Assembly (NCBI GenBank): GCA_903895995.1
Contig: CAITVX010000006.1
Coordinates: forward strand, 1 to 35,574
From: an uncultured Actinomycetes bacterium
Lineage (GTDB): Bacteria; Actinomycetota; Actinomycetes; Nanopelagicales; Nanopelagicaceae
DNA: 35,574 nucleotides
Reading direction: 5' to 3'
The position numbers were made by a program, and so were the translations under genes. Shown piece after piece: positions 1 to 35,574 of the stretch (position 1 is its first letter; every line of letters begins with the position of its first letter). The notes below the pieces were generated by a model. It saw nothing but the letters and a program-made list of their open reading frames with translations, had not been told where the DNA came from and ran no database searches.

Positions 1-144
1 AGCTGCATAGGCTGGGGTGGCAGCGAAGAAGATCTGGGAAGGGATGAAGACGATTCCCGAAGTTACTAAAAGAGTTCGAGCAAGAATGGAAGAGAGGCGC
101 GCAAATCGGGTGATAACCCGACTCTTGCCTACGCTCACACTCAC
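1..144 (-). CDS. Secreted protein, N-terminal fragment (runs off the window)
   Basis: The reverse strand is open from a GTG at 144 to the window edge, giving 48 codons. The product starts with a basic stretch (GKSRVITRFARLSSILAR), then a hydrophobic core (TLLVTSGIVFIP) and ends near TPAYA-A, a good AXA signal-peptidase I site. It is therefore the beginning of an exported protein; the mature part lies outside the window. AAGGGG just upstream could serve as ribosome binding site. It sits too close to the GTG at 144, so the GTG at 138 is an equally good start. A -10-like TATAAG lies at 156-161 on this strand. Function unknown. Confidence 0.6.
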   Translation of the reverse strand, partial: MSVSVGKSRVITRFARLSSILARTLLVTSGIVFIPSQIFFAATPAYAA

Positions 145-189
145 CCCTTAAACCACTTATAAAAATGCCCATTAGATAAGTGTAAAAAG

Positions 190-203
190 CGGGGGTAACC
201 CCG
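190..203 (-). terminator. Hairpin terminator downstream of the VTT/DedA-like gene
   Basis: A perfect 5-bp GC stem (CGGGG/CCCCG) with a 4-base loop is followed on the reverse strand by CTTTTT. The forward strand has a less regular TCATTTTT after the same stem, so it may work in both directions. It lies about 55 bases past the stop of the leftward membrane-protein gene and upstream of the next leftward gene. Confidence 0.55.
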
Positions 204-256
204 TCATTTTTCTAGGGGGTGAAAGGGGGTGACATTAGGGGTGGTCTTACCTTCTG

Positions 257-817
257 CTATTTACGTGGAAAGTGTCTTGCCCAATCAACTTTTGTGAAGA
301 GATAAATTGCCAGTAAGCAGAGCAGTTGAATTGCGATACCCCACGGTGATTTCAGCGAATCGAGAATAATGGAGCTCAGACCGTGTGCTTTCAGAGTTGA
401 TGCACCAACCACTGATACCGAATAACTGATTGCTCGTCCAAACATAAATGCAAGAGTTATCGGAAGCAATGGTGCATCAACTAAACCGGCTGCTTCAAAT
501 ACTTGTGCTGAAGGCAATGGGGAGATGACGAAAAAAAGCATGTAGAGCAAGCTTTTTCGACGACCTCCAGAAAGAAATGATCGTGCTGCTTGCAAATTGT
601 TAAGAGTCTCGCTCTTCAATCGAGAGCGAATTAGCCGTGTTCCGCGGGCTAAAAAATAGCGTCCCATCGATGCCGCAAGTACTCCAATGATGATGAGTGC
701 GACGGTGTTGAGATTTGAATTGAGTTTATAGAAGACCAGGATCGCCCAGGTTGGTGGGGCTAGAGCGGGCAAGAGATTGATAGCGAATATGAGGGCTGCG
801 AGGAGTAGGTAGCGCAC
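257..817 (-). CDS. VTT/DedA-like integral membrane protein
   Basis: This 186-residue, very hydrophobic protein has several membrane segments (about residues 3-30, 38-52, 88-105, 115-140 and 155-175). The central FFVISPLPSAQVFEAAGL followed by a Gly-Arg helix resembles the VTT/SNARE-associated (DedA/YqaA) fold, whose members act in membrane lipid or proton handling. The assignment is by pattern only. The start is a GTG with AGAGG five bases upstream, so unlike many genes here it uses a ribosome binding site. It begins only 16 bases after a tRNA-Thr gene on the same strand and has no visible promoter of its own, so co-transcription with the tRNA is likely. A hairpin terminator follows. Confidence 0.55.
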   Translation of the reverse strand: MRYLLLAALIFAINLLPALAPPTWAILVFYKLNSNLNTVALIIIGVLAASMGRYFLARGTRLIRSRLKSETLNNLQAARSFLSGGRRKSLLYMLFFVISPLPSAQVFEAAGLVDAPLLPITLAFMFGRAISYSVSVVGASTLKAHGLSSIILDSLKSPWGIAIQLLCLLAIYLFTKVDWARHFPRK

Positions 818-833
818 GGCGACCTCTTTTCTC

Positions 834-908
834 TGGAGCCCCCCGTCAGGATTGAACTGACGACCTGCCGCTTACAAGGCGGCTGCTCTACCACTGAGCT
901 AGGGAGGC
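834..908 (-). tRNA. tRNA-Thr (anticodon TGT)
   Basis: The reverse strand folds into a full cloverleaf. The acceptor stem is GCCTCCC with GGGGGGC (one G-U pair), the D arm is of the TAGCTCAGTGGTAGAGC type, the anticodon stem is GCCGC/GCGGC with loop CTTGTAA, and the T arm contains GTTCAATCC. The anticodon is TGT, reading ACA threonine codons. The discriminator is T and CCA is encoded at 834-836. The gene lies between the divergent ppx gene and a co-directional membrane-protein gene. Confidence 0.95.
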
Positions 909-948
909 GTTCCCCTAGATATTCCATAAGGAGCACCTAAGAGGCGTA

Positions 949-954
949 ATTATG
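949..954 (-). promoter_or_regulatory. Possible -10 element for tRNA-Thr
   Basis: CATAAT on the reverse strand, preceded by TGC as in an extended -10, lies about 40 bases upstream of the mature tRNA 5' end. No convincing -35 was seen. Confidence 0.3.
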
Positions 955-985
955 GCACGGGCGAATCCCAGCGCGAAATCGAGGT

Positions 986-991
986 TATAGT
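986..991 (+). promoter_or_regulatory. -10 element of a leaderless promoter (ppx/gppA)
   Basis: TATAGT is followed by six bases and then the ATG at 998. Transcription is expected to begin at the A of the start codon. This TANNNT-N6-RTG spacing recurs at many starts in the window. Confidence 0.65.
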
Positions 992-997
992 CCGCAT

Positions 998-1915
998 ATG
1001 CGCCTTGGGGTTCTCGATGTTGGTTCGAATACCGTCCACCTCCAGGTCGTCGATACCCACCCAGGGGCCCGCCCAAACCCCACTTATAACTACAAAGAGG
1101 AGCTGCGCCTCACCGAATTCCTTCAAGCAGATAACTCCATCTCCCAAGCTGGAATCGAAGCTTTGCGTGGGGCTGTCAGTCGAGCTTTAGATCATGCAAA
1201 ATCTGTGAAGGTCGAAGAGTTTCTCCCCTTTGCAACATCAGCACTTCGAGAATCAGCTAATGGCGATGCAATTCTTAAGAAGATTAATAGCGAGCTGGAG
1301 ATCGATCTCCAAGTTTTAAGTGGCGAAGAGGAAGCAAAGCTCACATTCCTCGCAGCTCGTCGCTGGTTTGGTTGGTCGGCTGGTCGTTTACTTGTGATCG
1401 ATATCGGTGGTGGATCTCTTGAGATCGCAGTTGGAACCGATGAGGCCCCAGAAGCTGCAGTCTCACTTCCATTAGGTGCTGCACGGCTCACACAAAATCA
1501 TTTGATAGGAGATCCTTACACTGGCAAATCAATCGGAGTTCTTCGGGACCATATTGAAGAACAACTTGATTCAATTTTGCCAGCACTCGTTCACCATCAA
1601 GATACCGATCGTGCAATCGCAACATCAAAAACTTTGCGCACCCTTGCTCGTTTATGTGGTGATTGGTTTGATGGAAATGGAAAGAACATCAAGATCGAAG
1701 CTATTCGAAAGATCTGCAATCGCCTTGGTGATATGACCCTTGAAGAGCGCACTCGTCTGCCTGGTGTATCTGCAAACCGTGCTCGTCAGATTGTTGCGGG
1801 CGCTTATGTCACAGAATCTGTCATGCGAAATCTTGATCTACGTGAACTAGAGATCTGTCCCTGGGCGCTGCGTGAAGGCGTCGTTCTTAAATGGATGGAC
1901 TGGACCGAAAAGTAA
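998..1915 (+). CDS. ppx: Ppx/GppA-family exopolyphosphatase
   Basis: The 305-residue protein belongs to the Ppx/GppA phosphatase family (actin-like ATPase fold), which hydrolyses terminal phosphates of polyphosphate or pppGpp. The N-terminal LGVLDVGSNTVHLQVVD is the phosphate-1 loop and LLVIDIGGGSLEIAVG (about residues 130-145) the phosphate-2 loop. FATSALRESAN and SGEEEAKLTFLAAR are family signatures. The length matches short actinobacterial Ppx enzymes that lack the C-terminal HD domain. The start is fixed by a leaderless-type promoter. It ends at 1915 with no gap to the convergent mutT1. With ppk1 nearby it fits polyphosphate turnover; Ppx versus GppA specificity cannot be read from sequence. 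Confidence 0.88.
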   Translation: MRLGVLDVGSNTVHLQVVDTHPGARPNPTYNYKEELRLTEFLQADNSISQAGIEALRGAVSRALDHAKSVKVEEFLPFATSALRESANGDAILKKINSELEIDLQVLSGEEEAKLTFLAARRWFGWSAGRLLVIDIGGGSLEIAVGTDEAPEAAVSLPLGAARLTQNHLIGDPYTGKSIGVLRDHIEEQLDSILPALVHHQDTDRAIATSKTLRTLARLCGDWFDGNGKNIKIEAIRKICNRLGDMTLEERTRLPGVSANRARQIVAGAYVTESVMRNLDLRELEICPWALREGVVLKWMDWTEK

Positions 1916-2803
1916 TTATTTAACGGGCGCTTCAAGGCGGTCGATCTGCACGACCTTTTTCCCATTGTGGTGCAAAATCCAGGATTCACCAGGCTGTAGT
2001 TTGTTCGATGGATAGTCAAAATCAATCTTTTTCGTCAACTTCTCCATCATACGTGGGAGAACTGGATTGTGGCTGCAGAGAATGATTGGCTCATTAATTT
2101 TAATGAGATCTTTCGCGTAATCAATTGCCTTCTCTTTATTCTTCTTCCAGGTGTACTCGCTGACTTTATTGGTAATGGTTAAGGCAATCCCGAGTGCTTT
2201 AGCCATTTGTTCAACAGTATCGTGGCAACGGACTGCATCTGATGTGTGAATCTGAGTTAAACCATAAACCTGATAGAGAGAGAGCATCCTGCGCGCTTGC
2301 TGCTGGCCTAGTTGTTCTAGTGGACGGTCCTCATCTTCGCCTTGCCACTCTTCGCGTTCAAGTGCCTTTGCATGGCGAAGCATGATGAGTGGATAAGAAT
2401 CGAAGGGGATATTTACAAACTTCTCGATGATCTCTCGATCTGAATCCCGAGTGGATTTCTCAATTGCATCTTGGAGTGAGTGCCATTCGAGCAGATCAAC
2501 CTCTTCATTGGGATGAAATTCTGGAGAATCATCTGCAAGTCTTGCTGACCAGTAATAGACCTTCTTCAATCCTTCAGCAACAAAGTATTCGATATCGCCG
2601 ATGTATGGACCGAAGGAAACTTTGAGGTTTGTCTCTTCTAACGTCTCGCGATAAGCACATGCGATAAGAGATTCGCCTGGATCTTGCTTGCCTTTAGGAA
2701 GTGACCAATCGTCATAACGTGGACGGTGCACGAGAGCAATCTGGATCTGATTATCTCTCTTTCGCCAGATCACAGATCCTGCGGCGATGACTGTTGGATT
2801 CAC
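1916..2803 (-). CDS. mutT1: MutT1-type Nudix hydrolase fused to histidine phosphatase
   Basis: The protein has 295 residues and two domains. Residues 1-130 are a Nudix domain with a near-canonical box, GKQDPGE then RETLEETNL (G-x5-E-x7-RE-x2-EE). From about residue 138 a histidine phosphatase domain starts with LIMLRHAKA, the catalytic RHG-like motif, with a second histidine in LCSHNPVLPR. This arrangement is that of mycobacterial MutT1, which sanitises 8-oxo-dGTP/GTP and degrades diadenosine polyphosphates. The ATG overlaps the ppk1 stop by four bases (ATGA), so the two are translationally coupled. This matches the mutT1-ppk pairing known in mycobacteria. Confidence 0.9.
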   Translation of the reverse strand: MNPTVIAAGSVIWRKRDNQIQIALVHRPRYDDWSLPKGKQDPGESLIACAYRETLEETNLKVSFGPYIGDIEYFVAEGLKKVYYWSARLADDSPEFHPNEEVDLLEWHSLQDAIEKSTRDSDREIIEKFVNIPFDSYPLIMLRHAKALEREEWQGEDEDRPLEQLGQQQARRMLSLYQVYGLTQIHTSDAVRCHDTVEQMAKALGIALTITNKVSEYTWKKNKEKAIDYAKDLIKINEPIILCSHNPVLPRMMEKLTKKIDFDYPSNKLQPGESWILHHNGKKVVQIDRLEAPVK

Positions 2804-4881
2804 CCGCGGGCCCTATACCAATCAATCGAAGCCTGCTGGAAATCCATGAGGTGTTCGCCATCAGCGCCCACACTCAAACGCGACCAGGATCCATCTTTCT
2901 CCATATGCCAGCGCGCAGTGCGATCAGATAGGTAACCATCGATAGCGCGCAGCAAGTGGCGCTTATGGTCTGGCTGGGTAATTTTTACGAGAGCCTCTAC
3001 ACGGCGGCTGAGGTTTCGATCCATGAGATCGGCAGAACCAATCCAGAGCTCATCATCGCCACCATTAACAAAGTGGAATATGCGAGAGTGCTCTAAGAAT
3101 CGACCAAGTACTGATGATGCTTCAATATTATCTGAGAGACCTGGGACGCCAGCGCGGATTGAACAGATTCCACGGACAACGAGTTCGATCTTTACACCTG
3201 CTTGGCTAGCTTTATATAAAGCCTCAATAAATTCTTCAGCGAGAACAGAGTTGAGTTTCAAACGAATTCCCGCAGGCTTTCCTGCCTTTTGATTTTCAAT
3301 CTCGCGCTCAACTCGTTCCAGCAAACCAGGGGCGAGAGTGCGAGGCGCAACAAGCAAACGCTCAAAGGAAGTTTGAGGAGCAAATCCAGAGAGTTGATTA
3401 AAGAGCTTATTCACATCATCGCCCAGTACTGGATCAGCTGAAAGGATTCCAAAATCTTCATACATGCGTGCTGTCTTGGGGTTGTAGTTACCAGTACCCA
3501 TATGAACGTAGCGACGAATTCCATTGCTCTCTTGTCTCACAACAAGTGAGAGCTTTGCATGAGTCTTAAATCCAACGAGGCCGTAGACAACGTGCACGCC
3601 AGCATCTTCAAGTTTGCGAGCCCATCGCACATTTGCTTGCTCATCAAAGCGAGCACGGATCTCAATAACGGCCAGAACCTGCTTGCCAGCTTCGGCAGCT
3701 TCAATAAGTGCCGCAACAATCGGTGAGTCACCAGATGTGCGGTAAAGCGTCTGTTTTATCGCCAGAACATGGGGATCGCGAGCAGCGCTCTCCAGGAATC
3801 GAACAACTGATGAAGTGAAGGATTCATAAGGGTGATGGAGCAGAATCTCACTTCGGCGGATTGCGCTAAAGAATTCATCGTAATCTTCAGCGTCGATATC
3901 GCGCAGTGCAGGTGGGGTCTGATTCTGGAAACCAGGGAACTTCAGCTCAGGAAGATCGATATCTGCAAAGAGATTAAGTCCGGTGAGATCGAGAGGTTCT
4001 GGTACGCGAGAGATATCTTGCTCTTTAACATCGAGCTCTTCCATGAGAGTGCCGAGAAGTTCACGATCAATATCTGGATTTACCTCAAGTCGAACTGGCG
4101 GACCAAACTTACGACGAAGAAGTTCTTGCTCCATCGTCGCGAGAAGATCATCTGACTCTTCTTCTTCCAGCGCAAGATCTGCGTTGCGAGTGAGACGGAA
4201 TGTGTAATAGCTCTTGATATCCATCCCAGGAAAGAGCTCGTGCAAATTAGCGATGATGACTTGCTCGAGTGGAATGAATCGCTTGGAGATATTTCGCTCG
4301 GTAGCGATAAAGCGTGGGAGATTCGAGGGTACCTTCACGCGAGCAAAGAGCTCCTCTTGTGATTCTGGAAGTCCCACTACGACTGCAAGATTAAGTGAAA
4401 GGCCAGAGATATAAGGGAATGGGTGTGAAGGGTCGACGGCAAGTGGAGTTAAAACTGGAAAAATCTTGGAATGAAAGATCTCATTGACATAGCTCTGTTC
4501 TGTCTCCGAGAGCGCTTCCCACTTAGTGAGTTCAATCCCGTGTTCTTTAAGAGCCGGTAGGACTGAATTATGGAAGCAATGTGATTGACGTTGAATGAGC
4601 TCTTGAGTCTTCTGTGACAAAACTGTCATGAGATCCCGAGGTTTGTAGCCAGCAGTATTTGTCTTTGTAATACCTGCATCAAGCTTTCGCTTGAGCGATG
4701 CAACGCGGATCATGTAAAAATCATCGAGATTTGAGGAGAAGATTGCTAAGAAGCGACAACGCTCAAGCAGGGGCGTGCTTTCATCTTCGGCTAACTCGAG
4801 CACCCTCTGATTGAAGGCAAGCCAAGAGAGTTCGCGGTCGATTAAACGCTCGCGAGGGTTCTCAGCTATCGAGTGGGACAT
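2800..4881 (-). CDS. ppk1: Polyphosphate kinase 1
   Basis: The 693-residue protein makes polyphosphate from ATP. The N-terminal domain shows RELSWLAFNQRVLELA and SSNLDDFYMIRVA, both typical of PPK1. The two phospholipase-D-like C-terminal domains carry the phosphorylated histidine in FKTHAKLSLVVR (about H441) and a second histidine in RFLEHSRIFHF (about H598). YVHMGTGNYN is also conserved. Full length for the family. The ATG at 4881 is preceded by AAAACT-N6, a near miss to the leaderless motif, and there is no clear ribosome binding site. It is followed by the overlapping mutT1. Confidence 0.95.
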   Translation of the reverse strand: MSHSIAENPRERLIDRELSWLAFNQRVLELAEDESTPLLERCRFLAIFSSNLDDFYMIRVASLKRKLDAGITKTNTAGYKPRDLMTVLSQKTQELIQRQSHCFHNSVLPALKEHGIELTKWEALSETEQSYVNEIFHSKIFPVLTPLAVDPSHPFPYISGLSLNLAVVVGLPESQEELFARVKVPSNLPRFIATERNISKRFIPLEQVIIANLHELFPGMDIKSYYTFRLTRNADLALEEEESDDLLATMEQELLRRKFGPPVRLEVNPDIDRELLGTLMEELDVKEQDISRVPEPLDLTGLNLFADIDLPELKFPGFQNQTPPALRDIDAEDYDEFFSAIRRSEILLHHPYESFTSSVVRFLESAARDPHVLAIKQTLYRTSGDSPIVAALIEAAEAGKQVLAVIEIRARFDEQANVRWARKLEDAGVHVVYGLVGFKTHAKLSLVVRQESNGIRRYVHMGTGNYNPKTARMYEDFGILSADPVLGDDVNKLFNQLSGFAPQTSFERLLVAPRTLAPGLLERVEREIENQKAGKPAGIRLKLNSVLAEEFIEALYKASQAGVKIELVVRGICSIRAGVPGLSDNIEASSVLGRFLEHSRIFHFVNGGDDELWIGSADLMDRNLSRRVEALVKITQPDHKRHLLRAIDGYLSDRTARWHMEKDGSWSRLSVGADGEHLMDFQQASIDWYRARG

Positions 4882-4926
4882 AGGAGTAGTTTTCCCTATC
4901 TAGATGAACAAAGGGAAACCGTTGAG

Positions 4927-5790
4927 TTAATTCCCAGTTATTGAGCGCTTAGCTGCGATCCAATGCATGACTATTGCGGTCGCAACCGAAGCATTGAGTG
5001 ACTCCACTTCGGAGTTCATGGGAATCGAGACGACCAGGTCGCACTTCTCGCGGGCAAGGCGTGAAAGACCTTTACCTTCAGATCCAACGATTACATAAAC
5101 AGATTCTTCGGCGAGTGAGAAGTTAGGTAACTCTTCATCACCATCAGCTGCAAGCCCAACAACGAAGAAGCCGGCCTTCTTTGCATCTTCAATTGAACGA
5201 ACAAGATTAGTTACTTGTGAGATTGGCATACGTGCCGCGGCGCCGGCAGATGCCTTCCATGCAGATCCTGTCATCGATGCATTACGGCGTTCTGGAATAA
5301 CAACTCCATCTGCACCAAATGCTGCAGCGCTTCGTACGATTGCACCTAAGTTATGTGGATCGGTGACTCCATCCATACCGATAATCAGGCCAGGACCCTC
5401 TTCACTCTTTGACTTAGCAAGCATCTGATCAAAGTCTGTGTAATTAAATGGCTTGATAACGAGAGCGATACCTTGGTGAGTAGTTGTACCAGTAACTCCA
5501 TCGATAATTCCACGTGGAACTTCCTTGATGACAAGGTTCTGGTTCTTTGCAAGACGAAGTGACTCTGAGATCTTCTCATCTACTTCAGTGCGCTCTGCAA
5601 GGAGAAGCTCTTTTGCAGGGATCTTTGCGCGAAGTGCTTCAACAACTGAGTTCTTACCTGCGACGGCATCACCTGATGGCTTTGTCTCACGGCGAGACTC
5701 TGGGCGGCGGCTCTCTTCTCGGCGAGCTGGTCGAGCTGGTCGAGCTGGTGCAGCTTCTGCCTCGCGGCGTTTGCGTCCTGGACGTGTCAT
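4927..5790 (-). CDS. rlmB: 23S rRNA 2'-O-ribose methyltransferase, TrmH/RlmB type
   Basis: The 287-residue SpoU/TrmH-family methyltransferase probably modifies G2251 of 23S rRNA. An Arg/Ala/Pro-rich basic tail (residues 1-45) precedes an L30e-like substrate domain (about 46-125) and the knotted SAM domain. The latter contains the three family motifs: DPHNLGAIVRSAAAFGA, VIVGSEGKGL and IPMNSEVESLNASVA. The ATG at 5790 is preferred: it overlaps the cysS stop as ATGA and has GGAG six bases upstream. The in-frame ATG at 5802 lies inside cysS without such a site. The carD-ispDF-cysS-rlmB order matches mycobacteria. Confidence 0.9.
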   Translation of the reverse strand: MTRPGRKRREAEAAPARPARPARREESRRPESRRETKPSGDAVAGKNSVVEALRAKIPAKELLLAERTEVDEKISESLRLAKNQNLVIKEVPRGIIDGVTGTTTHQGIALVIKPFNYTDFDQMLAKSKSEEGPGLIIGMDGVTDPHNLGAIVRSAAAFGADGVVIPERRNASMTGSAWKASAGAAARMPISQVTNLVRSIEDAKKAGFFVVGLAADGDEELPNFSLAEESVYVIVGSEGKGLSRLAREKCDLVVSIPMNSEVESLNASVATAIVMHWIAAKRSITGN

Positions 5791-7178
5791 TGAATACTCC
5801 AACGGGTTCCTTGTGGGGTGTCTTCAATGAGGATTCCCAAATGAAGGATCTGATCGCGAATTGCATCTGCTGCAGCAAAGTCTTTACGTGCACGCGCTGC
5901 ATTACGTTGATCAAGAGCTAATTGAATAAGTCCATCAAGGGCTTCATTACTCGCTGATCCCGCAGAAGCAAATGCCTCATCAGATGGGTCACAGCCAAGA
6001 ATTGAAAGTGCGCCACGAACCTCTGACGCGTAAGTAGCCACTGCTTTGGAATCCCCCTCAGTAATCGCAGTATTTCCAAGGCGAACCGCCTCTGAAATCG
6101 ATGCGAGGGCTGCAGGTACAGCGAGGTCATCATTCATCGCATCTGCAAAGGCTTGGGAGAACTTCAGCTCTGCATGCTTCCCAGTCGCCTCGGCAGCACG
6201 CTTTAAGAATGCTTCAATGCGTCGGAAATTCACCGATGATTCTTCGAGTGATTCGAATGAGAACTCAAGCATCGAGCGATAGTGCGCAGAGCCTAAATAC
6301 CAGCGCAGTTCGATTCCTCGAACGCCCTTCTTTAAAATTTCGTGGATCTGTAGTGAGTTGCCGAGAGATTTCGACATCTTCTCACCAGATGTTGTGACCC
6401 ATGCATTATGCATCCATCTTTTAGCAAAGCCGTAACCAGCGGCCTCAGATTGTGCGATCTCGTTCTCGTGATGAGGGAAGATCAGATCGAGTCCGCCTCC
6501 GTGAATATCAAAGCTCTCACCAAGGTATGCGAACGCCATCGCAGAGCATTCAAGATGCCAACCTGGGCGACCTGCTCCCCACGGTGTTGGCCACGAAGGA
6601 TCTCCTGGCTTTGCAGCTTTCCAGAGTGCAAAATCTCGTGGATCTTTCTTATAAGTCATATCTGCATCTTCTGCAGGTTGTAGATCATCCAACTTCTGAT
6701 TTGAAAGTGTGAGATAACGCTTCAACTTGCGAACTTCTAGGTAGACATCGCCATTGCCTGGCGCATATGCGCTGCCATTGGCAATCAGAGTCTCCATCAG
6801 CGAAACCATCTGCGTGATATGGCCAGTGGCGCGAGGTTCATATGTGGGAGGAAGTACGTTGAGTGAAGAGTAAGCAGATGTGAAAGCACGCTCGTACTTC
6901 ATCGCGACCGCCCACCACGGGGTTTTTTCGTGGACTGCCTTATGCAAGATCTTGTCATCGATATCTGTCACATTACGAATGAAGGTGACCTCATAACCGG
7001 TGGCGGTAAGCCAGCGGCGAAGGATGTCGAAGTTAACTCCCGAGCGAATATGCCCGATATGTGGAGGTGCCTGAACGGTAGCGCCACACAGGTAGATGCC
7101 GACTTTGCCGGGCGTGATCGGCACGAAGCGATCAACAGCACGCGCTGCAGTGTCGTAGAGGTGGAGCTCGCTAGTCAT
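5787..7178 (-). CDS. cysS: Cysteinyl-tRNA synthetase
   Basis: The 463-residue class I synthetase charges tRNA-Cys. Visible motifs are PHIGHIRSG (HIGH), GEKMSKSLGN (KMSKS), and zinc ligands in LCGATV, WHLECSAMA and FPHHENE. The DALR-like C-terminal region includes NDDLAVPAAL. MshC, the mycothiol ligase paralogue, is shorter, so cysS is preferred here. A TAGACT-N6-ATG arrangement directly upstream suggests a leaderless promoter in the 16-base gap after ispDF. The stop overlaps the rlmB start. Confidence 0.94.
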   Translation of the reverse strand: MTSELHLYDTAARAVDRFVPITPGKVGIYLCGATVQAPPHIGHIRSGVNFDILRRWLTATGYEVTFIRNVTDIDDKILHKAVHEKTPWWAVAMKYERAFTSAYSSLNVLPPTYEPRATGHITQMVSLMETLIANGSAYAPGNGDVYLEVRKLKRYLTLSNQKLDDLQPAEDADMTYKKDPRDFALWKAAKPGDPSWPTPWGAGRPGWHLECSAMAFAYLGESFDIHGGGLDLIFPHHENEIAQSEAAGYGFAKRWMHNAWVTTSGEKMSKSLGNSLQIHEILKKGVRGIELRWYLGSAHYRSMLEFSFESLEESSVNFRRIEAFLKRAAEATGKHAELKFSQAFADAMNDDLAVPAALASISEAVRLGNTAITEGDSKAVATYASEVRGALSILGCDPSDEAFASAGSASNEALDGLIQLALDQRNAARARKDFAAADAIRDQILHLGILIEDTPQGTRWSIQ

Positions 7179-7184
7179 GAGTGA

Positions 7185-7190
7185 AGTCTA
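7185..7190 (-). promoter_or_regulatory. -10 element of a leaderless promoter (cysS)
   Basis: TAGACT on the reverse strand, then TCACTC, then the cysS ATG. It sits between the ispDF stop and cysS, so cysS may be transcribed separately from the upstream genes. Confidence 0.55.
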
Positions 7191-7194
7191 ACGG

Positions 7195-8331
7195 TCAGTT
7201 ACGTGTGATCAGAGCAGTGGCGATTGCAGAGAGACCCTTACCCTCCCCTGTAAATCCAAGTCCATCTGTTGTTGTGGCGGAAACTGATACTGATGCGCCA
7301 CCAAGTGCTGCAGACAGCGCATCGATCGCCTCTTGGCGACGTGGGCCAATCTTTGGACGATTGCCAACAATCTGTACCGATACGTTACTGATGGAATAAC
7401 CAGCAGCTACAACGATTGCCAGAGTCTCTTGCAAGAGCTTTGCACCAGATGCACCTGCGTACTCAGGACGAGATGTTCCAAAGTTCGAGCCTAGATCACC
7501 GCATTGTGCTGCGCTTAAGAGCGCATCACAGATCGCATGTGCAGCAACATCACCATCAGAATGTCCATCGACTCCAACCTCACCAGGCCATTGCAGGCAA
7601 GCGAGCGACATTAATCGTGATGAATCTGATGAGAATGCATGAGCATCAGTACCAATACCAACACGCAGTTCGCGATCAACTGCACCAAGTAAGAATCGTT
7701 GTGCACGGCCAAGATCATCTGGAGTTGTTATCTTCAATGCACGATCTTCACCAAGAATTACCTTAACGGGAATATCCAACTCCTCCACAAGTGCTGCATC
7801 ATCAGTCGCCTCTGAATTCAACTTATGCGCTGTAACAAGAGTCTCGCGAGTAAATCCTTGTGGGGTCTGAATGGCTCGAAGCTTCGCCCGGTTCGGAGTC
7901 TTTGTGACAAAGCCATCAACATTTACGCGCTTGATTGTGTCGGCAACTTTCAACCCTGGAATTACGGCATCTGCTCCAGCTTGAAGCTCTTTAATAATTC
8001 TCCGCGCAAGATCAGTGGATGCAAGAGGTCTTGCCGCGTCGTGAACGAGTACAAACTTTGCATCTTTTGAGAGCAGACGAAGACCGGCATTAACCGATTC
8101 GGTACGAGTGATTCCGCCAGTTACAACGATAACTTCTGAACCAAGTAACTCTTGAAAGGTTCTCTCTAAGCCCTTGGGGGCAGCAACGATGATCTCATCG
8201 GCAATGGGTGACATCTGTGCAACCGCATGTTCAATCAGTGTTCGCCCAGCAAGTTGTACAAGTGCTTTAGGGAGTTTTGCGCCCAGACGTTCACCTGATC
8301 CACCCGCAGGGATGATGACTGAAATACTCAT
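7195..8331 (-). CDS. ispDF: Bifunctional IspD-IspF (MEP isoprenoid pathway)
   Basis: A 378-residue fusion. Residues 1-220 are IspD (CDP-methylerythritol synthesis) with [29 protein letters not shown] and TPQGF. After a short linker, residues 222-378 are IspF (cyclodiphosphate synthesis) with the metal ligands in GIGTDAHAF and [17 protein letters not shown], and [14 protein letters not shown] near the C-terminus. The reading frame is continuous through the junction at [10 protein letters not shown]. In mycobacteria the two are separate adjacent genes at the same place downstream of carD, so this looks like a lineage-specific fusion. It starts 18 bases after carD with no clear ribosome binding site. 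Confidence 0.93.
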
Positions 8332-8349
8332 CGGAGTGGGCTTACCGGT

Positions 8350-8832
8350 TTAGGAAGCGAGAACCTCATCGAGAATAACGCCAGCTTTCTCTTCATCAGT
8401 GCGCTCTGCAAGAGCAAGCTCTGAGATCAAAATCTGCTTTGCCTTTGCAAGCATGCGCTTCTCGCCAGCTGAAAGTCCACGATCTAAGTCGCGGCGATAG
8501 AGATCACGAACAACTTCGGCGACCTTGATGACATCACCAGATGCAAGCTTCTCAACATTTGCCTTGTAACGACGAGACCAGTTTGTTGGCTCTTCTGTGT
8601 AAGGCTGACGTAGGACACTAAATACTCGATCGAGGCCGGCTGAATCAACAACATCGCGGACGCCTACTAGATCAACATTCTCTGCTGGGACTCGGACTGT
8701 GAGGTCCCCTTGTGCAACCTTTAAAACGAGGTAGATCTTCTCTTCGCCTTTAATCGTACGGGTCTCAATTGCTTCAATAAGAGCTGCTCCGTGATGAGGA
8801 TAAACAACGGTTTCACCGACTTTAAATGACAT
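8350..8832 (-). CDS. carD: CarD-family RNA polymerase-binding regulator
   Basis: The 160-residue protein is nearly identical in pattern to actinobacterial CarD, which binds the RNA polymerase beta subunit and stabilises open promoter complexes. The N-terminal RNA-polymerase-interacting domain begins [20 protein letters not shown]. The C-terminal DNA-binding domain contains [20 protein letters not shown] and [17 protein letters not shown]. The ATG at 8832 gives the usual family start (MSFKVGE) and has AAAGG ten bases upstream. An in-frame GTG at 8844 lies on top of that site and is rejected. A TATTAT -10 box lies upstream, so this gene has a short leader. Confidence 0.95.
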
Positions 8833-8860
8833 CGAGTTTTGCACCTTTCGATAGGGAGCA

Positions 8861-8866
8861 ATAATA
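8861..8866 (-). promoter_or_regulatory. -10 element of the carD promoter
   Basis: TATTAT on the reverse strand, with TG two bases upstream as in an extended -10. It predicts a start near 8854 and a leader of about 20 bases that includes AAAGG. Confidence 0.55.
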
Positions 8867-8871
8867 GCAGG

Positions 8872-8877
8872 TAAGAT
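8872..8877 (+). promoter_or_regulatory. -10 element, near-leaderless promoter (LpqE-like gene)
   Basis: TAAGAT followed by seven bases and the ATG at 8885. It lies only five bases from the divergent carD -10, so the two promoters overlap and probably compete for RNA polymerase. Confidence 0.5.
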
Positions 8878-8884
8878 TTGGGTT

Positions 8885-9358
8885 ATGAAACGCAGCCAAT
8901 ATGCCCCGATTGCGATCGGAATTGCCTCTCTTTTTCTCTTGACAAGTTGCGGAGCTAGTGGTCAAGACGCCCCTACTCGAAACATCAAGCAAGTCACTGA
9001 TGGAGTTGAAAAGGATTCAGGTTCAATCTTTGCGCGCAATGTGCTCCTCGTTGCTCAACCTGATGGATCTGCAGTTCTCGTTGGTACTTTCGTGAATGAA
9101 GGAACTCCTGCTGATGTGCTCACTGCAATGAGTATTAACGGGGTTGCACTTACACTTGATAAGCCTTCATATGCACTCACACAAAACAAGCCAGTGATCT
9201 TCTCTGGTGATAGCGCGAATGCTCACGCTGTAATTACAGGACTGAATGCATCAGCTGGCGATCGCGTAAATCTCACGGTCACCTACGGAACCACTCCTGC
9301 AATGACTATGAATGTTCTTGTTCGCGAGAAGGATGCAATCTACGCAAACGTTGGTTAG
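8885..9358 (+). CDS. LpqE-like lipoprotein
   Basis: The 157-residue protein has a lipoprotein signal peptide with lipobox LLTSCG (lipidated Cys at about 22). A beta-rich domain of the copper-chaperone-like type (DUF461/PCuAC-like) follows, recognisable in [24 protein letters not shown] and later strands. It sits divergently next to carD, exactly where lpqE lies in mycobacteria, and is of similar size. The Met/His copper ligands typical of PCuAC are not evident, so metal binding is doubtful and the role remains unknown. It would be anchored on the outer face of the membrane. Confidence 0.7.
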
Positions 9359-9368
9359 TTTCTACTAA

Positions 9369-10055
9369 CTACTCTTCGAACTTGTATCCAAGCCCGCGCA
9401 CAGTCTGAATAAATACTGGCTCTGCTGGATCCACTTCAATCTTGGCGCGTAGGCGTTTGATATGAACATCGAGAGTCTTTGTATCTCCGAAGTAATCGCT
9501 GCCCCAGACACGATCGATCAACTGCGAACGGGTAAGAACTCGACCTGAGTTACGGATTAAGAATTCAAGAAGTTCAAACTCTTTGAGTGGAAGTTGGACT
9601 GCATCGTTATTGACCGTCACCATGTGGCGCTCAACATCCATACGCACAGGACCCGCAGTAAGAATTCCATCAGATCCAGCATCGGTACTGTCATCACCTT
9701 GGCGACGGAGCACTGCGCGAATTCGTGCAACTAACTCTCGAGTTGAATAAGGCTTTGTAACATAATCATCAGCACCGAGCTCAAGGCCAACAACCTTATC
9801 TACCTCAGAATCTTTCGCTGTCAGCATGATCACTGGAACATTCGAACGCTGTCTAATCTGTCGGCAGACTTCAGTTCCAGAGAGCCCAGGCAACATGAGA
9901 TCGAGCAAAATAAGGTCTGCACCGTGACGGTCAAACTCTGCGATGGCACCATCACCGGTATCTGCGACACTGACATCAAATCCCTCGCGTCCCAATAAGT
10001 ATGAGAGCGCATCTGAGAATGATGCTTCGTCTTCGACAACGAGGATCTTGGTCAT
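9369..10055 (-). CDS. regX3: RegX3-type response regulator (OmpR family)
   Basis: The 228-residue protein has a receiver domain (1-120) with acidic pocket EDE and phosphoacceptor Asp at about 52 in LILLDLMLPG, and the conserved Lys in YVTKPYSTREL. The winged-helix DNA-binding domain (about 130-228) contains PLKEFELLEFLIRNSGRVLTR and ends VRGLGYKFEE. Pairing with senX3 (ATGA overlap) and the position near phoU, gpm, ybjN and mshA make it the RegX3 orthologue, the phosphate-starvation regulator. It converges on the LpqE-like gene with a 10-base gap. Confidence 0.9.
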   Translation of the reverse strand: MTKILVVEDEASFSDALSYLLGREGFDVSVADTGDGAIAEFDRHGADLILLDLMLPGLSGTEVCRQIRQRSNVPVIMLTAKDSEVDKVVGLELGADDYVTKPYSTRELVARIRAVLRRQGDDSTDAGSDGILTAGPVRMDVERHMVTVNNDAVQLPLKEFELLEFLIRNSGRVLTRSQLIDRVWGSDYFGDTKTLDVHIKRLRAKIEVDPAEPVFIQTVRGLGYKFEE

Positions 10056-11158
10056 TGCTGTGCCTCCACGGCTTTAAGTGGTGCTGGGTGAGATTGGGTT
10101 GAAAGTGGGAATCGGATTGTGAAGGTACTTCCTGCGCCTTCGACAGACCATACGGAGACATCGCCACCATGATTTGTGGCAACGTGCTTCACGATAGAAA
10201 GCCCAAGGCCTGTTCCGCCTGTGGCACGCGAACGAGCTGCATCTACACGATAGAAACGTTCAAAGATTCGTTCGAGTGAACTCTCTGGAATACCAATACC
10301 CTGATCAGAGACTGATATTTCAGCGATGCCATCGGCAACGCGAAGTGCAACTGCTACTCGAGTTCCTTCAGGGCTGTAGTTAATGGCATTCTCAATGAGA
10401 TTATGTATTGCCATAATGACCTGCTCACGGCTGCCTGCAATCTCAACGCTCTCTGGAACACTTAGGACGACGCTGATATTTCTCGATTCAGCAGAGAGCG
10501 TTGTCTGATCTGAAGCTTCTTTCATCGCCAACGCAAGATCAACAACTTCGCCACTCTTGAGCGGATCTCCATCTTGCAAGCGAGAGAGGTCAATAATCTC
10601 TTGCACTAAACCGGATAGGCGTTGCGCTTCTGATTGCATTCGGTTTGCAAAGCGAGTGATTGCTACTGGGTCATCAGATGCACCGAGTACCGCTTCGGAG
10701 AGAATCGAGAGTGCTCCAATAGGTGTCTTTAATTCATGGGAGATATTCGCAACAAAATCTCTACGAATTGAATCGAGGCGACGCATTTCAGAGTCATCAA
10801 AAATAAGAATCACGATCAATCCGTCGTTACCAATAGGAGTAACACGAACCAATAAATCGTGCGTTCCATCTCCGATTGGGCCGCGAGGTAGCTCCATAGT
10901 GGCCTCTTGTTGCTGCCCAGAACGGCGGACGGCACGCACAAGAGTAAGTAAAGAGTTGTTTAATAGGAATTGGTCTCTTGTTAAATTAAAGGTTGCAATT
11001 CCGGGTGTGGCATAAATAATTGATTCACCTGGGGCCAAAATAAGCGCCTCGGCATCGATACTTTCAATGAGATCGATCAGCGTTGTGGGCAGTGCATCAT
11101 CACCAGAGGTCCTCAGAGTTACAGGATCTACTCGCTTTGTGCGGCTCAACCAGGTCAC
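10052..11158 (-). CDS. senX3: SenX3-type sensor histidine kinase lacking membrane segments
   Basis: The 368-residue kinase has a PAS-like domain (about 30-125), a HisKA domain with the phosphorylated His at about 141 in FVANISHELKTPIGAL, and an ATPase domain with NLIENAINYS, DQGIGIP and GGTGLGLSIVKH. Mycobacterial SenX3 starts with two membrane helices. Here the first 30 residues are polar (MTWLSRTKRVDPV) and no hydrophobic stretch long enough to span a membrane is seen. A TAG stop lies two codons upstream of the GTG, so the missing helices are not an annotation error. TACGAT-N6-GTG gives a leaderless start. It is probably a cytoplasmic kinase sensing phosphate status through PhoU/Pst. Confidence 0.88.
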   Translation of the reverse strand: MTWLSRTKRVDPVTLRTSGDDALPTTLIDLIESIDAEALILAPGESIIYATPGIATFNLTRDQFLLNNSLLTLVRAVRRSGQQQEATMELPRGPIGDGTHDLLVRVTPIGNDGLIVILIFDDSEMRRLDSIRRDFVANISHELKTPIGALSILSEAVLGASDDPVAITRFANRMQSEAQRLSGLVQEIIDLSRLQDGDPLKSGEVVDLALAMKEASDQTTLSAESRNISVVLSVPESVEIAGSREQVIMAIHNLIENAINYSPEGTRVAVALRVADGIAEISVSDQGIGIPESSLERIFERFYRVDAARSRATGGTGLGLSIVKHVATNHGGDVSVWSVEGAGSTFTIRFPLSTQSHPAPLKAVEAQQ

Positions 11159-11164
11159 CCCCTA

Positions 11165-11170
11165 ATCGTA
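11165..11170 (-). promoter_or_regulatory. -10 element of a leaderless promoter (senX3-regX3)
   Basis: TACGAT on the reverse strand, then TAGGGG, then the GTG start at 11158. The spacing is exactly six bases. Confidence 0.6.
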
Positions 11171-11239
11171 GGAGTTCGACTGGTCTTCCCTTTACTCAAA
11201 GGTGCCATTTGAGCTGAAAACACCAAAACTTTGCCTTTT

Positions 11240-11261
11240 ATTCAAGGCTTGTTCACAGATG
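11240..11261 (+). promoter_or_regulatory. Possible PHO box (RegX3/PhoP-type operator)
   Basis: Two 11-base units, ATTCAAGGCTT and GTTCACAGATG, follow each other directly. The second starts with GTTCAC, the half-site of actinobacterial PHO boxes, and the spacing is the expected 11 bases, but the first unit matches only as TTCA. The site lies upstream of the phoU -10 in the senX3-phoU divergent region, where RegX3 autoregulation would be expected. Confidence 0.3.
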
Positions 11262-11287
11262 AATCGGATTGCGGTTAGGTGAGCGGC

Positions 11288-11293
11288 TACCCT
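11288..11293 (+). promoter_or_regulatory. -10 element of a leaderless promoter (phoU)
   Basis: TACCCT, six bases, then the ATG at 11300. This supports the downstream ATG over the GTG at 11279, which would place the promoter inside the coding region. Confidence 0.55.
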
Positions 11294-11299
11294 TGGCCC

Positions 11300-11950
11300 A
11301 TGCGCGACATATTCCACGATGAGCTAGAGGCGATCAACGAAGACCTCCTTCGTATGTGCGGCCTGGTCAAAGAGGCGATGGCCGATGCAACTTCGGCTCT
11401 GCTTAACTCTGATCTCCAATTGGCTGAAAAGGTCATTGCTGCCGATGACGCGATTGATGCGATCCAGCACGACTTAGATAATCGCTCTATTAACTTAATG
11501 GCCCGCCAACAGCCTGTGGCATCTGACCTTCGCAATCTAGTTTCAACTTTACGTATCTCAGCCGATCTTGAACGTATGGGAGACCTTGCTCATCACGTCG
11601 CAAAGACTGCGCGTATGCGTTTCCCAAACTCTGCAGTGCCAGAACTACTAAAGCCTCTCTTCATTGATATGGATCGCACTGCTGCCGCTCTCGTTGAGAA
11701 ACTTTCAACAGTCGTGCAATATAAAGATACTGCTCGTGCGCTTGAGTTAGATAAAGATGATGATGCAATGGATGATCTTCACCGCAAACTCATTGGGGCA
11801 CTTCTCAGTGATGATTGGTCTTTCGGAATTGAAACAGCGATCGATATGACTCTGCTTGGACGTTATTACGAGCGCTTTGGAGACCACGCTGTATCAGTAG
11901 CCAATCGTGTTTACTTCACCGTCACTGGTGAATTTATATCGCGCGATTAA
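11300..11950 (+). CDS. phoU: PhoU phosphate-signalling protein
   Basis: The 216-residue protein consists of two PhoU three-helix repeats. Family features are MRDIFHDELEAINEDLLRMC at the start, ARQQPVASDLRNLVSTLRIS with ADLERMGDLAHHVAK in repeat 1, and GRYYERFGDHAVSVANRV in repeat 2. PhoU links the Pst phosphate transporter to the SenX3/PhoR-type kinase and represses the response when phosphate is plentiful. The ATG at 11300 gives the usual family N-terminus and has a leaderless-type promoter. It is divergent from senX3-regX3 and converges on gpm with a 4-base gap. Confidence 0.92.
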   Translation: MRDIFHDELEAINEDLLRMCGLVKEAMADATSALLNSDLQLAEKVIAADDAIDAIQHDLDNRSINLMARQQPVASDLRNLVSTLRISADLERMGDLAHHVAKTARMRFPNSAVPELLKPLFIDMDRTAAALVEKLSTVVQYKDTARALELDKDDDAMDDLHRKLIGALLSDDWSFGIETAIDMTLLGRYYERFGDHAVSVANRVYFTVTGEFISRD

Positions 11951-11954
11951 TTAC

Positions 11955-12695
11955 TTACTTCTTACCCTGATTTGCAACCGCTTCAATCGCAGCCTTCGCG
12001 GCATCTGGATCTAAATACTCTCCGCCTTTTTTCTTCGGTGTGAAGTCAGCATTTAGTTCATAGAGCAATGGAATACCTGTTGGGATATTGAGCCCTGCAA
12101 TGGCTTCATCGCTGATTCCATCAAGGTGCTTTACCAATGCGCGCAACGAGTTTCCGTGAGCTGTCACTAAGACAGTCCCATGCTCTAGGAGGTCTGGCTT
12201 AATGCTTGAGTCCCAATACGGAAGCATGCGAGTAATAACATCTTTTAAGCACTCGGTTGCGGGCATTGCAGAACCAAGATCGGCATAACGAGGATCTCCT
12301 GCTTGTGAATACTTGTCATGAGAGTCAATAGGTGGAGGCGGCACATCGAATGAACGACGCCATAGCTGGAACTGCTCTTCACCGTATTGCGCGAGAGTCT
12401 CTTTCTTATCTTTACCCTGAAGTGCACCATAGTGGCGCTCATTCAGGCGCCAAGAACGACGTACTGGAATCCAATGGCGATCGCATGAATCAAGTGCGAG
12501 TTGTGATGTATGGATTGCACGGCGCAAGAGGGATGTGTGAAGAACCTCTGGCAATAGGCCGCGGTCAGCTAAGAGTTGGCCCCCACGTTTAGCTTCTGCT
12601 TCACCTGTTGGAGAAAGTCTCACATCGACCCAACCAGTAAAGAGATTGAGTGCGTTCCACTCTGATTCGCCATGGCGTAGAAGTATGAGGTTCAT
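11955..12695 (-). CDS. gpmA: 2,3-bisphosphoglycerate-dependent phosphoglycerate mutase
   Basis: The 246-residue histidine phosphatase-family enzyme interconverts 3- and 2-phosphoglycerate in glycolysis. Key motifs are [12 protein letters not shown] (phosphorylated His), [14 protein letters not shown] and [19 protein letters not shown]. The length is right for the dPGM class. The gene lies between ybjN and the convergent phoU, as gpm1 lies near senX3 in mycobacteria. A TATTCT-N6-ATG upstream suggests its own leaderless transcript although the gap to ybjN is only 14 bases. Confidence 0.94.
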
Positions 12696-12701
12696 AGGTG
12701 A

Positions 12702-12707
12702 AGAATA
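12702..12707 (-). promoter_or_regulatory. -10 element of a leaderless promoter (gpmA)
   Basis: TATTCT on the reverse strand, then TCACCT, then the gpmA ATG. It lies in the 14-base gap after ybjN. Confidence 0.5.
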
Positions 12708-12709
12708 AC

Positions 12710-13186
12710 TTATATAAGGTGTTCGAATGCCTTTAAATTAGCGAGGGATTCACCACGTGAGACTCTCCATGCCCATTCGCGACGAATAGCTGTTGAAAAT
12801 CCGAGCTCTAAGAGAGGGTTAAAAGATGAATCTGAATATTGAAGCACAGCGCCCAAGATGCGATCGATCTCTTGTTCTGTGACCGCAGTAAGTGGAAGTC
12901 TGCCAACGAGGTAGATATCCCCCAACTCATTGATCGCAAAGGCAACTGAATACATCGAGGCATTCTTTGCCAACAACCATTCGTGAACAGCTGCAATATT
13001 CTCATCTGGTTTACGAATAACGAAGGCGTTGATCCCCAGAGAATGTCCGCCAAGAACGAGAGCGCAATGGGTTTGGAGCTTCTTCTCGCCAGGCAGAGTG
13101 ATTAAAAAAGTATGTGGATTAATCTGTTCTGCATCTAAATCATGTGATGCGATGAACTCTTCAATAACCGCCAGTGGTGAAGCCAT
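12710..13186 (-). CDS. YbjN-domain protein
   Basis: The 158-residue soluble protein resembles the YbjN/T3SS-chaperone-like family: a short helical start, then beta strands around [17 protein letters not shown] and an IYLVGRLPL strand. The family has no firm biochemical role. An equivalent gene (Rv0487 type) follows mshA in mycobacteria, which supports the call. Its ATG shares a base with the mshA stop (TAATG), so the two are translationally coupled. Confidence 0.7.
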
Positions 13187-14460
13187 TACTCATTAACCGC
13201 AAAGAGGCTCTTTGGTTTTGGTTGATCGATCGCCCAGTCATAGACCTCGAGGGTGCGACGGGCAGTTGCATCCCATCCAAACTTTGATGCATGGCCGATT
13301 GCACCAAGTGAGAGAGAAATTAACCGCGCAGGATCAGCGAGTAAACGTGAAATAACAGCAGACCAAGCTTTTGGATCATGGCCATCAACTAATGAACCAG
13401 AGATTCCATCTGAGACAGCGGTACGAAGCCCACCAACAGCTGTTGCTACAACAGGTGTTCCGCATGCTTGCGCTTCAAGTGCGACGAGGCCAAAGCTCTC
13501 GGAGTAAGAAGGGACGCAGACGAGATCAGATGCGCGATACCAATTCGGCAGATCTTCACGGGCGATCGCTGGCATAAAGTGAATAACATCTTCAACACCC
13601 AGGAACTTTGAGAGCGCTGCTAATCGTTCAGGTTCGTGTGACCCGGTTCCAGAGGCGCCACCGATAATAACGACTGCAAGTTTTGCGCGAAGATGTGGTG
13701 AGTGAGAGAGCATCTCAGCTGCGGCGCGAAGTAAAACTTCAGGGCCCTTGTGTGGCTGGATGCGACCAACAAAGGTAATCATCTTTGCATCAGGTGCAAT
13801 ATTTAACTCTTTACGAGCAGCTGCTTGGCCATTGCCAGGAGTGAATCGGCTGAGGTCAACGCCAGGAGCCACAACGAAGACGTTATCCGGGCAGGCATCG
13901 TAGAGTGAAACAAGTGATGCTGCCTCTGAATCTGTATTCGCAATGAGCGCAGTCGATGCTGCAACTACTTGAGTCTCACCGATTACGCGAGTATTTGGCT
14001 CTTCATCTTCGCCCTCAGCGAGTGCGAGGTTCTTGACCTTCGCCATTGTGTGCATGGTATGAACTAATGGAATACCAGTGCGCTCTGAGATCATCCAACC
14101 GAGTTGGCCAGAGATCCAATAATGTGAGTGCAGAACATCGTAATAATCAGATGGGAACTTTGAGACTGTGTGCATCATTGATGACGTTAGTGCGCATAGT
14201 TGTGAAGGAAGTTCTTCTTTGGAGATACCTTCATAAGGTCCCGCTTCAAGATGTTTAACCGTTACTCCATCTGCAATCTGCACATCGCGCAGACCAGAAC
14301 GAGTTGCGCGAGTAAAGATATCGACTTCAATACCGGCCTTCGCCATTTGGATGGCGCTCTCAACAACATAAATGTTCATGCCACCTGCATCACCATTGCC
14401 TGCTTGTTCAAGCGGGCTGGTGTGGAGCATGAGCGTTGCGACGCGAGATTGCTTCTTCAT
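13186..14460 (-). CDS. mshA: D-inositol-3-phosphate glycosyltransferase MshA
   Basis: The 424-residue GT-B glycosyltransferase (GT4) transfers GlcNAc from UDP-GlcNAc to inositol-3-phosphate, the first step of mycothiol synthesis. Seen are the N-terminal loop LEQAGNGDAGGMNIYV, SHYWISGQLGWMI, FVGRIQPHKGPEVLL, and the nucleotide-sugar motif PSYSESFGLVALEAQACGTPVVA. The ATG at 14460 is preferred because it precedes the usual MshA N-terminus and lies just after the asparaginase stop at 14468. The longer in-frame start overlaps that gene. No ribosome binding site is obvious. Confidence 0.93.
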   Translation of the reverse strand: MKKQSRVATLMLHTSPLEQAGNGDAGGMNIYVVESAIQMAKAGIEVDIFTRATRSGLRDVQIADGVTVKHLEAGPYEGISKEELPSQLCALTSSMMHTVSKFPSDYYDVLHSHYWISGQLGWMISERTGIPLVHTMHTMAKVKNLALAEGEDEEPNTRVIGETQVVAASTALIANTDSEAASLVSLYDACPDNVFVVAPGVDLSRFTPGNGQAAARKELNIAPDAKMITFVGRIQPHKGPEVLLRAAAEMLSHSPHLRAKLAVVIIGGASGTGSHEPERLAALSKFLGVEDVIHFMPAIAREDLPNWYRASDLVCVPSYSESFGLVALEAQACGTPVVATAVGGLRTAVSDGISGSLVDGHDPKAWSAVISRLLADPARLISLSLGAIGHASKFGWDATARRTLEVYDWAIDQPKPKSLFAVNE

Positions 14461-14467
14461 CAGAGTC

Positions 14468-15400
14468 TTATTGTAGAACTGCTCTGATCTCTCCCACCAC
14501 TTTGCCTCCGCCAAGCACATCTACACGCTCGTCAGGAGCATCAACGCCCCACTCGCGAAGCACTGCGCTCACGACTGGACCACTTGCTCGGTATGAGCCA
14601 TCTGCAAACTTAATAGCGCAAGAACGACCATCAGGCATCGAGAAGACATTGACACCTTCTGCGCCATCCTTCATAAAGAACCCTGGAATTGTCTGCATCA
14701 AACGCGTATGAAGTCGTCCGATTCCACCAGTCATCTCTGGGAATGCTCTGCATGCTGCCATAACTTCTTGATGTACCGGATCTTTAGATAAGGTGAAATT
14801 ATGAACTGCACGCGCTAGTCCAAGAGTTGAAACAGCAAAGAGAGGTGCACCACAACCATCAGCAGCAACATGCTGTAAAGGTTCGCCGGTGAGCGTGACA
14901 ATTTCTTCTGCGATCAATTGTTGAAGTGGATGTGCAGGATCTGTATAGGTATCAGTATCCCAACCAGCAGCAACGCAGGCTGCGATCATGCCAGAGTGCT
15001 TTCCAGAACAGTTCATAGCAAGCTGTGTTGCAGGTTTAAAGCCCCATGCAAGACGCTCTTTCTCATCGATAGGAAATCCTGTTGCGCAGCGAAGTGCTTT
15101 CTCGTCGAGTCCGACAGATGCAAGGATTGAAAGAATTGTTTCGAAGTGATCTGCAGATCCGCTATGTGATGAGCAGACAACAGCTAACTGCTTAGGCGAG
15201 AGCTTTAAACCCGCGCGCACCATGCCAGATGCTTGAAATACTTTGACGGATGATCGTGGAAATATTGGAAGATCCACTGAACCACGAGCACGAAGCACAG
15301 TTCCATCGGCACCGATCTCAACGAGGTGGCCATTATGGATTGATTCAACGACTCCATTGCGAACTAGCTCTGCAAGGAGATCTCCTGTGTTTTTACTCAT
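14468..15400 (-). CDS. Asparaginase (rhizobial AnsA/AspR-like family)
   Basis: The 310-residue protein resembles the thermolabile L-asparaginase family first described in Rhizobium (PF06089 type). Motifs include PRSSVKVFQASGMVRAG, CSSHSGSADH, NCSGKHSGMIAACVAAGW and ADGCGAPLFAVSTLGLARA; the serine-rich SSHSG and CSGKHSG loops form the active site. It would convert asparagine to aspartate and ammonia. The ATG at 15400 (MSKNTGDLLAEL) overlaps the upstream nitrobindin gene by eight bases (ATGAGTAA). The longer reading frame up to 15490 lies inside that gene and is rejected. Confidence 0.85.
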   Translation of the reverse strand: MSKNTGDLLAELVRNGVVESIHNGHLVEIGADGTVLRARGSVDLPIFPRSSVKVFQASGMVRAGLKLSPKQLAVVCSSHSGSADHFETILSILASVGLDEKALRCATGFPIDEKERLAWGFKPATQLAMNCSGKHSGMIAACVAAGWDTDTYTDPAHPLQQLIAEEIVTLTGEPLQHVAADGCGAPLFAVSTLGLARAVHNFTLSKDPVHQEVMAACRAFPEMTGGIGRLHTRLMQTIPGFFMKDGAEGVNVFSMPDGRSCAIKFADGSYRASGPVVSAVLREWGVDAPDERVDVLGGGKVVGEIRAVLQ

Positions 15401-15896
15401 TGACTTGCCTCTCGAGTGATGACCAGATGTGGGCTTGAATTGTCTGTCCCTCGGCCGCCATGTCATAGGCGAAGAAGAGTTGTCCTTCAACTAATCCGTA
15501 GAGTCGTTGTCCTGCTGTCACAATTTTTGCCAAAGGTGCCGAATAGCCACGATCCATAGCGAGTTGGATCTTCGGTCCATCGTGAACACCGACCCAACCT
15601 TCAGAGATTCCAGTGTTATGTGCGAGAACAACCTCTAAAACCTTATTTGGCTTGGGGCGCCAGAACCCGACTTCGGATGCAGCTGGACGAATGATCTCGT
15701 TGTTATCGTCGATGATCCAACTACGTGAGTAATAATTTAAGAAGTTGCGGCCATCGTGATTAAAAGTTACCTCTTGTGCAAATTGGAAAGGTTCGATTCC
15801 AGGGTATTCACCCGATCCTTTTCCGCGCCAGGTGCCAACCATCCATGCGAGTGGGTAGAGATCTTCATGAAGACCTTCAGGGATTGTGAATGCCAT
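15393..15896 (-). CDS. Nitrobindin-like heme protein (peroxynitrite isomerase family)
   Basis: The 167-residue beta-barrel protein matches the nitrobindin/THAP4-like family (DUF1794). The hallmark GTWRGKGSGEYP lies at about residues 21-32, and the C-terminal QAHIWSSLERQ supplies the histidine that binds heme iron. Characterised members bind ferric heme and scavenge peroxynitrite or NO. It follows a small membrane peptide gene with TAATG overlap and overlaps the asparaginase gene downstream. With mshA in the same run, a nitrosative/oxidative stress role is plausible but is inference. Confidence 0.82.
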   Translation of the reverse strand: MAFTIPEGLHEDLYPLAWMVGTWRGKGSGEYPGIEPFQFAQEVTFNHDGRNFLNYYSRSWIIDDNNEIIRPAASEVGFWRPKPNKVLEVVLAHNTGISEGWVGVHDGPKIQLAMDRGYSAPLAKIVTAGQRLYGLVEGQLFFAYDMAAEGQTIQAHIWSSLERQVNE

Positions 15897-16015
15897 TAGT
15901 TCTGATCCTTTTCAGCCTTGAAATTGCGTCTCATTCCACGAACCCCCCATACGATCATGGTGGCCCCGAATCCAAAGGTGGCAGCGATTAAGAGCACGCT
16001 CGTCACTGTCACCAC
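15896..16015 (-). CDS. 39-residue single-pass membrane peptide
   Basis: A short reading frame begins at a GTG at 16015 and stops at 15896, sharing a base with the nitrobindin ATG (TAATG). It encodes a hydrophobic helix (VTSVLLIAATFGFGATMIVW) followed by a basic, polar tail (GVRGMRRNFKAEKDQN), so a one-pass membrane protein with the tail inside. The GTG is preceded by TAGGCT-N6, the recurring leaderless promoter pattern. Translational coupling plus a promoter make it a real gene rather than chance. No family recognised. Confidence 0.6.
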   Translation of the reverse strand: MVTVTSVLLIAATFGFGATMIVWGVRGMRRNFKAEKDQN

Positions 16016-16021
16016 GTCGGT

Positions 16022-16027
16022 AGCCTA
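16022..16027 (-). promoter_or_regulatory. -10 element of a leaderless promoter (small membrane peptide operon)
   Basis: TAGGCT on the reverse strand, then ACCGAC, then the GTG at 16015. It would drive the peptide, nitrobindin and asparaginase genes, perhaps also mshA and ybjN. Confidence 0.5.
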
Positions 16028-16045
16028 CCGAAGATACGAGTCGAA

Positions 16046-16051
16046 TAAGAT
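16046..16051 (+). promoter_or_regulatory. -10 element of a leaderless promoter (DsrE-like gene)
   Basis: TAAGAT, six bases, then the ATG at 16058. It is divergent from the promoter at 16022-16027. Confidence 0.6.
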
Positions 16052-16057
16052 ACGAGC

Positions 16058-16420
16058 ATGCGCAGAAAGCTCGTGATTAAGGTTCTCAGTGGTTTTACCG
16101 ACCCCGAGAGAACTGCTCAGGCATTCACCGTTGCTTCAACTGCGGTCGCTGCTGGGGTTGAGGTCTCTTTGTGGCTCACCAGCGATGCATCTGACTTTGC
16201 ACTACCGGGCAAGGCAGAAGATTTCTCACTTCCCCATGCAGCACCACTGGGAGATCTTTTACAGACAATTCTTGCAAGCGGATCAATAACTCTCTGTACT
16301 CAATGTGCACAGAGACGCGGGATTACAGCAGATCAGGTCATTCCTGGAATCACTATTAAAGGCGCTGCATCATTTGTTGAAGAGATTATGGAAGATAACG
16401 TTCAGGCGCTCGTCTACTAG
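16058..16420 (+). CDS. DsrE/DsrF-like family protein
   Basis: The 120-residue protein has the alternating strand/helix pattern of the DsrE-like fold: KLVIKVLSGFTDPERTAQAF, then VASTAVAAGVEVSLWLTSDA, and a conserved cysteine region LCTQCAQRRGI near residue 85. DsrE-like proteins act in sulfur transfer or as small peroxiredoxin-like proteins. Two cysteines three residues apart suggest redox or sulfur chemistry, but the substrate cannot be told. It ends directly against the convergent ygfZ stop, with no spacer. Confidence 0.65.
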   Translation: MRRKLVIKVLSGFTDPERTAQAFTVASTAVAAGVEVSLWLTSDASDFALPGKAEDFSLPHAAPLGDLLQTILASGSITLCTQCAQRRGITADQVIPGITIKGAASFVEEIMEDNVQALVY

Positions 16421-17329
16421 TCACTCAGCGGCGACTATCAACTCTTGAGTCGCTGGGACTCCATCCACCATTAATACATCTGTGAGGGGCGTAGTACGAC
16501 GAATCACAGCAAGTGCGATCGGTCCAAGTTCATAATGGCGAGCAAGAGTTCCGATGTAGCCCACTTCTTTCTCACCTGAAAAGATCTTCGCCCCAGTAAC
16601 TGGATAATGAACCATCGATCCATCCAAATGTAAGAGAACTAATCTGCGCGGAGGATGACCGAGGTTAAATACCTTTGCGACCGTCTCTTGGCCTGGATAA
16701 CAGCCTTTCTTCATGTGGACTGCGCCATTGAGAAATCCAAGCTCATTCGGAATTGATTTGTGATCTGTTTCAAAGAGAATGCGAGCGCGATGCGCTGCAA
16801 CTCGCTCTGCCTCAAGAGCCCATGTACCAACTTGGGTATGCACTGCTGCAAAAGCTTGCAATACATCTGTTAATTCATTGCGCGGAATAATCGCGTAAGG
16901 CCCACCAACTTCATCATGTGCGCCCGGTGCACGAACGACTGCATGTGTTGCACTCGCTGATTGTGGATCCACCTTGAGCATAAAGACCATGCGTTGTAAG
17001 AAGGTAAGGAGCTCTGTTTCCTTCTCTTTTTCAGTGTGTAGCCAGACCGTTTCACCATCATCGACCGCGAAGAATTGATGGGTGATATGTCCCTGGGCAT
17101 TAAGGATGAGCGATTCAACCCATTGGCCAGGTTGTAGCTTTGCGAATTCTTGAGTGCATAAATCGTTGAGCCAGGTAAGTCGATCCGCGCCTGTGACAGT
17201 TAAAACTGCGCGATGTGAGAGATCTGCGAATGCAGTACCAGCAACAAGGGCACGTTGTTCTTGATTGGGTTCACCGAAATGCCAGATAGCTCCCTTGTCA
17301 GGGCCTTCTTCAACAAGGACTGCGCTCAT
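16421..17329 (-). CDS. ygfZ: YgfZ-type folate-binding protein (Fe-S cluster repair)
   Basis: The 302-residue protein is related to the GcvT aminomethyltransferase fold. It carries the diagnostic YgfZ motif KKGCYPGQET with Cys at about 210. In E. coli YgfZ uses folate to help assemble or repair Fe-S enzymes, and that Cys is essential. The N-terminus has FADLSHRAVLTVTGADRLTWLNDL, typical of the GcvT-like fold. The start is fixed by TACACT-N6-ATG immediately after the upstream fur-family stop. Actinobacterial genomes often place ygfZ beside fur and dsrE-like genes. Confidence 0.9.
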   Translation of the reverse strand: MSAVLVEEGPDKGAIWHFGEPNQEQRALVAGTAFADLSHRAVLTVTGADRLTWLNDLCTQEFAKLQPGQWVESLILNAQGHITHQFFAVDDGETVWLHTEKEKETELLTFLQRMVFMLKVDPQSASATHAVVRAPGAHDEVGGPYAIIPRNELTDVLQAFAAVHTQVGTWALEAERVAAHRARILFETDHKSIPNELGFLNGAVHMKKGCYPGQETVAKVFNLGHPPRRLVLLHLDGSMVHYPVTGAKIFSGEKEVGYIGTLARHYELGPIALAVIRRTTPLTDVLMVDGVPATQELIVAAE

Positions 17330-17335
17330 AGTGAG

Positions 17336-17341
17336 AGTGTA
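17336..17341 (-). promoter_or_regulatory. -10 element of a leaderless promoter (ygfZ)
   Basis: TACACT on the reverse strand abuts the stop codon of the fur-family gene. CTCACT and the ygfZ ATG follow. Confidence 0.5.
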
Positions 17342-17755
17342 TTAGGGCTTAGCGAAACAAGCTTCGCAACGACCAGAAATTGCTAGATGTGCAAGGTCTG
17401 TATGGAATCCATAATCATCGAGCAGACTTTGGGTTAAGTGGGAAGTCTCTTCAATAGGAACCTCGATCATCGCGCCACAACTTTCGCAGTTGAGGTGAGC
17501 GTGCAGCTCATCGTGAGCCGCGTTATAGCGAATTCCACCATGGCCCAAATGTGAATGCTGAACGAGGCCAACATTCTCAAGTGTCTCAAGATTGCGATAG
17601 ATGGTGGAGAGGTTGATACCAGGATGGGCCAGCTTCACCTGCTCATGAACTTCTTCAGGAGTCGCATGATCGAGTTCGCGAACTGCCTTAAGCACGAGCT
17701 CGCGCTGTGGTGTTAAGCGCAGACCCTTTTGGTGAAGTTCGTGTTGAGTAGGCAT
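17342..17755 (-). CDS. Fur-family metalloregulator
   Basis: The 137-residue protein has the Fur winged helix (LRLTPQRELVLKAVREL and the recognition helix STIYRNLETLENVGLV) and a metal-binding C-terminal half. The latter has AHDELHAHLNCESCGAMIEV and a second Cys pair in GRCEACFAKP, together a structural zinc site. Whether it senses iron, zinc or peroxide cannot be decided from the residues seen. It has its own TAGACT-N6-ATG promoter, divergent from glnR. Confidence 0.88.
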   Translation of the reverse strand: MPTQHELHQKGLRLTPQRELVLKAVRELDHATPEEVHEQVKLAHPGINLSTIYRNLETLENVGLVQHSHLGHGGIRYNAAHDELHAHLNCESCGAMIEVPIEETSHLTQSLLDDYGFHTDLAHLAISGRCEACFAKP

Positions 17756-17761
17756 GGCCCC

Positions 17762-17767
17762 AGTCTA
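17762..17767 (-). promoter_or_regulatory. -10 element of a leaderless promoter (fur-family gene)
   Basis: TAGACT on the reverse strand, then GGGGCC, then the ATG at 17755. Confidence 0.6.
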
Positions 17768-17797
17768 AGGCAATTACTTGGAGAAGGCACATGCAGG

Positions 17798-17803
17798 TAA
17801 TAT
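17798..17803 (+). promoter_or_regulatory. -10 element of the glnR promoter
   Basis: TAATAT lies ten bases before the ATG at 17814. Start of transcription would fall near 17810, leaving a leader of only about four bases. Confidence 0.5.
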
Positions 17804-17813
17804 TTGCCCCCTC

Positions 17814-18521
17814 ATGGCTCGCATACTCCTACTGACGAACACACTCGGCGCAAGCGCAGAGGTGCTTCCAAGTCTTGGGCTGTTGCAGCATCACGTACGC
17901 ATTCTTCCTGCTGAGGCATCAGTATTGATTGATATTCCAGATGTCGATGCGCTCTTCATTGATTGTCGCAAAGAGATTGCATCTGCCAAATCACTCGCTC
18001 GTTTAATCACCTCAACTGGCGTGAGCTGTCCGATCATTGCGATTGCAACTGAAGGTGGCCTCTCTGCGATCAGTGCAGATTGGGGTATTGATGATGTCAT
18101 TCTCGATACCGCAGGCCCTGCTGAGATCGAAGCACGTATTCGGATTTCAATCGGTCGCATTCATGCCGAACTTATTGCAACTGATCCATCAGCTCGCGAG
18201 ATTCGCACAGGCGATGTTGTCATTGATGAGAGCTCATACACAGCGAAGATCAAGGGACGTTCACTCGACCTCACCTTCAAAGAGTTTGAACTACTTAAAT
18301 ATTTAGCACAACACCCAGGTCGCGTCTTTACTCGCGCCCAACTCTTGCAAGAGATCTGGGGATATGACTACTTCGGTGGAACTCGTACTGTCGATGTACA
18401 TATCCGTCGTCTACGTTCAAAGCTTGGACCAGAGTTTGAAGCGATTATCGGAACTGTCCGCAACGTCGGTTACCGTTTTACACTTCCTGGTAAAGATTCA
18501 CTCATCTCTGAACGCGTGTAA
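17814..18521 (+). CDS. glnR: GlnR nitrogen regulator (orphan OmpR-family)
   Basis: The 235-residue protein matches actinobacterial GlnR, the global activator/repressor of nitrogen assimilation. It has the GlnR-specific start [20 protein letters not shown], then [19 protein letters not shown] and [13 protein letters not shown]. The receiver-like domain keeps an Asp (about residue 50, FIDCRKE) but lacks the usual acidic pair at the N-terminus. This is as in GlnR proteins that work without phosphorylation. The winged helix (about 135-230) has [20 protein letters not shown] and VRNVGYRF. The ATG at 17814 gives the family N-terminus. The unusual TTG at 17778 is rejected. mshD follows after 8 bases. 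Confidence 0.9.
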
Positions 18522-18529
18522 TTTTCATC

Positions 18530-19000
18530 ATGCGCACAATTCTTAAACTTGAACAGCGAATCGGTGAGATAACGGCGCCAGTAATCGATCTCGATATCGA
18601 GACATTCCAACCCGGTACAGATAACGCCGAGTGGCTTGAGCTCAATAACCGAATCTTTACAAACCACCCTGATCAAGGCGGTTGGGTTATCGAAGATTTA
18701 ACAAACCGTACGGCTGAGAGTTGGTTTGATCCCAAGGGCTTCTTCATCGCAAAGAGAGATGGCCGCATGATCGGCTTCTGTTGGACAAAGATCCACCATG
18801 ATCTTGCTCGTCAGGGCCCCATCGGTGAGATCTATGTATTAGGCGTTGATAAGGCTCACTCGCCCAAAGGACTCGGAAAAGCGCTCACCTCGCTGGGGTT
18901 GCAATATTTCAAGAAGCAAAAGATCAGTGATGCAATGCTCTACGTTGATGCAGATAACGTAGCGGCGCTCAAGGTCTATAAAGATTTAGGCTTTAATTAA
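18530..19000 (+). CDS. mshD: MshD-like mycothiol synthase, single GNAT domain
   Basis: The 156-residue protein matches only the C-terminal half of MshD, which acetylates Cys-GlcN-Ins in the last step of mycothiol synthesis. Recognisable segments are WLELNNRIFTNHPDQGGW, ESWFDPKGFFIAKRDG, GEIYVLGVDKAHSPKGLGKALT (acetyl-CoA loop) and MLYVDADNVAALKVYKDLGF. Typical MshD has about 300 residues and two GNAT domains, of which the C-terminal one is catalytic. There is no room for a first domain: the ATG lies 8 bases after the glnR stop. The stop overlaps the convergent aminotransferase gene by 8 bases in TTAATTAA. Confidence 0.82.
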   Translation: MRTILKLEQRIGEITAPVIDLDIETFQPGTDNAEWLELNNRIFTNHPDQGGWVIEDLTNRTAESWFDPKGFFIAKRDGRMIGFCWTKIHHDLARQGPIGEIYVLGVDKAHSPKGLGKALTSLGLQYFKKQKISDAMLYVDADNVAALKVYKDLGFN

Positions 19001-20354
19001 CCGAAACTAAATCCGAACACATTGCACGGAATGCTTCTGTGTGAGCATCAATATCAGCGGCGGTTGTATCAGGTGACACCAGCGCCATATTGTGAAATGG
19101 CGTAATTAAGAAGCCATCATTGAGCATACGTAGATGGATATATTGCTCGAGTTCAAAGTCCCCAGCATCTGCAGCTTCTTTGCCTGTGTGTGGTGCGCCT
19201 GGCTTGAAGAGATACTCACCCCGGGCACCTAAGCGAGAGCAATGCCACGGTAGATCAAAATCTTTAATCGCTTGCTCAACGCCATCACACCAGCGATTTC
19301 CAAGTGGAACCATCCGTGAGAACGCTTCATCCGTGAGAACTTTAGTAAGTGTTGCACGCATCGCAGCAAGAGAGAGTGCGTTACCAGCGAGAGTTCCACC
19401 GATTCCACCAGTATCAATAATTTCACGGCTCGTCTTTGATGTAATTGCATTGGCAATTGCATCGGTCATGCCGAAGGTGCCTGTAGGTAATCCACCTGCA
19501 ATTGCTTTACCAATCGTCAAGATATCTGGCTTTAAGCCCAGCGCAGCGGTCATGCCACCTGCAGAGACTGAGATTGTGTGCGTCTCATCGATGATCCAGA
19601 CAACGCCATACTTCTTCGCAAGTTCTCCAACTGCTACGAGATAGCCATCATCTGGGAGAACAATTCCGATATTAGTCATCGCAGGTTCCATCAAGATACA
19701 TGCGACATCACCGTGGGCAAGAGCAGCTTCCATTGCTGCAAGATCATTGAACTCGACGACACGAGTGGTCACATCGAGGTCAACGGGCGCGCCAATATTT
19801 CCTGGACGCTTCACTGTATTTCCAACAGCATCGAGGGTCCCAAATGTCTCGTCGACTGAGCCGTGATAGCAGTAATCAATAACAACGGTCTTCTGCTTGC
19901 CGGTTACAAGGCGTGAGTAGCGAATAGCGCAACGGTTCGCATCAGTGGCAGAGACTGTAAATTGCCACTTTGGTAGACCAAAGCGACGTGCTAGCTCTTG
20001 CGAAACTATCACCGCATCTTCGGTAGGAAGCATCGCTGTCATTCCGCGATCCATCTGAGCCTTGATCGCATCGACAGTCGCTTGTGGTGAGTGGCCTGTC
20101 ATCGAACCAGTATCGCCAAGACAGAGATCGACATACTTATTGCCATCAACATCAGTGAAATATGCACCTTGGGCAGTATCTACAAAGACTGGATAAGCAC
20201 CTGGCCATTTAGACATCCACGACATCGGTACGCCATTGGTCATCACGCCCTGAGCCTGCTTGAAGAGTAAGCCACTCTTGGGATGAAGCTTTAAGAAACG
20301 ATCTTCTTCGATCGCCATGAGCTTTTTAAGATGGTCGCGATTTACTTCTGACAT
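18993..20354 (-). CDS. Class-III PLP aminotransferase, substrate unknown
   Basis: The 453-residue fold-type I PLP enzyme is in the class III group near glutamate-1-semialdehyde aminomutases. The PLP lysine is in ILTIGKAIAGGLPTG, the cofactor Asp is in WIIDETHTIS, and FTDVDGNKYVDLCLGD lies near the N-terminus. A heme-pathway HemL would normally be about 430 residues with different active-site residues, so HemL is not assumed. It is the last gene of an operon with a PfkB kinase and an aldose-epimerase-like protein. The ATG follows the epimerase stop without a spacer (TAAATG). An amino-sugar or amino-acid substrate is possible. Confidence 0.85.
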   Translation of the reverse strand: MSEVNRDHLKKLMAIEEDRFLKLHPKSGLLFKQAQGVMTNGVPMSWMSKWPGAYPVFVDTAQGAYFTDVDGNKYVDLCLGDTGSMTGHSPQATVDAIKAQMDRGMTAMLPTEDAVIVSQELARRFGLPKWQFTVSATDANRCAIRYSRLVTGKQKTVVIDYCYHGSVDETFGTLDAVGNTVKRPGNIGAPVDLDVTTRVVEFNDLAAMEAALAHGDVACILMEPAMTNIGIVLPDDGYLVAVGELAKKYGVVWIIDETHTISVSAGGMTAALGLKPDILTIGKAIAGGLPTGTFGMTDAIANAITSKTSREIIDTGGIGGTLAGNALSLAAMRATLTKVLTDEAFSRMVPLGNRWCDGVEQAIKDFDLPWHCSRLGARGEYLFKPGAPHTGKEAADAGDFELEQYIHLRMLNDGFLITPFHNMALVSPDTTAADIDAHTEAFRAMCSDLVSVN

Positions 20355-21122
20355 TTAGAAATCCTCTGAGAATGTAAAGAGTGCTTCGATGTAATGATCG
20401 CCGACGATACCAAGGTTGGCAGCATCGGGTGGTGCGGTCTGTGGCTCAACTGCAATTCCTTCTGGATCTTCTGTGTAGACAACCCAGTACGGTGCATCGG
20501 ATTCAATCTCAAGGCGCACTGCACCAGGCCAGATAATTGTTGGCGTACCTTGCACGCCTGTAAAGCAATCATCCCAAGGTCCTTCAGGCGGTGTAACAAG
20601 GTCACCTGTTGGCATTCCTTCTTCATCGCGCAGAAACATTTCTGCTGCATTAAATTCGAGTTCGGCTTCTCCGCCACGCTCTAACTCACGTGGGAACCAC
20701 GGATGAAAACCAAGCCAAGCCGGCAGTGTGCAGCCATTAGCTGTGTACTCAAGAGTCCAGCGAACTGCATCATCTAATACTTCAATGCGTTGTTCTAAGT
20801 ACGCACCTTCATAAGGCGCTGGCAGAGCAAAACGTGCGGAACCACTGCCGGTCTCTTCCCATGAACCAGTGAAGCCAAAACCATGAATTGCATGCGGTGG
20901 CGCCCATGTCGTTGGCAGAGTGATCTCTTCATTCGCTTCGTCGTACAAGATCCCATCGGTGATACGCCCAGCCCATGGACCCATTGCATACCAACCCCAT
21001 GACAGCGGTGTCCCGCGGAAAGGCACTGCAAGTTGAAGATCGCGCCATTGCAGTGATGCGATACGTGCACCTTGATCTAAATCAATTGCGACAGAGATTT
21101 CAGAGCCATCAATATGCTGCAT
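20355..21122 (-). CDS. Aldose 1-epimerase-like protein
   Basis: The 255-residue protein has the galactose-mutarotase-like beta-sandwich pattern. IASLQWRDLQLAVPFR comes near the start, then GPWAGRITDGILY, HAIHGFGFTGSW (a catalytic His) and GFHPWFPREL (a second His). It probably interconverts anomers of a hexose or a related sugar. The ATG shares a base with the PfkB kinase stop (TAATG), so the two are coupled. The missing sugar transporter leaves the substrate open. Confidence 0.82.
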   Translation of the reverse strand: MQHIDGSEISVAIDLDQGARIASLQWRDLQLAVPFRGTPLSWGWYAMGPWAGRITDGILYDEANEEITLPTTWAPPHAIHGFGFTGSWEETGSGSARFALPAPYEGAYLEQRIEVLDDAVRWTLEYTANGCTLPAWLGFHPWFPRELERGGEAELEFNAAEMFLRDEEGMPTGDLVTPPEGPWDDCFTGVQGTPTIIWPGAVRLEIESDAPYWVVYTEDPEGIAVEPQTAPPDAANLGIVGDHYIEALFTFSEDF

Positions 21123-22033
21123 TAGTTGCTCAATTCGTTGAGGTAAGGAGGTTGTGCGCCTGCACGACTACATGTGATCGCAGCTGCTTCGGCAGCGCGG
21201 GTTAAGACCGCTTTCAGAGTGTCACCAACTAATCCCGTGACGCCATATTTCACAACGCCTTCAACGAGTATCGCACCGACCGTGTCACCGGCACCGACGG
21301 TATCTACGACAGAGGTCTGAACTCCAGGGACACTGACAGATCCTCGACGAGTAATTCCGCGTAGCCCTTCAGAGCCAAGGGTGATTACAACAAGGTCAAC
21401 ACCCATTGATAACCATTCAGCAGCGACTTCTTCTTGAAGTCGACCAGGGTAGAGCCATGCGATGTCATCTTCAGAAACTTTCACCACATTAGAGATCGCG
21501 GCCCACTTATTAACGATCGCATCATAATGTGCACGATCGTGCATGATCGATGGGCGCACATTGGGATCAAAGACGATTGGTGCGAATTGATTGATCTCTT
21601 GCGCCCATTCATAGAGAACCGATGCACCAGGTTCAACCAGTGGTGCGAGAGTCCCGATATGAAAGACAGCCGGTGTGCCCACAGAAGGGTTAGGTAACCA
21701 CTCACGCTCGAAATCAAATGTCACAGTGCCATCAATCAAGAATTCATAGGATGCAGATCCAGATGCATCAAGTGTCACTGTTGCAAGGCACATTGGTTTA
21801 TCCGAGAAGTTCACATAATCAAGCTTTACGCCATCAGCTTCTAGCTCAGCTTTCGCTTTTTGGCCGTATTCATTGGTTGACATGCCATCGATAAAGTAAG
21901 AGTCAAAACCTAAACGGGCGAGCGCCTTTGCAGTATTTGCTGGGCCGCCACCAACGACGGCTAAGCGATCTGCGCCAGCCACCGGGATGAGATCAATCAG
22001 GACTTCTCCTGCAACCCAGATCGCTTTACTCAT
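21122..22033 (-). CDS. PfkB-family carbohydrate kinase
   Basis: The 303-residue ribokinase-fold sugar kinase starts WVAGEVLIDLIPV, with GGGPANTAKALARLGF (PfkB motif 1). It ends with DTVGAGDTVGAILVEGV (motif 2; the Asp of GAGD is the catalytic base). It is most like fructokinases or 2-keto-3-deoxygluconate kinases, but specificity is not readable. The ATG at 22033 is chosen over the one at 22039, because TAGAGT-N6 precedes it and would start transcription exactly there. First gene of the kinase-epimerase-aminotransferase operon. Confidence 0.85.
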   Translation of the reverse strand: MSKAIWVAGEVLIDLIPVAGADRLAVVGGGPANTAKALARLGFDSYFIDGMSTNEYGQKAKAELEADGVKLDYVNFSDKPMCLATVTLDASGSASYEFLIDGTVTFDFEREWLPNPSVGTPAVFHIGTLAPLVEPGASVLYEWAQEINQFAPIVFDPNVRPSIMHDRAHYDAIVNKWAAISNVVKVSEDDIAWLYPGRLQEEVAAEWLSMGVDLVVITLGSEGLRGITRRGSVSVPGVQTSVVDTVGAGDTVGAILVEGVVKYGVTGLVGDTLKAVLTRAAEAAAITCSRAGAQPPYLNELSN

Positions 22034-22039
22034 AGCCAT

Positions 22040-22045
22040 ACTCTA
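22040..22045 (-). promoter_or_regulatory. -10 element of a leaderless promoter (PfkB operon)
   Basis: TAGAGT on the reverse strand, six bases, then the ATG at 22033. It is one base away from the -10 of the divergent aldo/keto reductase gene. Confidence 0.55.
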
Positions 22046-22046
22046 A

Positions 22047-22052
22047 TAGAAT
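22047..22052 (+). promoter_or_regulatory. -10 element of a leaderless promoter (aldo/keto reductase)
   Basis: TAGAAT, then CAATCC, then the ATG at 22059. The two divergent -10 boxes are back to back, so both promoters cannot be occupied at once. Confidence 0.6.
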
Positions 22053-22058
22053 CAATCC

Positions 22059-22982
22059 ATGCATATATCACTGCCTTCAACTGACTTACTCGTCCACCCA
22101 CTCTGCCTCGGCAGCAACATCATGGGTTACACATCTAGCAAAGAAGAATCCTTCGCAGTTCTCGATGCATACGCAGCACACGGCGGAAACTTCGTCGATA
22201 CCGCTGATATGTACTCCGAGTGGGCCCCAGGTAATGATGGCCATGACTCAGAAGCGATCATCGGCGCATGGATGAAGAGCAAGGGCAACCGCGATCAGAT
22301 GGTGATTGCAACCAAGGTCTCAAAGCTCTCCACTCGCCCAGGTCTATCTGCAGCAAATATCCACGCTGCTGTTGAAGATTCTCTGAGCGCGCTCCAAACG
22401 GATTACATCGATATTTACTATGCACATGCAGATGATGAGAGCGTCCCGCTCACCGAGACTCTCCAAGCTTTTACTGAACTCATTAAGTCAGGCAAGGTCC
22501 GCTACATCGCAGCATCGAACTACACAGGAGCTCGTCTTCAAGAAGCACTTGATATTTCTGATGCGAACGGTCTTGCGAAGTACACCGGAGTGCAGAATCT
22601 TTATAACTTGCTTGATCGCAAGGAATACGAGAGCGATGTCGCAGCGGTAGTAAAGAAGAACAATCTCTGGGGCGCTCCGTATTACGGCCTCGCCAAAGGA
22701 TTCTTATCTGGCAAGTACACACCTGGTGCAAAGATTGAGACCATGCGAAACACAACCGAGTACCAGAACGATCGCGGTTGGGCAGTTATTGATGCACTTC
22801 GCGATATCGCAAAGTCCCACGACTGCTCTGTTTCGGCTCTTTCATTGGCTTGGCTTCGCGCACAAACTGGTGTCACAACACCGATCGCTTCCGCACGTCT
22901 TGCTTCTCAATTAGAGGAGATCGTGCAAGTTGTCGAGCTCAGTGGTGATGAGCTCGCGCATTTGACTACTCTGAGTAATTAG
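22059..22982 (+). CDS. Aldo/keto reductase
   Basis: The 307-residue TIM-barrel NADPH oxidoreductase shows the AKR tetrad: Asp and Tyr in FVDTADMYSEW, Lys in VIATKVSKLS and His in YYAHADDESVP. LGSNIMGY near the start and IASARLASQLEEIVQ near the end are also family features. It is likely to reduce a sugar or small aldehyde. It is divergent from the PfkB-epimerase-aminotransferase operon through a shared 25-base promoter region, suggesting one pathway. A strong terminator follows 65 bases downstream. Confidence 0.9.
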   Translation: MHISLPSTDLLVHPLCLGSNIMGYTSSKEESFAVLDAYAAHGGNFVDTADMYSEWAPGNDGHDSEAIIGAWMKSKGNRDQMVIATKVSKLSTRPGLSAANIHAAVEDSLSALQTDYIDIYYAHADDESVPLTETLQAFTELIKSGKVRYIAASNYTGARLQEALDISDANGLAKYTGVQNLYNLLDRKEYESDVAAVVKKNNLWGAPYYGLAKGFLSGKYTPGAKIETMRNTTEYQNDRGWAVIDALRDIAKSHDCSVSALSLAWLRAQTGVTTPIASARLASQLEEIVQVVELSGDELAHLTTLSN

Positions 22983-23014
22983 CCCTGCCCCACTGCAAGC
23001 TCACTAAATATTGC

Positions 23015-23020
23015 TACTCT
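23015..23020 (+). promoter_or_regulatory. Candidate -10 element for a short RNA
   Basis: TACTCT has the TANNNT form used at leaderless promoters here. With the same spacing, transcription would begin at 23027, just before a terminator. Confidence 0.3.
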
Positions 23021-23021
23021 T

Positions 23022-23035
23022 CATCCACGTGGATG
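23022..23035. repeat. 14-base perfect palindrome
   Basis: CATCCACGTGGATG is a perfect palindrome about 40 bases after the aldo/keto reductase stop. It could be an operator or the base of an RNA hairpin. CATCCACG is repeated in direct orientation at 23195-23202. Confidence 0.5.
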
Positions 23036-23080
23036 GTGAGTCCAACAAAAGAACCCAGTCAATCGACTGGGTTCTTTCTT
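23027..23080 (+). ncRNA. Candidate short RNA (or 3'-UTR fragment)
   Basis: A predicted start at 23027 and the terminator ending at 23077 would define an RNA of about 54 bases. Its 5' segment CGTGGATGGTGAG (23028-23040) is the exact reverse complement of 23190-23202 inside the tRNA-like element. It may equally be only the end of the aldo/keto reductase transcript. A 34-codon frame from 23033 exists but runs through the terminator stem. Confidence 0.25.
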
Positions 23081-23202
23081 ATTCCACAAGGCATTGTTAT
23101 GCACCAATTAAGTTTTCGTAACGTAAGCAAAAGCTGACTATGAATCATCATTCGCCTAGGCGGTGATGGTGTAAGGCAGCATGCATAGGCTCACCATCCA
23201 CG
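23028..23202. repeat. 13-base inverted repeat, arms 23028-23040 and 23190-23202
   Basis: CGTGGATGGTGAG and CTCACCATCCACG are perfect reverse complements separated by 149 bases. One arm lies in front of the terminator and the other in the anticodon-arm position of the tRNA-like element. Confidence 0.6.
23048..23077 (+). terminator. Strong intrinsic terminator
   Basis: A perfect 13-bp stem (AAAGAACCCAGTC paired with GACTGGGTTCTTT) encloses loop AATC, and the T-rich end continues as CTTATT. It should end rightward transcription from the aldo/keto reductase or a short RNA. It is symmetrical enough to work leftward as well, ending in TTTTGTT. Confidence 0.85.
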
Positions 23203-23231
23203 AGGTGCGGGTTCGAGTCCCGTTCACCGCT
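23160..23231 (+). tRNA. tRNA-like element, anticodon unresolved (possible degenerate tRNA)
   Basis: The ends are clearly tRNA-like. GCGGTGA (23160-23166) pairs perfectly with TCACCGC (23224-23230). A T arm GCGGG-TTCGAGT-CCCGT (23207-23223) and a GAGGT variable loop precede that. The D region (GTGT, AAGGCA, GCAT) fits a Gln/Glu-type D arm with a short loop. The anticodon stem does not form well: with loop CTCACCA (anticodon CAC) two of five pairs mismatch. Instead GATGGTG (23165-23171) can pair with CACCATC (23192-23198) in a competing 7-bp stem. CCA is not encoded. It could be a decayed tRNA, an unusual tRNA or a tRNA-derived RNA. Confidence 0.5.
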
Positions 23232-23237
23232 CACGAG

Positions 23238-23360
23238 TTAGCAGAGCTCGCATTCTGATCGGGTGGTGCCTGCAATGCTGGATGCAGCCGAGGAGGCATA
23301 AATAGGAAGTAATAACGATGTCGCGAGTATGGAGACAATGACCAAGGATATTTTTCTCAT
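23238..23360 (-). CDS. 40-residue putative secreted peptide ending in CELC
   Basis: A reverse-strand ATG at 23360 opens a 40-codon frame. It has a textbook signal peptide: MRK, hydrophobic core (ISLVIVSILATSLLLPIY), then ASSA as cleavage region. The mature part would be only about 16 residues, ending TTRSECELC with a CxxC motif. There is no clear ribosome binding site and no TANNNT-N6 box. A truncated gene is possible. The frame past the stop runs antisense to the tRNA-like element, so no longer protein follows. No family recognised. Confidence 0.4.
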   Translation of the reverse strand: MRKISLVIVSILATSLLLPIYASSAASSIAGTTRSECELC

Positions 23361-23375
23361 GCAGGATATCAACTG

Positions 23376-23402
23376 GGCTTCCCTAGTTTTTCTCAGGAAG
23401 CC
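23376..23402 (-). terminator. Hairpin of unclear role near the end of the export operon
   Basis: GGCTTCC and GGAAGCC form a 7-bp stem with a 13-base loop, 40 bases past the stop of the leftward export operon. No T-run follows on either strand, so it would be a weak terminator or an mRNA 3'-end stabiliser. TTTTTCTCA from its loop recurs at 23351-23359. Confidence 0.3.
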
Positions 23403-23441
23403 AAGTTAATTCCCCGTTAAATCACGATAGCAAGGACTTCT

Positions 23442-24296
23442 CTAAGGAGTTGCAGTAGGTGTTGGTCTAGCCGCACGGCCACCGCCGCCACCCGCAGCTG
23501 GAGCTCCACCCGCACCCGGTGCCGCCGCACGCAGTGTTGAAATACAAGCCTGCATCGCTGCGGCAACTTTCGGATCAGTTCGATCTGGCGGAGTTCCGGC
23601 AGTAAAGGTCACACCATTTTTCGCTAAGCAATCGACGAATGCTGGGTTATTAAAGCGTCCACCACCACCGCCGCCAGCTCCTGGAGCACCTGCTGGGCCA
23701 GCACCTGTTGGGGCACCTGCTGCACCGGTATTTGTTCCAGCTGTAGAAGGTTTGGTTCCGCCTGTTGCACCAGCTGCTGCTGGAGCACTGCCTGCAGCAC
23801 CGCCTGCACCAGCAGTACGAACAGTTACCGCATCACCTGTTGCAAGTGGTGTTGATGGAGCTGCATCTAAAGTGATTGTGACTGTTGTGCCATTTACTTT
23901 GGAAACTTTTCCAGTAATACGCGCGCCCCCACCAAATCCACCACCAGCTGCAAACCCTGCTTGAGCGCCTGCAGCACCCGCAAATGCAGCGGCCGGATCT
24001 GTGGCAGTTGCGCCAGCAGCGCCAGTGAATGCTCCGCCCGCAGCTGCACCGCGGACACGTGATGCGAATCCTGCTAATGCGTTACTTGTTGCAGATCCTG
24101 CATGTTTACTTCCGTACCAGATTCCACCAGAGACAGATCCCGTAATAATGACAAGCACTCCAAGTACTGCTGTGTACTTGTTGGTCCACTTGTAACTTCC
24201 TTTTGCGAGTTGCTCTTGAAGATTGTCATCGACATCTTTTGCAAAGAGATCAAACTCTGGATCAGAATTATTCATTTCATTACGTTCTTTACTCAT
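23442..24296 (-). CDS. Gly/Ala-rich single-pass membrane protein of the export operon
   Basis: The 284-residue protein has a polar N-terminus with an acidic stretch (DPEFDLFAKDVDDNLQEQL), one membrane helix (about 45-65) and a long outer part of low complexity, rich in Ala and Gly. Embedded in it is a small beta domain (ARITGKVSKVNGTTVTITLD, DUF5666-like). A C-terminal motif NNPAFVDCLAKNGVTF...AMQACISTLRAA carries two cysteines that could form a disulfide. The ATG at 24296 overlaps the permease stop by eight bases (ATGAGTAA). Being fourth in a MacAB-like operon, it may be an accessory or substrate of that exporter; this is inference. Confidence 0.65.
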   Translation of the reverse strand: MSKERNEMNNSDPEFDLFAKDVDDNLQEQLAKGSYKWTNKYTAVLGVLVIITGSVSGGIWYGSKHAGSATSNALAGFASRVRGAAAGGAFTGAAGATATDPAAAFAGAAGAQAGFAAGGGFGGGARITGKVSKVNGTTVTITLDAAPSTPLATGDAVTVRTAGAGGAAGSAPAAAGATGGTKPSTAGTNTGAAGAPTGAGPAGAPGAGGGGGGRFNNPAFVDCLAKNGVTFTAGTPPDRTDPKVAAAMQACISTLRAAAPGAGGAPAAGGGGGRAARPTPTATP

Positions 24297-25509
24297 GGCG
24301 GAGTGCCTCGATTGGTCGTAGGGATGCTGCGCGTGATGCTGGGTAGCTGCCGAAGAAGAGTCCAATAAGGACTGATACTCCGGAGGCTAAGAGAACTGAT
24401 GCGGGAACAATCACAGGTTGGATACCGATGATCTTGAAGTGAGATCCGATATAGCCGCCGATAACACCTATGCCACCACCGACAAGCGAGAGGATCGTTG
24501 CCTCGATCAAGAACTGAGACAAGATCGCACCCTTGGGGGCGCCGATCGCTTTGCGAATACCGATCTCACGAGTGCGCTCGACGACTGTCACGAGCATAAT
24601 GTTGGTGATGCCGATACCGCCGACGAGCAAGGAGATCGCTGCGACCACTCCCAAAAGCACTGTAAATACGCTGCTATTTGAGGATGATGTGGCGAGCAAA
24701 GATGCCTGGTTCAGGGTCCGATAGTCACGGTTGCTGGTGTTCTTCACCTTGTGCTGTGCATCCATAATCGTATTGATCTCAGTCTGCGCAAAATCTTGTA
24801 CCTTCGCAGACTTCGCTTCAACGACGATTGATTGCAGTGAGTTATAGCCGGTGAGTGAGCGTTGAACAGCAGTCAGAGGTGCAACAACAAGTGAGTCACC
24901 ATCTTGGAAGCCACTTGAACCCTTGACGGTTGTTGTGCCAATTACTGTAAATGGAATTCCACCGCAGCGAATCTCTTGACCAATAGGACTCTGCGTTCCA
25001 AATAAATCGGTCGCAGTTGTGTTGCCGATAACTGCTACGCGACGACCCTGAACGACGTCATCGTTGGTGAAGTAAGAACCCTTGGCAATCGATGTATTAG
25101 ATGCCTCAAACCATGCAGGCCAGGTTCCGTTGAAAGTCCCCGGTGTAGAAGTATTTGATCCATTAGTACATGTCGCGGTAGCCGATGCGACGGGTGCAAC
25201 TTGTTTGATATCAGGTGCTTTGATCGGATCTGAAAGTGCGACTGCATCTGCAACGGTGAGCGGCTTTGATGACGCGCCACGTGATGCAGCTTGGCGACCG
25301 AATCCACCGCGGTTTGCCTGAATGGTGATCGTATTTGTTCCGAGGCGATCAATCGAAGATTGAATCTGCTTCGAGGAACCATTACCGACCGCGATAAGGA
25401 TAATCACTGAGGCAACACCGATCGCGATTCCTAAAGTTGTCAGCGCAGTACGGAGCTTGTTAGTCCCAAGTCCACGGAAGGCGAAGCGAACGATCTCAAG
25501 GATATTCAT
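24289..25509 (-). CDS. MacB/FtsX-type ABC transporter permease
   Basis: The 406-residue protein has an N-terminal membrane helix (LRTALTTLGIAIGVASVIILIAVG around 20-45), a large extracytoplasmic MacB_PCD-like domain (about 50-280) and three C-terminal membrane helices of the FtsX domain. REIGIRKAIGAPKGAIL is typical of FtsX permeases. Such mechanotransmission transporters extrude peptides, lipoproteins or drugs from the outer leaflet instead of carrying them across. It is coupled to the ATPase by an ATGA overlap. Gram-positive members work without an outer-membrane channel. Confidence 0.88.
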   Translation of the reverse strand: MNILEIVRFAFRGLGTNKLRTALTTLGIAIGVASVIILIAVGNGSSKQIQSSIDRLGTNTITIQANRGGFGRQAASRGASSKPLTVADAVALSDPIKAPDIKQVAPVASATATCTNGSNTSTPGTFNGTWPAWFEASNTSIAKGSYFTNDDVVQGRRVAVIGNTTATDLFGTQSPIGQEIRCGGIPFTVIGTTTVKGSSGFQDGDSLVVAPLTAVQRSLTGYNSLQSIVVEAKSAKVQDFAQTEINTIMDAQHKVKNTSNRDYRTLNQASLLATSSSNSSVFTVLLGVVAAISLLVGGIGITNIMLVTVVERTREIGIRKAIGAPKGAILSQFLIEATILSLVGGGIGVIGGYIGSHFKIIGIQPVIVPASVLLASGVSVLIGLFFGSYPASRAASLRPIEALRHE

Positions 25510-26231
25510 GCGACGCGTCCTTTATTTAAAGTATCAGAGATGATTAATCCATCGCGCATGCGAACTACTCGCTTGGCACGAGATCCAACATCATCTTCGT
25601 GGGTGATCACAACAACAGTGCGACCCGCATTGTTAATCTGATCAAAGAGATCGAGCAGATCTTGGGTTGATTTCGAATCGAGCGCACCTGTTGGCTCATC
25701 GGCCAAGAGCAGAGCGGGCCGGGTCGCCAGGGCGCGGGCCACTGCCACACGCTGCTGTTGACCACCAGATAGCTCTGTTGGTTCGTGATCAATACGTTCT
25801 GAGAGCCCCACAACATCAAGGGCTTTGAGAGCACGCTTGCGTCGTTCATCTTTTTTGATGCCTTGGTAGGCAAGTGGGAGTTCAACATTGGCGAGCGCGG
25901 TTGTGCGCGGGATCAAGTTAAAGGATTGGAAGATAAAGCCGATCTTGCGGCCACGGACTATCGAGAGCGCATTCTCATCCATTGAGTCGATCTCAATGCC
26001 ATCGAGAAAGTATTTTCCCTTTGTCATATTGTCGAGTGCGCCGAGAATATTCATCAAGGTCGATTTACCAGAACCAGATGGCCCCATGATCGCGACATAC
26101 TCACCTGGGTAGATTGTTAAATCAACACCAGCGAGAGCAAAGATCGCTGCATCACCTTCGCCGTAGCGCTTTACTGCGCCAGCAACTCGAATGATCGGTT
26201 GTGTAGTGGATTCCAAGGTTGGATCAACCAC
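25506..26231 (-). CDS. MacB/LolD-type ABC transporter ATPase
   Basis: The 241-residue nucleotide-binding protein has Walker A GPSGSGKST, the Q-loop (FIFQSFNLIPRTT), signature LSGGQQQRVAVARAL, Walker B LLLADEPTGALD and the H-loop ITHEDD. It powers the adjacent FtsX-type permease. The start is a GTG at 26231 (MVDPTLESTTQPIIRV) that overlaps the membrane-fusion gene by eight bases (GTGGTTGA). The longer frame up to 26345 reads the Gly-repeat of that gene in another frame and is rejected. Confidence 0.9.
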   Translation of the reverse strand: MVDPTLESTTQPIIRVAGAVKRYGEGDAAIFALAGVDLTIYPGEYVAIMGPSGSGKSTLMNILGALDNMTKGKYFLDGIEIDSMDENALSIVRGRKIGFIFQSFNLIPRTTALANVELPLAYQGIKKDERRKRALKALDVVGLSERIDHEPTELSGGQQQRVAVARALATRPALLLADEPTGALDSKSTQDLLDLFDQINNAGRTVVVITHEDDVGSRAKRVVRMRDGLIISDTLNKGRVA

Positions 26232-27948
26232 CACCGCCTCCACCTCCACCAGCACCGCCACCACGGCCTCCACCGCCACCCCCGCCAAGTCCACCGAGTC
26301 CGCCGCCACCAAGCCCGCCAGGGACTCCGCCGATCGCAAAGCCATTGGTAGAGGTAGTGCGAACTACGGATGGAAGTGCAACGAGGTCTCCGACTTTAAG
26401 ACCGGATTGAATTTCAACTGAGCTATCACCTTTGAGTCCAACAACAACACGAGTAGGTGTCAGGACTTGTTTTCCAGCGACCTTCGTTACCAGATTCACT
26501 GTTGAACGATTTCCGCGAGTAGTGACTGCTTGTGCAGTGACATTAATGACGCCTGCAGCCACACCCACTTGAACAGTTGGGGTAGCAGTCATTCCGGGCT
26601 TGAGACCAGGGACGTTTCCATCGATCGAGAATGTTGCGTTGAAGGATGTGACTCCGCCAGAAGTTGTTGGGAGTAGATCGATTCCAATCACACTTCCTGT
26701 TGCGGTTGTTCCGGAGAGTGCATCAAATGTATAGGTAGCAGATTGTCCAGCTTTGATCTTCGCAGCATCTGCTTCAGAGAATGAACCAGTGACCTCAAGA
26801 GAGGAGACATTGGTTAAGACGATAAAACCAGTGGCATTCGCTGTGATTGTCGCTGGGGCTGAGGTTATTGGGACGTTGCCACCAACAGCTGTCGAGATCG
26901 ATGCGACATCACCTGCAACAGGGGACTTGATAGTGTCTCCATCGAGGTTGCGCTTGGCTTGGTCGTACGCGGCTTGAGCGTTAGCAAGCTGGGCTTGGGC
27001 GCTATCTACAGCGCTCTGCTTCGCTGGCTGCATCGCCACATTGGTAGATGCGATCAAGTTATCGATCGTGACCTGTGCAGATTGAACAGAAGATGCATAC
27101 CCAGCGATTGTTACTGCATCCTTTGCAAGGTTGTTCTTCTGGGTAGTGAGAGCATTGTTATAAGCAATTGTGAGGTTATCTAAGTTCTGCTTATCTTTGA
27201 GAAGTGAAGATGTCTGTGAAGCGATCGCGTTCTGCCAGGCGTTGTAATCTGCCATCAGCGTCGTACAGTTTGCATTGATGGTATTAATCGAAGTACAGAA
27301 TGCAACTGTGATTCCAGCTGGTCCATATAAACCGACATAGTTGTTATATGTGAGCAAAGCATCATCAATATTATTTTGATAGGTTTTGGCCGAGAGCGCA
27401 GCATTAGCAGTCGCATCATCGAGTGACTTCTTCGCCGCATCAACTGAAGCCTGGTACGTCACCGCATTTGCTTGAGTAAGAGTGGTGTTATCAGATTGGT
27501 TCTTCTTCGCTAAAGCGAGCGCAGCTTGAGCCTGTGCGAGTTGAAGATCTGCCTGAGCTTGTTCTGCAGCGGTCTTTGTTGGAACAAGAGCGGCCACGAC
27601 ATTCTTTGCATTCACAAGTGTTGCACTGGCAGATGTAAGAGCTGTGGTCAGGTTGGTGGTATCAATCTGCGCGAGAATGTCACCAGCCATAACGTGATCG
27701 CCAACTTTTACATTGAGCTTTTGAAGTGTTCCAGCTACCAGTGGCGCAAGACCAACATCTGATGGACTAATCACTTTTCCTGTGGCAGAGACGGTAGCCA
27801 TCACATCACCGCGGGATACGGTTGCGGTCTGTGTTGAAACTGGCGCCGCTTTGGGATGTAAGACTGAGTAACCCCAGAAGCCTGCCCCAGCGACTGCCAG
27901 AAGGAGAACGAGATTGATCGAGAGGATCCGAACGCGCGCTTTATTCAT
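26224..27948 (-). CDS. MacA/HlyD-type membrane fusion protein with poly-Gly tail
   Basis: The 574-residue protein has one N-terminal membrane helix (about 8-25) and a lipoyl/barrel-sandwich half (VSRGDVMATVSATGKVISP). A long Ala/Gln/Asn-rich coiled-coil hairpin (about 100-330), much longer than in typical MacA, is followed by the second lipoyl half (TIKSPVAGDVASIS) and beta-barrel domains. The C-terminal 35 residues are almost all glycine. It would link the MacB-like pump to the cell wall. The ATG at 27948 follows TACTTT-N6, giving a leaderless start; the frame further upstream overlaps apbE and is rejected. First gene of the four-gene export operon. Confidence 0.85.
   Translation of the reverse strand: MNKARVRILSINLVLLLAVAGAGFWGYSVLHPKAAPVSTQTATVSRGDVMATVSATGKVISPSDVGLAPLVAGTLQKLNVKVGDHVMAGDILAQIDTTNLTTALTSASATLVNAKNVVAALVPTKTAAEQAQADLQLAQAQAALALAKKNQSDNTTLTQANAVTYQASVDAAKKSLDDATANAALSAKTYQNNIDDALLTYNNYVGLYGPAGITVAFCTSINTINANCTTLMADYNAWQNAIASQTSSLLKDKQNLDNLTIAYNNALTTQKNNLAKDAVTIAGYASSVQSAQVTIDNLIASTNVAMQPAKQSAVDSAQAQLANAQAAYDQAKRNLDGDTIKSPVAGDVASISTAVGGNVPITSAPATITANATGFIVLTNVSSLEVTGSFSEADAAKIKAGQSATYTFDALSGTTATGSVIGIDLLPTTSGGVTSFNATFSIDGNVPGLKPGMTATPTVQVGVAAGVINVTAQAVTTRGNRSTVNLVTKVAGKQVLTPTRVVVGLKGDSSVEIQSGLKVGDLVALPSVVRTTSTNGFAIGGVPGGLGGGGLGGLGGGGGGGRGGGAGGGGGGGG
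26227..26331 (-). repeat. GGN triplet repeat encoding a poly-Gly tail
   Basis: About 35 codons, nearly all GGN with a few Leu, Val, Pro, Ala and Arg codons, form a low-complexity purine-skewed tract at the end of the fusion-protein gene. Such tracts can change length by replication slippage, and it lies next to the start of the overlapping ATPase gene. Confidence 0.7.
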
Positions 27949-27954
27949 GGGTAC

Positions 27955-27960
27955 AAAGTA
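27955..27960 (-). promoter_or_regulatory. -10 element of a leaderless promoter (export operon)
   Basis: TACTTT on the reverse strand, then GTACCC, then the ATG at 27948. Directly upstream, GGGGG and CCCCC (27961-27965 and 27974-27978 on the forward strand) form an inverted repeat in the -35/-10 spacer, a possible operator or a terminator of the apbE transcript. Confidence 0.55.
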
Positions 27961-28012
27961 GGGGGTTGGCAGTCCCCCATCACAGCCTTTTTGCTGACAA
28001 GTGGCTGAGACT

Positions 28013-28765
28013 TTAGATTGCCCAAGCCTCATCGCTATGGCGCTCAATAACCCAGCAGTGATATCCCGATAGCTCGGGCTTCTGGAAGAGGTAGGCCCCA
28101 TCTTTGCCCGCCACGATTAAGGCAGTGGCCAAAGCATCAGCGATTCCCCCATCAGGGCCGTAGACCGTTGCAGAGCGAGCCCCGATAGCAATCAACCCCG
28201 TATGCGGATCCTTGATATGGGATCCACGTTCATAGGTACCTGATGTAGCAATCGCACCATCAGTAATATCAAAGACTTTCACAATGGTGTGGGCTTCTTC
28301 AGGATGGCGAATACCGATCGACCAAGGCTTGCCGGGCTCTACCCCGCCAGCCAATGAGAGATCCCCTGCTGAATTAATCTGAATATGTTCAACGCCATCA
28401 GATTTCATCATCGAGATTGCGCGATCAGATGCCCATCCCTTTACATATCCCGATGGATCAAAGCCACCTTCAACGCACCACGGATCAAAGAAGCCATCAC
28501 TGTAGGTTTTAGCATCAAGGCAGAGTTGCCAGACTTCTTGAAGTTCAGCGCAGCAATCGGCGATTGTTATCTCACCACGGCGCAGACGAGATACCTCTGA
28601 TTGATCTTTGTAGGTCGAGAAGATTTCATCGACAAGATAGAGAAAGTCACGAACTCGATCGATTGAGGCTTGAATCTCTGGCTCTGTAATCGAAGCACTT
28701 GATGCATCGATAAAGATGATCGTGCCCCATGTTTGGATCTCGGCTCGAACTCGAGCCAAAGGCAT
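28013..28765 (-). CDS. apbE: ApbE-type FAD:protein FMN transferase
   Basis: The 250-residue enzyme attaches FMN from FAD to a Thr/Ser of target proteins. Motifs seen are FDPSGYVKGWASDRA (about 102-116), INSAGDLSLAGG, AIATSGTYERGSHIKDPHTG and the metal-binding DALATAL. The protein has no visible signal peptide or lipobox, unlike many secreted ApbE proteins, although its probable target carries an N-terminal membrane anchor. It is coupled to that FMN-binding protein gene by a TAATG overlap. Confidence 0.9.
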   Translation of the reverse strand: MPLARVRAEIQTWGTIIFIDASSASITEPEIQASIDRVRDFLYLVDEIFSTYKDQSEVSRLRRGEITIADCCAELQEVWQLCLDAKTYSDGFFDPWCVEGGFDPSGYVKGWASDRAISMMKSDGVEHIQINSAGDLSLAGGVEPGKPWSIGIRHPEEAHTIVKVFDITDGAIATSGTYERGSHIKDPHTGLIAIGARSATVYGPDGGIADALATALIVAGKDGAYLFQKPELSGYHCWVIERHSDEAWAI

Positions 28766-29367
28766 TACAAACCAGCCTTTGCCAGTGCGCTGACGAGTGA
28801 GTCATACCAACCTTGTGATGTGTAGGAAGCTCCACCGACGCCTTGGATATTTGCAGAGTTTGCAGCAAGTGTCTCTTGAATTAAATATGGAATTGCTTGT
28901 GAATTGATCTGCTGATCGCGGAATGAGTTTGTTGGATAGACAAGCGCCTTCGCTGCTGTGATCTTTCCATTGGATAAAGTAATTTGAACTTGGACAGGAC
29001 CAAATTGGGTTTGGGCAGCATCGCCTACAAATGTTCCTGAAGGTTTTGCCTTTACTGGAACTGGTGCAGGTGCTTGGGTTTGCGCTGGTGCCGCTGGCGC
29101 AGTCGTAGCTTTTGCCTTTGCCTTCTTTGTTGTTGCAGGCGCTGGAGTTGTAGGGGTTGCGGCTTGAGTCTGCGCTGGTGCTGCAGCCTGTGTCTGGGTA
29201 GGCGCCGGAGTTGTCGGAGCTGGAGTACTAGTTCCGCCACCAAGTGTGTGCCCCGATAGTCCACCAAGTGATCCACCTGAACCAAATTGTGGTGGAGTTA
29301 TAGAGAGCACAGCTCCGAGACCACCGATGGTTCCACCCGCGATCAATAGGACTCTCTTTGCACCCAT
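28765..29367 (-). CDS. Membrane-anchored FMN-binding-domain protein
   Basis: The 200-residue protein has an N-terminal hydrophobic anchor (about 5-23), a Thr/Ala/Pro/Gln-rich linker (45-110) and a C-terminal FMN_bind domain (about 111-198). Its motif GVGGASYTSQGW (177-187) carries the probable flavinylation residue T183. It is a likely substrate of the ApbE encoded next door, which would hang a flavin on the outer face of the membrane. A strong ribosome binding site, AAAGGAG nine bases before the ATG, suggests high translation within the operon. The gene follows the flavocytochrome by 24 bases. Confidence 0.85.
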   Translation of the reverse strand: MGAKRVLLIAGGTIGGLGAVLSITPPQFGSGGSLGGLSGHTLGGGTSTPAPTTPAPTQTQAAAPAQTQAATPTTPAPATTKKAKAKATTAPAAPAQTQAPAPVPVKAKPSGTFVGDAAQTQFGPVQVQITLSNGKITAAKALVYPTNSFRDQQINSQAIPYLIQETLAANSANIQGVGGASYTSQGWYDSLVSALAKAGL

Positions 29368-29391
29368 AGTTATATTCTCCTTTATTCTGAC

Positions 29392-30720
29392 TTAAACAGA
29401 GTGAAACACGAAGGCTTCATCATGGAAGCGGTTCTTTGGAATACCACAAGACTCTGCAGCTTCACGGACGGCATCGACAAGTGGCATTGGTCCACAGACA
29501 TAGACATCAGAGTCACGAAAAGCTGGAGCAAATTGCATGATGTATTTCGCGCTCATAGGGTGGATCTTGCGAGATCCCACTAAATAATGAACCCGCGCCC
29601 CACGTGCATCTGCAAGGGCGTCGAGCTCTTTACGTAGAACAAGATCTTCATCCTTTGAGGCTCTAAATAAGACATCGATCTCCATGGTGGGATCAAACTC
29701 TTCCATCAGCGCACGCAGAGGTGTGATTCCTACTCCGCCGCCAATCAAGGTGACGTGGCCACGAGTCGCCTTTGATGCAACGAAGGTTCCGTATGGGCCC
29801 TCAAAGAAGACGCGAGTGCCAGGCTTGAGATTAATAACATCAGATGAAGCATCGCCTAAATCTTTTACAGTCACGCGCATATATTTCTTTGTTGGCGAAG
29901 CAGAGAGTGAATAAGGGTGCGAGATCCACCATTGACCCGGTGACATAAAGCGCCAGCTAAAGAATTGCCCGCCTTGAGCGCCAAGTCGATCCAGGCCGCG
30001 ACCCTTCATAATGATCGAGACAACACCAGGGCCCTCGACAACAACTTGTTCTACACGAAGGTTATGGCGAAGTGATCGTGCCGCCGGGATAGCAAAGCGC
30101 CAGAAGATAATGATCAATGCCGAGGCGATATAGAGCGACATCCAGTAAGCCTTGTTAAGGGGATGGCCGATAAACATTGGCCCAGTAAGAACTTGGTGCA
30201 TGAAAGATAATCCGATAGCAAGGTATGTATATAAATGAATGGTCCACCATGTCTCATAGGACATCTTTGCGCGGGCCTTCTTATACGAAGTGACACCGGC
30301 GGCTGCGAAGAAGATAAAGGCAACACCTGCAGGAAGCATCCACGGATATTTCATGATGATGCGCCAGATCTCAACGCCGATCTTTGCGTGATCGTTTGCA
30401 GCATAACCGACGCTGACAAGAGCAACATGGAATGTCACTAAATAGATTGAGTAAGGACCAAGCTTGCGATGCCAGATAACGAGGCGATCATGTCCAATAG
30501 AACGTTCGATGAATGAGATACGTGAGACAAGAACAAGGCCAACGAGTGCAAGGTATGCACCGAGCAGTGCGCAGATACGGCTTACTGAGATAACAATTGG
30601 GTAGACCCCACTCCAATCAGAGAGTGATGTCGTCTCGATATAGAGAGCAGCGGTAAGACCAAGGCCGAGACCCAAAATAATGGATGCCCAGTCGGCGTTG
30701 TGACGCTTACCTATGCTCAT
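29392..30720 (-). CDS. Ferric reductase-like flavocytochrome
   Basis: The 442-residue protein has about six membrane helices (residues 12-215). Two heme-ligand pairs, H84/H98 and H162/H175, have the spacing expected for the ferric-reductase/NADPH-oxidase superfamily. The cytoplasmic half binds FAD (HPYSLSASP, where the usual RPYS Arg is His) and NAD(P)H (LIGGGVGITPLRAL and VYVCGPMPLVDAV). It would pass electrons from NAD(P)H across the membrane to the FMN-binding protein encoded next. TTTGAT lies six bases before the ATG, a near match to the leaderless motif. Confidence 0.88.
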   Translation of the reverse strand: MSIGKRHNADWASIILGLGLGLTAALYIETTSLSDWSGVYPIVISVSRICALLGAYLALVGLVLVSRISFIERSIGHDRLVIWHRKLGPYSIYLVTFHVALVSVGYAANDHAKIGVEIWRIIMKYPWMLPAGVAFIFFAAAGVTSYKKARAKMSYETWWTIHLYTYLAIGLSFMHQVLTGPMFIGHPLNKAYWMSLYIASALIIIFWRFAIPAARSLRHNLRVEQVVVEGPGVVSIIMKGRGLDRLGAQGGQFFSWRFMSPGQWWISHPYSLSASPTKKYMRVTVKDLGDASSDVINLKPGTRVFFEGPYGTFVASKATRGHVTLIGGGVGITPLRALMEEFDPTMEIDVLFRASKDEDLVLRKELDALADARGARVHYLVGSRKIHPMSAKYIMQFAPAFRDSDVYVCGPMPLVDAVREAAESCGIPKNRFHDEAFVFHSV

Positions 30721-30764
30721 AAGCGCATCAAACCTGCCTATCCTGAGAGATCATTGAGTACTGC

Positions 30765-31826
30765 CTAAGCGGCTGGTCTGAATAATGCCATATATAGCGC
30801 AGCATGGGAGTCGATCATCTGCGCTGGACTAAATACTCGGAGTGCTCGCTCCGAGGCTGCAGATCCCATCGCGGTGCGCAATTGGGAATGTGCCGCAAGG
30901 GTAGAGATCGCATCAGCTAAGGCCTGCGCTGATTTCTGCACAACAAAACCAGTCTCTGTATTCACAATAACTTCGCTATTAGATCCCACATCGGTTGCAA
31001 CGACTGGAATCCCTGCAAGTTGAGCCTCAATCAAAGCGATCGGCATTCCTTCATTATCTGAGGTACTCAGTGCAATTGATACAGATGACCAGAATTTGGC
31101 AGCATCGGTCCACCCGATCACCGAAAGATTCGATGGCGCGATCAGCGGGATCTCATGAGCCATATCTCCGCCACCAGCCATCACAAATTTCACATCAGGT
31201 AACAACCGCGCAACATCTAAAGCAAGCAATGGATTCTTCACTGAAGTCACACGTGCCATCCAGCCCACAACAAACTCACCCGTATAAGGAACTGTTGGCA
31301 AAGGTGTGACACCCGGTGCAATCGAAACCCATTTCTTTCCTACGCCAACGCCAGCTGCGCGAAGTTCTTTCCCCACTCGCTCACCCACCGAGATCAAAAC
31401 ATCAGTGCGCTTTGCATTAAATCGCTCTGCAGCTGTAATGAAGAACTTCGCTAACCCAGAGAAGCTCTGATCATCAAAGAGGTGACCATGAAAAGTATGT
31501 ACTCGCTTATGATTGCCAGGTACTAACCGCGCAAGAAGTCCTGCCTTAAAAGTATGTGAGTGCACAACATCAGGCTTGTATTCACGAATCACCTTACGAA
31601 GTTCGAAGTAAGCACGGATATCTGCCACAGGATTAATCGAACGACCCATCGATGGGATGCGCACAATAGGCAACCCATGCACGCAATCATCTTCGATCTC
31701 AGATCCCTGAACAAATCCAGTTGCAAGCAATGACTCATATCCAGCAGGCTCTGCAGCGACTAAATCCCCCACATACCGCGCAGTCCCACCAACATTCATG
31801 CGGGCGATTACATGCAGGACCTTCAT
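30765..31826 (-). CDS. GT4-family glycosyltransferase
   Basis: The 353-residue GT-B enzyme starts LHVIARMNVGGTARYV and has the acceptor-domain segment DVVHSHTFKAGLLARL. A nucleotide-sugar site of the form TSDNEGMPIALIEAQLAGIPVVA follows (E-x7-E type). Together with the neighbouring UDP-sugar dehydrogenase and exporter it probably builds a surface polysaccharide or teichoic-like polymer; donor and acceptor are unknown. It begins 4 bases after the exporter ATPase stop, and its own TAAAGT-N6-ATG overlaps the end of that gene. Confidence 0.87.
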   Translation of the reverse strand: MKVLHVIARMNVGGTARYVGDLVAAEPAGYESLLATGFVQGSEIEDDCVHGLPIVRIPSMGRSINPVADIRAYFELRKVIREYKPDVVHSHTFKAGLLARLVPGNHKRVHTFHGHLFDDQSFSGLAKFFITAAERFNAKRTDVLISVGERVGKELRAAGVGVGKKWVSIAPGVTPLPTVPYTGEFVVGWMARVTSVKNPLLALDVARLLPDVKFVMAGGGDMAHEIPLIAPSNLSVIGWTDAAKFWSSVSIALSTSDNEGMPIALIEAQLAGIPVVATDVGSNSEVIVNTETGFVVQKSAQALADAISTLAAHSQLRTAMGSAASERALRVFSPAQMIDSHAALYMALFRPAA

Positions 31827-31830
31827 AGAA

Positions 31831-32571
31831 CTACTTTAAATCTGCGTGATAGGCGTCGATAACATCTTGGGGATTACCCGATGCCCTCATTGCGCCATGG
31901 TCGAGATAGATCGCGCGGGTGGCCATTGATTTCACAGCGTTTAAATCGTGGGTCACAAGCACCACAGCACAACCACTATTCATCATCTGCTCGGTGCGGA
32001 TCTTGGACCTAGTCTGGAAATCTTCATCCCCGACTGAGAGAACTTCATCGATCAGCAAGAGATCTGGAGTTGTATCAGTCGCTGTTGCAAAAGCTAGACG
32101 TGCCACCATTCCCGATGAATAAGCACGAATAGGAATATCAAGATGCTCGGTCAACTGAGCCCAATCAGCGATCGCTTCAATGCGGCCTTGCATCGTTTTG
32201 CTATCACGGCCAAGCAAAGTGCCATACAACATAATATTTTCAGCGCCAGTGAGCTCGGGATTAAAGCCTGCACCGAGTTCGATCATCGGCGCCACAGATC
32301 CACGAACAATCACACGGCCCGATGTTGGCGGCAATACTCGTGCTAATACTTTGAGGAGTGTGGACTTACCTGCACCGTTACGACCGATAACAGAGAGAGT
32401 CTCACCGCGCGCAACCGTGAATGAGACACCATTGAGTGCGAAGAACTCTTCGTAGGCCATACGGCGATTAATGGTGTCGATCGCAGTTTGCTTGAGCGAT
32501 GAGACGCGGTGGCGCGTGCGACGGTATGCCAAGGCAACATCAGTAACTTCAACGACTTTATCGGTACTCAT
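31831..32571 (-). CDS. Polysaccharide ABC exporter ATPase (Wzt/TagH type)
   Basis: The 246-residue ATPase has Walker A GRNGAGKST, signature YSSGMVARLAFA, Walker B LLLIDEVLSVGD and the H-loop LVTHDL. The YRRTRHRVSSLKQTAID segment before the core is typical of TagH/Wzt proteins. It ends soon after the core, so there is no C-terminal glycan-binding domain as in some Wzt proteins. The ATG at 32571 overlaps the permease stop as ATGA. Confidence 0.9.
   Translation of the reverse strand: MSTDKVVEVTDVALAYRRTRHRVSSLKQTAIDTINRRMAYEEFFALNGVSFTVARGETLSVIGRNGAGKSTLLKVLARVLPPTSGRVIVRGSVAPMIELGAGFNPELTGAENIMLYGTLLGRDSKTMQGRIEAIADWAQLTEHLDIPIRAYSSGMVARLAFATATDTTPDLLLIDEVLSVGDEDFQTRSKIRTEQMMNSGCAVVLVTHDLNAVKSMATRAIYLDHGAMRASGNPQDVIDAYHADLK
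31833..31838 (-). promoter_or_regulatory. -10 element of a leaderless promoter (glycosyltransferase)
   Basis: TAAAGT on the reverse strand spans the last codons and stop of the ATPase gene. AGTTCT and the ATG at 31826 follow. Part of the match is imposed by the TAG stop codon context. Confidence 0.45.
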
Positions 32572-33389
32572 AATTTTGCGACCACCTTTGGCCACTTGCG
32601 TCCAAAGACATAGAGACCAAGTACAAAGAAGAAGATCGAAGTCCCACCCATCATCAACCATTCGTGCACAGTCGCAACTGCATTGCCGCCAAAGATATCT
32701 CTGAAGACCTGTAGATAAGAGGTCAATGGGTTTAGGTGAATGACCTTCTGCGTATGAGGCCCAAGCGCTGTAATTGGATAGAAGACCGGGGTCATGTATT
32801 GAAGAGCCAGCAAGAAGATATTGATGAGCGAGCGTGAATCATCGAAGTTCACATACGCGATCGAGAGCATCAGTCCAAGTCCAGTTGTAAACAAGGTCAT
32901 GCAGAGCATAAAGATAATCACCAGCGGGGTCTTAATCCCAGGATGCTTTCCTGAAATCAACAAGACAACGGTGAGTGGGATAAGTCCAAATAAGAAATTA
33001 ATAGCCGATGAGATGGTTGCAGAGAAGGCAAAGATCTCGGGGCGCACATAGACCTTGGTTAATACACCGGCGCCGCTTGCAATCGAATCAGCAGCCATGG
33101 TCATGCCTTGGTTGAAGAGAGTCACGGTCAGCACACCTGAGAGCAGGTATGGCATAAATGCTTGGCCATCAGGAAGCTTCGCTTTAAAGACTGTATTAAA
33201 GACGTAATACATCACCGCGGTTGTGAAGAGCGGGTTCAGAAGTGACCACCAGATACCGATCACAGAGCGCTTGTAACGAACAGTTAGATCACGTGCGACG
33301 AGAAGTCTAAGTAAAGAGCGCTTCTCCCAGACGCCTTTGAGCGCTGAGATAACCGGGGTCTGCGCGATCGCTGAGTCATAGACCTGCAT
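32568..33389 (-). CDS. Polysaccharide ABC-2 exporter permease (Wzm/TagG type)
   Basis: The 273-residue protein has the amphipathic start LLRLLVARDLTVRYKRSVIG and GIWWSLLNPLFTTAVMYYVF, both typical of ABC-2 polysaccharide exporters. About six membrane helices follow. It forms the channel for undecaprenyl-linked glycans with the ATPase next door. The ATG at 33389 is chosen because GGGGGA lies eight bases upstream and the overlap with the epimerase gene is then only 14 bases. The longer frame to 33527 lies inside that gene. Confidence 0.88.
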   Translation of the reverse strand: MQVYDSAIAQTPVISALKGVWEKRSLLRLLVARDLTVRYKRSVIGIWWSLLNPLFTTAVMYYVFNTVFKAKLPDGQAFMPYLLSGVLTVTLFNQGMTMAADSIASGAGVLTKVYVRPEIFAFSATISSAINFLFGLIPLTVVLLISGKHPGIKTPLVIIFMLCMTLFTTGLGLMLSIAYVNFDDSRSLINIFLLALQYMTPVFYPITALGPHTQKVIHLNPLTSYLQVFRDIFGGNAVATVHEWLMMGGTSIFFFVLGLYVFGRKWPKVVAKL

Positions 33390-34344
33390 GTCGTAGATCC
33401 CCCGCAATATCGTCGATGATCGATTCGAGTGATCGGCTAGGCGCCCACCCAGTAACAGATTTAATTTTAGAGATATCAGGGACGCGTCGTTGCATATCTT
33501 CAAATCCCGCGCCGTATGCATCGTCATAGGATTTCTTTACGACCGCAGACTTTGATTCCAGACGAGAGATGACCAATGAAGCAAGCGCTGCGATAGAGAT
33601 CTCACGATCATTGCCGATGTTATAGACAGACCCGACGCTCTGATCACCATCGATCACAGAAAGCATCCCCGCTACGGCATCGGCCACATGGCAGAAGCAG
33701 CGCGATTGCTCACCAGTGCCATAAATCTCGAGTGGCTCACCAGCTAAAGCAGCACTAACAAAGCGTGGCACAACCATTCCGTAAGACCCAACCTGACGTG
33801 GCCCCACCGTATTAAAGAATCTAACAATTCGTACTGGAACACCTAGCTCTGAATAATAGAAATACCCAAGCGACTCATCGATCGCTTTCGCCTCTGAGTA
33901 ACTCCACCGTGATTTCAACGGCGACCCAACAATACGATCAGACTCTTCGTTCAAGGCTCCGCCACCATTTTTGCCATAGACCTCAGATGATGAGGCAATC
34001 AATACTGGCTTGTCATGTTTTTGCGCAGCATCTAAAATATTCTCAGTACCATGCAGATTAGTACGTAAAGAATCCAACGGCTTATCAACAATCGTAAAGA
34101 CACCGACCGCTGCAGCAAGATGCACCACATGATCGACATCTGCAACCAAACGATCCACCAGGGCTGAGTCCAAAATCGATCCGCTATAGAAAGTAACTAA
34201 TTCATTGCCGATCAGATGCTCAATATTGTGATGGTTACCTGTCGAGAGGTTATCGAGGATTACAACGCTATCCCCACGAGCGACCAAAGCATCTGCAGTG
34301 TGCGACCCGATAAAGCCAGCCCCGCCGGTGATTAAGTACTTCAT
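33376..34344 (-). CDS. NAD-dependent nucleotide-sugar epimerase/dehydratase (extended SDR)
   Basis: The 322-residue extended SDR has the NAD loop GGAGFIGSH, SSSEVYG (catalytic Ser region), the YSEAK pair (catalytic Tyr and Lys) and RFFNTVGPRQ. DMQRRVPDISKIKSVTGWAP near the end is typical of UDP-sugar 4-epimerases and of UDP-glucuronate decarboxylases. The neighbouring UDP-sugar dehydrogenase makes an acidic UDP-sugar the likely substrate, but the exact reaction is open. The ATG shares a base with the dehydrogenase stop (TAATG). Confidence 0.85.
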   Translation of the reverse strand: MKYLITGGAGFIGSHTADALVARGDSVVILDNLSTGNHHNIEHLIGNELVTFYSGSILDSALVDRLVADVDHVVHLAAAVGVFTIVDKPLDSLRTNLHGTENILDAAQKHDKPVLIASSSEVYGKNGGGALNEESDRIVGSPLKSRWSYSEAKAIDESLGYFYYSELGVPVRIVRFFNTVGPRQVGSYGMVVPRFVSAALAGEPLEIYGTGEQSRCFCHVADAVAGMLSVIDGDQSVGSVYNIGNDREISIAALASLVISRLESKSAVVKKSYDDAYGAGFEDMQRRVPDISKIKSVTGWAPSRSLESIIDDIAGDLRHAGL

Positions 34345-35507
34345 TACAACCCACCACGCGTATCAATGACTGGCACGGATCCCAAAGCATCTAAATCAGT
34401 TTCACTGTGTGGGTTCACAAGCACCGCTAAGTCATACCCAGCCCCAAGTGCAGCTGATGCTTCACCCTTCCACTGCCCCACCACATGGTCATGCCAGACA
34501 ACATCAGCACCAGCGCTACGAAGCAAGCTAATAAGCGCTTCAGCCGGGGTCTCACGAACATCAGCCACATCAGGCTTATAAGCCACACCGATCACAACAA
34601 TCTTCTTACCCGACAGAGTCCCCAAAATCCCCGCAGCTTTACCCACAAAGTATGAAGGACGTTCTAAATTCACTTGATTAGCAAGATCGATAAACCGAGT
34701 CGATGCACCAATCTCACGAGCCTTCGCCACCAAATAATGTGGATCAACTGGAATGCAATGTCCCCCAACACCAGCTGAAGGGAAGAATGGCATAAAGCCA
34801 TATGGCTTGGTAGATGCAGCAGCGATCACTTCACGGACATCGATCTTCATCTTGTCACAAAACTCTGCGATCTCATTGATGAATGAGATATTTACCAACC
34901 TAAATGAATTCTCTAAGAGCTTTGCAGTCTCAACAACCTCGACAGATGAATAGGTACTCACAGCCGAGACAAACTTCGAATAAAAATCAACAGCCCGTGA
35001 ACGCGCCGAATCACTCAACCCCGAAACCAATTTTGGTGTGTTCTTCACATTCCAATTCTTATTCGCTGGATCAATCCGCTCGGGTGAATATGCGAGATCA
35101 TGGCCTGCAAAGATCGGGCCCAAGACATCACGGGTAAATCCAGGTGAGACAGTCGACTCATTAATCACCAACGCACCAGCAGCTAATTTCGAAGAAACAG
35201 CCTTTGCCCCAGCAAGCAGCAAAGAATGATCAGGATTACGCGATGCATCAAGTGGAGTAGGCAGACACAAGATAACTACATCAGCCCCAGCAGCATCACC
35301 AAAGTCAGATGAGACTCGATAAAAAAGACTCTGCGCAGCTAGATACGAATCAGAAATATCCCCAATGGGTGATCGACCGGCAGCTAATGAAGAGACTCGA
35401 TCTAGATCGGTATCGATACCGACTACCTGATATCCAGCTTCTGCGGCAGCAAGTGCGAGTGGCAGGCCAACATAGCCCTGGCCAACTACGACTACCTTCG
35501 CGCTCAT
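34344..35507 (-). CDS. UDP-sugar 6-dehydrogenase (UDP-GlcNAc/ManNAc or UDP-Glc type)
   Basis: The 387-residue NAD-dependent enzyme oxidises the C6 of a UDP-sugar to the uronic acid. It has VVGQGYVGLPLALAAAEAG (NAD loop), LPTPLD, INESTVSPGFT, AKLLENSFRLVNISFINEIA, the catalytic cysteine in SAGVGGHCIPVDPHYL, and GVAYKPDVADVRETPA. The pattern is nearer the UDP-N-acetyl-hexosamine group (WbpA/TviB-like) than plain UDP-glucose enzymes, but this needs phylogeny. TAATCT-N6-ATG gives a leaderless start. First gene of the polysaccharide run. Confidence 0.88.
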   Translation of the reverse strand: MSAKVVVVGQGYVGLPLALAAAEAGYQVVGIDTDLDRVSSLAAGRSPIGDISDSYLAAQSLFYRVSSDFGDAAGADVVILCLPTPLDASRNPDHSLLLAGAKAVSSKLAAGALVINESTVSPGFTRDVLGPIFAGHDLAYSPERIDPANKNWNVKNTPKLVSGLSDSARSRAVDFYSKFVSAVSTYSSVEVVETAKLLENSFRLVNISFINEIAEFCDKMKIDVREVIAAASTKPYGFMPFFPSAGVGGHCIPVDPHYLVAKAREIGASTRFIDLANQVNLERPSYFVGKAAGILGTLSGKKIVVIGVAYKPDVADVRETPAEALISLLRSAGADVVWHDHVVGQWKGEASAALGAGYDLAVLVNPHSETDLDALGSVPVIDTRGGL

Positions 35508-35513
35508 GAGCCT

Positions 35514-35519
35514 AGATTA
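35514..35519 (-). promoter_or_regulatory. -10 element of a leaderless promoter (polysaccharide operon)
   Basis: TAATCT on the reverse strand, then AGGCTC, then the ATG at 35507. Confidence 0.55.
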
Positions 35520-35524
35520 ACGCC

Positions 35525-35572
35525 TTATAAGGAGCCAAAATCCTTATGAGCAGTCACAGCCTCAGCAGTCTT
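35525..35572 (-). CDS. C-terminal fragment of an upstream gene (tentative)
   Basis: On the reverse strand only one frame is open from the window edge: 15 codons ending AVTAHKDFGSL and a TAA at 35525. This may be the end of the next leftward gene. The alternative is a rightward gene starting at the ATG at 35546 with AAGGAG 11 bases upstream. Too little is visible to decide. Confidence 0.3.
   Translation of the reverse strand, partial: KTAEAVTAHKDFGSL
35527..35547. repeat. 7-bp inverted repeat at the window edge
   Basis: ATAAGGA and TCCTTAT flank a 7-base spacer. It overlaps both possible edge genes. It could be an operator or a weak hairpin; no T-run follows it on the reverse strand. Confidence 0.35.
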
Positions 35573-35574
35573 TG

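Follow-up and report, generated by a model that had tools for sequence, protein, structure and literature searches.

We analyzed a 35,574-nucleotide stretch of DNA (the window) from a 1.36-Mb draft genome in 39 contigs. A tRNA-like domain lies at 23160 to 23231 of the plus strand, followed by part of a hairpin and by the remnant of a secreted-protein gene:

23160 to 23231, plus strand: tRNA-like domain, 52.5 bits against the family model described below
23160 to 23166 with 23224 to 23230, plus strand: acceptor stem, 7 bp (GCGGTGA/TCACCGC)
23169 to 23172 with 23179 to 23182, plus strand: D stem (TGGTGTAA..GGCAGCAT)
23184 to 23189 with 23197 to 23202, plus strand: anticodon stem, 4 of 6 pairs formed
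23193 to 23196, plus strand: RCCA motif (ACCA) of the anticodon loop, whose partner by covariation is the UGGY of a 3' hairpin loop
23207 to 23211 with 23219 to 23223, plus strand: T stem (GCGGG/CCCGT)
23236 to 23253, plus strand: 5' arm of the 3' hairpin (AGTTAGCAGAGCTCGCAT); the 3' arm is absent from the window, and the relative G017 has the full 18-bp stem
23264 to 23268, plus strand: hairpin-loop motif TGGTG, the predicted partner of CACCA in the anticodon loop
23266 to 23270, plus strand: deletion junction with GTGCC common to both sides, at which about 1.2 kb of G017 is missing
23268 to 23360, minus strand: remnant comprising the first 31 codons (MRKISLVIVSIL...) of a 423-amino-acid secreted-protein gene that is whole in G017

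The window copy and its relatives

An earlier note, made from the letters of the window, had placed a tRNA-like element at these coordinates, with intact acceptor and T arms, a Gln-type D region and a failed anticodon stem. This description was borne out: the two arms are complete save for one G-U pair, the D stem resembles the D arm of actinobacterial tRNA-Gln, and the best reading of the anticodon stem is a 6-bp helix with four pairs formed around the loop CTCACCA. The tRNA-finder check that the note proposed gave an ARAGORN call of tRNA-Val(CAC) at 23160 to 23232. With the Rfam tRNA model, the element scored 39.2 bits (E value of 5e-5), the lowest score among the genome's 33 tRNA matches. 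The fold of the window copy is no better than that of shuffled sequences (z score of 0.12), and the intact sister copy in G017 has a z score of -3.73.

The note had further proposed that a 7-bp alternative stem (23165 to 23171 with 23192 to 23198) competes with the cloverleaf and might make it a regulated fold. The stem is exact in the window (GATGGTG/CACCATC) but is broken in the relative G007 and is thus not a conserved feature; we therefore rejected it as a conserved switch, and regulation through it is unsupported. The observation that intact ends with a lost middle would be odd for random decay was sound. The cause lies in the anticodon arm of the family, a 6-bp stem with frequent mismatches and a loop whose RCCA is engaged in a cis contact, together with one fresh mutation in the window copy.

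Two of 31 congeners, G017 and G007, carry the same subtype, and most congeners have no element at the window's place. G017 is 99% identical to the window over 191 nucleotides, and its RCCA-loop domain scores 67.9 bits against the family model. G007 is 81% identical over 99 nucleotides; its arms are preserved, its anticodon arm differs and its flanks are unlike those of the window copy. Had relatives shown a normal tRNA at this site, plain degradation would have been favored; the carriers instead have the same odd kind of element in a more complete form.

Compared with G017, the window jumps at GTGCC over 1.2 kb and lands within the first 31 codons of the secreted-protein gene. The 3' hairpin with its UGGY loop is whole in G017 and is reduced in the window to the 5' arm and the loop. 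In the anticodon stem, an A in the window replaces a G in G017 and breaks one pair. An insertion in G017 is less likely than a deletion in the window, because parts of both the gene (its first 31 codons) and the RNA's hairpin (one half) survive in the window. From these sequence comparisons, the window copy is most likely a 3'-truncated, recently damaged member of a larger family. With the hairpin's 3' arm deleted and one stem pair disrupted, it is probably defunct or on its way to becoming so. The same genome has a fuller copy on contig C37, which scores 90.8 bits.

The surroundings of the window copy also differ between relatives. The homology of 22881 to 23270 to the sister contig L045 begins within the 3' end of an aldo/keto reductase gene, upstream of which the sister contig has a glutamate dehydrogenase gene instead, and local rearrangement appears to have affected this site. 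A proline/glycine-rich open reading frame on the minus strand (23442 to 24365), with no Pfam match, adjoins the element. A ppk/nudix/ppx/tRNA-Thr block present in the window (834 to 4881; L044 3460 to 7662) is the site of the G007 copy, which lies beside tRNA-Thr; the window copy is 22 kb from this block, and the gene has therefore moved. In G475, from another genus, the copy likewise lies beside a tRNA of the same antisense sequence.

The RNA family and its architecture

A second odd element on contig C37 of the same genome, called as tRNA-Ala(CGC), led us to further members. Pattern searches gave 36 members in seven genera of the bacterial family; these have the D arm, the T arm and the RCCA loop in common and differ in acceptor sequence and genomic place. 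When a covariance model built from 15 members was applied to 296 genomes of the bacterial family, at least 110 matches reached 73.9 bits or more, distributed over 85 of the genomes. The ordinary tRNAs of this genome that were tested reached at most 51 bits on the model, and the best-scoring nonmembers were ordinary tRNA-Gly genes elsewhere, at up to about 66 to 70 bits.

The host range is probably one family of streamlined actinobacteria, the Nanopelagicaceae (acI). Matches of 67 to 70 bits in other families proved to be ordinary tRNA-Gly genes, and we rejected a spread past the bacterial family. A 104-bit copy (L284 2000 to 2144; G405:C4) was found on a 3.2-kb contig of G405, which belongs to another bacterial family. 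The genes on this contig resemble the neighbors of copies in the main family, so the copy is possibly a binning error; horizontal transfer is the other possible source. A phage origin was also rejected, since the subfamily pattern had no match in the viral contigs searched. Among 100 matches of a wider pattern in these contigs, none had the TT[TC]NRCCAA loop together with the GTGGTGTA D arm; a third pattern gave four matches there, including a tRNA (L184) whose loop has similar letters.

The full-length RNA is about 145 nucleotides long, often with a terminator in addition. In most members, about 70 nucleotides beyond the tRNA-like part fold into a hairpin with CTCAA/TTGAG or its equivalent as the closing stem, and the terminator often comes next. 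The hairpin loops (UUGGU, UUGGC, UGGUG, UGGUC and others) are each complementary to the anticodon loop of their own copy. Some members, such as L224, L231, L235 and L238, have no 3' hairpin. When 15 members were aligned by MAFFT without structure, 94.3% of the cells of the proposed structure were paired, compared with 31 to 48% when the structure was slid along the alignment, and 16 pairs were doubly changed. The minimum-energy fold of the intact copy L223 gave the cloverleaf, the acceptor extension and the 3' hairpin unaided.

Comparison of the members indicated that the UGGY of the hairpin loop pairs with the RCCA of the anticodon loop. The R:Y pair of this contact is A-U in eight and G-C in seven of the 15 members. 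In a 45-member alignment fitted to the helices of the model, outside which the loop-loop pair lies, it is A-U in 26, G-C in 12 and G-U in 2, with none of the 40 broken, and its covariation was 0.444, versus 0.178 when shuffled. R and Y each changed at least five times on a tree computed from the columns outside the contact. Copy-by-copy complementarity of the loops is weak relative to shuffled sequences, and the case for the contact therefore rests on covariation. The acceptor is also extended, across a small internal loop, by a helix of 2 to 3 bp, which incorporates the CCA position (pair 5-88 is CG in 26 and UA in 13 sequences of the 45-member alignment). The two contacts together imply that neither working end of a tRNA is free in the unprocessed RNA.

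On this evidence, the window element is very probably a truncated copy of a family of structured, presumably separately transcribed RNAs. The suggestion in the earlier note of a tRNA mimic is partly supported: it came near the mark for the family, which has a conserved tRNA-like domain within a longer RNA. The genes beside the copies are diverse, and the 3' neighbor is mostly convergent, so the RNA appears to stand alone. Neither a partner protein nor a common neighbor gene was found in the gene contexts of the copies, and a fixed partner gene was rejected because the contexts follow no common rule.

Two local associations were seen that are not general. Three copies (L266, L274 and L275) share a strand with the RNase P RNA gene and lie about 180 to 240 nucleotides downstream of it. 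Four others (L227, L236, L240 and L249) are near toxin-antitoxin genes, namely AbiEi/AbiEii, nucleotidyltransferase/HepT with ParE, and MazE/PIN; several of these toxin-antitoxin families act on tRNA or RNA.

We consider the family previously unrecognized, as its architecture is unmatched by any Rfam 15 family. In an Rfam 15 search at these RNAs, tRNA alone was above threshold (skipping-rope reached 26.8 bits, versus the 36.7 required). A search of open-licence papers found no description of the family; an earlier description elsewhere is possible.

The family resembles ordinary tRNA-Gly (GCC/CCC) in the T arm, the 3' half and the RCC in the loop but differs in its cis-paired anticodon loop and CCA position, its 3' hairpin, its D arm and the DnaA-box-like sites upstream. 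The bacterial Y RNA YrlA likewise holds a tRNA-like domain inside a longer noncoding RNA; in the family described here, in contrast, a hairpin lies on the 3' side and is docked on the anticodon loop. None of eight carrier genomes encodes a Ro (TROVE) protein, which led us to reject a Y RNA identity, and Rfam gave no YrlA match at these RNAs. In tmRNA, too, a tRNA-like domain is part of a longer RNA. The tRNA part of the family, however, forms one uninterrupted block on the 5' side, a reading frame for a tag was not identified, and the genome has a separate, normal tmRNA elsewhere; the contiguous domain and the separate tmRNA gene rule out a tmRNA identity. The T-box riboswitch with its tRNA-Gly offers a further likeness, since base pairing between an anticodon-like RCC loop and a codon-like GGY element occurs in both and the UGGN of the family is similar to the T-box bulge. 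Here, unlike in the T-box system, both partners are in one RNA and there is as a rule no regulated downstream gene. We rejected a T-box leader because the next gene is mostly convergent and no downstream gene is common to the copies.

The upstream cassette

The RNA is preceded by a cassette that consists, in order, of a terminator-type hairpin, DnaA-box-like sites (often two) and about 55 nucleotides that lead to the RNA. The parts of this cassette in the window are as follows:

23048 to 23077, plus strand: terminator-type hairpin (AAAGAACCCAGTC-AATC-GACTGGGTTCTTT) with a 13-bp perfect stem and a fold z score of -7.4
23080 to 23088, plus strand: DnaA-box-like site 1 (TATTCCACA), one mismatch to TTWTNCACA, with position and spacing conserved in the family
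23097 to 23105, plus strand: DnaA-box-like site 2 (TTATGCACC), one mismatch, 17 bp from site 1
23143 to 23153, plus strand: putative -10 region, with a conserved A at -16 and, across the family, a -10-like peak 38 to 39 nucleotides after site 2

We compared 61 distinct upstream regions. TTWTNCACA with at most one mismatch was found at about -63 in 41 of them, versus a mean of 1.3 and a maximum of 5 in shuffled sets, and 36 have a second copy, usually 17 bp further upstream (about -80). Both sites are within one mismatch in only 22 members. A terminator-type hairpin lies just upstream of the sites in 48 of the 61, and the motif was absent from the upstream regions of all 38 ordinary tRNA genes. 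The tandem sites of the window have the correct spacing of 17 bp with one mismatch each; such sites are not above chance across the window.

Between dnaA and dnaN, this genome has TTATCCACA twice and TTTTCCACA once, which are 9-mers of the same kind as the cassette motif. In sequence, the motif thus corresponds to the DnaA boxes of the organism itself. The chances that the cassette sites are linked to DnaA are about even. A role of the motif as a -35 element was rejected: no -10-like peak occurs 15 to 19 nucleotides after it, and the peak at 38 to 39 nucleotides adjoins the cloverleaf. This spacing suggests a transcription start about 5 nucleotides ahead of the cloverleaf, where the extension helix begins, which would be close to 23155 in the window.

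Possible functions of the RNA

The architecture described above holds independently of any mechanism. We propose that the RNA would be transcribed from about 5 nucleotides upstream of the cloverleaf under the control of DnaA or another factor that binds TTWTNCACA, and that it would act in trans, as a mimic or decoy of the tRNA body or as an effector, on a tRNA-binding protein or enzyme. While closed, it could be neither charged nor used in decoding, and the regulated step would be the opening of the RCCA:UGGY contact. By analogy with the T-box bulge, UGGY might also take the RCCA end of an uncharged tRNA. A decoy function is a tentative proposal. The fuller version, in which DnaA controls a tRNA-mimic RNA that ties replication initiation to translation or tRNA processing and whose RCCA:UGGY lock is opened by an uncharged tRNA end or a protein, is more doubtful.

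The cassette might instead act mainly as DNA, as a site that binds or titrates DnaA and at which transcription of the RNA controls that binding. The box-like sites and the terminator-type hairpin are conserved parts of the cassette, and a precedent exists in E. coli, where transcription of the tRNA-Gly operon glyVXY influences the DnaA-binding locus datA, located downstream of that operon (PMC10950094). In both cases DnaA-binding sites, putative ones in the family, adjoin a tRNA-Gly-type transcription unit. Unlike those of datA, however, the sites of the family lie upstream of the RNA, number at most two per cassette and are insulated by the terminator-type hairpin. The RNA structure is moreover kept by covariation, which a DNA-only role would not need, and we regard such a role as unlikely.

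It is also quite unlikely that the UGGY loop serves to sense the RCCA end of uncharged tRNA in trans, as a T-box bulge does, the cis contact being its off state. Both R73-CCA and the cis RCCA are complementary to UGGY, but as a rule no gene lies downstream on the same strand and, if the terminators act as their form suggests, the RNA would end there in many copies.

We further weighed whether the family consists of genuine but unusual tRNAs that are charged and decode, Val(CAC) here and Ala(CGC) or Gly(ACC) in other members. Both ARAGORN and Rfam call a tRNA, some members have CCA after A73, and no other CAC tRNA was found among those recovered from the 39-contig draft, a check raised in the earlier note, although Val-TAC and Val-GAC are present. 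Against this, the anticodons CAC, GAC, CGC, TGC and ACC all occur within one RNA family, the "Ala" members L046 and L047 are without G3-U70, U73 and the acceptor are variable, and the element is absent from most congeners. Nor does the family have the parts of a functional tRNA: the anticodon stem is incomplete in the window and commonly mismatched elsewhere, position 37 is C rather than a purine in the window copy and in most members, the anticodon loop is paired in cis, and the CCA position of the unprocessed RNA is not a free 3' end but pairs and covaries with the 5' side. Such decoding tRNAs are very improbable. A simple tRNA pseudogene in decay, unconnected with any relevant family, which the weak anticodon arm, the truncation and the chance-level fold would fit, is partly true of the window copy alone but is contradicted for the family by odd features that are common and covary in about 10 genera, and it hardly merits belief as a general account.

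The preferred reading, a family of structured RNAs that contain a tRNA-like domain, would mean that an RNA class is concealed under "tRNA" annotation in freshwater actinobacteria and that tRNA finders may assign anticodons to RNAs that probably never decode. The DnaA-box-like sites raise a possible link between replication initiation and a tRNA mimic.

As a separate observation, tRNA-Leu(TAA) and tRNA-Leu(CAA) (L023 and L027; G000 contigs C12 and C14) were called with a short variable loop; a normal tRNA-Leu has a long variable arm.
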